Source of the DNA: an uncultured Ectothiorhodospiraceae bacterium
Lineage (GTDB): Bacteria > Pseudomonadota > Gammaproteobacteria > UBA9214
Reading direction: 5' to 3'
Length of the DNA: 45,836 bases
Assembly (NCBI GenBank): GCA_947258845.1
Contig: CAMYJZ010000015.1
Location: 1-45,836, forward strand
The translations under genes and the position numbers were made by a program. Within the stretch, counting starts at the first letter, position 1. The number at the start of each line of letters is the position of its first letter. The notes below the pieces were generated by a model. The model made no database searches. It was not told where the DNA came from and worked only from the letters and a program-made list of their open reading frames with translations. Of the stretch, positions 1-45,836 are shown piece by piece.

Positions 1-456
1 CACGCTGACCTGGCGGCGGGCCGGATCGATCACCAGACCGTTGATCTCGACGGGTTCGGGTTGCACGTCCGGTCGGGCTGCCTGCGCCTGTTCCGAACGT
101 CGGATGATGGCCTTGACCCGGGCCATCAGCTCCATGATGGAGAACGGCTTGGTGAGGTAGTCATCGGCACCCAGTTCCAGGCCCAGCACCCGGTCCAGTT
201 CCGTGGATTTCGCGGTCAACATCAGGACAGGCGTGAGGTTGGAGGCTGCCCGCAGCTGCCGGCACACCTCCAGCCCGTCCAGCCCGGGCAACATCAGGTC
301 CAGGATGACCAGCTTGTACTCACCACTGCGGGCACGCGCCAGCCCGCGATGGCCATTCGCGGCGACATCCACCTCATAGGACAGGTCCTGCAAATGCAGC
401 TGTACCAGGTGGGCGATATCATGGTTGTCTTCGATGACAAGGATGCGGTGAGGCAT
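1..456 (-). CDS. OmpR/PhoB-family response regulator (partial, 3' end outside window)
   Basis: The first 152 codons are present; the gene runs off the left edge. The N-terminal receiver domain (about residues 1-120) has the acidic pair in VIEDN, the phosphoacceptor Asp in LVILDLMLPGLDG, a switch Thr in MLTAKS and the Lys in LTKPF. It is followed by a linker and the first strands of what should be a winged-helix DNA-binding domain (EINGLVIDPARRQVSV). It should be a transcription regulator phosphorylated by a sensor kinase, probably encoded beyond the edge. The start is the ATG at 456, preceded by a G-rich stretch about 9 bases upstream. Which regulon it controls cannot be told. Confidence 0.9.
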   Translation of the reverse strand, partial: MPHRILVIEDNHDIAHLVQLHLQDLSYEVDVAANGHRGLARARSGEYKLVILDLMLPGLDGLEVCRQLRAASNLTPVLMLTAKSTELDRVLGLELGADDYLTKPFSIMELMARVKAIIRRSEQAQAARPDVQPEPVEINGLVIDPARRQVSV

Positions 457-790
457 ATGCAGACACCCCCATTACGTGGATTTGCTAACTGACCCGGTCA
501 GTATCTTTTCCAATATTAGGCATGGACCTGTAACAGAAGTATCACGCAGGGGGATTTGGGTGGATTCTGGAACCCGCCCGGGATTGATATCGAGGACGGT
601 GCCTTCCTCCGGCGCCAGGCTGCCATAGACGTGTGAGTACGTGAGGAGGTAAAAAGTTTCATTCGGGTACGGCAGTACCATGTAAACAGCTGCCCGTGAT
701 CTGCCGGGCAGGGCCTGATACGCACAACCGCGGGCACAGCGATTAATCGCCGGGTACGCAACTTGGTTAAAACGACGTATCGGTCTTCTT
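457..790. other. Intergenic region without a convincing gene
   Basis: This 334-base stretch separates the response regulator from the zinc-ribbon gene. Apart from the palindrome at 488-502, nothing could be identified. A 69-codon minus-strand reading frame (472-681) has no recognisable domain and is not called. Confidence 0.5.
488..502. promoter_or_regulatory. Perfect inverted repeat upstream of the response regulator
   Basis: ACTGAC and GTCAGT arms, separated by CCG, lie about 32 bases before the response-regulator start. There is no T-run, so it is more like an operator than a terminator. That it binds a protein, perhaps the regulator itself, is inference. Confidence 0.35.
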
Positions 791-1024
791 CTACGCCCCG
801 GGTGGTGCGGAGACCTTCCAGCGCCGGCCGCATTGCGGACACACCGGGCGCACGGCCATTAAAGCCCAGGCGCTGATGGCAATCGACGGCAGCAGCAGGA
901 AGGGCCAGAAGCCCGCCGTCAGGAAACCCAGTGGCACCAGCCAGACCAGCAGCGCCAGCCACAGCAGCCAGGCGGGTTGCAGGCGCGGCCGGCCGCGGTA
1001 TTCGCAGTGCGGGCAGTCCTTCAC
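791..1024 (-). CDS. Small zinc-ribbon membrane protein
   Basis: A 77-residue protein with CxxC near the N-terminus (CPHC, residues 4-7) and another near the C-terminus (CPQC, about 63-66). Between them are two hydrophobic segments (about 18-36 and 40-58). The two CxxC pairs could together bind one zinc, folding the ends together on the cytoplasmic face of a membrane hairpin. It starts 15 bases after the ybbP stop on the same strand, so it is probably the last gene of the ybbA-ybbP unit. No family name is recognised. A role in assembly or quality control of the transporter would be a guess. Confidence 0.65.
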   Translation of the reverse strand: MKDCPHCEYRGRPRLQPAWLLWLALLVWLVPLGFLTAGFWPFLLLPSIAISAWALMAVRPVCPQCGRRWKVSAPPGA

Positions 1025-1039
1025 GCTGAGACCACCGCG

Positions 1040-3538
1040 TCAGCGCTCGCGCAGCAGCAGCACCGGGCTGCGTTCCACCACCGGGCGGGTACCGCGATAA
1101 CCCGCCGCCCCGATCAGCACCGCACCCGTCAACGGCGCGGCAATCCACACCGGCCACTTGAAGCTGTAGTCGAAGTGCAGCACCTGGCTGTACAGCACCC
1201 AGGCCAGGCACTCCGTGCCGATGGCGGCGACCAGCCCGGCCAGTGCACCCAGGGTGATGAACTCGACCAGGTGACCGCTGCGCAGCTGGCGGCGGCTGGC
1301 GCCGAGGGCGCGCAGCAAGGCACCCTCGTAGAGCCGTTCGTCGAGGCTGGCCTGCAGGGCGGCAAACAGCACCGCAAAGCCGGCCAGCAGCACGAACAGC
1401 AGCACGTACTCGACGGCCAGCGTCACCTGGCGGAAAATGCGTTCCACCTGCGCAAGGATCAGGTCCATCTCCAGCACGGTGATGGACGGGTAGTTGCGTA
1501 CCAGCTCGATGAGCATCGGCTTGTCGCCGGGCGGCAGGTGGAAGCTGGTCATCCAGGTGGCCGCGAAACGCTCGATCACGCCAGGCGGAAACACCATGTA
1601 AAAATTCGGCCGGAATGAATCCCACTGTACGCTGCGAATGCTGGCCACGCGCGCAGTGAACACCTCGTCACCGACCGTGAAGCCGAGATAGTCATCGACC
1701 TCGATGCCGAGCCGCTCCGCCAGCTTCGACTCCACCGACACCAGCGGCCGGCCGGCGTCCCCCGCCCGCCACCAGCGCCCGCTGAGGATGCGGTTGTCCT
1801 CCTGCAGTTCGGTGGTCCAGGTAAAATTGAGTTCGCGGTTGAGGGCGTTATCGGACTGCGCCTCCTTGGTGACGGCCTGGCGCACGGGCGCATCGTTGAT
1901 CGTCACCAGGCGGCCGCGCACCATGGGATAGATCCGGGTGGTCTCGACGGCGTGTGCGGCCATGAACCCGCGCACGGCCTCGACCTCCTCCGGCATGATA
2001 TTGATGGCGAAGTGGTTCGGCACATCCACCGGCAGCTGGCTCTGCCAGGTACTCAGCAGATCGCTGCGCACCAGGGCGATCACCGCCATCGCCATCAGCG
2101 CCAGTCCGAAGGCGAGGATCTGGCTGACACTGGCCCGGCGGCGGCGCCACAGGTTGTTGAGCCCGAAGCGCCAGGCCACGCCCACCCGCGTGTGCAGGCG
2201 CCGACCCAGCGCCAGCAGGATAAACCCGAGCAGGCCGAGCACGGCGCTGGCCGCGGCTCCGCCGGCCAGCGCCGCCAGGGTCAGCTTGGCATTGCCCGTG
2301 TAGCGCCACATCAACAACAGTACCGCGGTGATGGCCGCACCGTAGACCAGCCAGGCATTACCGGTCAGCGGTGACAGCTCACGCCGCAGCACGCGCAGCG
2401 GCGACACATCCTTGAGGCGCAGTACCGGCGGCAGGGCAAACCCGGCCAGCACCACCAGGCCGGTAAGCAATCCCGCCAGCACCGGCCAGGCGCTGGTGGC
2501 CGATGGCGCCATGGGCAGCAGCTCCGCCAGCAGCGCCAGCAGGCCCTGCTGTGCCAGCCACCCCAGCAGGCAACCCGCGGCACTGGCCAGCAGCCCCAGC
2601 ACCAGCAGCTGCGCGAGATACAGGGCCAGCAGGTCGCGTTGCGTGGCCCCCAGGCAGCGCAGCATCGCGCTCATGTCGAAATGGCGTTCGCTGTAGCGGC
2701 GCGCGGCCATGGCGATGGCGACGCCCGCCAGCACGATGGCCGCCATGATCGCCAGGCCGAGGAAGCGCTCGGCGCGTTCCAGCGCGCTGCCAACGGCGCG
2801 CCTGCCCTCCTGCACCCCGATCAGCCGGTGGCTCGGACCGAGGCGCGGTTTCAGCCAGCCGCGGTAGCGTGCGATATCCTGTTCCGCCCCGGCGAACAGG
2901 TACTGGTAGGTCAGGCGGCTGCCGGGCTGTACCACCCCGGTGGCGGGCACGTCGGCCAGGTTCATCAGCAGCCGCGGGGCCACCCCGAAGGGACTGCCGG
3001 CCTGACCCGGCTCGAAGGTCAGCACCTTGCGGATCAGCAGTGTGCGTTCGCCCACGGTCAGGCTATCACCGCTGTTCAGTCCGAGACGGGTCAGCAGACG
3101 CGGTGCGGCCCAGGCCTCGCCGACGACGGGGATGCCGGTGTCCTCGGCATCGGTCAGAAACGGCCCCGCCGCCGTGCGCAGACGGCCGCGCAGCGGGAAG
3201 CCGGCCTCGACCGCCCGCACCCCGCCCAGCTGCAGCTGGTCACCGGCGACCAGCACGCTGGAAAACTTGAGGGCCTCACTGGTGCCCAGCCCCGTCTCCC
3301 GGGCCTCTGCCAGCCACTCGGCCGCGACGGGGCGCGGGCTCTCCAGCACCAGGTCGGCACCGAGAAAATCGGCCGACTGGTTGACCATGCCGCGGCCCAG
3401 CCTGTCAGTGAAAAAGCCGATCGCGGTACTGGCCGCCACCGCGATGATGATGGCGGCGCTGAGGATCCGCAGTTCCCCGGCGCGCCAGTCGCGCGCCAGC
3501 AGGCGCATGGCCAGGCGCCAGCGGGTCGCGTGGTTCAC
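1040..3538 (-). CDS. ybbP: ABC transporter permease, YbbP type (FtsX/MacB-like)
   Basis: An 832-residue inner-membrane permease with two FtsX-type units. One membrane helix (about 20-42) precedes a periplasmic region. Helices follow at about 260-380, then a second block at about 400-490, another large extracytoplasmic domain, and a final three-helix FtsX domain (about 710-815). Length and layout fit the YbbP family, which pairs with the ATPase YbbA. The start is a GTG at 3538 that overlaps the ybbA stop by four bases (GTGA), indicating translational coupling. The substrate is not settled for the family. Linkage to tesA suggests lipids or other hydrophobic molecules. Confidence 0.92.
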   Translation of the reverse strand: MNHATRWRLAMRLLARDWRAGELRILSAAIIIAVAASTAIGFFTDRLGRGMVNQSADFLGADLVLESPRPVAAEWLAEARETGLGTSEALKFSSVLVAGDQLQLGGVRAVEAGFPLRGRLRTAAGPFLTDAEDTGIPVVGEAWAAPRLLTRLGLNSGDSLTVGERTLLIRKVLTFEPGQAGSPFGVAPRLLMNLADVPATGVVQPGSRLTYQYLFAGAEQDIARYRGWLKPRLGPSHRLIGVQEGRRAVGSALERAERFLGLAIMAAIVLAGVAIAMAARRYSERHFDMSAMLRCLGATQRDLLALYLAQLLVLGLLASAAGCLLGWLAQQGLLALLAELLPMAPSATSAWPVLAGLLTGLVVLAGFALPPVLRLKDVSPLRVLRRELSPLTGNAWLVYGAAITAVLLLMWRYTGNAKLTLAALAGGAAASAVLGLLGFILLALGRRLHTRVGVAWRFGLNNLWRRRRASVSQILAFGLALMAMAVIALVRSDLLSTWQSQLPVDVPNHFAINIMPEEVEAVRGFMAAHAVETTRIYPMVRGRLVTINDAPVRQAVTKEAQSDNALNRELNFTWTTELQEDNRILSGRWWRAGDAGRPLVSVESKLAERLGIEVDDYLGFTVGDEVFTARVASIRSVQWDSFRPNFYMVFPPGVIERFAATWMTSFHLPPGDKPMLIELVRNYPSITVLEMDLILAQVERIFRQVTLAVEYVLLFVLLAGFAVLFAALQASLDERLYEGALLRALGASRRQLRSGHLVEFITLGALAGLVAAIGTECLAWVLYSQVLHFDYSFKWPVWIAAPLTGAVLIGAAGYRGTRPVVERSPVLLLRER

Positions 3539-4233
3539 GGTGTGTTGCTCGCGGCCATGATGCGCCCGGCCTCCAGTCGGATGTGGCGTTCGCAGCGCGC
3601 TGCCAGCGCCTCGTCGTGGGTCACCAGCACCAGCGTGGTGTGGTGCTCGCGGTTGAGCTCGAACAGCAGATCGATGACCGTTTCACCGGTGCTGCTGTCG
3701 AGGTTGCCGGTGGGTTCGTCGGCAAACAGGATGGCCGGCTGCATCGAAAAGGCGCGTGCGATGGCGACGCGCTGCTGCTCCCCGCCCGAGAGCTGCTTGG
3801 GGTAATGGGTCAGCCGCCCGGCCAGCCCGACGCGCTCCAGCAGCTGCATGGCCTGCGCGCGCGGCCGGTCTGCAGCCGCCAGTTCCAGCGGCAGCATGAC
3901 GTTCTCCAGCGCGGTCAGGCCAGGCAGCAACTGGAACGACTGGAACACGAAGCCCACCAGCAGGCCGCGCACCTGCGCGCGACCGTCCTCGTCAAGGGCA
4001 TTCATGTGGTGACCCGCGAGCCGAACATCGCCACTGCTGGGCAGGTCGAGACCGGCGAGCAGACCCAGCAACGTGGATTTCCCGGAACCCGAGACACCGA
4101 CAATGGCCACGGCCTCGCCGCCCTGGATCTGCAGATCGATATCCGTGAGGATGTCCAGCGGCCCCGCCGCGGTGTCTACGCGCTTGCCCAGGCCGCTTGC
4201 CGCGACCATGATGCTATGCTGTTCACTTGTCAT
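3535..4233 (-). CDS. ybbA: ABC transporter ATP-binding protein, YbbA type
   Basis: A 232-residue ATPase of the LolD/MacB class. It has the Walker A motif GVSGSGKST, the signature LSGGEQQR, Walker B ILFADEPTGNLD and the switch His in LVTHD. It should power the YbbP permease encoded directly downstream. The start taken is the ATG at 4233 (MTSEQHS), with an AGGA about 11 bases upstream. An internal ATG at 4209 (MVAASGLGKR) is a possible alternative without a ribosome site. The chosen start overlaps the divergent tesA start codon by two bases. A longer upstream frame exists but would run through the tesA signal peptide and is rejected. Confidence 0.93.
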   Translation of the reverse strand: MTSEQHSIMVAASGLGKRVDTAAGPLDILTDIDLQIQGGEAVAIVGVSGSGKSTLLGLLAGLDLPSSGDVRLAGHHMNALDEDGRAQVRGLLVGFVFQSFQLLPGLTALENVMLPLELAAADRPRAQAMQLLERVGLAGRLTHYPKQLSGGEQQRVAIARAFSMQPAILFADEPTGNLDSSTGETVIDLLFELNREHHTTLVLVTHDEALAARCERHIRLEAGRIMAASNTP

Positions 4234-4852
4234 GAAACTTCGCTTCCTGTTACTGCTGTTGTGTACCTTTGCCTGCCCGCTGCGCCTCGCGGCGGCAGAC
4301 ACGCTGCTGATTGTCGGTGACAGCCTGAGTGCGGCCTACGGTATGCCCGTGGACCAGGGCTGGGTGGCCCTGCTGCAACAGCGACTCGCCGCTGAAAACC
4401 CCGGGGTCACACTCGTCAATGCCAGCATCAGTGGCGACACCACCGCGGGTGCGCGTGCCCGGCTGCCAGAGACTATCACACGCCACCGGCCTGAGATCGT
4501 CATCCTCCAGCTGGGCGGCAATGACGGCCTGCGCGGGCTGTCGCTGGAGGCGATGAAAGACAACCTGGCTGCGATGATAAGCACTGCCCGCGAACACGCT
4601 GCACGGGTGCTGCTGATCGGCGTCCAGCTACCGCCCAATTACGGCCCGCGCTACACCGGCCGGTTTGAGGCCATCTACCGGGAGCTGGCGGCGGAAAACG
4701 GGGTGGCATTGCTGCCGTCGCTGGTCGCGGGTATCGGCACCGAACACGAACTGATGCAGGCCGACGGGATCCACCCGAATCACGATGCCCAGGCCCGGAT
4801 GGCGGCCCGGGTGCACGAGTACCTCTTGCCGCTTCTGGAAAACAGCCCGTAA
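4232..4852 (+). CDS. tesA: Periplasmic thioesterase I / lysophospholipase L1 (SGNH hydrolase)
   Basis: A 206-residue exported esterase. A signal peptide (hydrophobic run about residues 4-22, cleavage near LAAA) precedes the four SGNH blocks. These are GDSLSAAYG with the nucleophile Ser, the Gly of block II (ASISGDTT), GGNDGLRG with the oxyanion Asn, and DGIHPN with catalytic Asp and His. The family hydrolyses acyl-CoA thioesters and lysophospholipids in the periplasm. It is divergent from ybbA, an arrangement also found in E. coli. No good ribosome site precedes the ATG. A short hairpin (GGTGC/GCACC, 4853-4869) follows the stop but lacks a T-run. Confidence 0.95.
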   Translation: MKLRFLLLLLCTFACPLRLAAADTLLIVGDSLSAAYGMPVDQGWVALLQQRLAAENPGVTLVNASISGDTTAGARARLPETITRHRPEIVILQLGGNDGLRGLSLEAMKDNLAAMISTAREHAARVLLIGVQLPPNYGPRYTGRFEAIYRELAAENGVALLPSLVAGIGTEHELMQADGIHPNHDAQARMAARVHEYLLPLLENSP

Positions 4853-4932
4853 GGTGCGCTGTGTGCACCGGTAGGCATGCGATTACTATTGAACTATGGT
4901 GCGTATAACACACCATACGCATGGAAACTGAA

Positions 4933-5013
4933 GGAGCGCCTCGTTTATGCCTGGCGCTTAATCGGGTGCAGGCGCGATACACACTCAAAAGAATCGCGCC
5001 TGCGAGGCGCTCC
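4933..5013. repeat. Palindromic intergenic repeat A
   Basis: An 81-bp element with two nested pairs of perfect 11-bp arms: GGAGCGCCTCG (4933-4943) with CGAGGCGCTCC (5003-5013), and GCAGGCGCGAT (4968-4978) with ATCGCGCCTGC (4993-5003). Its left half recurs in reverse orientation at 5809-5856. This looks like a REP/MITE-type extragenic repeat. It lies between tesA and the thiamine-binding-type gene, where no other feature is seen. Confidence 0.8.
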
Positions 5014-5070
5014 TACCGGGATAGCCGGGCAGGTTGGACAAAGGCGCGTCTGCGCGTGCCCAACAAGCTA

Positions 5071-5349
5071 TTACAGCCGTTTGCCCGCCAGGGTCGGCGC
5101 CTTGTCGGTGCGCGTCTCCAGCTTCAGGTAACTGACCAGGCGCACCGCGCCCCCGGCGTGCAGTGCGGTGTGCACGTTTTGCACGGCGGTCAGGATGTCG
5201 TCGAGTTCCCCCTCGATGTTGGTGCCCGAGGCGTGGGTCTCGACGATAAACGGGCAGGCCTCGAGGATCTCGACGACCCGCTTTATCTCGCGGCGCACGG
5301 AGACGCCGGCACCGATCGGTACGACCTGTAATTCAGCGGTTGCCTGCAT
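5071..5349 (-). CDS. MTH1187/YqgV-type thiamine-binding protein (DUF77)
   Basis: A 92-residue single-domain protein matching the MTH1187/YqgV family: a conserved N-terminal strand with VVPIGAG, the VSVRREIKRVVEIL helix, then ETHASGTNIEGELDDIL. Members form small ferredoxin-like oligomers, and the family has been linked to thiamine or hydroxymethylpyrimidine binding. The ATG at 5349 is used, but no clear ribosome site is visible. It stands alone on the minus strand between two repeat-rich gaps, so its partner genes are unknown. Confidence 0.85.
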   Translation of the reverse strand: MQATAELQVVPIGAGVSVRREIKRVVEILEACPFIVETHASGTNIEGELDDILTAVQNVHTALHAGGAVRLVSYLKLETRTDKAPTLAGKRL

Positions 5350-5466
5350 GGGTAATGTTCATCCTGTGGTTGGTCATGATGGACAACATCATACGTTCAG
5401 CTGAGTAGATTGGGCAAAGGCGCGCCAGCGCCGTGCCCGACGATCTCCATGATGGGCATGCTGCGC

Positions 5467-5600
5467 TTTGCCTGCAGGGACGCAGGTAAGGAGCGTGAGC
5501 AGGGAGCGGAAGCTTTGCCTGCAGGGACGCAGGTAAGGAGCGTGAGCAGGGAGCGGAAGCTTTGGGACGCAGGTAAGGAGCGTGAGCAGGGAGCGGAAGC
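5467..5600. repeat. 47-bp tandem repeat, about three copies
   Basis: Copies 1 (5467-5513) and 2 (5514-5560) are identical over 47 bp. Copy 3 (5561-5600) lacks seven bases near its left end. A degenerate start of a fourth copy follows at 5601. The unit begins TTTGCCTGCAGGGACGCAGG. The period is not a multiple of three and no protein is suggested. There are no spacers, so it is not a CRISPR array. Confidence 0.9.
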
Positions 5601-5636
5601 TTTGCCTAGATGGGTGCAGGTAAGATCGTGGGTCGG

Positions 5637-5698
5637 GTCGGGCCATAAGGCCGTAACCCGACAATCGCAACGTCGGATTACGCTAATGCTAATCCGAC
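5637..5698. repeat. Two adjacent hairpin repeats (GTCGGG and GTCGGATTA types)
   Basis: Arms GTCGGG (5637-5642) and CCCGAC (5657-5662), with an inner GGCC/GGCC pair, form one stem. GTCGGATTA (5672-5680) and TAATCCGAC (5690-5698) form a second. From memory, GTCGGATTA palindromes are common intergenic repeats in proteobacteria. No gene is visible here. Confidence 0.7.
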
Positions 5699-5710
5699 CT
5701 ACGTCTTCTC

Positions 5711-5774
5711 CAGGAGCGGCCCCCTGGCCGCGATGTTGTCTCCAAACAATCGTGCCGAAGGCCGGCGCTCCTAC
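5711..5774. repeat. Palindromic intergenic repeat C
   Basis: An element of about 64 bp that begins CAGGAGCGGCC and ends GGCCGGCGCTCCTAC, so its ends are imperfect inverted copies. The terminal GCTCCTAC is shared with repeats A and B. It belongs to the same family of GTAGGAGC-ended palindromes and has no coding content. Confidence 0.7.
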
Positions 5775-5808
5775 ATGTGCACGGCAGGGCCTATTGCGCA
5801 CCGGCAAT

Positions 5809-5856
5809 ATCGCGCCTGCACCCGATAATCCGCCGGGCATAAACGAGGAGCTCCTA
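5809..5856. repeat. Half copy of repeat A in inverted orientation
   Basis: The reverse complement of 5809-5856 closely matches the left half of repeat A (4933-4978), sharing blocks such as CTCGTTTATGCC and ATCGGGTGCAGGCGCGAT. Its outer end, GTAGGAGC on the minus strand, contains the stop codon of the RND pump gene. Confidence 0.8.
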
Positions 5857-8800
5857 CGGGGATGCAACCGACGCCGTTCGCCGCCATTCCCGGATGTGCG
5901 TCAGTTCGTAGATCACCGGCACCAGCACCAGGCTCACCAGCATCGAGAATGTAAGCCCCGAGACAATGGTGATCGCCAGCGGACTGAGCATCTCCGAACC
6001 CTCGCCCAGACCGATCGCCAGCGGCAACATACCGACCACCGTGGTCAGGGTGGTCATCAGGATCGGTCGCAGCCGCAGACGCGCTGCCTCCAGGATGGCC
6101 TCGCGAACGGCGCTGCCGCGTTCGCGCATGATCTCGATGTACTCGACCAGCACGATGGCATTGTTCACCACGATACCGGCCAGCATGATCATGCCGAGCC
6201 ATACCGGCATGGAGACCGGCAGGCCGGCCAGGGTAATGCCGATGGCCACCCCCACCACGGTAAAGGGCACGCTCAGCAGGATGATAAAGGGATTGCGCAG
6301 CGATTCGTACTGGATAGCCATGACCACGAACACCAGGAACAGGGCCAGCAACAGCAATGTTCCCGTCAGTGACCGTCCCTCCTGCAGCGTCTCCCGCTCG
6401 CCGCCGTCGTAGCGGGTATACCCCGGCGGCATCACCAGGTCCTGCAGGCGTTCGTCGATGGCCTCCAGCATCGCACCCAGGGTAGTGCTCGTGGCTACCG
6501 TGGCGCTCACCTCGATAATGCGCTGCTGGTTGTCGCGCATGATCTCGGCGGCGGACTCGATCAGGTTCACCCGGGCGACGTCACCCAGGTAGATGGCCTT
6601 GCGTCCCTGTGCAGCCGGGAACAACAGCACCGACTCCAGGTCCTGCGGGTTGGCGGCCTCCACTGGCGGCAGGCGCAGGCGTACGTCGTAACTGCGGTCA
6701 CCCTCGATGAAATCCGTCACCAGCCTGCCTTCCAGCGCGATGCGCATGGCGTTGCCCACGTCCTCGACGTCGAGCCCCAGGATGCTGGCGCGTTCGCGGT
6801 CGATGTCGATGTTGATCTCGTGGTGCACCTCTTCCAGCGAATGCTTCAGGTTGCGCAGCCCCTCTACCGGTCTCAGGCGCAGCACGATGTCGTCGGCCAG
6901 CGCCTCGAGCTGCTCGAGTTCCGGACCCTGGATGCGAATGCTGATGTCATCGTCGCCGCGGCTGGTACGGATGCCGCGAATGCCGCGGGTGCGCATGCGC
7001 ACCTGTACGCCGGCCAGCTGTTTTTCCAGGATCACCTTGTTCATGCGCTTGATCCAGTCGTCGCTGCTGAAGTCACGCTGCGCCAGCGGCACCAGCTGCA
7101 CATTCAGGGTGCTGCGATTGGGGATCTGGCGTTCGGTGCGACCGAAGATAAAGCCGCCCACCAGGGTGAAGACGTGATCGACTTCCGCCTGGGCAGTGAA
7201 CAACTGTTCCAGCTCCTGCACGGTGCGATCCATTTCGTCCAGCGTCACCCCGGGATCGGTGGTGATACTGACCGAGATGCGGCCGTCATCCATGTCGGGC
7301 AGGAAGATCTGCTGGTTGCCGAGGAACACCTGGCTGGCCGGCACCAGCAGGGCGACAAATACCAGGATCACCAGGTAGGGCACGCGCAACAGGTGTTCGA
7401 CCAGGACGACATAGCGGCCCTGCATCCAGCGCACCACGGCATCGACCCTGAGCCGCAGCCGACCGCTCTCGGTGCTGCGCACCTTGGCCGCCAGCGCCGG
7501 GACCAGGGTCAGGGCAATGACCAGCGAGGACAGGATGGCGGCCGAGATGGTGTAGATCAACTCCCTGAACAGCAGCCCCGTCAGGCCGCCGATGAACAGG
7601 AACGGCAGCACCGCCGCCAGGTTGGTGCTGGTGGATGCGACGATGGCGCTGTTGACCTCCTCGGCGGCATGACGCCCGGCCTCCAGGGCCTCCTCGCCCT
7701 GGCACTGGTGACGGTAGATGTTCTCCAGCATGACAATGGTGTTGTCGACGATCAGGCCGACGCCCAGCGCCAGGCCACCCAGGGTCATGATATTGAGGGT
7801 TAGCCCGCCCATGCCCATGATGATGAAGGTCACCATAATGGCGATGGGAATGGCGCTGCCGATGATCAGGGTGCGGCGCAGGTTGCCGAGAAACACGAAC
7901 ACCACCAGCATCGCCAGCAGCGCGCCGCTACCCGCCGCCATGCCCGAATTCGTCAGCGCCTGGCGGATGTAGATCGACTGGTCGGCCACGTTGCGGACCT
8001 CGATATCGTCCGGCACCAGGTCCTGTTCGCGCAGCCAGGCCAGGCGCTTCTGCACTACATCGACCACCGCCACGGTGTTCGCCGTCGGCTGCTTCTGAAT
8101 CGACAGCTTGATCCCGGGCACCCCGTTGACGCGCACCCGCAGGCGCTCGTCCTCGTGGGTGTCGATAACCTCGGCGATCTCCTGCAGGTGGATGATGCCA
8201 CCGTCGGCGAGGGCGAGCGGCAGTTCGGCGATCTGTTCAACGCGGGTAAAGCGGCCGCTGATGCGTCCCGACAATTCCTGGCGCGACATCTTCAGGCGCC
8301 CCGCCGGGTCCTCGCGGTTGCCGCGCTGCAGGGCATCGATGATGTCTTCCATGTCGAGGCCCACGCCGGCGAGGCGCTGCTGATCGGGCAGTATCTGTAT
8401 CTCGCGAATCAGTCCGCCACCGACCTCCGCGGCGGCCACCCCGGGCAGGGTCAGGAACCACTTGCCGAACACGTCATCCACCCAGCTGCGCAGCTCGACG
8501 GGGTCACGCAACGGCGAGCTGACCACCAGTTCCAGCACCGCGATCTGGGACGGGTCGCGCTTGTAGATGATGGGCGGGTCCGCGGTATCGGGCAGGAAGC
8601 GCTTGGCGCGGTCGAGGCGGGTACTGGCATCGCGCAGCGCGACATCGATGTCCTTGCCGTACTCGAATGACAGGTCGACGGACACCGAGCCCTCGCCGGT
8701 GCGCGACTGCACGCTGATGGCGTCCTCGGTAATGGCCAGCTGTTCCTCCAGCTGGCGGGTGAACTGGTCCTCCATCACCGTCGCCGGGACACCGGGGCTC

Positions 8801-8973
8801 AGGATGCGCACCCGGACCTCCGGGTAGATCAGGTGGGGATGCAGGTCGATGGCCAGGCGGGTCAATGCGAACACACCCAGCACGATCACAGCCAGCGCAA
8901 TCATGGAGACACCCACGGGATGACGGATCGACCAGGCCGCCAGACCTCCGCTTCTTGATGTCGGTGCGGACAT
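5854..8973 (-). CDS. RND-family efflux pump inner-membrane subunit (AcrB/HAE-1 type)
   Basis: A 1039-residue RND transporter of normal length. It has an N-terminal membrane helix (about 12-32), a first periplasmic porter/docking region, a helix bundle at about 335-530, a second periplasmic region, and a final bundle at about 870-1030. In TM4 the usual Asp-Asp pair of AcrB reads Asp-Asn (GLIVDNTIVMLEN), as in a large subgroup of HAE-1 pumps, so proton relay details may differ. The adaptor gene ends two bases upstream, making one operon. No outer-membrane channel gene is present, so a TolC-like channel must come from elsewhere. The stop codon lies inside an intergenic repeat. The substrate is unknown. 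Confidence 0.93.
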   Translation of the reverse strand: MSAPTSRSGGLAAWSIRHPVGVSMIALAVIVLGVFALTRLAIDLHPHLIYPEVRVRILSPGVPATVMEDQFTRQLEEQLAITEDAISVQSRTGEGSVSVDLSFEYGKDIDVALRDASTRLDRAKRFLPDTADPPIIYKRDPSQIAVLELVVSSPLRDPVELRSWVDDVFGKWFLTLPGVAAAEVGGGLIREIQILPDQQRLAGVGLDMEDIIDALQRGNREDPAGRLKMSRQELSGRISGRFTRVEQIAELPLALADGGIIHLQEIAEVIDTHEDERLRVRVNGVPGIKLSIQKQPTANTVAVVDVVQKRLAWLREQDLVPDDIEVRNVADQSIYIRQALTNSGMAAGSGALLAMLVVFVFLGNLRRTLIIGSAIPIAIMVTFIIMGMGGLTLNIMTLGGLALGVGLIVDNTIVMLENIYRHQCQGEEALEAGRHAAEEVNSAIVASTSTNLAAVLPFLFIGGLTGLLFRELIYTISAAILSSLVIALTLVPALAAKVRSTESGRLRLRVDAVVRWMQGRYVVLVEHLLRVPYLVILVFVALLVPASQVFLGNQQIFLPDMDDGRISVSITTDPGVTLDEMDRTVQELEQLFTAQAEVDHVFTLVGGFIFGRTERQIPNRSTLNVQLVPLAQRDFSSDDWIKRMNKVILEKQLAGVQVRMRTRGIRGIRTSRGDDDISIRIQGPELEQLEALADDIVLRLRPVEGLRNLKHSLEEVHHEINIDIDRERASILGLDVEDVGNAMRIALEGRLVTDFIEGDRSYDVRLRLPPVEAANPQDLESVLLFPAAQGRKAIYLGDVARVNLIESAAEIMRDNQQRIIEVSATVATSTTLGAMLEAIDERLQDLVMPPGYTRYDGGERETLQEGRSLTGTLLLLALFLVFVVMAIQYESLRNPFIILLSVPFTVVGVAIGITLAGLPVSMPVWLGMIMLAGIVVNNAIVLVEYIEIMRERGSAVREAILEAARLRLRPILMTTLTTVVGMLPLAIGLGEGSEMLSPLAITIVSGLTFSMLVSLVLVPVIYELTHIREWRRTASVASP

Positions 8974-8975
8974 GC

Positions 8976-10049
8976 TCAGGGGATGTTGCGCTCGACGGGC
9001 TGTACCTGTTTGCCGGGCGTCAGCCCCAGGAAGCCCTTGGTGATTACCTGCTGTTCGTCTTCCAGGCCTTCACGTATCTCGATACGCTCGGCCAGGCGCA
9101 GGCCGCTGACCACCGGCACACGCTGTGCCCGGTTCTCGCCGTTTAGTACATAGACGTACTCGCTGTCTGCATCGCGGCGCAGGGCTGCGAACGGGATCAC
9201 CCGGCGCGGGGCGGCCCGGGTGCTGAGTTCGACCCGGCACAACTGGCCGGGCGCGGCACCCGCGGGGACGGGCATGATCTCGACCTCGATAGTGCCGCGC
9301 CGCGTCAGCGGGTCGAGACTGGGATAGATGCGGGTGATGCGGCCGTCGAAGACCGGGTCACCGAGGGCATCGATGCGCACCCGGGCGACGTCGCCGATGG
9401 CCAGGTCGGGCAGTACCAGCTCTGACACCGGCAGCTCGGTCACCAGTGACGAGGGGTCCGAGATGGTCAGCAGGTGCTGGTGACGCTCGGCGATATTGCC
9501 GGGTTCCGAGAGCCGTTCACTGACCACGCCGCTGATCGGGCTGGTGATGCTGGTGTAGCCCAGGCGGGTCTTCAACACCCGCTCATCGGCCTCGGCCACC
9601 TCCAGCGCGGTGCGTGCCCGGGTGTATTCATCCTCGGATACCAGTTTGCTGCCGCGCAGTTCCTTCAGACGCCGGGCGTCCTGCGCGGCCTGCTTGCGAG
9701 TGGCACTGGCACGCGCTAGCTGCGCCGCAATAAGGGTGTCATCCAGCCGGACCAGCAGGTCACCGACCGCGATGCGGTCGCCCTCGAACACCGGCAGCTC
9801 AACGATGCGGCCCTCCTCCTGGGTGTAGACCTTGACCTCGCGCTGCGCCCTCAGAGTACCGGCACGGGTGCGCACCACGCTCAGATTGTCACGGACAACC
9901 GCTGCGGTCTCGACCAGGTGGACCGGTTTGCCCTTCCCGGCCGGGGGGCCCTCTTGCGACTCACAAGCGGCCAGGCCGGCGAACAGGACCGTCAGTATCA
10001 GGCCGCGGAGCCAGGCAGGGGAATGATGGGGAGTCGGATGCATTCTCAT
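8976..10049 (-). CDS. RND efflux periplasmic adaptor (membrane fusion) lipoprotein
   Basis: A 357-residue adaptor of the AcrA/MexE class. A lipoprotein signal ends in LAAC (Cys29). Then come a barrel-sandwich/lipoyl half (VYTQEEGRIVELPVFEGDRI), a short helical hairpin (about 110-165), the second lipoyl half (ITSPISGVVSERLSEPG), a beta-barrel and a membrane-proximal domain. It should link the RND pump encoded two bases downstream to an outer-membrane channel. The start chosen is the ATG at 10049 (MRMHPTP), because the signal peptide begins there. The ATG at 10043 is equally possible. The longer upstream frame has no signal features. Confidence 0.92.
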   Translation of the reverse strand: MRMHPTPHHSPAWLRGLILTVLFAGLAACESQEGPPAGKGKPVHLVETAAVVRDNLSVVRTRAGTLRAQREVKVYTQEEGRIVELPVFEGDRIAVGDLLVRLDDTLIAAQLARASATRKQAAQDARRLKELRGSKLVSEDEYTRARTALEVAEADERVLKTRLGYTSITSPISGVVSERLSEPGNIAERHQHLLTISDPSSLVTELPVSELVLPDLAIGDVARVRIDALGDPVFDGRITRIYPSLDPLTRRGTIEVEIMPVPAGAAPGQLCRVELSTRAAPRRVIPFAALRRDADSEYVYVLNGENRAQRVPVVSGLRLAERIEIREGLEDEQQVITKGFLGLTPGKQVQPVERNIP

Positions 10050-10254
10050 TATTGCTGTGATCACCGATGAGGGTATCAATTCCGAAGAATATACATAACG
10101 CATGGCTGACACCATGGTTAACAGCACCGGGGGTGGGCAATTCCCGGCTGCATACTGTCGCCCCGGTCGCAATTCCGGGACGGCGGCCTGTTCCCTGCCG
10201 GCGCGACGGTTTAACATACAGCCTCGCCCGCCGGTCCCGCAGGAGCCCTATTGC

Positions 10255-10434
10255 ATGAAAACCGTTGCACTAACCCTGGTCCTGCTGATGCTGCAGGGCT
10301 GCACGGCCATGGTCGTGGGAACCACCGTGGGCGTAGTGACCACGGTTGCAGTCGAAGCCGCCAAGGTACCGTTCAAGGTGACCGGTGCGGTCATCGACGT
10401 GGTCACGGACGATGAGGATGAGGAAGAAAAGTAA
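10255..10434 (+). CDS. Small lipoprotein of unknown function
   Basis: A 59-residue protein starting at the ATG at 10255, with AGGAG about 9 bases upstream. The lipoprotein signal MKTVALTLVLLMLQGC places the modified Cys at residue 16. It is followed by a Val/Thr/Ala-rich stretch with Gly-x-x-x-Gly spacing (VVGTTVGVVTTVAVEAAK) and a very acidic tail (DDEDEEEK). The middle could form a membrane-interacting helix. It is divergent from the efflux adaptor gene, with about 205 bases between the starts. No function is assigned. Confidence 0.8.
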   Translation: MKTVALTLVLLMLQGCTAMVVGTTVGVVTTVAVEAAKVPFKVTGAVIDVVTDDEDEEEK

Positions 10435-10510
10435 GACTAGCCGATGGAATCGATGGACATGAATACTGCAGTAACGGCGATCTTCCCGCTACTGACGCCG
10501 CAATAGTGAA

Positions 10511-11461
10511 ATGACCGGGCAGCCTCCCCAGAACAAAACTATGACTGCACTCCTCGACACCCTGATCGAACGCATGGGTAACGTCATCCTCGGCAAGGAG
10601 CACCAGCTGCGCCTGGCCCTGACCTGCCTGCTGGCCCGCGGGCACCTGCTGATCGAGGACCTGCCCGGCGTCGGCAAGACCACCCTGGCGCACTCGCTGG
10701 CCGCGGTCCTGGGCCTGCATTACCAGCGCATCCAGTTCACCAGCGACCTGCTGCCGGCCGACATCCTAGGGGTCGCCATCTACAACCGCGACACCGGCGA
10801 GTTCCAGTTCCATCCCGGGCCAGTGTTTTCCCACATCGTGCTGGCCGACGAAATCAATCGCGCCACCCCCAAGACCCAGAGCGCCCTGCTGGAAGCCATG
10901 GAGGAGCACCAGATCACCATCGAGGGCGAGACCCGCGTGCTGCCGCAGCCGTTCTTCGTGATCGCCACCCAGAACCCGCTCCACCAGATCGGCACCTTCC
11001 CGCTACCGGAATCGCAGCTGGACCGTTTTCTGATGCGTATCGAACTGGGCTACCCCGACGCCGATGCCGAGCGTGAACTGCTCAGGGGCGCTGACCGGCG
11101 TACCCTGCTGGCCGGGATCGAGCCGCTGATGTCGGCCGGCCAGCTGCAGGAACTGCAGCAGCAGGTCGACGGTGTGCATGCGGCCGATGCCCTGCTCGAC
11201 TACCTGCAGGCCCTGCTGGAATTCAGCCGTCAGTCACCCCGCTTCGAAAACGGTCTGTCGCCGCGCGCCGGCCTGGCCCTGCTGCACAGCGCCAAGGCCT
11301 GGGCCCTGCTGGCCGGGCGTGACCTGGTGCTGCCGGAGGACCTGCAGACCGTACTGCCCGCCGTGGTCGGCCATCGCCTGCAGGCCGCGGAGGACCAGGC
11401 CAGACCCCTGAGCGGCGATGAACAGGTACGCCTGCTGCTGGAGTCGGTCCCGCTCCCCTAG
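10511..11461 (+). CDS. MoxR-family AAA+ ATPase
   Basis: A 316-residue MoxR ATPase with Walker A (DLPGVGKTT), Walker B (VLADEINR), sensor 1 (ATQNP), an Arg-finger region (LPESQLDRFLMR) and a C-terminal lid with LSPRAGLAL. MoxR proteins act as chaperones that assemble or activate partners, often with von Willebrand factor or DUF58 proteins. Here DUF58 and transglutaminase genes follow, the usual MoxR-DUF58-TgpA set. The start is uncertain: the ATG at 10511 has no ribosome site, and the ATG at 10541 (MTALLDTL) is an alternative. Confidence 0.93.
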   Translation: MTGQPPQNKTMTALLDTLIERMGNVILGKEHQLRLALTCLLARGHLLIEDLPGVGKTTLAHSLAAVLGLHYQRIQFTSDLLPADILGVAIYNRDTGEFQFHPGPVFSHIVLADEINRATPKTQSALLEAMEEHQITIEGETRVLPQPFFVIATQNPLHQIGTFPLPESQLDRFLMRIELGYPDADAERELLRGADRRTLLAGIEPLMSAGQLQELQQQVDGVHAADALLDYLQALLEFSRQSPRFENGLSPRAGLALLHSAKAWALLAGRDLVLPEDLQTVLPAVVGHRLQAAEDQARPLSGDEQVRLLLESVPLP

Positions 11462-11474
11462 AAATAAGGGAAAT

Positions 11475-11540
11475 GGGGACATTCTGCTTTTATTCATCCA
11501 CCCGGTTAATTGGCAGAAAACCGGAATGTGCTTTTTATGC
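11475..11540. repeat. Degenerate mini inverted-repeat element (GGGGACATTCTGCTTTT end)
   Basis: The left arm GGGGACATTCTGCTTTT (11475-11491) is identical over 17 bases to the arm of a well-preserved element at 35494-35563. The right arm (about 11517-11535) is a degenerate inverse, AAAACCGGAATGTGC. Ends of this kind resemble those of REP-associated transposase families. No transposase is encoded here. Confidence 0.65.
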
Positions 11541-11563
11541 TTCAGGCAGAATCCAATCAATTC

Positions 11564-11645
11564 GTTGCGAGGAACGAGGCGACGAAGCAATCTGTAACCT
11601 GAAAGCGATGCCTTCAGGAGATTGCTTCGCTGCGCTCGCAATGAC
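11564..11645. repeat. Palindromic repeat with CGAAGCAATCT arms
   Basis: CGAAGCAATCT (11583-11593) and AGATTGCTTCG (11619-11629) are perfect inverted arms. The outer ends TTGCGA and TCGCAA also pair. From memory, the AGATTGCTTCG...CGCAATGAC sequence is a widespread bacterial intergenic repeat. It sits between moxR and the DUF58 gene. Confidence 0.75.
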
Positions 11646-11685
11646 ATGACATGCTGGCAAAGCAGACCGTCTCCTTCTTGATTCC

Positions 11686-12639
11686 ATGCAGACCCTGACA
11701 ATACGCGACCGCTTCAAACTGCAACGCTTCACCCGCGGGCTCGGACCTGAACACGGACCGGTCCGGCTGGACCGCTCCCGGGTCTTCATCCTGCCCACCG
11801 CGAGCGGGCTGCTGTTTGCCGGCATGCTGCTGGTGATGCTGTTCGGCGCCATCAACTACAACAACAGCATGGCCCACCTGTTCACCTTCCTGGTCGGCAG
11901 CATGGCGATGGTCTCCATCCTGCACACCTACCGCAACCTGGCGCAACTCAGCTTCAGCGTGGGCAAGGCCCCGCCGGTATTTGCCGGCAGCCGCGCCGGC
12001 TTCGAGATCCTGGCGACCAACCCCGGTGCAAGCCCGCGCTACGCGCTCCGGCTGCACAGCCCCGGGCAGCCTGCCGTCACCATTGACCTCAAGGGTCGGC
12101 ACACCGGCACGGCAACGCTGTACCGGGAGGCCCGGCAGCGGGGTGTACTGCCGCTGGGACGCTGGACGGTATCGACGCGCTACCCGCTCGGCCTGTTCCG
12201 CGCCTGGGCGCACCTGGACCTGCAGGCCCGGTGCCTGGTCTATCCACACCCGGCGCAGCAACGACCGGTCCCGCAAGACCCGGCCTACAAGCCCCACCAG
12301 ACCGGTGACCGGGGCCGCGGGGTCGATGACTTTGCCGGCTTCCGGCCCTATCGGCCCGGCGACTCCCCGCGTCACGTGTTCTGGAAGGCCGCGGCCCGCG
12401 ACCAGGCGCTGCTGGTCAAGCAATTCGGCGGCGACCGCACCGACGAGGTCTGGCTGGACTGGGATACCCTGCCCGGCATGGACACCGAGGCGCGCCTCAG
12501 CCAGCTGTGCCGCTGGGTGCTGGATGCGCACCGCAACCAGCAGGCCTGGGGCCTGCGCCTGCCCGGGATCGAGATCGGCATTGCCAGCGGCGAGCGCCAC
12601 AAACACCGCTGCCTGGAGGCGCTGGCGCGCTTCGCCTGA
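11686..12639 (+). CDS. DUF58 domain protein
   Basis: A 317-residue membrane-anchored protein. Two close hydrophobic segments (about 36-56 and 60-80) sit near the N-terminus. They are followed by a long soluble region with the DUF58 hallmark (DDFAGFRPYRPGDSPRHVFW, about 205-235). The C-terminal part probably adopts a von Willebrand A-like fold, with DWDTLPGMDTEARLSQL resembling its start. These proteins are partners of MoxR ATPases. The gene follows moxR after a 224-base gap filled by repeats and precedes tgpA by three bases. No clear ribosome site is visible before the ATG. Confidence 0.9.
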   Translation: MQTLTIRDRFKLQRFTRGLGPEHGPVRLDRSRVFILPTASGLLFAGMLLVMLFGAINYNNSMAHLFTFLVGSMAMVSILHTYRNLAQLSFSVGKAPPVFAGSRAGFEILATNPGASPRYALRLHSPGQPAVTIDLKGRHTGTATLYREARQRGVLPLGRWTVSTRYPLGLFRAWAHLDLQARCLVYPHPAQQRPVPQDPAYKPHQTGDRGRGVDDFAGFRPYRPGDSPRHVFWKAAARDQALLVKQFGGDRTDEVWLDWDTLPGMDTEARLSQLCRWVLDAHRNQQAWGLRLPGIEIGIASGERHKHRCLEALARFA

Positions 12640-12642
12640 TCC

Positions 12643-14628
12643 ATGCCCGGCCCCGGTAACGCATTGAACAGACGCAGCCAGACCTGGCTGCTGGCCGCCG
12701 TGGGGCTGCTGGTCCTGCCGCACCTCCCGCGCCTGCCCTGGTGGATAACACTGCTTGCCGTCGGCGTCGGGCTGTTCAAGCTGGTGCTGCTGCGCCAGTC
12801 GTATCACCAGCCACCGCGCCTCTTGCTGGCGCTGCTGACGGTGGCCGCTTCCGCGGGCGTATTTTTCTCCTACGGCACGCTGCTCGGCAAGCAGGCCGGT
12901 GTCGCCCTGCTGATCGTGATGCTGTCACTGAAACTGCTGGAACTGCGCGCGGTTCGCGATGGGCGACTGCTCGTCTACCTCGGCTATTTCCTGGTCGTTA
13001 CGAACTTTCTGTTCACCCAGACCATCCCGATCGCGCTCTACATGTTTGTCGCCACACTGGTGATCACCGCCGCCCTTTCCGTGATCACTCACAGCAGCAG
13101 GGAGCGCCCGGCCGGCAGCCACCTGCGCCTGGCCACAGTGCTGCTGGCACAGGCACTGCCGATCATGCTGGTGCTGTTCGTGTTCTTCCCGCGCGTCGCC
13201 GGTCCGCTGTGGGGGCTGCCCAGGGACGCCTATGCCGGCATGACCGGGCTGAGCGACAGCATGACCCCCGGTGCCATCAGTTCCCTGGCACAGTCCGAGG
13301 CCACCGCCTTCCGGGTGGAATTCTTCGGGCCGGCGCCGGAACCGGCGCTGCGCTACTGGCGTGGCCCGGTGCTGTGGCATACCGACGGCCGGAGCTGGTC
13401 ACCGGGACGTATCGGCTCCTACTCACGCCAGCGGCCCGAAGCCGTGCAAAACCGCGGCCAGGCGCTGCACTACGCAATCACCCTGGAAGGCCACGACAAG
13501 CCCTGGCTGCTGGCACTGGACCTGCCGGTGGAGATCTCGCAGCGCGCACTCTACACCGTGGACTTCCAGTGGCTGTCCTACCGACCGGTGCGCGAGCGCA
13601 TCCGCTACGAGGCCACGTCCTGGCTGCATTACCATACCGGTCCACTGGACCCGCGGTTGAGAAAGGCCGCCCTGCAATTACCGGAGCATGTCAGTCCACG
13701 GGTGCAGGCGCTGGCACATGACTGGCGTACCCGCGCGGACAGCGACCGCGCCGTGGTGCAGGAGGCACTGGACTATTTCCACACCCAGCCGTTTGTCTAC
13801 ACCCTGCAGCCCCCGCTGCTGGGCGAGGATCCGGTGGACGACTTCCTGTTCGGCACGCAGCGCGGCTTTTGCGAACACTACGCGGCCGCCTTTGTGGTGC
13901 TGATGCGCAGCGCGGGCATCCCGGCGCGCGTGGTGACCGGCTATCAGGGTGGTGAATACAACCCGGTCGGGGACTACTGGCTGATCCGCCAGGCGGATGC
14001 CCACGCCTGGGCCGAGGTCTGGCTCCCCGATACCGGCTGGCAGCGCGTGGACCCCACCGCCGCCGTGGCCCCCGAACGCATCGAGCATGCACTCGACCCG
14101 GACCTGCAGGCCGCCGGTGCCCCGGCGCGCTTTCGCCTGACAGAGACCGGGCTGCTGGTACGCAGCTGGCGCCAACTGCAATTCGCCGTGGATTCGGTCA
14201 ACAACCACTGGAACCAGTGGGTCCTGTCCTACGGGCCGCAGCGCCAGCTGGAACTGCTCGCGGCGCTCGGCTTCAAACAGGCCTCGTGGCGGGAAATGGC
14301 ATTGACGCTGTTGCTGCTGACGGGCGCCTGCCTGCTGGGCGTCGCCCTGTGGATGCTGGTGAGAACGCCCGCACCCTCTGACCCCGTGCTGCAGGCCTGG
14401 CAGCGCTTCTGCTCACGCCTGGAACGGCTGGGAGTGCGGCGCGCACCCAGCGAGGGCCCGCGCGATCTCGCCCGGCGGGCAATGGCCGCCCATCCCGAAT
14501 TTGCAAGCCAGGTCGGTCCGATCACTGAGCTCTACATCACGCTGCGCTACGGCAGGCCGCTACAGGGCTCACACGAAATCCAGCAACTGCAGCAGCTGGT
14601 ACGACGCTTCCCGCAGCGCACCGGTTAA
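12643..14628 (+). CDS. tgpA: TgpA-type transglutaminase-like membrane protein (DUF3488)
   Basis: A 661-residue protein with an N-terminal bundle of about six membrane helices (about 10-190) and a large periplasmic transglutaminase-like domain. The catalytic triad is visible as Cys in RGFCEHYAAAF, His in DAHAWAEVW and Asp in RVDPTAAV. A last membrane helix (about 555-575) precedes a cytoplasmic tail. TgpA in Pseudomonas aeruginosa is essential and has transglutaminase activity in the periplasm; its natural substrate is not known. It is the third gene of the moxR-DUF58-tgpA set. Confidence 0.93.
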   Translation: MPGPGNALNRRSQTWLLAAVGLLVLPHLPRLPWWITLLAVGVGLFKLVLLRQSYHQPPRLLLALLTVAASAGVFFSYGTLLGKQAGVALLIVMLSLKLLELRAVRDGRLLVYLGYFLVVTNFLFTQTIPIALYMFVATLVITAALSVITHSSRERPAGSHLRLATVLLAQALPIMLVLFVFFPRVAGPLWGLPRDAYAGMTGLSDSMTPGAISSLAQSEATAFRVEFFGPAPEPALRYWRGPVLWHTDGRSWSPGRIGSYSRQRPEAVQNRGQALHYAITLEGHDKPWLLALDLPVEISQRALYTVDFQWLSYRPVRERIRYEATSWLHYHTGPLDPRLRKAALQLPEHVSPRVQALAHDWRTRADSDRAVVQEALDYFHTQPFVYTLQPPLLGEDPVDDFLFGTQRGFCEHYAAAFVVLMRSAGIPARVVTGYQGGEYNPVGDYWLIRQADAHAWAEVWLPDTGWQRVDPTAAVAPERIEHALDPDLQAAGAPARFRLTETGLLVRSWRQLQFAVDSVNNHWNQWVLSYGPQRQLELLAALGFKQASWREMALTLLLLTGACLLGVALWMLVRTPAPSDPVLQAWQRFCSRLERLGVRRAPSEGPRDLARRAMAAHPEFASQVGPITELYITLRYGRPLQGSHEIQQLQQLVRRFPQRTG

Positions 14629-14649
14629 TCATGTCCTATGCTGTTATCT

Positions 14650-14676
14650 TTCCGTGGCGTTCCGTGTGCTTCCGTG
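14650..14676. repeat. Three TTCCGTG units at 10-bp spacing
   Basis: TTCCGTG occurs at 14650, 14660 and 14670, exactly one helical turn apart, in the short gap between convergent tgpA and the aldo/keto reductase gene. Because both genes end here, a promoter role is unlikely. It may be a remnant of an extragenic repeat. Confidence 0.6.
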
Positions 14677-14754
14677 GCTGATTTATATTTTGACTAATCG
14701 CGCTCGCGCAGCGCTCCTGCAATCCTGACCAGGCCGGCTGTTCGCCCGGGGATT

Positions 14755-15687
14755 CTAGACGGCCTGCATATGCTGCAGCATGCGCTCGCGCAGCCCTGCG
14801 TCCGGCAGGCGACCGTAGGCCGCGCCCATGTTGTCGATCATGTGATGGACCTTGGAGGTGGCGGGTATCGCACAGGTCACCGCGGGGTGCGAGACTGCGA
14901 ACTTCAGGAAGAACTGCGCCCAGCTGGTGCAGTCGAACTCCGTCGCCCAGGCCGGCAGGGCCTTGCCGCGCACCCGGCTGAACAGCTCGCCGCGCATGAA
15001 CGGCCGGTTGACCAGCACCGCCATGCCGCGCTCCTGCGCCAGCGGCAGCAGGCGCTGCTCGACATCGCGGTTGCCGATGTTGTAACTCAGCTGCACGAAG
15101 TCGAACGGCTGCGTCTCCAGGATGACCTCCAGCTCATCGTGAAAGCGCCCGTGCGACGTGGTGATACCGATGTAGCGTACCCGGCCCGCGGCCTTCCAGG
15201 CCTTCAGGGTCTCGAGCTGCACCTCCCAGTCGCGCAGGTTGTGGATCTGGATCAGGTCGAAGCGCTCGACCCCGACGCGTTGCATGGAACGCTGCATCTG
15301 CTCGATGCCCTCCTGCTCGCCCCAAGTCCAGACCTTGGTGGCGGCGAACAACCGTGGCCGGTCATGGGGCACCGCACCCAGCAGCTCGCCGATCACCGCC
15401 TCGGCATTGCCGTACATGGGGGAGGTATCGATTACGCCGCCGCCGTGTTCGAAGAAGGCCTGCATCACCGGCCGCAGCGCATGGCTTTGTTCCGAGCCCG
15501 GCGGCACGTCGAAGGTGCGCGAGGTGCCCAGGCCGATGACCGGCAGGCGTTCACCGCTGGCCGGTATCGGCTTGACCAGCGGCTTCCGCCCGGGCCTGTC
15601 CGGCCAGGCCGGGCGCAGCAGCAGGCCCGCACCCAGTCCGCCCAGGGCGGTGAGAAAACGGCGGCGTGAAATCCGGTACCGGTCCAT
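14755..15687 (-). CDS. Tat-exported aldo/keto reductase
   Basis: A 310-residue NAD(P)H-dependent oxidoreductase with an N-terminal twin-arginine signal (ISRRRFLTALGGLGAGLLL). The tetrad is visible as Asp in GGVIDTSPMYG, Tyr in the same stretch, Lys in AATKVWTWG and His in IQIHNLRDW. Export by Tat implies that it folds, probably with cofactor bound, before reaching the periplasm. It starts three bases after the MFS gene stop, so it is the third gene of a patatin-MFS-reductase unit. The substrate is unknown. Confidence 0.9.
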   Translation of the reverse strand: MDRYRISRRRFLTALGGLGAGLLLRPAWPDRPGRKPLVKPIPASGERLPVIGLGTSRTFDVPPGSEQSHALRPVMQAFFEHGGGVIDTSPMYGNAEAVIGELLGAVPHDRPRLFAATKVWTWGEQEGIEQMQRSMQRVGVERFDLIQIHNLRDWEVQLETLKAWKAAGRVRYIGITTSHGRFHDELEVILETQPFDFVQLSYNIGNRDVEQRLLPLAQERGMAVLVNRPFMRGELFSRVRGKALPAWATEFDCTSWAQFFLKFAVSHPAVTCAIPATSKVHHMIDNMGAAYGRLPDAGLRERMLQHMQAV

Positions 15688-15690
15688 GCC

Positions 15691-17001
15691 CTAGACTTTA
15701 GCAGCTGGTGCAGCATCCGCCAGCCGGGTCTGGGCCCTTCCCAGGCGGTAGGCGACCGCGGCCCAGACCAGGGCCAGGGGTGCGGCGATAAAGGCAATCG
15801 TGGACAGGCTCAACCCCAGGGCGCGCAGCCCGGCATAGGCCCAGGCGCTCACGGCATCACCGCTGCGGTAGACCACGGTATCGATGAAGTTCTTGGCCTT
15901 GTATTTCTCCTCGCGACCCAGCACCACGTACAGCATTTCGCGTGACGGGCGCATGATGGCGTAGTTGCCCGCACGGCGCAGCACCTGCACCACCACCAGG
16001 ACCGCCAGCACCGGTGCCAGGCCCAGCGCCAGGAAGCCCGCCGCCAGCAACAGCGGCACCAGTGCCAGGGTCCAGCCCAGGCCCAGCCACTTGACCAGGC
16101 GACCGGTCAGCAGCAGCTGGAAGACCAGCGTCAGGCTATTCACCGCCAGGTCGATGCCGGCGAACACCGCGGTACGCTCTGCGGGGTCGGAGAAGCTGTC
16201 GCGCACGATCTGTGCCTGTTGAAAATAGAGGAAGGTCGCCAGGGTGGTGAACAACAGCATCAGCACACAGATACCGAGCAGGTAGGGTGAACGCAGCACC
16301 AGGCGGATGCCGGCAAAAATACTGCCACCAATCGCCTGTTCAGCCGTCGCTGTGGTTACCTGGGTGTCTGCCTGCCGGGAACGCCAGGCAGACAAACGAT
16401 GGATGCACAGCACCGCCACGCCCAGCAGCAGCGCCGAGACCGGCAACAGATTTGTCGGCCCCAGCGGTTGCGCCAGGGCGGCGGTGACCAGGGGACCGCA
16501 GATGGCCCCGCTGGTGCCACCGGCGGCAATGAACCCGAACAGGCGCCGGGCCTGTTCATTGTCGAAGATATCGGCCATGAAGCTCCAGAACACCGACACC
16601 ACGAACAGGTTGAACACGCTCGCCCAGATAAAGAAGGCGCGCGCCACCCAGGCATGGGTGACATCGGAACGAAACAGCACAAAGAACAACAGCAGATTGA
16701 CGATGAAGAACCCGTACACCGCGGGCAGAAAATGACGCCGCTCGAAACGTGATGACACCCAGCCGAACAGCGGCACCGCGGCCAGCATGACCAGGAAGGT
16801 GCCGGTGAACAGCCACTGCAGGTTCTCCACCCCGCCGGCGATGCCCATTTCGTCGCGCATCGGGCGGATGATGTAGTAACTGCACAGCAGCGAGAAAAAA
16901 TAGACGAAGGCCCAGAACAGCGCGGCCAGTTCACCCGGTTCCACCCTGACTAGTCGTCTCAGCCGGACCAGTAAACGGTTCGAAGCTGTATTCGTCTGCA
17001 T
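15691..17001 (-). CDS. MFS-type transporter, resembling nucleotide-exchange (TLC/AAA) carriers
   Basis: A 436-residue integral membrane protein with about 12 hydrophobic segments. The N-terminal FSLLCSYYIIRPMRDEMG and the later YRSGDAVSAWAYAGL resemble bacterial homologues of the NTP/NDP exchange carriers of obligate parasites, which also occur in free-living bacteria with unknown cargo. It lies 17 bases after the patatin gene and three bases before the reductase gene. The family call rests on motif memory; a plain MFS assignment is safer. Confidence 0.82.
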   Translation of the reverse strand: MQTNTASNRLLVRLRRLVRVEPGELAALFWAFVYFFSLLCSYYIIRPMRDEMGIAGGVENLQWLFTGTFLVMLAAVPLFGWVSSRFERRHFLPAVYGFFIVNLLLFFVLFRSDVTHAWVARAFFIWASVFNLFVVSVFWSFMADIFDNEQARRLFGFIAAGGTSGAICGPLVTAALAQPLGPTNLLPVSALLLGVAVLCIHRLSAWRSRQADTQVTTATAEQAIGGSIFAGIRLVLRSPYLLGICVLMLLFTTLATFLYFQQAQIVRDSFSDPAERTAVFAGIDLAVNSLTLVFQLLLTGRLVKWLGLGWTLALVPLLLAAGFLALGLAPVLAVLVVVQVLRRAGNYAIMRPSREMLYVVLGREEKYKAKNFIDTVVYRSGDAVSAWAYAGLRALGLSLSTIAFIAAPLALVWAAVAYRLGRAQTRLADAAPAAKV

Positions 17002-17018
17002 GGTCGCCCGCGGTCCGC

Positions 17019-17951
17019 TCAGCGTTCCAGCTGGCGTCGTGCCGGGCCGGCAAGCAGTTGCCTGATTTCGGGCAACATCACGCGCACCGCCCGCTCGCCA
17101 GCGGCAATGGCGTCCGTTTGTTGATCAAAGCCGAGCAACGCGATGTCGCCGATTTCGGGCCGGATCAGCACGTCGGCATCAAGGGCCTCGGCCGCGACCA
17201 CGGCCCCGGACATAATCAGCAGGGCCTGGTGCAGCACGTCCCAGGTACTTTCCAGCACGGTTTTGTGTACCGGGCGCTTGGAGACATCGACCGCGATTAC
17301 CACGTCCGCGCCCAGCCGGCGCGCGATCCTGACGGGTAACTGGCTGACCAGTCCACCATCCACATAGTCGCGTCCCCGGATGGACACCGGCATAACGATA
17401 CCCGGCATGCAGCTGGAGGCACGCACCGCCATGCCGGTATTGCCCTGGTTGAAGGCCGCCACCTCCCCGCTCCGCAGGTCCGTTGCCACGGCGACGAACA
17501 CCGTGTCCAGCGCCTCGATGGGCCGGTTGCCGAGCTTGTCGTTGATCAGGGCCTGCAGGCGCTCGCCACCGATAAATCCGCGGTTCGGCAGGCTCCAGTC
17601 GGCCAGGTTGTTGATCTGCAGTTCCGCCGCCGCATCCAGCAGCGCCTGGCCCCGAATGCCGCCGGCGTACAGGGCACCGGCCACGCTGCCGGCGCTGGTA
17701 CCGACCACGATATCCGCCCGGATACCCTCCTGCTCGAGCACGTTCAGCACCCCGGCATGGGCAAAGCCGCGTGCGGCACCGCCGCCCAGCGCGAAGGCCA
17801 CCACCGGGCGGTCCGCGATCACCACGCGCTGCAACTCACCGGCGAGCGGCGGGTTCTCCACCGGCGGCACAAGCGGCGCGCTGGCACAGGCCGTCAGCCA
17901 CAGGACCAGCAGCAGGGGGAAAAAAATTCTATCGAGCATGCTGCAGAGCAT
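17019..17951 (-). CDS. Patatin-like phospholipase lipoprotein (RssA type)
   Basis: A 310-residue lipoprotein. The lipobox LTAC (Cys22) follows a hydrophobic run. The patatin domain has the oxyanion-hole stretch GGGAARGFAHAG, the nucleophile Ser in GTSAGS, and the catalytic Asp in YVDGGL. It is expected to hydrolyse acyl chains at a membrane surface. The ATG at 17951 is preferred because GGGAG lies 7 bases upstream; the ATG at 17939 lacks one. It is the first gene of a unit with the MFS carrier and the aldo/keto reductase. The shared function of the three is unknown. Confidence 0.9.
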   Translation of the reverse strand: MLCSMLDRIFFPLLLVLWLTACASAPLVPPVENPPLAGELQRVVIADRPVVAFALGGGAARGFAHAGVLNVLEQEGIRADIVVGTSAGSVAGALYAGGIRGQALLDAAAELQINNLADWSLPNRGFIGGERLQALINDKLGNRPIEALDTVFVAVATDLRSGEVAAFNQGNTGMAVRASSCMPGIVMPVSIRGRDYVDGGLVSQLPVRIARRLGADVVIAVDVSKRPVHKTVLESTWDVLHQALLIMSGAVVAAEALDADVLIRPEIGDIALLGFDQQTDAIAAGERAVRVMLPEIRQLLAGPARRQLER

Positions 17952-17995
17952 TGCCGTACTCCCGGCGGGTACTGTCACGCAATACAGGTCAATCG

Positions 17996-18217
17996 CTACA
18001 GGCCAATTTCGGGCTTGTCGACCCCGCTGCGCAGTGACCTGACCACCGCCTCCATGAGATCCACGATGTGCCCGCGCTCGTGGGCCAGCGCCTGGTGGAT
18101 AGCCTGCGCCAGGTCCTCGAACTGTGACTCTGTGATGTATTCACGAGCCTCGCCTCCGAGGGCATTGCGGAAACCCTCCACGATCTGCAACGCCAGTTCC
18201 TGATGATGATTCGTCAT
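17996..18217 (-). CDS. Hypothetical small protein
   Basis: A 73-residue soluble protein of mixed charge, predicted largely helical (NHHQELALQIVEGFRNALGG ... DLAQAIHQALAHERGHIVDL). The ATG at 18217 is chosen because GGAG lies about 6 bases upstream; a longer frame starts before that site. It sits about 45 bases before the patatin gene and could be co-transcribed with it. No domain is recognised. Confidence 0.6.
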   Translation of the reverse strand: MTNHHQELALQIVEGFRNALGGEAREYITESQFEDLAQAIHQALAHERGHIVDLMEAVVRSLRSGVDKPEIGL

Positions 18218-18522
18218 ACTTCGCTCCAAGCCCATGTAATTATTTAACAATTCAAATCGAGACCACCTGGTATACCGGACGATTGCAGCGACCGGGTACC
18301 GGCATGACAGCGGGCAATCACCCCATCATACGCCAGGCTTGATGGACGCCGACACCCGGCCGGGGAGACGACTGCACGCTTGTTCACGCAACCCTGGCAG
18401 ACCGGCAGGAAACACGATTTTTCATGGACCGGGAAATATTCCGCAGAAAATTTTCGCCACTCGTAGTAGACTCTCCCCAGTCCGGCGGCCTAGAATTGGG
18501 TTTAAGTACATCAGGAATCCGA
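18218..18522. other. Divergent intergenic region
   Basis: This 305-base gap separates the hypothetical gene from the divergent ParA-type gene and should hold both promoters. AGGA at about 18512 is the ParA ribosome site. No convincing promoter pair or repeat was found. Confidence 0.5.
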
Positions 18523-19230
18523 ATGATTAAAAAGATCGTTGTCATCAACAGCAAGGGGGGATGCGGCAAGACTACCCTGTCCACCAACCTGGCGAGCTAT
18601 TACGCTGCGCACGGGTACCCCACTGCCCTGTTCGACTACGATCCGCAGGATTCTTCCACGCGCTGGCTTGAACAGCGGCCCGGGCACCTGCCGGGAGTCT
18701 ACGGTATAGCGGCCGCGCACCAACCGGAAGGAAACGTCACCCGCTCATTCCAGCTGCGCGTACCGCCCGGAACACAGCGCCTCATCCTGGACACCCCGGC
18801 CTCCCTGAAACGCATGGAGTTGATAGAGATCCTGCGCGATGCCTGGGCCATTATTGTACCCATCCTGCCTTCAACCATAGACTCCTGCGTAACCTCGGAT
18901 TTCCTCCAGGACCTCGGCAAGGAGGTGCATCTGCATGCCCCCGAGGCCTCGATTGCGATCGTGGCCAACCGGGTACGGCGCAACACCCGCGCGTTCCAGA
19001 CGCTGATGAAGTTCCTCGCAGACAAGGACATGTCGCCGGTGGCCTGCCTGCGTGATTCGCAGAACTACGTGCAGGCGGCAGCTGAAGGCATGGGCATCCA
19101 TGACATGAAGGCCAATATTACGCGCGTGGACCGGGAGCACTGGAAGAGCCTGATCGACTGGCTGGAAACGGAATCGCTGAGCTCGGACGCCGATTCCCTT
19201 GCCAGCGAGCAACACCTCAGCATCGCCTGA
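18523..19230 (+). CDS. ParA/MinD-family ATPase
   Basis: A 235-residue P-loop ATPase with the deviant Walker A motif NSKGGCGKTT (signature Lys11, catalytic Lys16). The switch I region reads FDYDPQDSSTRW, and a Walker B-like RLILDTPAS follows. It is near the minimum length for small ParA proteins. No ParB gene is nearby, and the gene is far from a recognisable origin, so plasmid or chromosome partition is unlikely. It ends convergently beside a chemosensory operon with a soluble receptor. Rhodobacter PpfA, a ParA homologue, positions cytoplasmic chemoreceptor clusters, so a similar role is possible. The ATG at 18523 has AGGA upstream; the longer frame from 18424 is not supported. Confidence 0.85.
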   Translation: MIKKIVVINSKGGCGKTTLSTNLASYYAAHGYPTALFDYDPQDSSTRWLEQRPGHLPGVYGIAAAHQPEGNVTRSFQLRVPPGTQRLILDTPASLKRMELIEILRDAWAIIVPILPSTIDSCVTSDFLQDLGKEVHLHAPEASIAIVANRVRRNTRAFQTLMKFLADKDMSPVACLRDSQNYVQAAAEGMGIHDMKANITRVDREHWKSLIDWLETESLSSDADSLASEQHLSIA

Positions 19231-19262
19231 CGACCGACGGGTGCACCACGCCGGCGTGAGGG

Positions 19263-19601
19263 CTACAGCTCAACCGGCATATAGAAGAACACGAAACGTC
19301 CCTGTTCGATGACCACCTTGAGGGTCGCACCGTGACTCAAGCCGTAATCAACATACCCCGGCACGGCGCTGTCCTGGTGGCACTCACTGGCATGCTGCGG
19401 TGATTCGAAGTCCCGATCGCGGTCATACCAGGCCAGCAGCATGGCATCACCCAGGTGTTCTTTCGCGACGCTATCGGCCAGGGTCATGGCTGCGCGGTAA
19501 TCGCTGACGAATTGCAGCGGGTTGATGTCGATGACTGCCAGGGCAGCGTCATCGGGTAGTGACGGCAAGGGGCAAGCGGGTGTTGGAGGGTCGTTAGGCA
19601 C
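19263..19601 (-). CDS. Hypothetical protein, DUF5619-like
   Basis: A 112-residue soluble protein following the diguanylate cyclase gene. It has a helix (LQFVSDYRAAMTLADSVAKE), then LLAWYDRDRDFESPQH with a short His/Cys-containing stretch, and a C-terminal segment GYVDYGLSHGATLKVVIEQG followed by a hydrophobic strand. From memory this end resembles DUF5619 proteins; the match needs a search. The GTG at 19601 is preferred because AGGAAG lies just upstream; a TTG at 19703 would overlap the cyclase gene. It is probably the last gene of the chemosensory operon. Confidence 0.6.
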   Translation of the reverse strand: MPNDPPTPACPLPSLPDDAALAVIDINPLQFVSDYRAAMTLADSVAKEHLGDAMLLAWYDRDRDFESPQHASECHQDSAVPGYVDYGLSHGATLKVVIEQGRFVFFYMPVEL

Positions 19602-19681
19602 GGGCTTCCTGCTGCGAACAAGGTCTGGAAATCGATAATACCCGATTTCCGTACCCGCGCGCTGTACAGCTACATGCCGCG

Positions 19682-20983
19682 TCAGGCGCTGGCTTCCATA
19701 CAATCCTCGTTGAAGACCTCCACCCTGTCACGGCCGTTGCGCTTGGCGGCATAAAGGGCCGTATCGGCCTCCTTGAGCAGCTTTTCAAAGTCGATATGGC
19801 GTTCGCCCTGGTAGATGCTGGACACTCCGAAACTGGCACTGATCTCCAGGTCATCAGGCTGCAGTTCACGGATAAACCGGCAGAGGTGCTCGGCCTTGTA
19901 AATCGCGTTTTCAAGGTCGCAGCGCGGCAACAGTATGATGAACTCCTCGCCGCCGAAGCGGGCCACCACGTCCTCTTCCCGGCAACGGGACGACAGCATG
20001 GCGCCGATCGCCGCAAGCACCTTGTCACCTGCCGCATGGCCATGGGTGTCATTGATGTTCTTGAACTTGTCCAGATCCACCATCAGCAGGCTGAGCGACT
20101 CGCGGTGACGGATGGCGCTGCTGACATACTTTTGCGCCGTCTCCGCCAGGTAGGTCCTGTTGTACAGACCGGTCAACTGATCAGTGACGGCCAGTTTGCG
20201 CAATTCGTCCTGTTGCGACCTGACCTGGTCGAACAACTGCTTGTTGATGATGAGGTTTCCCAGCCGCGCCTTGAACTCGTCGTCCACGATTGGCTTCTCG
20301 ATATAGTCATTGGCGCCCGAGCGCAGGATTTCAACCCGACGCGACAAGTCCTCGTGCCCGGAAACGGCCAGCACCGGGATCTCGCGCTTGTCGGCAGCGG
20401 CTGAACGTATACCACGCACCACGTTCAGGCCGCTCATCTCGCCCTCCAGCACAACATCGGTCACCACCGCGTCGTAGTCCTGCTGCACGAAGGCCTTCAG
20501 GGCCGCCTCGCCGGTGCTGTAATGGTCCACATCCAGACCCATCTCGTTAAGGATGCTGATGGTCAACTGGGCCGTGGTCGGACTGTCCTCCACATACAGC
20601 ACCCGTCCACTACAGGTCCGGCGCAGGCGATTCACCAGGAAAGTGAAGGCCTTCTGAAGTTCCTCGATACTGGTCTTGCGCATCACCTCGGTGACACCGG
20701 CCCCGTAGGCCATTTTCAGGGTTGCCCCGGCGTCCTCGGAGGTCAACAGCACGATGGGCAACAGACGCGTCTCCTCGTCATTGCGCAGCTGCCGGCAGAA
20801 TTCCAGGCCGTCCATGTCCGGCAGATGGAGGTCGAGCGAGATCAGGTCGAATGTCTCCTCGGCCAGGGCAGCCAGGCCCTCCTCGGCCGACTCGACCAGC
20901 CGCACCTCCACCTCGAGTGCCTCCAGTACCAGGCCAATCATCTCCCGGTGGATCTTGCCGTCATCAATAACCAGTGCTTTCAT
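19682..20983 (-). CDS. PleD-like diguanylate cyclase (REC-REC-GGDEF)
   Basis: A 433-residue response regulator. REC1 (about 1-120) has phosphoacceptor Asp51 (LISLDLHLPDMDG), but the conserved Lys is followed by Thr (MRKTS) rather than Pro. REC2 (about 126-245) has Asp176 (VVTDVVLEGE) and the usual EKP. The GGDEF domain (about 260-430) has the active GGEEF motif (344-348) and an RxxD inhibitory site (REED, 335-338), so it should make c-di-GMP with product inhibition. As last regulator of a Wsp-like operon it occupies the WspR position, but WspR has one receiver while this has two. GGGAGA lies 7 bases before the ATG. Confidence 0.94.
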   Translation of the reverse strand: MKALVIDDGKIHREMIGLVLEALEVEVRLVESAEEGLAALAEETFDLISLDLHLPDMDGLEFCRQLRNDEETRLLPIVLLTSEDAGATLKMAYGAGVTEVMRKTSIEELQKAFTFLVNRLRRTCSGRVLYVEDSPTTAQLTISILNEMGLDVDHYSTGEAALKAFVQQDYDAVVTDVVLEGEMSGLNVVRGIRSAAADKREIPVLAVSGHEDLSRRVEILRSGANDYIEKPIVDDEFKARLGNLIINKQLFDQVRSQQDELRKLAVTDQLTGLYNRTYLAETAQKYVSSAIRHRESLSLLMVDLDKFKNINDTHGHAAGDKVLAAIGAMLSSRCREEDVVARFGGEEFIILLPRCDLENAIYKAEHLCRFIRELQPDDLEISASFGVSSIYQGERHIDFEKLLKEADTALYAAKRNGRDRVEVFNEDCMEASA

Positions 20984-21042
20984 CTTATTTCTCCCGATGC
21001 CGGGTCATTGTTCCAGGTGCTGTTTGCCTTGAAATTTCACTG

Positions 21043-22131
21043 TCACGCCGACTGGTTTCCCAGGTCTTTCGTGGTGCCTGTTTGCCTTGCTGCCACTTCA
21101 CTCAGGTAGGCCGCCATGTCTTCAAGTCGTACGATGCGGTCAACGGCGTCCAGGCTCAGCGCCGTCTCAGGCATGCCATAAACGACGGAACTTTCCCTGT
21201 CCTGGACGATGGTGTGGCAGCCTGCCTTGCGCATGCGCAGCAGGCCTTCGGCCCCGTCAACACCCATGCCGGTCAGCAGCACGCCCAGGGCACTGCCCTG
21301 ACAGCTGGCCGCGATCGATTCCAGCAAGGGGGTACTGGAGGGACAGAAGCGGTTGACCGGTGCGCCCTCGACAAGTGCCGAGACCATCTGCTGGCCGCGT
21401 CGTTCAACTCTCATATGGCGTTCATCCGGCGCAAAATAGACCACACCGGGGCGCAATTCCTCAGCGTCAGTGGCCAGTTTGAGCTCAAGCTGCACCGACT
21501 GTTGCAGCCATTGAATCAGCCCTTTCATGTAGCCGGTCGAGATGTGCTGGACGATCACCACCGGTACCGGGAAATCGACCGGCAACCCCGGAAGGATCGC
21601 CTCGAGTGCCTGCGGGCCACCCGTGGAACAGCCGATGCCGACCACCTCCAGGGGTTTACGGGTTACGTTGATCTGCCTTGGCGGGACTGGCCGCGCTATC
21701 CGGCGGGCCTGGCGATTGATGCGGCGCAGCACCCGCAGGCTGGCCATGGCGCGCACCGTATCGACCAGTTCCCAGCAGGTATCCGCATGGTCCTGCGTGC
21801 CCAGGCCACCGGGTTTCTCAAGGACTGCCAGCGCGCCTTCATCCAGTGCGCGAAAGCTGATCTTCGCCTCCTCGTCGTTGACATTGCCGGACACCACGAC
21901 AATCGGGGTCGGCTGCTCCTCCATGATGCGGCGGGTTGCCTCCAGACCATCCATGACCGGCATGCGGATATCCATCGTGACCAGATCGGGTTTGAGCTGC
22001 CGGGTGAGGCGCACGACCTCTTCCCCGTTGCTGGCATGCCCGATCACCTCGATGTCGGGCTCGCACTCGAGTATCGACCGGAGTATCAGTACAACGGTCT
22101 CGGAATCATCAGCAATCAGCACACGTATCAT
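21043..22131 (-). CDS. cheB: CheB-type receptor methylesterase (WspF-like)
   Basis: A 362-residue protein with an N-terminal receiver (Asp54 in VTMDIRMPVMDG) and a C-terminal methylesterase domain. The catalytic triad is visible as Ser169 (GIGCSTGGPQ), His196 (VIVQHIS) and Asp292 (TGMGVDGAEG). It should remove methyl groups from receptor glutamates, or deamidate glutamines, when phosphorylated by CheA, giving adaptation. It lies between cheA-REC and the diguanylate cyclase gene, as wspF does in Pseudomonas. In Wsp systems loss of this gene locks the cyclase on. Confidence 0.95.
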   Translation of the reverse strand: MIRVLIADDSETVVLILRSILECEPDIEVIGHASNGEEVVRLTRQLKPDLVTMDIRMPVMDGLEATRRIMEEQPTPIVVVSGNVNDEEAKISFRALDEGALAVLEKPGGLGTQDHADTCWELVDTVRAMASLRVLRRINRQARRIARPVPPRQINVTRKPLEVVGIGCSTGGPQALEAILPGLPVDFPVPVVIVQHISTGYMKGLIQWLQQSVQLELKLATDAEELRPGVVYFAPDERHMRVERRGQQMVSALVEGAPVNRFCPSSTPLLESIAASCQGSALGVLLTGMGVDGAEGLLRMRKAGCHTIVQDRESSVVYGMPETALSLDAVDRIVRLEDMAAYLSEVAARQTGTTKDLGNQSA

Positions 22132-22174
22132 CTGTTACCCTGGGCCTGATGTGTTTCAGCCGCCGCAACGGCAA

Positions 22175-24475
22175 TCAAATATAACGCTGCACCACCTCCA
22201 GCAGCGCATGCGTTTCGAACTGGCCCTTGACGATATAGGCATCCGCACCCACCTCGATGCCACGCTGCTTTTCGGCGTCCGCGGCGAGGGAAGAAACGAT
22301 AATTACCGGTATATCGGCCAGATGTTCGCTTTGCTTAATGCGCTCAGTAAGCTCGAAGCCGTTCATACGCGGCATCTCGATATCCGAGACCACCAGGTCA
22401 AAGCGCTGGTCCTGCAGGGTTTCCCAGGCCTGCTGCCCGTCGTTTGCCACGGTGACGTCGTATCCCTGGTATTCAAGTATGTTGCGCTCCAGGGTACGGG
22501 TAGTCAGCGAGTCGTCCACGATAAGCACGTGAGGTGTAACCACTTCCTCCTCGAGCATGGATGAGCTCAGCACCGGGGTGCCGGCCGTTGCGCTCAATGC
22601 CGTTTCAATCAGGTCACCGACATTAAGCACCATCATGATGCCGCCGCTCCCGGTCAGGGTTGCACCGGTAATATTGCTGACCGAAACCAGCGGCCGCGTC
22701 AGCGGCTTGATAACGATTTCCCTCTCCCCGATCACCTCATTGACCACGAAGGCCACCATACGCCATCCCTTCGAGACCACGACGACGGGCAGACGCGTGT
22801 TATCGGTATACTCGTCTCCATCCAGTCCGAGGGTGGCACCCAGTTCACGCAATGGCACCGGGCGCTTGTTGACCAGGATCACCTGCCCGGCCGCCACATC
22901 GGCAATCTCCTCGGGCAGCAGGTCGAGAATGCGTTCTACCGATACACTGGGTACGACGAACTTCTGGCGACCTACACGAACCTGGAGCCCACGTTCCGTG
23001 GTCAGGGTGAGCGGCATACGCAAGATGAAACAGGCACCCTGGCCGGGCTCGGATTCGAGCTGCACACCTCCCTTCAGATCAGAGAGGTTCTCGTACACCA
23101 CATCCAGCCCGACCCCACGGCCGGATACCGTACTTACCGATTCCCTGCTGGAGAAACCGGGACGGAAGACCAGGTCCAGCAGCTCCCTTTCATTCATGCC
23201 TTCCAGCTCGACCGGCTTGATGAGTTTTTTTCTGAGCGCCGCCTCGCCGATGTGTCGGGGATCAACACCGACGCCGTCATCGCGTACGCTGATAATGATT
23301 TCCCCGCCTTCACAATGCACATCGATGAAGATATTGCCCTCCTCCGGCTTGCCCGACGCGCGCCGCTCAGTCGGCAGCTCGATGCCGTGATCGATGGCAT
23401 TGCGCAGCAGGTGCACCAGCGGGTCGCGCACCCCCTCGAGTACCACCCGGTCCATCTCGACGTCGTCACCCGAGATATGCAGGGTGACCGATTTTCCCAG
23501 ATCGCGCGCCAGGTCACGCATCGGCCGCAGCAGCGGCCTGAGCACGGTGGCAACAGGCACCAGTCGCAGCATGCGTACTTCAGACTGGAGCGAGGATGAC
23601 ACCAGACCCACACGGTTATGCGTGACCCGCATCTGCTTCTGCATTTGCGACGTGATCCTGCCCAGTGAGGCAAACGCCTCACTGTTGCTGACCAGCAACT
23701 GGCGCAGATCCTCGGGCAGCGCCGCCTGGTTCTGCATCCTCAGGCACTGCGAATTTGACCAGGTCCGTGACAGGGCATTGATATCACCCAGTATGTTCTG
23801 CATGCCACGGAACTGTTCATGCAGTCCTATCTTTGCAACCTGCAACTCCTCGGCCAGGGCCGACACCCTGTCCAGCTTGTCGGTTGTCACCCGGACCACC
23901 TCCACGCCGCCCGGGGCGTCATCCCGGCCACCGACAGGCACCGGGGACCCCTGTTCTTCCTGCGGCGTGGCCTGTTGCTCAGGCCGGGCAGCGGTATCGG
24001 CGGGCTGCTCGGACATATCCGGTTCCGGGACCTGCAGCGACACCGCTTCCGGCTCACCTTCGGGTGTGGATGGATGGCAGGACGCCTGTTCCAGACGGCT
24101 CAGCAGGGACTGCATATCGAAATCGGCCCCGGCTCCTGCGTCAAACGCCCTCATGGCCTGCCAGGTCTTGTCGATGGCCTCGAGACAGAGGTCGATCACG
24201 CCGGCAGACGGGGGACTGTTGCTTTCCTTCAGGGTGCTGAGCAGCGACTCCAGCTGATGGGCAATGTCTGCCACGCCCGTGATGCCGACCCCACGCGCAG
24301 CCCCCTTGATGTTGTGTGCCGAACGGAATATCCGCTTGAGTATTTCCTGGCGCGCATCGGCCTGCTGATGCTTCTCCAGTCGCAGCAGGCCCTCGGTAAT
24401 CGCCTGCAGCTGTTCATCGAGTTCCACCCGGAAGGTCTCAAGCAGCTGCTCCATCAGTTTCGGATCGATATCCAT
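22175..24475 (-). CDS. cheA: Hybrid chemotaxis histidine kinase CheA-REC (WspE-like)
   Basis: A 766-residue kinase. It has an Hpt domain (about 1-105, phosphorylated His54 in RSAHNIKGAA), then a variable acidic/Pro-rich linker (about 110-190) with no recognisable P2 domain. A dimerisation segment is followed by the ATPase domain, with the N box HLLRNAIDHGIELP and the G boxes DDGVGVD and GRGVGLDVV. A CheW-like domain (about 500-635) and a C-terminal receiver (Asp698 in VVSDIEMPRMNG) complete it. The fused receiver is typical of WspE and other non-flagellar CheA proteins. It should phosphorylate the REC-REC-GGDEF protein and CheB, with its own receiver as a sink or modulator. AGGA lies 7 bases before the ATG. 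Confidence 0.95.
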   Translation of the reverse strand: MDIDPKLMEQLLETFRVELDEQLQAITEGLLRLEKHQQADARQEILKRIFRSAHNIKGAARGVGITGVADIAHQLESLLSTLKESNSPPSAGVIDLCLEAIDKTWQAMRAFDAGAGADFDMQSLLSRLEQASCHPSTPEGEPEAVSLQVPEPDMSEQPADTAARPEQQATPQEEQGSPVPVGGRDDAPGGVEVVRVTTDKLDRVSALAEELQVAKIGLHEQFRGMQNILGDINALSRTWSNSQCLRMQNQAALPEDLRQLLVSNSEAFASLGRITSQMQKQMRVTHNRVGLVSSSLQSEVRMLRLVPVATVLRPLLRPMRDLARDLGKSVTLHISGDDVEMDRVVLEGVRDPLVHLLRNAIDHGIELPTERRASGKPEEGNIFIDVHCEGGEIIISVRDDGVGVDPRHIGEAALRKKLIKPVELEGMNERELLDLVFRPGFSSRESVSTVSGRGVGLDVVYENLSDLKGGVQLESEPGQGACFILRMPLTLTTERGLQVRVGRQKFVVPSVSVERILDLLPEEIADVAAGQVILVNKRPVPLRELGATLGLDGDEYTDNTRLPVVVVSKGWRMVAFVVNEVIGEREIVIKPLTRPLVSVSNITGATLTGSGGIMMVLNVGDLIETALSATAGTPVLSSSMLEEEVVTPHVLIVDDSLTTRTLERNILEYQGYDVTVANDGQQAWETLQDQRFDLVVSDIEMPRMNGFELTERIKQSEHLADIPVIIVSSLAADAEKQRGIEVGADAYIVKGQFETHALLEVVQRYI

Positions 24476-24514
24476 GCTCAGTCCTGTCGCCTCCCTGTCT
24501 GTATCAACAGCATG

Positions 24515-26065
24515 CTAGAACTTGTAGGCATTGGCACTGTCGCGCAGCTGATTGGCCAACTGTCCCAGGTCCTCGGCCGCTTCCCGCGTCTGCTTGGTGG
24601 CACTGACAAACTGCGATGTTGCACCGTTGATGTCACCCATTGCGGTGGTGATCTGGTCGATCCCGGTGGCCTCCTGACGGACCGAAGCCGCGATCTGCTG
24701 GCTCGCCAGGGCACTCTCCTTGATCACCTCGGTCAGTTTGCGCACGGTTGTGCCTGCCTTGTTGACCAGGCTCATGCCTTCATCCACACCCTTGCTGCCC
24801 TCTTCCGTCACCATCACCGCCTTGTCGGTGGCATGCTGGATCTCCTGTAGAATGGAATTCACCTGTTCGGTCGCCTGCTGGGACTGTTCCGCAAGGTTCT
24901 TCACCTCGGCCGCCACCACTGCGAAACCCTTGCCGGCATCCCCGGCCTTGGCGGCCTCGATAGAGGCATTCAGCGCCAGCATCTTCAGCTGATGCGCCAG
25001 ATTGCTGACCGTCCCGGTAATCTCGCCGATCTGCTGGGTCTGCTCACTCAGCGCCAGGATGTTCTCGGCGATACCTTCCACCTTTTCACGGATCGATTTC
25101 ATACCGGAAACCGTCAGCTCGACGGACTCCATGCCTTTCTCGCCTTCCTTGCGCGTGCGCTCTGCCGTTGAACCCAGCGCCTCGGCCTTCTCCCGTGTTT
25201 GCATCGAAATAGCCCGGATTTCCTCCAGCGTGGTGGTCGCCTCGTTGACGGCTGCGGCCTGTTCCGATGCCCCGGAGGACTGGGTACTGACGGTTCCCAG
25301 CATCTGGTTCAGGGTGACCGACATACTGTTGCTGGCCTCGCTGGTCTGGCGTGCCATGGCAGACAGGCTTTGCGTCATGGTATTGAGGTGGGCCCCCAGC
25401 TGCCCCAGGTCATCATCGCCGCTGACCTCTATGCTCTGGGACAGGTCGCCGGTCGCGACACTTTCAATGAAATTGCAGTATTGAACCACCGTATTTTCAA
25501 TATCATCCTTGGACAGGGAAACGCTCTTCAGGTCCATCATGACGGCGTTAATATAGGTATCGATGGCCAACTGCGCATCGAAGGTGAGGATCTTGTTCAC
25601 GGCCGTGACCGCCTTCAGCGCCTTGCCGGTGTTGAAGCGGTATTTCCTGTTGATCAGCGGGTAGATCAGCTGTGAATATACACTGTAGCTTCCCAGGTAC
25701 CAGCGCGGCGTCAGCCCGATCTTGTTATGCACGATGCCGATCTTCAGCCGGCGCTCCACGTAGGCATTGCCGTAATCACCGTCGAACAGTTCCAGCAGGT
25801 ATTGCTTCTGCGCAGCCTTCAGTCGGTCGATCGATGAACCGGCATCGCGGATGATCGAGATCAGTTCGTCGTAGCGCTCGATATTGCTGTAAAAGCCGTC
25901 GACAATGGCGTCGGCGTTCTCCTGGATCAGCGGCTTCAACTCGCGCAGCAGCTGGACATCCTCCACGCCGAAATCGATAAATGCCTTGCGCGACTGCTGC
26001 TCTGCATGGTCAATCCCCATGTGCCGCACAAGTTCGCTGCCCTGTTCCATCATGTTTGCTGCCAT
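24515..26065 (-). CDS. Soluble globin-coupled methyl-accepting protein (HemAT-like)
   Basis: A 516-residue receptor without membrane segments. Residues about 20-175 form a sensor globin. IVDGFYSNI carries Tyr59, aligning with distal Tyr70 of Bacillus Hem[22 protein letters not shown] carries His113, aligning with proximal His123. A HAMP-like linker (about 185-240) leads into a coiled-coil signalling domain whose hairpin tip (about 365-395) is fully conserved ([19 protein letters not shown]). It should bind heme and respond to O2, CO or NO, or to redox state. Candidate methylation Glu/Gln pairs lie around 265-305. There is no C-terminal pentapeptide for CheR tethering. AGGAGA lies 6 bases before the ATG. 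It sits where no receptor lies in the Wsp operon, which starts with membrane-bound WspA. Confidence 0.94.
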
Positions 26066-26104
26066 CGTTTTTCTCCTGATACCAGGTCAGCCTGCGCCGA
26101 CCGA

Positions 26105-26698
26105 TTAACTTACATTCAGCACCGGGTCGCTGAACAATGACTCCATATCCAGCATTGCAACCCGACCCCTGTAGATTCCACGTATGTGCCGCAGGTCACG
26201 GACCCCTCTCGCCGGCAACGGCGTGTCGAGCTCGCTGGCCGCGTATTCATCATTGCCGATCACCTCGTTCACCAGTATCCCCGCCTGCATCCCCTGCGCC
26301 CTCACCACGATGATGAGCGCGTCTTCTGCGTAGTCCTCGTCACGCGCCGGACGGAAGAATTCCTTCAGATCCAGCACCGCCAGCATCTCACCGCGACGGT
26401 TTCTCACCCCCAGCACGAATCCCGGGGAGCCCGGCACAGGACAAATGCTGCCGGCGTCCATGATCTCTTCAACATGGGTATAGGGAATCCCGTAGTGCTC
26501 CTGTGCACCCAAACGGAAGCGGATATAGGGCTCCTGCACCAGCGTCGCCTCATCCGCGACCGCTGACTGCGCAAACACCTCGGCGCGCTCATGCATCACC
26601 CTGCGTGCCTGACTGGATTCCGGCATCCAGGAAGCCTGGTGCTCCGCGACTTCAGAGGATTCCGCAATTTCCGGTTTTCTTGATGATCTGCCACTCAT
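26105..26698 (-). CDS. cheW: CheW-like coupling protein with N-terminal extension (WspD-like)
   Basis: A 197-residue scaffold protein. The CheW domain spans about 55-195 (IRFRLGAQEHYGIPYTHVEE ... VLGVRNRRGEMLAVLDLKEF ... ILVNEVIG). The first 55 residues are a charged extension including MHERAEVFAQSA, as in WspD-type proteins. It should link the receptor to CheA. Its ATG overlaps the cheR stop (ATGA), and the receptor gene follows after 39 bases. The operon has two distinct CheW proteins, a Wsp-like trait. Confidence 0.93.
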   Translation of the reverse strand: MSGRSSRKPEIAESSEVAEHQASWMPESSQARRVMHERAEVFAQSAVADEATLVQEPYIRFRLGAQEHYGIPYTHVEEIMDAGSICPVPGSPGFVLGVRNRRGEMLAVLDLKEFFRPARDEDYAEDALIIVVRAQGMQAGILVNEVIGNDEYAASELDTPLPARGVRDLRHIRGIYRGRVAMLDMESLFSDPVLNVS

Positions 26699-28233
26699 GG
26701 TGACGACTCCGCAGCGGAACTGCTGTAGATATCAATTTCCCTGCGCAGGACTTCCGCCATGCGCCGGCAGGTCATATCAGGGGCGCCGTAAATGGTGCAT
26801 TCCGGATCACAGGTCTCGGCGATTTCCAGTGCATTCACCAGGCTTTTCACGCCCTTGTCACGCTGGCCCTGCCGCAGTTGCAGCAGGCCGAGCTGGTGAT
26901 GCGCCTCCAGGAACCGGGGGTCGATATACAGTGACTTGCGCAGACCCCTCTCGGCAGCACCCGGATCACCGCGCTCGATCAGGACCAGGGCATGGAGAAA
27001 ATGGGCATGCTTGTCCATCGGCTTCAGCAGCGTGGCCTGCCGGGACAGTTGCCGGGCCTCCTCGAGGCGACCCAGGTTGGCAAGGGCGGCGGCCTTGTGC
27101 AGCAGTAGCGCAGCATTCTCACCCTGCCCGGCAAGGTAACGGTCTGCCGCCACCAGCACCTCGGTCCAGCGTTGCCGTGCAGCCAGGCGGGCAAGCGTCT
27201 CCAGACTGTCTTTATTGTCCAGTGTTGATTCACCCGGTGTTGACTCACCCGCCGATGCCTCTTCACGGGATGCCGGTTCCGGCACATCACCCGCGTCGCT
27301 GGTGTCGTCCAGCCATCCGGACTCCGGCGCGCCTGCCGGTTTGGCCGGGTCCGCTCCCGTGCGCCGGAAGTAAAAGACACCCCCGGCCTGCTGCAATTCC
27401 AGCCCGTCAATGTCGGTGTTGATCAGGTCGGCCCCGCCCAGTATCAGGATTCCCCCGGGTACCAGGCAGCGGACGAACTTTTCCATCACGGCCTCGACGG
27501 TCGCGGCATCGAAGTAGATAAAGACATTGCGGCACAGGATTAGATCCATCGCATGCAGGCCACTGCTGATCGTCGGGAATTCATCCTCGACCAGGTTCAG
27601 GTAGGAAAAATTCACCATGGAGCGGATTCCATCCCGCAACTGGAATTCATTGTCGATACGCCTGAAATAGCGCTCGCATACCGCCACGGGCGTGGCGCGA
27701 AATGACCACGTACTGTAGCGGGCCGCGACGGCGGCAGTCAGGGCCTCGGCATTGATATCGGTCGCGCGCAGTTGCAGGTTCCACTGCGACAGTTCAGGGA
27801 TCATTTCGTGGAGCATGATCGCCAGGGAATAGATCTCCTGACCCTGCGAGCTACCGGCACTCCAGACGCGGATAGAACCGCGCCGACCCTTTCCCCGTTC
27901 CAGAAGTTGCGGCAACCACCCCGTGCGCAGGAAATCCATCTGACCCTTGTCCCGAAAGAAGTAACTCTCGCCGACGGTGACGTTGGCGACCAGAAATTCC
28001 ATTTCCGGGCTGTCCTTGCTGCATGCGTGGAGTCGCCGGATATAGTCATCGGCTTGCGCATAGCCGAAACGGGCGACCGCGCGCTGCAGTGTGGTACGCA
28101 GTTCGTTACGCTGGTGCTCCTGGATGACGATGCCGGTACGCGCACGCAGGTAATCGCACAACTCCAGCTCCTGCTCCCGGGTCACCGGCCGGCAACCGGC
28201 GCGAACATCAGACAGGCAGCTTGCGCCCGTCAT
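26695..28233 (-). CDS. cheR: CheR-type receptor methyltransferase with TPR domain (WspC-like)
   Basis: A 512-residue protein. The CheR domain (about 15-295) has VGESYFFRD, the SAM-binding stretch RVWSAGSSQGQEIYSLAIML, LRATDIN and LILCRNVFIYF. A Pro/Glu/Ser-rich linker (about 300-340) leads to tetratricopeptide-like helices (about 340-480, for example LLLHKAAALANLGRLEEARQ). It should methylate receptor glutamates using S-adenosylmethionine. The TPR tail is characteristic of WspC. Start and stop both overlap the flanking cheW genes by four bases (ATGA), so the three are translationally coupled. Confidence 0.94.
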   Translation of the reverse strand: MTGASCLSDVRAGCRPVTREQELELCDYLRARTGIVIQEHQRNELRTTLQRAVARFGYAQADDYIRRLHACSKDSPEMEFLVANVTVGESYFFRDKGQMDFLRTGWLPQLLERGKGRRGSIRVWSAGSSQGQEIYSLAIMLHEMIPELSQWNLQLRATDINAEALTAAVAARYSTWSFRATPVAVCERYFRRIDNEFQLRDGIRSMVNFSYLNLVEDEFPTISSGLHAMDLILCRNVFIYFDAATVEAVMEKFVRCLVPGGILILGGADLINTDIDGLELQQAGGVFYFRRTGADPAKPAGAPESGWLDDTSDAGDVPEPASREEASAGESTPGESTLDNKDSLETLARLAARQRWTEVLVAADRYLAGQGENAALLLHKAAALANLGRLEEARQLSRQATLLKPMDKHAHFLHALVLIERGDPGAAERGLRKSLYIDPRFLEAHHQLGLLQLRQGQRDKGVKSLVNALEIAETCDPECTIYGAPDMTCRRMAEVLRREIDIYSSSAAESSP

Positions 28234-28760
28234 GCGGATTCCTCGATACCACCATCATCAGGCGCCCCGGGGCTGCGCATCCCGCCCGGTTCGATCGCGA
28301 TTACCCGCTCCATGCACAGCACTTGGGATTGCCCGAAGAGGGTCTGCACAGTTCCATTCAGCAGCAGGCCGGCATTATCGAAGGCGGGCGTCTGTTGCCA
28401 GGCATCACGTTCCAGGGTTTCAACACCAATGACCTTCTCGACAATCAGGCCGGTCTGCAGCCCCTCGTGTTCGCACAGCAGTATCGGCGTCTCCAGGGTA
28501 CAGCGGGTATATCCGCCATAGCCGAGGCGGGCCGCCAGGTCGATGACCGGAATGCTTCGGCCGTGCAGGTTCATCAGGCCACGCAGGTAACGGGGGCTCC
28601 CGGGAACCGGCTGCAATTCCATCAACGGCAGCACCTTGATGACGTTCTCCAGCGGCGCGCAGAGCCGCATCCCCGGGATCATGAACTTCAGTACCTCGAC
28701 ACCACCCGCCTGGACGGCGGCCTCGAACTGGCGTGATGCGAATTGTGCGGGTATTTCCAT
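28230..28760 (-). CDS. cheW: CheW-like coupling protein (WspB-like), first gene of the operon
   Basis: A 176-residue CheW protein (MIPGMRLCAPLENVIKVLPL ... YLRGLMNLHGRSIPVIDLAA ... TGLIVEKVIG). It should join the soluble receptor and CheA in a signalling array. The ATG at 28760 is chosen because GAGG lies 8 bases upstream; a TTG at 28772 is in frame but falls on that site. Its stop overlaps the cheR start (ATGA). A sigma-54-like promoter lies about 85 bases upstream, so this should be the first gene of the operon. Confidence 0.93.
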   Translation of the reverse strand: MEIPAQFASRQFEAAVQAGGVEVLKFMIPGMRLCAPLENVIKVLPLMELQPVPGSPRYLRGLMNLHGRSIPVIDLAARLGYGGYTRCTLETPILLCEHEGLQTGLIVEKVIGVETLERDAWQQTPAFDNAGLLLNGTVQTLFGQSQVLCMERVIAIEPGGMRSPGAPDDGGIEESA

Positions 28761-28846
28761 GGCATACCTCAAAACAGGACAGTACCTGCCACCTCGTCAA
28801 TGTTCTGACGAATTGACCGGATTTATTGATCATTGTGCTAACTACG

Positions 28847-28861
28847 GCAAATTACATGCCA
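28847..28861 (-). promoter_or_regulatory. Candidate sigma-54 promoter of the chemosensory operon
   Basis: On the minus strand the sequence TGGCATGTAATTTGC matches the -24/-12 consensus TGGCACG-N4-TTGC at 10 of 11 fixed positions. GG and GC are exactly 10 bases apart. Transcription would begin near 28836, giving a leader of about 75 bases before cheW. If real, an enhancer-binding activator is needed. Confidence 0.6.
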
Positions 28862-28920
28862 GCCTGAAGGGAAATGGCCGGAATCTGCGCATTTGGCAGG
28901 ACTTCACGCGAATATCGGAC

Positions 28921-28935
28921 CCGTGGATCACACGG
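28921..28935. promoter_or_regulatory. Palindrome upstream of the sigma-54-like promoter
   Basis: CCGTG-GATCA-CACGG is a perfect inverted repeat about 60 bases upstream of the -24 element. The distance would suit an enhancer-binding protein site. The assignment is only positional. Confidence 0.3.
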
Positions 28936-29203
28936 CGCAGCTAGACGGATTGTCGGGTATAATGTTTTTTTAACCGAATTATCAGTTAGTTATGGCGCAC
29001 TGCCGGCGCGCTGCCCAGTGATCGGCCGGCCACAGGGCCAATCGCCCTGAGCTTGCCCCGCTAACCGGGGATTGCCTGGCCTGACAACGGCCTCCAGGCC
29101 CCGACATGACTGATAATTGACGATCAACAACCCGCAGATGATCCTTAATGAGCAACGCCAGCCCGCCTGACGTATCAACCACTAGCCTGAGAGATCCCAC
29201 CCC

Positions 29204-30076
29204 ATGCACTGGCTTGGCCTGACCCTGCTCTCGGCGTTTTTTCTCGCCACGGCGGACACCCTGACGAAGCGTCAGCTGTCGCATTTGCGTGCGGGCGAAC
29301 TGGTGCTGGTGCGTTTCGGGGTGACCGGGGTGCTGCTGCTGCCCTTGTTGTGGCTGCAACCCTGGCCGGTGCTTCCGCTGCCGTTCTGGGGCTGGGTGGC
29401 TTGCCTGCTGCCACTGGAGATCCTCGCCATGTGGCTCTACATGACGGCGATCCGGGGATGCCCCCTGTCACTGACCCTGCCTTACCTCGCCTTCACCCCG
29501 GTATTCAATATCGTCACCGGCTATGTGCTGCTCGGTGAAACGATCAGCTGGGCGGGCTTTGCCGGGATCGCGCTGGTGGTGTGCGGGGCCTGGCTGCTGA
29601 ACCTGGATGCGGCCGGCAACGGTCAGGGACTGGACGTCCTGGCGCCATTCCGGGCGATAGCCCGCGAGCACGGCTCACGGCTCATGCTGGTGGTGGCCGC
29701 ACTCTACAGCCTGACCTCGGTACTGGGGAAAGGCGCACTGCAATATGTGTCGCCAGGATTCTTCGGTCCGTTTTATTTCGTGCTGCTGGGAACTGTGGCC
29801 TCGCTGCTGTTCGCCTCGCGCGATGTGCGCAGCTGGCGCGCCCTGGGTCACCATCCCTGGGCCTACCTGCTGGTGGGGCTGTTCATGGGCGCCATGGTCT
29901 TAACCCATTTCTATGCCATCGAGCACGTCGAGGTGGCTTACATGATCGCGGTGAAACGTACCAGCCTGTTGTTCGGCATGGTCTACGGGGCCTGGCTGTT
30001 TGGCGAGACCGGGCTGTCACGCAACCTGGCTGCCGGGATGATGATGGTCGCGGGTGTTTTTCTAATCGTCGCCTGA
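29204..30076 (+). CDS. DMT-superfamily transporter (EamA domains)
   Basis: A 290-residue membrane protein with about ten hydrophobic helices in two EamA-type halves. The first half starts at MHWLGLTLLSAFFLATADTL; the second begins near residue 155. The C-terminal AYMIAVKRTSLLFGMVYGAW and LFGETG are typical of the family. It should export or import small metabolites; substrates vary widely within the family. It faces panD convergently, with a short inverted-repeat element between them. It has a leader of about 200 bases containing possible stem-loops. Confidence 0.9.
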   Translation: MHWLGLTLLSAFFLATADTLTKRQLSHLRAGELVLVRFGVTGVLLLPLLWLQPWPVLPLPFWGWVACLLPLEILAMWLYMTAIRGCPLSLTLPYLAFTPVFNIVTGYVLLGETISWAGFAGIALVVCGAWLLNLDAAGNGQGLDVLAPFRAIAREHGSRLMLVVAALYSLTSVLGKGALQYVSPGFFGPFYFVLLGTVASLLFASRDVRSWRALGHHPWAYLLVGLFMGAMVLTHFYAIEHVEVAYMIAVKRTSLLFGMVYGAWLFGETGLSRNLAAGMMMVAGVFLIVA

Positions 30077-30086
30077 AACGGACACC

Positions 30087-30165
30087 AAGGTGTCAGGAAC
30101 CATTAGTTAGACAACAGCAAAATGTAACGCCCATCGCAAGAATCAAAAAAGGTTCCTGATACCTT
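30087..30165. repeat. 79-bp mini inverted-repeat element
   Basis: AAGGTGTCAGGAACC (30087-30101) and GGTTCCTGATACCTT (30151-30165) are inverted copies with one mismatch. The element fills the gap between the convergent transporter and panD genes. It may also act as a bidirectional terminator, since the right arm continues into TTTT. Confidence 0.75.
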
Positions 30166-30166
30166 T

Positions 30167-30547
30167 TTACGCGACCTGCACGGGGATGGCGTGGCGGGTG
30201 TCCTTGATGCGGTTGTCCGCGTCGAGGTAGACCAGGGTCGGCTTGAAGGCCGCGGCCTCCTGCTGCGACAGCACGGCATAGGTACAGATGATGACGCGGT
30301 CACCCGGGCGTGCCTTGTGGGCTGCCGCACCGTTCACGGAGATGGTACCGCTGCCATCCTGCGCCCGGATGGCGTAGGTGGTGAAGCGTTCGCCATTGTC
30401 CAGATTGTAGATCTGGATCTGCTCGTACTCACGGATATTCGCGGCCTCCAGCAGGCGGCCGTCGATTGCACAGGAACCCTCGTACTCGAGTTCCGAGTGC
30501 GTGACACGGGCGTGGTGGAGCTTGGATTTCAACAGGGTAATTTGCAT
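30167..30547 (-). CDS. panD: Aspartate 1-decarboxylase
   Basis: A 126-residue pyruvoyl enzyme that makes beta-alanine from aspartate for pantothenate. The self-cleavage site is Gly24-Ser25 in YEGSCAIDG; Ser25 becomes the pyruvoyl group. TYAIRA and [14 protein letters not shown] are conserved family stretches, and the C-terminus AIPVQVA is almost as in E. coli. It lies about 100 bases downstream of panC, separated by an AT-rich gap, so it may be read from the same transcript. Confidence 0.97.
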
Positions 30548-30648
30548 TCCTGAGTCAGTCCCTTCGCTTACATTAGCAAGCCGTGATTATCCTGATTAGG
30601 GCGGCAGAGTTCAACAAAACAGTATATATCATGCTTTAGGTATATTAT

Positions 30649-31500
30649 CTAACCTGCTGATATATGTATATTGTCAATCAAACGCGTCACGCCCAGACGG
30701 GCCGCCGCCAGCACCCTGAGGGCCTGATCCGCGTGCCCCGGGGGCGCCAGGTCCGCGGCCCGGCGGATACTGACATAGTCCGGCTCGAAACCGGCCCGGG
30801 CGAGCGCCTCCAGGGTAGCCCGCTCGACAGCGGCATAATCCCGCTCCCCGGCAACGACCCGGTCCCGCAGTTCGCAGAGCAGCTGGTAGAGGCGTGGCGC
30901 GCTGGCCCGCTCCCCGGCCTGCAGGTAGCCGTTGCGCGAACTCATCGCAAGACCGTCCGGCTCGCGCACGGTAGCGACACCCTCAATGCTGACCGGCATG
31001 TTCAGGTCCTCCACCATCCGCCTGATGATGACCAGCTGCTGGTAGTCCTTCTCGCCGAATACCGCGGTGTCCGGCTGCACCAGGTTGAACAGCTTGGCCA
31101 CCACGGTGGTCACCCCGGAAAAATGCCCGGGGCGGGATGCGCCGCAGAGGATGTTGCCCAGCGCGGGCACCTCGACACGCGTCATCTGTTCCGGGCCGCG
31201 CGGATAGACGACGTCGATATCCGGGATAAACAGCAGGTCCGCATCGGCCTCCATCAGTGCAGCGCTGTCCGCCTCCAGGGTGCGCGGGTAGCTGGCGAAA
31301 TCCTCCCCGGGACCGAACTGCATCGGATTGACGAAGATGCTGGCCACCACCCGGTCGGCGACGGCGCGCGCATGCCGCACCAGCCGCAGGTGACCGGCAT
31401 GCAGGTTGCCCATGGTCGGGACAAAGGCAATGCGGTTTCCCCGGGCGCGCCATTCGCGTATGCGGGCACGCAGGTCGGCAGCCGTGCGGGCGCTGATCAT
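30649..31500 (-). CDS. panC: Pantothenate synthetase
   Basis: A 283-residue ATP-dependent ligase joining pantoate and beta-alanine. The nucleotide-binding HIGH-like motif is in VPTMGNLHAGHLRLV. VNPMQFGPGEDFASYPR, VFGEKDYQQL and the KMSKS-like AMSSRNGYL are all present. The start ATG at 31500 follows the panB stop by nine bases. The last gene part and the following gap are AT-rich compared with the surroundings. Confidence 0.97.
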   Translation of the reverse strand: MISARTAADLRARIREWRARGNRIAFVPTMGNLHAGHLRLVRHARAVADRVVASIFVNPMQFGPGEDFASYPRTLEADSAALMEADADLLFIPDIDVVYPRGPEQMTRVEVPALGNILCGASRPGHFSGVTTVVAKLFNLVQPDTAVFGEKDYQQLVIIRRMVEDLNMPVSIEGVATVREPDGLAMSSRNGYLQAGERASAPRLYQLLCELRDRVVAGERDYAAVERATLEALARAGFEPDYVSIRRAADLAPPGHADQALRVLAAARLGVTRLIDNIHISAG

Positions 31501-31509
31501 CGGTGACAG

Positions 31510-32319
31510 TCAGTAAGTGTGTTCGGCCGCGGGGAAGGAACCGTCCTTGACGGCGGCGACATAGGCCTCGATAGCCGCCGCCACACTGCCGCTGTCGCGC
31601 AGGAAATCGCGGACGAAGCGCGGACGCCTGCCGGGGGTGATACCCAGCATGTCGTAGAGTACCAGCACCTGCCCGTCGCAACCCGGCCCGGCACCGATGC
31701 CGATGGTGGGGATACCGACCGCAGCGCTGATACGGGTGGCCAGCCCGGCCGGCACGCACTCCATCACCAGCAGCCCGGCGCCAGCCTCCTCCAGGGCGCG
31801 GGCATCCTCCAGCAGGGCCCGGGCACCGGCCTCGTCGCGGCCTTGCACCTTGTAGCCACCGAGCTGGTGTACCGACTGGGGCAGCAGGCCGATGTGACCG
31901 CATACCGGGATACTGTGCGCGACCAGGCGCTCCACGACAGCCGCCTTGTCGGCACCGCCCTCCAGCTTGACCATGTGGCCCCCGCCCTCACCCATCAGGC
32001 GCGCGGCATTGCCCAGCGCCTGGTCGGGGCTGGCATAACTCATAAACGGCATATCGACCACCCGCAGTGCGGACTGCCCGACCCGTGCCACATCGGCGGC
32101 ATGGTAGATCATGTCGGCAACGGTCACCGGCACGGTGGACTCGTAACCCTTGAGCACCATGCCCAGGGAATCGCCGATAATGAACACCTCGACCCCGGCA
32201 CCCTCGAGCACCCGGGTGAAACTGCTGTCGTAACAGGTCAGGCAGGCAATCTTCTCACCCTGCGCCTTCATCTGCTGCAGGCTGGCCAGGGTGACGGGCT
32301 GGGTCGACACATCGGTCAT
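31510..32319 (-). CDS. panB: 3-methyl-2-oxobutanoate hydroxymethyltransferase
   Basis: A 269-residue TIM-barrel enzyme forming ketopantoate from ketoisovalerate and methylene-tetrahydrofolate. Family motifs are CLTCYDSSF, the metal-binding Asp in IIGDSLGMVLKG, GHMVKLEGG and the catalytic Glu in LVMECVP. It is followed by panC after nine bases and preceded by the kinase gene, as in many gammaproteobacteria. Confidence 0.97.
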   Translation of the reverse strand: MTDVSTQPVTLASLQQMKAQGEKIACLTCYDSSFTRVLEGAGVEVFIIGDSLGMVLKGYESTVPVTVADMIYHAADVARVGQSALRVVDMPFMSYASPDQALGNAARLMGEGGGHMVKLEGGADKAAVVERLVAHSIPVCGHIGLLPQSVHQLGGYKVQGRDEAGARALLEDARALEEAGAGLLVMECVPAGLATRISAAVGIPTIGIGAGPGCDGQVLVLYDMLGITPGRRPRFVRDFLRDSGSVAAAIEAYVAAVKDGSFPAAEHTY

Positions 32320-32330
32320 GCCAGAAGGTC

Positions 32331-32981
32331 CTAGATGCTTGCCGACATGGGGTTGAAGTACTGCCGGCCGCTGGTGGTGGCCTTGATCTGCTCCAGCAGG
32401 GCCAGGTAGTCATGCTCATTGTCGACCAGGTCGATATTGGCCGCGTTCACGATCAGCAGCGGCGCCCGGTCATAGAAATGGAACAGCCGGGTATAGGCAT
32501 CTGACAGGCGCCGCAGGAAACGCCCGTCGATCCTGCGTTCATAGTGCTTGCCGCGCCTGGCAATGCGCTTCAGCAGCACCTCCTCGGGTGCCTGCAGGTA
32601 GATCACCAGGTCGGGTACCGGCGGTTCCACTGCCAGGTGAGTATAGATCTGGTCGTAGAGCTTGAGTTCATCCGCATCCAGGGTCAGTTCCGCAAACAGG
32701 CGGTCCTTCTCCATCAGAAAATCCGCCACCCGTACGGGCTGGAACATGTCGGCCTGGCGCATGGCCTGCAACTGGCGGGCACGCTGGAACAGGAAAAACA
32801 GTTGTGCCGGCAGGGCACCGGAGCGCGGGTCCTGGTAGAAACGCTCCAGAAAGGGATTCTCATCAGCGCCCTCCAGCAGCAGGTCGCTCTCGAAGGTCTG
32901 CGCCAGGCGGCGTGCCAGACTGGTTTTGCCAACACCGATCGGGCCTTCAATGACGATATAGGCAGGATGCTCGAGGCTCAT
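32331..32981 (-). CDS. Deoxynucleoside kinase family protein
   Basis: A 216-residue kinase with the P-loop EGPIGVGKTS, the ENPFLERFYQD substrate-site stretch, the DR-containing EKDRLFAELTL (the DRS-like motif) and an Arg-rich lid (LKRIARRGKHYE). It should phosphorylate deoxyadenosine or deoxyguanosine in nucleotide salvage; which base cannot be told. The gene overlaps folK by four bases (ATGA). Placement between folK and panB is common in gammaproteobacteria. Confidence 0.9.
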   Translation of the reverse strand: MSLEHPAYIVIEGPIGVGKTSLARRLAQTFESDLLLEGADENPFLERFYQDPRSGALPAQLFFLFQRARQLQAMRQADMFQPVRVADFLMEKDRLFAELTLDADELKLYDQIYTHLAVEPPVPDLVIYLQAPEEVLLKRIARRGKHYERRIDGRFLRRLSDAYTRLFHFYDRAPLLIVNAANIDLVDNEHDYLALLEQIKATTSGRQYFNPMSASI

Positions 32982-33472
32982 TTACCGGTGATCAATTTCT
33001 TCACGGCGTGGTTTTCACACTGCCTGATCAGGGTCTGCAGTGAACCATGACCCGGAATGGTGAGGTTTCCGGCAATCTCCGCCAGCGGGATGATGACAAA
33101 GTCGCGTTCATGCATACCGGGATGCGGTATGGTCAGGTCCGCCGTACTGATCTTCTTCTTGCCATACAGCAACAGGTCCAGGTCCAGAATCCGCGGACCC
33201 CATTTCTCACCGCCACGCTCACGCCCCTGGCGGTCCTCGATCCTGCGCAGCGCAGTGAGCAAATCTTCCGGCGACAGCAGCGTATCGATGGCGGCCACGG
33301 CATTGACGTACTCGGGCTGGTCGGCTGGACCCATCGGCTTGCTGCTGTAGAGGCTGGAGCGTGACACCAGGACGGAATCCGGAATGGCATCGAGTTCCTC
33401 GAACGCCTCCTGTACCTGCGCCACGGGATCATCCAGGTTACTGCCGATACCCACGTAGGCAATCAGTCTCAT
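32978..33472 (-). CDS. folK: 2-amino-4-hydroxy-6-hydroxymethyldihydropteridine pyrophosphokinase
   Basis: A 164-residue HPPK that transfers pyrophosphate from ATP to the pterin in folate synthesis. Motifs are YVGIGSNL, SSLYSSKPMGPADQPEYVNA, and the metal/ATP site GPRILDLDLLLYG with IPHPGMHERDFV. It overlaps pcnB upstream and the kinase gene downstream by four bases each. It makes the folate precursor whose one-carbon form PanB uses, which may explain the linkage. Confidence 0.96.
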   Translation of the reverse strand: MRLIAYVGIGSNLDDPVAQVQEAFEELDAIPDSVLVSRSSLYSSKPMGPADQPEYVNAVAAIDTLLSPEDLLTALRRIEDRQGRERGGEKWGPRILDLDLLLYGKKKISTADLTIPHPGMHERDFVIIPLAEIAGNLTIPGHGSLQTLIRQCENHAVKKLITGK

Positions 33473-34779
33473 ATCGCTGCTCCGCTTTTTCTGGCGCGCG
33501 ATCGTCCGCCACGGCGGCGACCCTTGCGCGGACTCTGCCGGCTTACCGTCTGTTCACGCTCTTCCGGGTGCTGTTCCTGGAAATCGGTCCACCACTGGCC
33601 CAGTTCGACACTCACTTCACCGGCCTCGCCGCGCAGCAACAGAAAATCATAGGCCGCCCGGAAGCGTGGATGACTCAGCACGCGCAGGCTGCGACGCCCC
33701 CCCTTGCGTTCCAGGCGCAGCTGCAACATCCAGATTTCGCGCATCGGCAGCGAGTAGCGCCGCGGCAGGGCCATTACAGACGCCTGCTCGGCTATGACCT
33801 GTGAACTGGCATGCTGCATGGCCTGGGCCGGATGCTGACCCTCGGCTTCCAGCTGCCGGGCGCGCTCGCGTACCGGTTGCCACAGGAACACCGCAAACAG
33901 GAAGGCCGGTGTAACCGGCTTTTCCTGCTCGATACGCCTGTCGGTGTTCTCCATGCCATGGCTGATCAGGGTCAACGGGAAGTGCTCCTCTTCGTGGGTG
34001 AGCGCCTGCTCGGTCAGGGGGAACAGCGGTCCGAACAGCTTGTAATGGCGCAGGGCCTCGAAATTGGCAAGTGCATAACCACCCATGAACAGCTTGAGCA
34101 TTTCGTCGAACAGGCGAGCCGGCGGGATATCACCCAGCAACGGCGCCAGCTCATTGACCGGACGTTCTGTATCCGGGTGCAGGCGAAACCCCAGCTTGGT
34201 GGCGAAACGCACGGCACGCAGCATGCGCACCGGGTCTTCCCGGTAACGGGTCTCGGGGTCGCCGATCAGGCGCAGCATTCCGGCATTGAGATCGTCCATG
34301 CCGCCCACGTAGTCGATGACGGAGAAATCCTTGATATTGTAGTAGAGGGCGTTGACGGTAAAATCGCGTCGAAAGGCGTCTTCGGCAAGGGAGCCGTAGA
34401 CATTGTCACGTACGATGCGACCCTCTTCGTCGACATGACGCTCCTTGCTGTTGTCCTGCACTTCCTCCTGCAGGGCACGGAAGGTGGCTACCTCGATAAC
34501 CTCGCGGCCGAAGAGCACATGTGCAAGGCGAAAACGCCGGCCGATGAGCCGGCAGTTGCGGAACAACCGGCGCACATCCTCGGGGTGGGCATCGGTAGCG
34601 ATGTCGAAATCCTTGGGCTCGCGGCCAAGCAGCAGATCGCGCACGCCGCCGCCCACCAGGTGCCCCTGGTAGCCGGCATCCTTCAGGCGGTACAACACCT
34701 TGAGGGCGTTGGGACTGATATTGGCCCGGCTGATCGGATGCTGGGGACGGGGTATGACGGCGGGTTCGATGGGTTTAAT
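33469..34779 (-). CDS. pcnB: Poly(A) polymerase I
   Basis: About 436 residues. It polyadenylates RNA 3' ends and speeds decay. The nucleotidyltransferase head is visible as LVGGGVRDLLLGREPKDFDI, with the catalytic DxD in the last part, then RRFRLAHVLFGREVIEVATF and RRDFTVNALYYN. A basic C-terminal tail (GRRRGGRSRARKSG) fits RNA binding. The start is placed at the ATT at 34779, because AGGA lies six bases upstream. The first standard in-frame start is a GTG at 34800 without a ribosome site. E. coli pcnB is known to start at AUU. If the GTG is used the protein is 443 residues. Confidence 0.9.
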   Translation of the reverse strand: MKPIEPAVIPRPQHPISRANISPNALKVLYRLKDAGYQGHLVGGGVRDLLLGREPKDFDIATDAHPEDVRRLFRNCRLIGRRFRLAHVLFGREVIEVATFRALQEEVQDNSKERHVDEEGRIVRDNVYGSLAEDAFRRDFTVNALYYNIKDFSVIDYVGGMDDLNAGMLRLIGDPETRYREDPVRMLRAVRFATKLGFRLHPDTERPVNELAPLLGDIPPARLFDEMLKLFMGGYALANFEALRHYKLFGPLFPLTEQALTHEEEHFPLTLISHGMENTDRRIEQEKPVTPAFLFAVFLWQPVRERARQLEAEGQHPAQAMQHASSQVIAEQASVMALPRRYSLPMREIWMLQLRLERKGGRRSLRVLSHPRFRAAYDFLLLRGEAGEVSVELGQWWTDFQEQHPEEREQTVSRQSPRKGRRRGGRSRARKSGAAI

Positions 34780-34810
34780 GGTACTTCCTGTGTGGCTCAC
34801 AGAGCTTTGC

Positions 34811-34838
34811 TTGTGGATAACGGTCTTGAGCGTATAAT
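34811..34838 (+). promoter_or_regulatory. Promoter of tRNA-Glu
   Basis: A perfect -10 box TATAAT (34833-34838) is preceded 16 bases earlier by TTGTGG (34811-34816), a weak -35. Transcription would start near 34845, about 33 bases before the tRNA. It lies in the gap divergent from pcnB. Confidence 0.6.
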
Positions 34839-34877
34839 ACCACCGCTTTCCGGTATATGGGCGCTTTGCCTGTTGCT

Positions 34878-34952
34878 GCTCCCTTCGTCTAGTGGTTAGG
34901 ACACTGGCCTCTCACGCCGGTAACAGGGGTTCGAGTCCCCTAGGGAGCGCCA
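34878..34952 (+). tRNA. tRNA-Glu (anticodon CUC)
   Basis: A 75-base cloverleaf. The acceptor arm GCTCCCT pairs with AGGGAGC, followed by G and an encoded CCA. The D-arm region CGTCTAGTGGTTAGGACAC is typical of tRNA-Glu. The anticodon stem CTGGC/GCCGG encloses the loop CTCTCAC with anticodon CTC. The T arm is GGGGTTCGAGTCCCC. It decodes GAG. Confidence 0.95.
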
Positions 34953-35028
34953 TTTCGCACGCGCGCAGATTCCGTAACAGAGAACGGGGAAATCTGCCCG
35001 GGCTCCCAGCTGACACCCCGATCACACA

Positions 35029-35463
35029 GTGAGTACACCGCAAGACACCCCAATCTACGAGTCCGCCGGCCTGCTCCGGCGCCTGGCGGCCATGTTCTAC
35101 GACGCCCTGCTGCTGTTCTCGGTATTGCTGTTTGCCACAGCCGCGGCATTGCTGGTCACCAAAGGCAGCCTGGATTACCACAGCCCGTTCTTCCGGACCT
35201 ACCTGTTCCTGGTCTGCTTCCTGTTCTATGCCTGGTTCTGGATGCACGGCGGACAGACGCTGGGCATGCGTGCCTGGCGCCTGCGCGTACAGCGCTTCGA
35301 CGGCAGCCCCATCACCCTCTGGCAGGTGCTGCTGCGCTTCCTGGCCGCCATACCCGCCTGGGCCCTGCTGGGACTGGGCTACCTGTGGATCCTGGTGGAC
35401 AAGGACAGGCTGGCACTGCATGACCGGTTCTCGGAATCGGTGATTGTGCACCTGCCGAAGTAG
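35029..35463 (+). CDS. RDD-family membrane protein
   Basis: A 144-residue protein with the RDD motif region GLLRRLAAMFYDALLLF, three to four hydrophobic helices and a second conserved stretch (GMRAWRLRVQRFDGSPITLW). The C-terminal LVDKDRLALHDRFSES is also family-typical. Function is unknown for most members; some have been linked to ion exchange. A GTG start at 35029 is used without a strong ribosome site. It follows the tRNA by about 75 bases and converges on lptG. Confidence 0.9.
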   Translation: MSTPQDTPIYESAGLLRRLAAMFYDALLLFSVLLFATAAALLVTKGSLDYHSPFFRTYLFLVCFLFYAWFWMHGGQTLGMRAWRLRVQRFDGSPITLWQVLLRFLAAIPAWALLGLGYLWILVDKDRLALHDRFSESVIVHLPK

Positions 35464-35493
35464 TCCGCTGCACGCCGCATCCCTTGGCGAATG

Positions 35494-35563
35494 AAGGGAA
35501 CATTCTGCTTTTTTCGCAGTTATGTAAGATTCACATTGATACAAAAAGCAGAATGTCCCCTTT
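35494..35563. repeat. 70-bp mini inverted-repeat element
   Basis: AAGGGAACATTCTGCTTTTT on the left and its near-perfect inverse AAAAAGCAGAATGTCCCCTT on the right enclose about 30 bases. The arm GGGGACATTCTGCTTTT is identical to that at 11475-11491. It sits between the convergent RDD and lptG genes. It carries no gene, so it could only be moved by a transposase from elsewhere. Confidence 0.85.
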
Positions 35564-35569
35564 ATTGGG

Positions 35570-36631
35570 CTAGATACGCCTGATGGCCCGAACCCCAAGC
35601 AGCAGAACCAGCAGGCTGGGTGCCAGTGTGACCAGCAGCGGGTTCAGACCGTAGACCTGCCCCATCTGGCCGGCCACCTGACTGGCGAGGTAGAACCCGA
35701 AACCGGCCAGGGTTCCTATGAAGATACGCTGTCCGCTGCCTACCGCACGCAGTGACCCGAACACGAAGGGCACGGAGATAAACAGCATCACCAGAGCGGA
35801 TAGCGGGGTGATAAAACGCCCCCAGAAGGCATAACGGTACTGCTTCGTGTCGAGCCCGTTGTCCTCCAGGTAGGTCACGAACTGGCGGATGTCATTGATC
35901 GCCATGTGCTCAGGCTTCAGGGCCACGATGTCGATCAACTCGGGCGTCAACAGCGAAGGCCAGGTTACCTCGGCCTGCCGGTGCGTCTTTACGCGATCCT
36001 GCTCGAACAGGGTCTGGCGTACGCCGCGCAACGTCCATTCCCCGGACAGGTAGCCGGCGCTGGCGGCGTGCGTGGCCGCGACCAGTTCCCGCCGATCGTC
36101 GAATTCAAACACGGACAGGTTCGCCAGCTGGCTGTTATCGATAATCCTGTTGACATAGATATAGCGCGATTCGTCGCGCACCCAGAGGCCGTGCCCGCCA
36201 ATGAAACTGATGCGCTGCTCGAGGGCAATGGCACGTACTCGCTGCCCCAGCTGGTCAGCCACGGGTGCAACCCCTTCCCCCAGCGCTACGACGAAGATCA
36301 GCATGACCAGGCCAACCTGAAGCAGTGAGCGCACGATGCGCCAGACCGACATCCCGCCCGCACGCATCGCAATCAGCTCGCTGTTGGCCGCCAGTATGCC
36401 CATGCCGGTCAGACCGCCCAGCAGGGCGGCGGTCGGAAAAAATTCATACACGGTGCGCGGCAACCCGAGCGCAACATACTGCAGCATTTTGCCGACGCCG
36501 TAGGTGCCCTTGCCGATCTCGTCGATCTGGTTGATGATGGAAAAAAACAGGTCGAGACCGACAATCACCAGTAATGCCAGGCCCGTAGCAACGGCCACCA
36601 CGCCGGCAATGTAGCGGTCGAGGATTTTCAT
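35570..36631 (-). CDS. lptG: LPS export ABC transporter permease LptG
   Basis: A 353-residue permease with an N-terminal helix pair (MKILDRYIAGVVAVATGLAL), a further helix pair near 60-120, a periplasmic beta-jellyroll region (about 130-265) and three C-terminal helices. With LptF and the ATPase LptB it extracts lipopolysaccharide from the inner membrane. The ATG at 36631 overlaps the lptF stop (ATGA) and gives the expected N-terminus. The longer frame starting at 36910 lies over lptF and is not used. Confidence 0.95.
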   Translation of the reverse strand: MKILDRYIAGVVAVATGLALLVIVGLDLFFSIINQIDEIGKGTYGVGKMLQYVALGLPRTVYEFFPTAALLGGLTGMGILAANSELIAMRAGGMSVWRIVRSLLQVGLVMLIFVVALGEGVAPVADQLGQRVRAIALEQRISFIGGHGLWVRDESRYIYVNRIIDNSQLANLSVFEFDDRRELVAATHAASAGYLSGEWTLRGVRQTLFEQDRVKTHRQAEVTWPSLLTPELIDIVALKPEHMAINDIRQFVTYLEDNGLDTKQYRYAFWGRFITPLSALVMLFISVPFVFGSLRAVGSGQRIFIGTLAGFGFYLASQVAGQMGQVYGLNPLLVTLAPSLLVLLLGVRAIRRI

Positions 36632-37725
36632 TTCTGGCGCCGGGCCCGGTAGACCAGCTTGTTGATGTTCACCAGCAGGGCCAGGGCCAGCAAGGCCGGC
36701 AGCAGGTGCACCCACCAGAGACCCAATGAGGCGGGGATAGTGCCCTGCTCGACCCACACCTTGGCCGTCCCCAGCAGGTTGTAGTAGACGACAAACACCA
36801 GGAAGGCCATGGCCAGACCGCCGAACCGCCCCTTGCGTGGCGATATCCGGCTCAGGGGCACGGACAACAACACCAGCACCAGCACCGACACCGGGACCGA
36901 CAGGCGCCACTGCAACTCCACAATATCCCTGCGTTCATTCGAGGACAGCAGCCTTGCCGTCGGCACCGCGTCCAGCTTGGGCGCCGGTTCCGCCTTGCCG
37001 GGCAGCTCGATGCGCACACCCTGGCGTTCGAACTGCATGATCCGGTACTCGGCATCCCCCGGCCGGCCTTCGTAGCGATGGCCGTCGACGAACACCATGT
37101 ATTCGTCTCCGGTTTCGTCCATCATCCGGTGGGCACTTTCGGCCACCATCACCAGCGGGGCCCTGCCTTTTTTGCGGTCCTCGCGGACATAGACAAACAG
37201 GTTTTGCATGTCCTTCCTGTCATCAGACAGCCGTTCGGCATAGAAGGTCAACGCACCGCCGCGTATCTCGTTGAAGCGTCCGGCACCGAGCAGGGACACA
37301 TCCGCCTCCTCCTGCGCCTGCCGCTCGAGCCGGGCGCCGTAGGACGCAATACCGGGGCTGACATACAGCGCCAGCCAGAGCAGCAGCAGGGCAATGACCA
37401 CACCCATGGCCAGCAGGGGCTTGTAGATGCGCCACGGTCCGACGGCGCAGGCGGACAGCACCGTCATTTCGTTGTCCCGGTACATCCTGCCCAGTGCCAT
37501 CACCATGCCCAGCGCGAGGGAAAACGGCAAGACATAGACCAGGAACCAGGCCGTTTTGACCCCGAGCAGGACAAAGACCACATCACCCGGCAGTTCCCCG
37601 GCCGCGGCCTGCGCCAGATAGCGCACCAGCCGGTTACTGGCCAGGATCAGCCACAGGATCAGGGTGATGGCCAGCCAGCTGCGCAGCACTTCCCGGAGCA
37701 GGTATCTATCGAGGATTCTTAACAT
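36628..37725 (-). CDS. lptF: LPS export ABC transporter permease LptF
   Basis: A 365-residue partner of LptG with the same plan: MLRILDRYLLREVLRSWLAI at the start, helices near 10-35 and 50-125, a periplasmic domain (about 130-265) and three final helices. ALGRMYRDNEMTVLSACAVG is the conserved cytoplasmic coupling stretch. It is co-translated with lptG and divergent from pepA, as in most gammaproteobacteria. No strong ribosome site is visible before the ATG. Confidence 0.95.
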   Translation of the reverse strand: MLRILDRYLLREVLRSWLAITLILWLILASNRLVRYLAQAAAGELPGDVVFVLLGVKTAWFLVYVLPFSLALGMVMALGRMYRDNEMTVLSACAVGPWRIYKPLLAMGVVIALLLLWLALYVSPGIASYGARLERQAQEEADVSLLGAGRFNEIRGGALTFYAERLSDDRKDMQNLFVYVREDRKKGRAPLVMVAESAHRMMDETGDEYMVFVDGHRYEGRPGDAEYRIMQFERQGVRIELPGKAEPAPKLDAVPTARLLSSNERRDIVELQWRLSVPVSVLVLVLLSVPLSRISPRKGRFGGLAMAFLVFVVYYNLLGTAKVWVEQGTIPASLGLWWVHLLPALLALALLVNINKLVYRARRQK

Positions 37726-37741
37726 GGGCTTGCCCGGCCTG

Positions 37742-37760
37742 CGGCATGAAAATCATGCCG
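37742..37760. promoter_or_regulatory. 19-bp palindrome between lptF and pepA
   Basis: CGGCATGA-AAA-TCATGCCG has perfect 8-bp arms. It lies 17 bases before lptF and about 107 bases before pepA. Its symmetry and position suit a dimeric regulator acting on either gene; the regulator is unknown. Confidence 0.4.
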
Positions 37761-37866
37761 GCATCCAGTACACTCTCCGCAGCTGTGACAACTGTATGAA
37801 TGCGGTTACCGTATACCCAAGGATCGCGATCTGCAATCACCACAATCAGGCAAACAGGAGCACTGC

Positions 37867-39363
37867 ATGAAATTCACCGTCAAGAGCGAAAAACCGGCTA
37901 CAGTCAAGACCGGGTGCGTTGTCCTGGGCGTCTATGAACGGCGCAAGCTGTCGGAAGCCGCCAGCCTGTTCGACAAGAGCACACGTGGCCTGCTGACCAG
38001 CCTGCTGAAAGGCGGTGACATGGACGGGAAGTGCGGACAGACCTTGATCCTGCACCACCCGCGCGGGGCCAAATGCGAACGGGTACTGCTGATCGGCTGC
38101 GGGAAGCAAAGCGAATTCAACGATACTCGCTATCGTAATGCAGTGGCCAGCGCCGCCGCCGCCGTGAACCGCTCCGGCGCAAGCGATGCCGTGAGTTACC
38201 TGCCAGGACTCGAGGCCGGGGGACGTGACACCTACTGGAAGGTCCGCCAGCTTGCCGAGGTAAGCACCAGGGTCTTGTACAAACCTGACCAGTTGAAGAG
38301 CAAGAAGGACAAAACCAGCCGGCCCCTGCGCCGGCTTGCAGTCAATGTCGACAGCAGCGATACCGACATCGCACTCAAGGCGCTGAACCATGGCCAGGCC
38401 ATTGCCGCCGGTATCCAGCTGGCGCGTATGCTCGGCGATCTGCCGGGTAATATCTGCACCCCGCGTTACCTGGCGGAACAGGCACGCGAACTCGGCAAGA
38501 CTTGCAAGCAGCTCAAAGTGAGCGTCCTCGACGAGGCCGCCATGAAGAAGCTCGGCATGGGTGCCCTGCTCTCGGTCGCACGTGGCAGCGAGGAACCGGC
38601 CCGGCTGATCACCCTGGAGTACCGGGGCGGCAACCCGGACGACAGGCCCGTGGCGCTGGTCGGCAAGGGCGTTACCTTCGATTCGGGGGGCATCTCCATC
38701 AAGCCCTCCCCCGCCATGGATGAAATGAAGTACGACATGTGCGGCGCGGCCAGTGTCCTGGGCACCCTGAAGGCGTGCGTGGACATGGAGCTGCCGATCA
38801 ACGTGGTGGGGGTCATCCCTGCGACCGAGAACCTGCCGGGCGGGAATGCCAGCAAACCGGGTGACATCGTCACCAGCCTGTCCGGACAGACCATCGAGGT
38901 GCTGAATACCGACGCCGAGGGCCGCCTGATCCTGTGCGACGCCCTGAGTTACTCTGAAAAGTTCAATCCCGAAGTGGTGGTGGATATTGCCACCCTGACC
39001 GGCGCCTGTGTCATCGCCCTGGGCAGCCATGCCGCCGGCCTGCTGAGCAATGACGATGAGCTGGCCGGAGAATTGCTGCGCGCCGGCACGGCCGCCGCCG
39101 ACCGTGCCTGGCATATGCCCCTCTGGGAGGAGTATCAGGAACAGCTGGACAGTAATTTTGCCGATATGGCCAACATCGGTGGCCGCGAAGCCGGCACCAT
39201 TACCGCGGCCTGTTTCCTGTCACGCTTTGCCGGGAACTACCACTGGGCGCACCTGGATATTGCCGGTGTTGCCTGGAAACAGGGCAAGGAAAAGGGCGCA
39301 ACCGGTCGACCGGTTGGACTGCTGACGCAATTCCTGCTGGATCGTTGCGGTAGCGATTGCTGA
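37867..39363 (+). CDS. pepA: Cytosol (leucyl) aminopeptidase
   Basis: A 498-residue M17 metallopeptidase that removes N-terminal residues from peptides. The C-terminal catalytic half has the first metal-binding segment GKGVTFDSGGISIKPSPAMD with KYDMCGAA, then the signature NTDAEGRLILCD. These contain the Asp/Glu ligands and catalytic Lys and Arg. CAGGAG lies about 7 bases before the ATG. In E. coli PepA also acts as a DNA-binding regulator; whether this holds here is not visible. It begins a pepA-holC-unknown-valS unit. Confidence 0.96.
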   Translation: MKFTVKSEKPATVKTGCVVLGVYERRKLSEAASLFDKSTRGLLTSLLKGGDMDGKCGQTLILHHPRGAKCERVLLIGCGKQSEFNDTRYRNAVASAAAAVNRSGASDAVSYLPGLEAGGRDTYWKVRQLAEVSTRVLYKPDQLKSKKDKTSRPLRRLAVNVDSSDTDIALKALNHGQAIAAGIQLARMLGDLPGNICTPRYLAEQARELGKTCKQLKVSVLDEAAMKKLGMGALLSVARGSEEPARLITLEYRGGNPDDRPVALVGKGVTFDSGGISIKPSPAMDEMKYDMCGAASVLGTLKACVDMELPINVVGVIPATENLPGGNASKPGDIVTSLSGQTIEVLNTDAEGRLILCDALSYSEKFNPEVVVDIATLTGACVIALGSHAAGLLSNDDELAGELLRAGTAAADRAWHMPLWEEYQEQLDSNFADMANIGGREAGTITAACFLSRFAGNYHWAHLDIAGVAWKQGKEKGATGRPVGLLTQFLLDRCGSDC

Positions 39364-39373
39364 CACAAGGCCG

Positions 39374-39805
39374 ATGACGCGCGTCGACTTTTATATCCTC
39401 GAGGGCAGCGGCGCCAGGGTACGCCCCCTGTTTGCCTGCCGGCTGGTGGAGAAGGCCTTTGCGCATGGACATCATGTCTACATCAACACGGAATCAGCAG
39501 ATCAGCTTCACCAGCTCGACGACCTGCTCTGGTCATTCAGCCAGGGAAGCTTCATTCCGCACGCCATCTATGACCAGGCCGAATCGGAGCAAGCGCCGAT
39601 CCTGCTCGGTCACGCGACCGAGCCACAGGAGTGCAACGATGTACTGGTCAATCTCTCACGGGAAGTACCGGCCTTCTTCAGCCGCTTCGATCGCCTGGCC
39701 GAGCTCGTGGACGGCGACGCTGCACAACGCGCAGCAGCGCGGGAGCGTTTCCGCTTCTACAAGGACCGCGGCTATACACTCAAGACGCACACCCTCCGGA
39801 CCTAG
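39374..39805 (+). CDS. holC: DNA polymerase III subunit chi
   Basis: A 143-residue clamp-loader accessory protein (VDFYILEG near the start, ACRLVEKAFAHGHHVYINTE, DDLLWSFSQGSFIPHAIYD, and RFRFYKDRGYTLKTHTL at the end). Chi links the clamp loader to single-strand binding protein. It starts ten bases after pepA, the usual arrangement ahead of valS. Confidence 0.95.
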   Translation: MTRVDFYILEGSGARVRPLFACRLVEKAFAHGHHVYINTESADQLHQLDDLLWSFSQGSFIPHAIYDQAESEQAPILLGHATEPQECNDVLVNLSREVPAFFSRFDRLAELVDGDAAQRAAARERFRFYKDRGYTLKTHTLRT

Positions 39806-39807
39806 CC

Positions 39808-40197
39808 ATGTCCGATAAAGGCACCATGAAGGATGACGGTCTGCTGCTCGACGCCGACGGCATACCGGTCCTGACCAACACCATCAACCCCGATGCCCAT
39901 GATATGGCAGGGGAGACTACGAATCGCAGCCAGGCCATATCGGCACCTGATCCAGCCACGGCACTGCTGGACTCGGAGGCAGTCCACCAGAAACTTGACG
40001 AGATTGCCGCCAGGATGACGGTCAATACCCGTCAGGACGTGGAAGCGGCGCTCAGGCCCGCGATCGAGGAGGCCATTACCCAGGCCCTGAATGTCAGTGG
40101 CGACAATATCTACCTGGCAATCAGCAAGCAGCTGGAGGGCGCCCTCCCCGACATACTACCCCATGTCCTGCAGGAAAAAGACGCCGGCGAAAACTGA
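39808..40197 (+). CDS. Uncharacterised protein between holC and valS
   Basis: A 129-residue soluble, acidic protein starting two bases after the holC stop. The first 55 residues look unordered (LLLDADGIPVLTNTINPDAH). The rest is predicted helical (LDSEAVHQKLDEIAARMTVN ... AIEEAITQALNVSG). The short LDADGIPVLT resembles linear motifs that could bind a partner, but this is speculation. Tight coupling to holC suggests a link with DNA replication or with valS expression. No domain is recognised. Confidence 0.75.
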   Translation: MSDKGTMKDDGLLLDADGIPVLTNTINPDAHDMAGETTNRSQAISAPDPATALLDSEAVHQKLDEIAARMTVNTRQDVEAALRPAIEEAITQALNVSGDNIYLAISKQLEGALPDILPHVLQEKDAGEN

Positions 40198-40205
40198 CGA
40201 CCACT

Positions 40206-40235
40206 TCCGAATTATCCAGCCGGCTACGTTATAAT
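40206..40235 (+). promoter_or_regulatory. Possible promoter of valS
   Basis: TATAAT (40230-40235) is preceded by TTCCGA (40206-40211) with 18 bases between, so the -10 is perfect and the -35 poor. It would give valS its own transcript with a leader of about 45 bases. Confidence 0.4.
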
Positions 40236-40286
40236 TCCTGCCCCGACCGCGAGCCGGGCCTGTTTTTCACGTAACAAGAACCGCAC

Positions 40287-43052
40287 ATGGACAAAACCTA
40301 CAACCCGCATGCGATCGAGCAGCGCTGGTACGAGACATGGGAACGTGAAGGCCACTTTGCGCCTTCCGGGGAGGGCCAGCCCTATTGCATCATGATCCCG
40401 CCGCCCAACGTGACCGGCAGCCTGCACATGGGACACGCCTTCCAGGACACCCTGATGGACGCCCTCACCCGCTACCACCGTATGCGCGGTGACAATACCC
40501 TGTGGCAGCCGGGTACCGACCATGCGGGCATTGCTACCCAGATGGTGGTGGAGCGACAGCTCAACAGCGACAACAAGACCCGCCATGATCTGGGACGCGA
40601 GGCCTTTATTGAACGCATCTGGGACTGGAAGCACGAGTCCGGGGGCACCATCACCCGACAGCTGCGGCGCATGGGCAGCTCGGTGGACTGGAGCCGGGAG
40701 CGTTTCACCATGGACAAGGGCCTGTCCCGGGCCGTCAGGGAAACCTTCGTGCGCCTCTATGAAGACGGCCTGATCTACCGCGGCAAGCGCCTGGTGAACT
40801 GGGACCCGGTGCTGCATACAGCGGTTTCCGATCTCGAAGTGGTTTCCGAGGAAGAGGCCGGACATTTCTGGTATATGCGCTATCCACTGGCCGACGGCTC
40901 AGGCCAATTGATTGTGGCGACCACACGCCCGGAGACCATGCTTGGTGACAGCGCAGTGGCCGTACATCCCGGGGACGAGCGTTACCGGGACCTGGTGGGC
41001 AAGACCGTCAGGCTGCCGTTGACCGATCGCGAAATCCCTGTCATCGCTGATGATTATGTCGATCCGGAATTCGGCACCGGCTGCGTGAAGATCACCCCGG
41101 CGCATGACTTCAACGACTATGAGATCGGCAGGCGGCACGACCTGCCAATGGTCAACATATTAACGATCGATGCCTCCATCAACGAGAATGCACCCGCCAG
41201 ATACCGGGGACTGGACCGCTACGCAGCACGCAAACTGATCGTGGCCGATCTCGAGGAACAGGGACTGCTGGAGAAAATCGAGGACCACAGGCTGATGGTC
41301 CCGCGCGGCGACCGTTCCGGCGCGGTGGTGGAGCCCTACCTGACCGACCAGTGGTTCGTGAAGATCGGCCCGCTGGCGGAACCCGCCATCAGGGCCGTCG
41401 AGGACGGCAGCATCCGCTTCATCCCGGACAACTGGAAGAACACCTATTTCGAGTGGATGCGCAACATCCAGGACTGGTGTATTTCACGACAGATCTGGTG
41501 GGGACACCGCATACCCGCCTGGTACGACACGGACGGCAATATCTATGTCGGACGCAGCGAGAGCGAGGCACGGGAAAAACACGGGCTGGCCCCCGATATC
41601 GTGCTCAGCCAGGATGAAGACGTACTTGATACCTGGTTCTCATCCGCCCTGTGGCCGTTCAGCACCCTGGGCTGGCCGGAGGATACCGAGGCGGTCGGGA
41701 CATTCTACCCGACCAGCGTACTGGTTACCGGGTTTGACATTATCTTCTTCTGGGTAGCACGCATGATCATGATGGGCCTGCGTTTCATGGACGATGTGCC
41801 CTTCCGCGAGGTCTATATCCATGGACTGGTGCGCGATGCCCACGGCCAGAAGATGTCGAAGTCCAAGGGCAATGTACTGGATCCGATTGACCTGATCGAC
41901 GGCATCGACCTGGAAGCGCTGGTCGCGAAGCGCCGGGCCGGGCTGATGCAGCCGCAAATGGCCGACAAAATCGAAAAACTCACACGCAAGGATTTCCCCG
42001 ACGGCATCCCTGCTTTCGGAACCGACGCCCTGCGTTTTACCTATGCGGCGCTGGCATCGACGGGGCGCGATATCAATTTCGACCTGGGCCGCATCGAGGG
42101 CTACCGCAATTTCTGCAACAAGTTGTGGAACGCGGCACGCTATGTACTGCTGAACACCGAGAACGAGGACTGCGGTCAGGGCGGCGGGGAAATCGAACTG
42201 AACGCGGCGGACCGCTGGATCACCTCACAGTTCCAGAAGACCACTCAGGAAGTCACGCAGTCCATCGGCAACTACCGCTTCGACCTTGCAGCGCAGGCCA
42301 TCTATTCATTCACCTGGGATGAGTACTGCGACTGGTACCTGGAACTCTCAAAGTCCGTACTGATGGATACGGATAGCCCGGCTGCAGCAAAACGGGGTAC
42401 CCGCAAAACGCTGGTCGGGATAATGGAAGCCCTGCTGCGGCTCGCCCACCCGGTCATCCCGTTCATCACCGAAGAGATCTGGCAACGCATGGCACCATTG
42501 GCAAGCATTGAAGGCGACACCGTCATGCGCCAGCCTTACCCGGCAGCGGATGACACACGCATCGACCAGGACGCCATTGATGAAATCGAGTGGGTCAAGG
42601 ACTTCATCGTCGGCGTACGCAAGATCCGCAGCGGGATGAATATCGACCCCCGCAAACCGCTGCCGGTAATCCTGAAAAATGGCTCGGATGTTGACCAGGC
42701 ACGGCTGGCAAAAAGCCGGCACTACCTGGTAACTGTCGGACGGGTCGAATCGGTGGAATGGCTGGAACCTGACCAGTCCGCCCCGGAATCGGCCACCGCA
42801 CTGGTGGGCAACATGAAACTGCTGATCCCGCTATCCGGGCTGATCGACAAGGAGGCCGAGATCATCCGCCTGGCCAGGGAACTGGACAAGAAGGCCAGTG
42901 AACTGGATCGCTGTGAAAAGAAACTCAGCAATGCCAGTTTTGTCGACAAGGCCCCTGCCGCGGTGGTAGAGAAGGAAAGGTTGCGAGCGAACGATCTGAA
43001 AAGCGCCATCAGCAATCTGGAGGAGCAGCAACAACGGATTCAGTCACTCTAG
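40287..43052 (+). CDS. valS: Valyl-tRNA synthetase
   Basis: A 921-residue class I synthetase. It has the HIGH-type motif in [13 protein letters not shown], a CP1 editing domain with [11 protein letters not shown] (about 210-330), the KMSKS motif in [14 protein letters not shown], an anticodon-binding helical domain and a C-terminal coiled coil (about 850-915) that binds tRNA-Val. It attaches valine to tRNA and edits threonine. No strong ribosome site is visible before the ATG. It is the last gene of the pepA-holC cluster. Confidence 0.97.
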
Positions 43053-43111
43053 AAGCCGGCTGCCTCACACCATCGTGTCGGGCTGGAACGTGGCCGACAC
43101 AGGCTCCTGAC

Positions 43112-43333
43112 CTAAACGCCCGCCAGTTTCATCACAAGCTGCACCACTCCCCAGACGGACAGGATAAAGATCACCGTCACCAGCAATCCCACGATAATGT
43201 AGTGGGACGGCTTGCCATAAACGAAATCCTCTTCACGCCTGCGCGAACTCTGTACGCCGAACATGCTGGCCAGCACGCTGCCCAGCACCCTGATTAATGA
43301 AGGCTGCTGCTGGTTGCTCTTTTCCGTACTCAT
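43112..43333 (-). CDS. DUF2970 family membrane protein
   Basis: A 73-residue protein. An amphipathic N-terminal part (SLIRVLGSVLASMFGVQSSR) and the motif EDFVYGKPSHYIIVG match DUF2970. They are followed by one membrane helix (about 46-68). The ATG at 43333 is used because AGGGA lies upstream at suitable distance; an adjacent ATG at 43336 is possible. The function of the family is unknown. It converges on valS. Confidence 0.85.
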   Translation of the reverse strand: MSTEKSNQQQPSLIRVLGSVLASMFGVQSSRRREEDFVYGKPSHYIIVGLLVTVIFILSVWGVVQLVMKLAGV

Positions 43334-43678
43334 CATCAGTCCCTGTTGACAGGCAGGCGGTATTTTAACCATACCCACCCGGTGTGCAATCGCGTGCCTG
43401 ACCAGCCCCGGGGGCCACTGTCACCCGGCCCGTGGCATTCGTAGCCAGGTACAGCTGCGGACGTTACAGGCAACGCCATATCAGCTGAATACAAATTATC
43501 TCAATTTATTCAGGCAATTGCCGATAACTAACAGTGCAAAGGCGCAGTGACACTTGGCTATTAAAATCAGCCACTTATGCGATCCAGGTCACATGCTGCC
43601 TGAGATTCTTACCCGCCAGGGAGGCGTGGATATTGATGGTTTTTGCTACCCAATTGCAGGATACCGAAGAGAAACCGT
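43334..43678. other. AT-richer control region before the HD-GYP gene
   Basis: This 345-base divergent gap is more AT-rich than its surroundings and holds the CRP-like site. A weak TGGCT/AGCCA inverted repeat lies near 43554-43573. No gene or clear -35/-10 pair was found. Confidence 0.5.
43576..43596. promoter_or_regulatory. CRP-like binding site upstream of the HD-GYP gene
   Basis: TATGCGATCCAGGTCACATGC matches 16 of 21 positions of the E. coli CRP palindrome (core TGTGA-N6-TCACA), with one half perfect. It is centred about 93 bases before the start of the c-di-GMP phosphodiesterase gene. Confidence 0.5.
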
Positions 43679-44734
43679 ATGGCCACTATCGTAGTCGTTG
43701 ATGACCAATTAACCAGCCGGCAAATACTGGTCCACTTGGTAAGCGGAATCGAGGACGAAGCGGATGTACAGTCGTTCGCCAACCCGATCGAAGCACTGGA
43801 CTGGTCAATAAGAAACAAGGTGGATCTGATACTCACGGATTACAAGATGCCGGAAATGAACGGTTTAGACTTTATCCGGAAGTTCAGGGCAAACCCTGCA
43901 TGCGATCATGTCCCTATTATCATGGTGACATCAGTAGAAGACAGGAATATCCGTTACCAGGCGCTTGAAGCCGGCGCCACCGACTTCCTGATGAAGCCCG
44001 TTGACCATAACGAGTGTCGGGCCCGTTGCCGGAACCTGCTAACCCAGCACCAGCAATACAAGATCATCCAGGACCGGTCGCACTGGCTGGAACGCCGTGT
44101 TGCCGAGGCCACCAGCGAGATTCGACTACGCGAAAGGGAAACCCTGCTCCGCCTGGCCAAGGCAGGCGAATACAGGGACGAGGAAACCGGTAATCACGTA
44201 GTACGCATGGCCAAGTTTGCCCGCGTCATCGCAGAACAGATGGGATACACATCCGAGGAGGCCGATGTCATTGAAATGGCGGCACCAATGCATGACATTG
44301 GAAAAATTGGCATCAGGGATGACATATTACTGAAACCGGGGAAACTGACTACTGAAGAATTCGAGATCATGAAGCGGCACACACTGATCGGCCACGAAAT
44401 ACTGAAGGACAGCCCCTCCAAGTTCCTGCAAATGGGCGCAGTGATCGCGCTCAGTCACCATGAAAAATTTAACGGGGCAGGGTATCCACACGGGCTGAAG
44501 GGCGAGGACATCGCCCTGCCGGCAAGAATCGTTGCCATAGCAGACGTTTATGACGCGCTCGTGTCGGAACGGCCCTACAAACACGCCTGGTCCATGCAGG
44601 AAGCCCTTGATTACATGGATACACAACGCGGCCTGCACTTCGATCCGGAGTGCTACGACGCGTTCAAGGCCCAACTCGATACCGTCATGAAAATACAGGA
44701 TATGCTTACTGACATAAAAGTAAGCCATGGCTAA
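43679..44734 (+). CDS. RpfG-type response regulator with HD-GYP c-di-GMP phosphodiesterase domain
   Basis: A 351-residue regulator. The receiver domain (about 1-120) has Asp54 in LILTDYKMPEMNG and the Lys in LMKPVD. The HD-GYP domain (about 155-345) has GNHVVRMAKFA, the metal-binding HDIGKIGI (His205, Asp206), HTLIGHEIL and the signature HHEKFNGAGYP. All residues expected of an active enzyme are visible, so it should hydrolyse c-di-GMP when its partner kinase phosphorylates it. The ATG at 43679 is preferred, with GAAGAG upstream; a longer frame from 43643 adds nothing conserved. No kinase gene is adjacent. Confidence 0.94.
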   Translation: MATIVVVDDQLTSRQILVHLVSGIEDEADVQSFANPIEALDWSIRNKVDLILTDYKMPEMNGLDFIRKFRANPACDHVPIIMVTSVEDRNIRYQALEAGATDFLMKPVDHNECRARCRNLLTQHQQYKIIQDRSHWLERRVAEATSEIRLRERETLLRLAKAGEYRDEETGNHVVRMAKFARVIAEQMGYTSEEADVIEMAAPMHDIGKIGIRDDILLKPGKLTTEEFEIMKRHTLIGHEILKDSPSKFLQMGAVIALSHHEKFNGAGYPHGLKGEDIALPARIVAIADVYDALVSERPYKHAWSMQEALDYMDTQRGLHFDPECYDAFKAQLDTVMKIQDMLTDIKVSHG

Positions 44735-44854
44735 TGATGACAATACATCAGTGTGTTAGGATAATAGACTCATAAGAAGTAAGCGTTCTATTTTCAGAAA
44801 TCCAGAGCCACAGGGATTCGAAAACTAAACCAGCGCCACCTGCCTACCATCGAG

Positions 44855-45836
44855 ATGGATATAAACATCGAGTTCATCAGGAAAAAACTCGCACAGAAAG
44901 GTATCTACGGCCCCTCAAGCAAAGAACTTCGCCTCTACGAAGATCGATTAACGCGGTTCTTCACCAGAGAGTACAAGCGCTACACAGATAATCCGGTCTC
45001 ATTACCTGAACTCGGCATCTCTACCAGTGAAGGACCCATCATGGAAGACACCGAGTCGCTGATGGATCGCCATTATGATGAAGATCTGGACTTTTTCAAA
45101 AGTTTTCTGGATACACGCTACCATGCCTATTCGATGGCCTATTATGGCGACACTCCAGCCAGCATTCGACAATCAGAAGCCACGCTTGAAGAAGCACAAC
45201 ATGCAAAGTTCGACCTGATAGCCGAGCGTGCACAGATAGAAGGACATGAGCGTGTTTTCAATATCGGATGCGGATTCGGCTCGCTCGAAACCTACCTCCT
45301 TGAGAAGTTCCCGAACCTGGAGATTACAGGAATAACACCCAGCAAGGTGCAGGTCGCCTATCTGAGGCAGCGGATGAAGGACCCCAATGATCCCCTGGGC
45401 AGCGGGCGGTTCACACTGATAGAAGGAATGTTTGATCAGTTATCAATAAAAAGCCATGGGTTGTCTGATTTTAATTTGATTATATCAATTGGCACCTTGG
45501 AACACACAAGAAATATGAGAATATTGCTTAAGTGCATACATAATTTATTGGCACCACATGGAAAAACATTTCATCACTTCATCACATCTAGCAGTGTTAT
45601 TCCACAATTCCTGGACCCGGGAAAGACCCGTATCGGCCTGTATTTCCCCGGCGGGCGAGCATGGCCTCATGAAGAACTCGCCCGTCATACCGAGCACCTT
45701 GATCTGATTGGCCACTGGTTTATCAATGGTCTTAATTACTGGCGCACGCTTGATGAATGGCACCAACGCTTCTGGGAGAGAGCGCCATATCTGTACGAGC
45801 ATATCTTCGACTCGAGCGCCATTGCGCACTGGAATA
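44855..45836 (+). CDS. SAM-dependent methyltransferase, cyclopropane-synthase-like (partial, 3' end outside window)
   Basis: At least 327 codons, open to the window edge. Residues about 95-120 (SMAYYGDTPASIRQSEATLE) precede the SAM-binding motif FNIGCGFGSLETYLLEKFPN. ITGITPSKVQVAYLRQR and SIGTLEHTRNM follow, then YFPGGRAWPHEELARHTEHL. This order is that of the cyclopropane-fatty-acid synthase and coclaurine N-methyltransferase group. The substrate is unknown. Base composition is lower in GC than most of the window. No good ribosome site is seen before the ATG. A 94-codon minus-strand frame over it is a shadow. Confidence 0.85.
   Translation, partial: MDINIEFIRKKLAQKGIYGPSSKELRLYEDRLTRFFTREYKRYTDNPVSLPELGISTSEGPIMEDTESLMDRHYDEDLDFFKSFLDTRYHAYSMAYYGDTPASIRQSEATLEEAQHAKFDLIAERAQIEGHERVFNIGCGFGSLETYLLEKFPNLEITGITPSKVQVAYLRQRMKDPNDPLGSGRFTLIEGMFDQLSIKSHGLSDFNLIISIGTLEHTRNMRILLKCIHNLLAPHGKTFHHFITSSSVIPQFLDPGKTRIGLYFPGGRAWPHEELARHTEHLDLIGHWFINGLNYWRTLDEWHQRFWERAPYLYEHIFDSSAIAHWN

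Follow-up and report, generated by a model that had tools for sequence, protein, structure and literature searches.

Wsp-like c-di-GMP arrays, globin MCPs and globin cyclases are already known. The Wsp system of Pseudomonas (WspABCDEF-R) is built from two CheWs, a CheR with TPR repeats (CheR-TPR), a CheA fused to a receiver (CheA-REC), a CheB, a 40H receptor and a GGDEF regulator; it contains neither CheY nor CheZ. Its receptor WspA is a membrane 4-helix-bundle protein encoded by the first gene, and its regulator WspR has a REC-GGDEF architecture; the WspA stimulus has been called a mystery (PMC8846402), and what stimulates c-di-GMP-linked chemosensory systems physiologically is still an open question. 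One Wsp-like c-di-GMP cluster outside Wsp has been published: chemosensory cluster 2 of Halomonas titanicae, which also has a 40H receptor, CheR-TPR, CheA-REC and a GGDEF protein with two receivers (PMC5907407). Soluble globin MCPs include HemAT and Agrobacterium MCP514, both with a role in flagellar chemotaxis, and MCP514 is a 36H protein of protoglobin-HAMP-MCP architecture encoded in a che operon (PMC8466855). Globin gas input is coupled to c-di-GMP output in globin-coupled diguanylate cyclases such as E. coli DosC, PccDgcO and BpeGReg, which are single proteins without a kinase array or methylation-based adaptation. Indeed, all of the globin-to-c-di-GMP links that we found in the literature are single proteins reading ligand level. 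PleD, which has the architecture REC-REC-GGDEF, is part of a two-component cell-cycle pathway. What is new here is a globin receptor in an ACF array with c-di-GMP output: as the original prediction suspected, we found no published example in the open-access literature searched, and no description there of a globin receptor in any ACF or Wsp-like cluster.

The window (the whole stretch of DNA analysed, 45,836 nucleotides) carries seven ORFs on the minus strand at 19682-28760, all present and intact by Pfam and ORF check, in the order CheW, CheR-TPR, CheW, globin receptor, CheA-REC, CheB and GGDEF response regulator. This gene set had been predicted, and Pfam confirms each member far above cut-off. 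The first CheW coupling protein (28230..28760, 176 aa, ATG at 28760; Pfam CheW 2e-22) occupies the WspB position and the second (26105..26698, 197 aa; Pfam CheW 2.9e-25) the WspD position; the gene for the CheR methyltransferase with C-terminal TPR repeats (26695..28233, 512 aa; Pfam CheR 3.6e-44 plus TPR families) overlaps each of these two neighbors by 4 nt. The soluble protoglobin-HAMP-MCP receptor follows (24515..26065; Pfam Protoglobin 1.2e-43, MCPsignal 6e-35), then the CheA kinase with its fused C-terminal receiver (22175..24475, 766 aa; Pfam Hpt/HATPase/CheW/REC), in which a motif check found Hpt His54, the N and G boxes and the REC residues all intact. The CheB methylesterase (21043..22131, 362 aa; Pfam CheB_methylest 1.3e-56) has a REC and a catalytic domain and carries the motifs CSTGGP, VQHI and GMGVDG, and the last gene encodes the output regulator (19682..20983, 433 aa; Pfam GGDEF 5e-44). 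The intergenic distances of -4, -4, 39, 39, 43 and 59 nt fit a single operon. ACF-type systems are recognized by a multidomain response regulator together with CheR-TPR (PMC3447774), and both are present in the cluster. Consistent with the original prediction, Pfam and domain scans found no CheY or CheZ within the cluster, and no transmembrane receptor.

The receptor is HemAT-like and free of TM helices, as predicted, but it is a 40H protein of protoglobin-HAMP-MCP architecture whose HAMP domain had been missed. It comprises a protoglobin (residues 20-174), a HAMP domain after it (about 186-235; Pfam and alignment) and an MCP signaling domain (about 236-516), whose +14/+14 residues compared with E. 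coli Tar place it in the 40H class. To our knowledge, B. subtilis HemAT has no recognized HAMP domain. HemAT is the top match in a PDB sequence search (E about 3e-25) and also for the globin fold (1.2 A rmsd, 35% identity, 149 columns). With a protoglobin fused to a signaling domain, the protein is a globin-coupled sensor, and heme binding is predicted. The proximal His113 and distal Tyr59 are invariant among nine aligned receptors and both occur in DosC; the position of HemAT Thr95 is Ala in the window receptor and likewise in DosC, the heme-pocket residues of these two proteins being identical. Within an AlphaFold model of the receptor (mean pLDDT 53.7 overall) the globin domain alone is confident, and outside the globin a helix-loop-helix is seen at the HAMP. 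Within the genus, no other product of the operon is as well conserved as the receptor (91% identity versus 70-85%).

The output gene had been called a diguanylate cyclase, with CheR and CheB present for adaptation, and Pfam and motifs agree. A motif scan of the regulator found a GGEEF active site and an RxxD inhibitory site (REEDVVARFGGEEF at 335-348), from which diguanylate cyclase activity is predicted. The GGDEF assignment was right, but the architecture is REC-REC-GGDEF, not the REC-GGDEF of WspR. PleD is the top match in a PDB search; unlike in PleD, the two receivers of the window regulator both keep their phosphorylation residues, each with intact acidic, Ser/Thr and Lys positions. The Halomonas cluster 2 protein is Hpt-REC-REC-GGDEF, whereas the window regulator has no Hpt, and the gene order of that cluster also differs. 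Over its full length the regulator is 45% identical to that of L133, which lies next to the same array in a different class.

The system is no one-off, as close receptor homologues occur in 13 genomes. Two other MAGs of the genus have the same gene set at 70-91% protein identity, and the gene order is present in five further families; a unique or chimeric MAG artefact is ruled out by the presence of the same operon in two independent MAGs and in other families. All 13 close homologues found lie in the order CheW-CheR-CheW-receptor-CheA, across six families and three classes (counts assigned by kinship codes), and the receptor is conserved exclusively with this kinase family. Ten of these clusters have a GGDEF, EAL or HD-GYP gene within or adjoining them. 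A search of plasmids for named examples of the globin-ACF cluster gave no globin above about 37% identity. Because the same sensor array recurs so widely, it appears to represent a genuine branch of gas sensing in bacteria that has not been described.

We think it probable that the operon encodes a cytoplasmic ACF-type array with a dedicated globin-coupled receptor, in which a gas signal, probably O2, gates c-di-GMP synthesis with adaptation. A diatomic gas would bind to a heme iron held by His113; O2 is the likeliest candidate, with a hydrogen bond donated by Tyr59. The ensuing change would be passed through the HAMP to the 40H signaling tip, setting CheA activity. CheA would phosphorylate CheB, its own fused receiver and the REC-REC-GGDEF regulator, the last of these making c-di-GMP. 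CheR-TPR and CheB would adapt the receptor, such that the output tracks changes in gas level and not the level itself. The likely purpose in this flagellum-free host would be to enter or quit attachment as oxygen or redox conditions dictate. A globin fold alone is no proof of heme or of O2 as the physiological signal, and a consensus methylation site is matched only in part; both points weigh against this mechanism.

One might instead expect, as the original prediction did, that this is a canonical Wsp system in which a globin receptor has replaced WspA, still of the Wsp lineage and governing surface-linked c-di-GMP. The component list is shared, including CheR-TPR, CheA-REC, a 40H receptor and GGDEF output; moreover, the CheA tree joins Wsp and the window clade at 92/85, and an AU test (p 0.18) does not reject a closer tie of the two and singles out no ACF branch as sister to Wsp. 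However, canonical Wsp systems (receptor gene first, REC-GGDEF last) form a clade of their own at 100/100, with the window outside it, in both kinase trees (CheA/CheR/CheB), and the Wsp clade of the receptor-tip tree likewise lacks the window. The operon departs from Wsp in gene order (the receptor gene is fourth of seven), in the architecture of its regulator and in the receptor tip, and the receptor is a soluble globin-HAMP protein and not a membrane 4-helix-bundle. Canonical Wsp membership is rejected by the three trees, and we regard this reading as highly improbable. The window groups in a different clade of ACF type (99/97), whose receptor gene usually sits after the second CheW and before CheA; the place between the WspD- and WspE-like genes, remarked on in the original prediction, is the ordinary order there. 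The clades of the receptor tips correspond to those of the kinases. Several ACF clusters with membrane receptors (such as L088, L090, L092, L103 and L109 of Azospirillum ramasamyi) share the order CheW-CheR-CheW-MCP-CheA-CheB, and L088, L092 and L103 fall in the window's CheA clade, but their receptors carry transmembrane helices and different sensor parts. L143 and L144, of the Halomonas cluster 2 type, have membrane receptors and a CheA clade separate from the window's. We give hardly any weight to the idea that the globin receptor serves aerotaxis by flagella or type IV pili and stands in the operon by chance. HemAT and MCP514 do serve flagellar taxis (PMC13401364, PMC8466855), and the window genome encodes a PilJ/ChpA system, but the window CheA lies outside the flagellar clade, as the original prediction required, and outside the type IV pilus clade; the receptor tip is unlike those of flagellar globin MCPs and of PilJ, and 13/13 homologues accompany this CheA family. 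Only two MCPs are encoded in the window genome, and likewise in a 100%-complete genus relative; those of the window genome are the globin receptor and PilJ. With only these two receptors, only two CheAs in the window genome, no FliG found in three genus genomes and a cluster lacking CheY and CheZ, flagellar aerotaxis is ruled out.

It is also conceivable, if unlikely, that the globin ligand is not O2 but NO, CO, sulfide, the heme redox state, or a non-gas such as an alcohol. HemAT binds CO and NO besides O2 (PMC13401364) and is reported to sense ethanol without heme (PMC7542364); the HemAT distal Thr, Ala in the window, varies among the receptor homologues as A, T or V, and in the distant member L136 the globin receptor is paired with a nitrate/nitrite (NIT) receptor. 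On the other hand, the distal Tyr together with Ala matches O2-sensing DosC. We think it quite improbable that CheA has its main output elsewhere, with the GGDEF protein as a secondary branch and an indirect c-di-GMP link. Homologue outputs do vary, and this weighs against the link: in L040, another distant member, the stretches read encode Hpt-type proteins but no GGDEF, L136 carries a REC3-nucleotide cyclase, and L041 has CheY-CheC-(PAS-GGDEF), not a direct REC-GGDEF, an output that it has in common with membrane-receptor L103. In the window cluster, however, the REC-REC-GGDEF protein is the sole response regulator besides CheB, and both of its receivers retain the acidic, Ser/Thr and Lys residues.

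Beyond the proposed gas-gated array, we find it about an even bet that the globin systems are an old, previously undescribed ACF branch devoted to turning gas signals in the cytoplasm into second messengers. A single core of globin receptor and kinase would then serve three Pseudomonadota classes with exchangeable outputs: REC-REC-GGDEF, REC-GGDEF with REC-HD-GYP, CheY-CheC-GGDEF, or a cyclic-nucleotide cyclase. A single origin is not rejected (AU test, p 0.43), nor is it demonstrated, as three membrane-receptor systems sit inside the globin-system clade with the forks open. If the proposed mechanism is true, organisms at oxic-anoxic interfaces would control c-di-GMP by oxygen in an adapting, not level-reading, manner. 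Amplification, cooperativity and adaptation are what a chemosensory array contributes, so c-di-GMP could respond to how fast O2 changes. The window receptor also has a defined candidate chemistry, which would make the input controllable in vitro, and culturable members with the globin-ACF cluster are likely.

Upstream, 443 nt (28761..29203) separate the operon from a divergent EamA transporter gene; this is presumably the promoter region, and a strong sigma-70 consensus was not found in it. Downstream and convergent with the operon lies a ParA/MinD-like ATPase gene (18424..19230, plus strand; Pfam CbiA/ParA), at 85% identity and in the same position in both genus relatives but lacking in the remaining globin clusters examined. 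We considered an array-positioning role for it, like that of ParC or PpfA, but its convergent orientation and its restriction to the genus leave this as a possible role. Between the two, on the minus strand, a small DUF5619 protein (19263..19601; Pfam DUF5619 3.6e-25) is probably encoded by an eighth gene of the operon. Its ORF start is uncertain and may be as far up as 19703, which would overlap the regulator gene at its 3' end, and the two genus relatives encode the protein at the equivalent position with 74-79% identity.

The operon runs on the minus strand from 28760 to 19682 in the order CheW, CheR-TPR, CheW, soluble receptor, CheA-REC, CheB and REC-REC-GGDEF regulator, and the gene set of the original prediction (two CheW, CheR-TPR, CheA-REC, CheB and a GGDEF regulator) is all there. 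Genes 1-3 overlap by 4 nt, and the gaps further on are 39-59 nt. The host is a metagenome-assembled gammaproteobacterium of 2.35 Mb, 94% complete, of which the window is contig 15; its closest named relatives, in the same genus, are the MAGs 'uncultured Ectothiorhodospiraceae bacterium ES_Gamma_050' and 'Gammaproteobacteria bacterium 13_July_SF_Bin31'. CheA has an intact His54, both its N and G boxes and a complete receiver, CheB has its triad motifs, and the regulator has the phosphorylation residues of both receivers and a GGEEF motif preceded, five residues earlier, by RxxD. No other protein of the operon is as well conserved in the genus as the receptor (91% identity, against 70-85%), which suggests that constraint falls on the sensor. 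A DUF5619 ORF (19263-19703, minus strand) that overlaps the regulator gene at its 3' end is kept in both genus relatives and is possibly an eighth operon gene. Each of the three genus genomes has, next to the operon, a ParA/MinD-like ATPase (18424-19230, plus strand, in the window), which is absent from the other globin clusters examined, meaning those with a close homologue of the window's receptor; it may serve to position the array, as ParC/PpfA-type proteins do, or have no link to it.

The receptor had been predicted to be HemAT-like and free of membrane helices, and both points hold. It consists of a protoglobin domain (20-174), a HAMP domain (the Pfam match, 201-235, is its second half) and an MCP signalling domain, and we found no transmembrane segment in it. 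The HemAT sensor domain is its best PDB match by sequence, and HemAT also ranks highest by predicted fold (1.2 A over 149 columns, Foldseek with an AlphaFold model that is confident in the globin part only). When nine of these receptors are aligned with E. coli DosC, the proximal His and distal Tyr are invariant; the HemAT Thr95 position is Ala in the window and in DosC, and Thr, Ala or Val among homologues. Because of the invariant Tyr and the Ala as in DosC, O2 would on sequence grounds be the likeliest ligand, ahead of NO, CO or redox. HemAT is reported to respond to ethanol even in the absence of heme (PMC7542364). We propose that gas binds at the receptor heme, that HAMP would relay the signal to the 40H tip and then to CheA, and that CheA phosphate would pass to CheB, the CheA receiver and the REC-REC-GGDEF regulator, whose phosphorylation would be the route to c-di-GMP, with adaptation supplied by CheR-TPR and CheB. 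Every step beyond a globin with conserved heme residues is drawn from family knowledge.

The window genome has exactly two MCPs, namely the operon receptor and a PilJ-like protein of 691 aa whose gene adjoins that of a 1860-aa ChpA, and two CheAs; the genus relative G004, scored 100% complete, likewise has two MCPs. All three genus genomes and genome G252 lack FliG, which seven of the other genomes with a globin system have. With two MCPs, two CheAs and no FliG, only one kinase is a plausible partner for the receptor, and flagellar taxis is unavailable. GGDEF matches number 17 in the window genome (25 in G004), so the operon cyclase is one of many.

How closely is the operon related to Wsp, which it had been said to match? 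Two gene orders predominate among the roughly 50 related clusters compared, which come from Gammaproteobacteria, other Pseudomonadota and named plasmids. The canonical Wsp order, with the membrane receptor first and REC-GGDEF last, is found in clusters L098-L102, L104, L106, L107 (Cupriavidus metallidurans) and L167 (Mesorhizobium japonicum); the window's order is shared with L088, L090, L103, Azospirillum L109 and others. We built two kinase trees, one of concatenated CheA core, CheR and CheB and one of CheA with flagellar references. In both, Wsp is one clade at 100/100 with the window outside; the window's own clade (99/97) holds 12 globin systems and three membrane-receptor systems. What stands of the match is kinship within a superclade (92/85) of Wsp, membrane-receptor and globin clusters, inside which an AU test does not reject a closer tie between Wsp and the window's clade (p 0.18). 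Flagellar CheAs (E. coli, Salmonella, Vibrio, Photobacterium) fall together in a clade of their own (98/82), in keeping with the prediction of a non-flagellar kinase. Receptor signalling domains independently agree with the kinase trees on separation from Wsp: the 13 globin receptors group with those of L092 and L103 and the second L136 receptor at 100/99, WspA receptors lie apart (100/100), and flagellar-type globin receptors fall elsewhere, with Tar. We therefore reject a canonical Wsp identity. Compared with E. coli Tar, a 36H receptor, both arms of the window receptor's signalling hairpin carry a 14-residue insertion, which makes it 40H, as WspA-type receptors likewise are; at the tip, a 24-residue sequence in the window's clade stands against DQTNLLSLNAAIEAEKAGEYG in WspA.

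Among the genomes sampled, searches with the globin-HAMP region matched 4 out of 369 in the class, 9 out of 398 in the phylum and 4 out of 48 in one other class. Close receptor homologues occur in 13 genomes from six families and three classes, all with the CheW-CheR-CheW-receptor-CheA order around them, two of the clusters being cut by contig ends. The remaining globin matches, where inspected, are mostly GGDEF or EAL fusions or flagellar-type MCPs. One f207-group genome has a fragment of a globin receptor that contains an in-frame TAG (L137, G432:C1:66058-66537); we recognised no che genes near it, and it is possibly a sign that the system is decaying there. In reviews, the globin-coupled cyclases and phosphodiesterases listed are single proteins and the ACF systems have membrane receptors (PMC8846402), and globin MCPs of demonstrated function serve flagellar aerotaxis (PMC13401364). 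Agrobacterium MCP514 has the same protoglobin-HAMP-MCP layout, but in a flagellar che operon (PMC8466855). A non-Wsp c-di-GMP cluster is already known from Halomonas (PMC5907407), and neither a survey of CheR-TPR clusters with GGDEF regulators (PMC3447774) nor a Wsp survey (PMC8552884) mentions globins. As the original prediction supposed, we found no described example of a globin receptor combined with an ACF c-di-GMP cluster in the open-access literature. What is new within the literature searched is how these known parts are combined, and how widely the combination occurs.

A c-di-GMP enzyme lies in or beside 10 of the 13 clusters; there is none in the stretches read of L040 and L136, and the L131 contig ends too early. 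The window's genus has REC-REC-GGDEF as its output; L041 has CheY, CheC and PAS-GGDEF, and L040 has Hpt-type proteins. A REC-HD-GYP gene precedes the operon in L129, L130 and L132, with GAF-PAS-GGDEF-EAL after it in L129 and REC-GGDEF in L132; in L133-L135 a divergently oriented regulator contains REC and GGDEF domains (by Pfam, REC-PAS-GGDEF-EAL in L134). The REC-REC-GGDEF protein beside L133 is 45% identical to the window regulator over 427 residues, and the next best match in the set is 35%, in the C-terminal part, which ties this output to the array across classes. The window has its own REC-HD-GYP response regulator (43679-44734, plus strand), probably a c-di-GMP phosphodiesterase, 36% identical to the one preceding the L129 cluster and located 15 kb from the operon on the opposite strand. 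Two clusters close with a CheY, a CheC-like phosphatase and a GGDEF protein (L041:2589-5004 and L103:6560-8500), so that one type of output module goes with two kinds of input, a globin receptor in L041 and a membrane PAS receptor in L103. Outside the window's genus, most globin clusters have a small Hpt-like protein of about 140 aa directly 3' of cheB (L129:14645-15064, L134:14992-15405, L041:4555-5004, L157:1532-1960). Downstream of the L136 cluster of genome G426 lies a response regulator (L157:2164-3972, plus strand) that joins three receivers to a class III adenylate/guanylate cyclase domain, a cyclic-nucleotide output in place of c-di-GMP. In L136:9719-13615 another receptor, which has a nitrate/nitrite sensing (NIT) domain and a tip of the same type, comes after the globin receptor, and it is possible that the pair jointly senses two electron acceptors.
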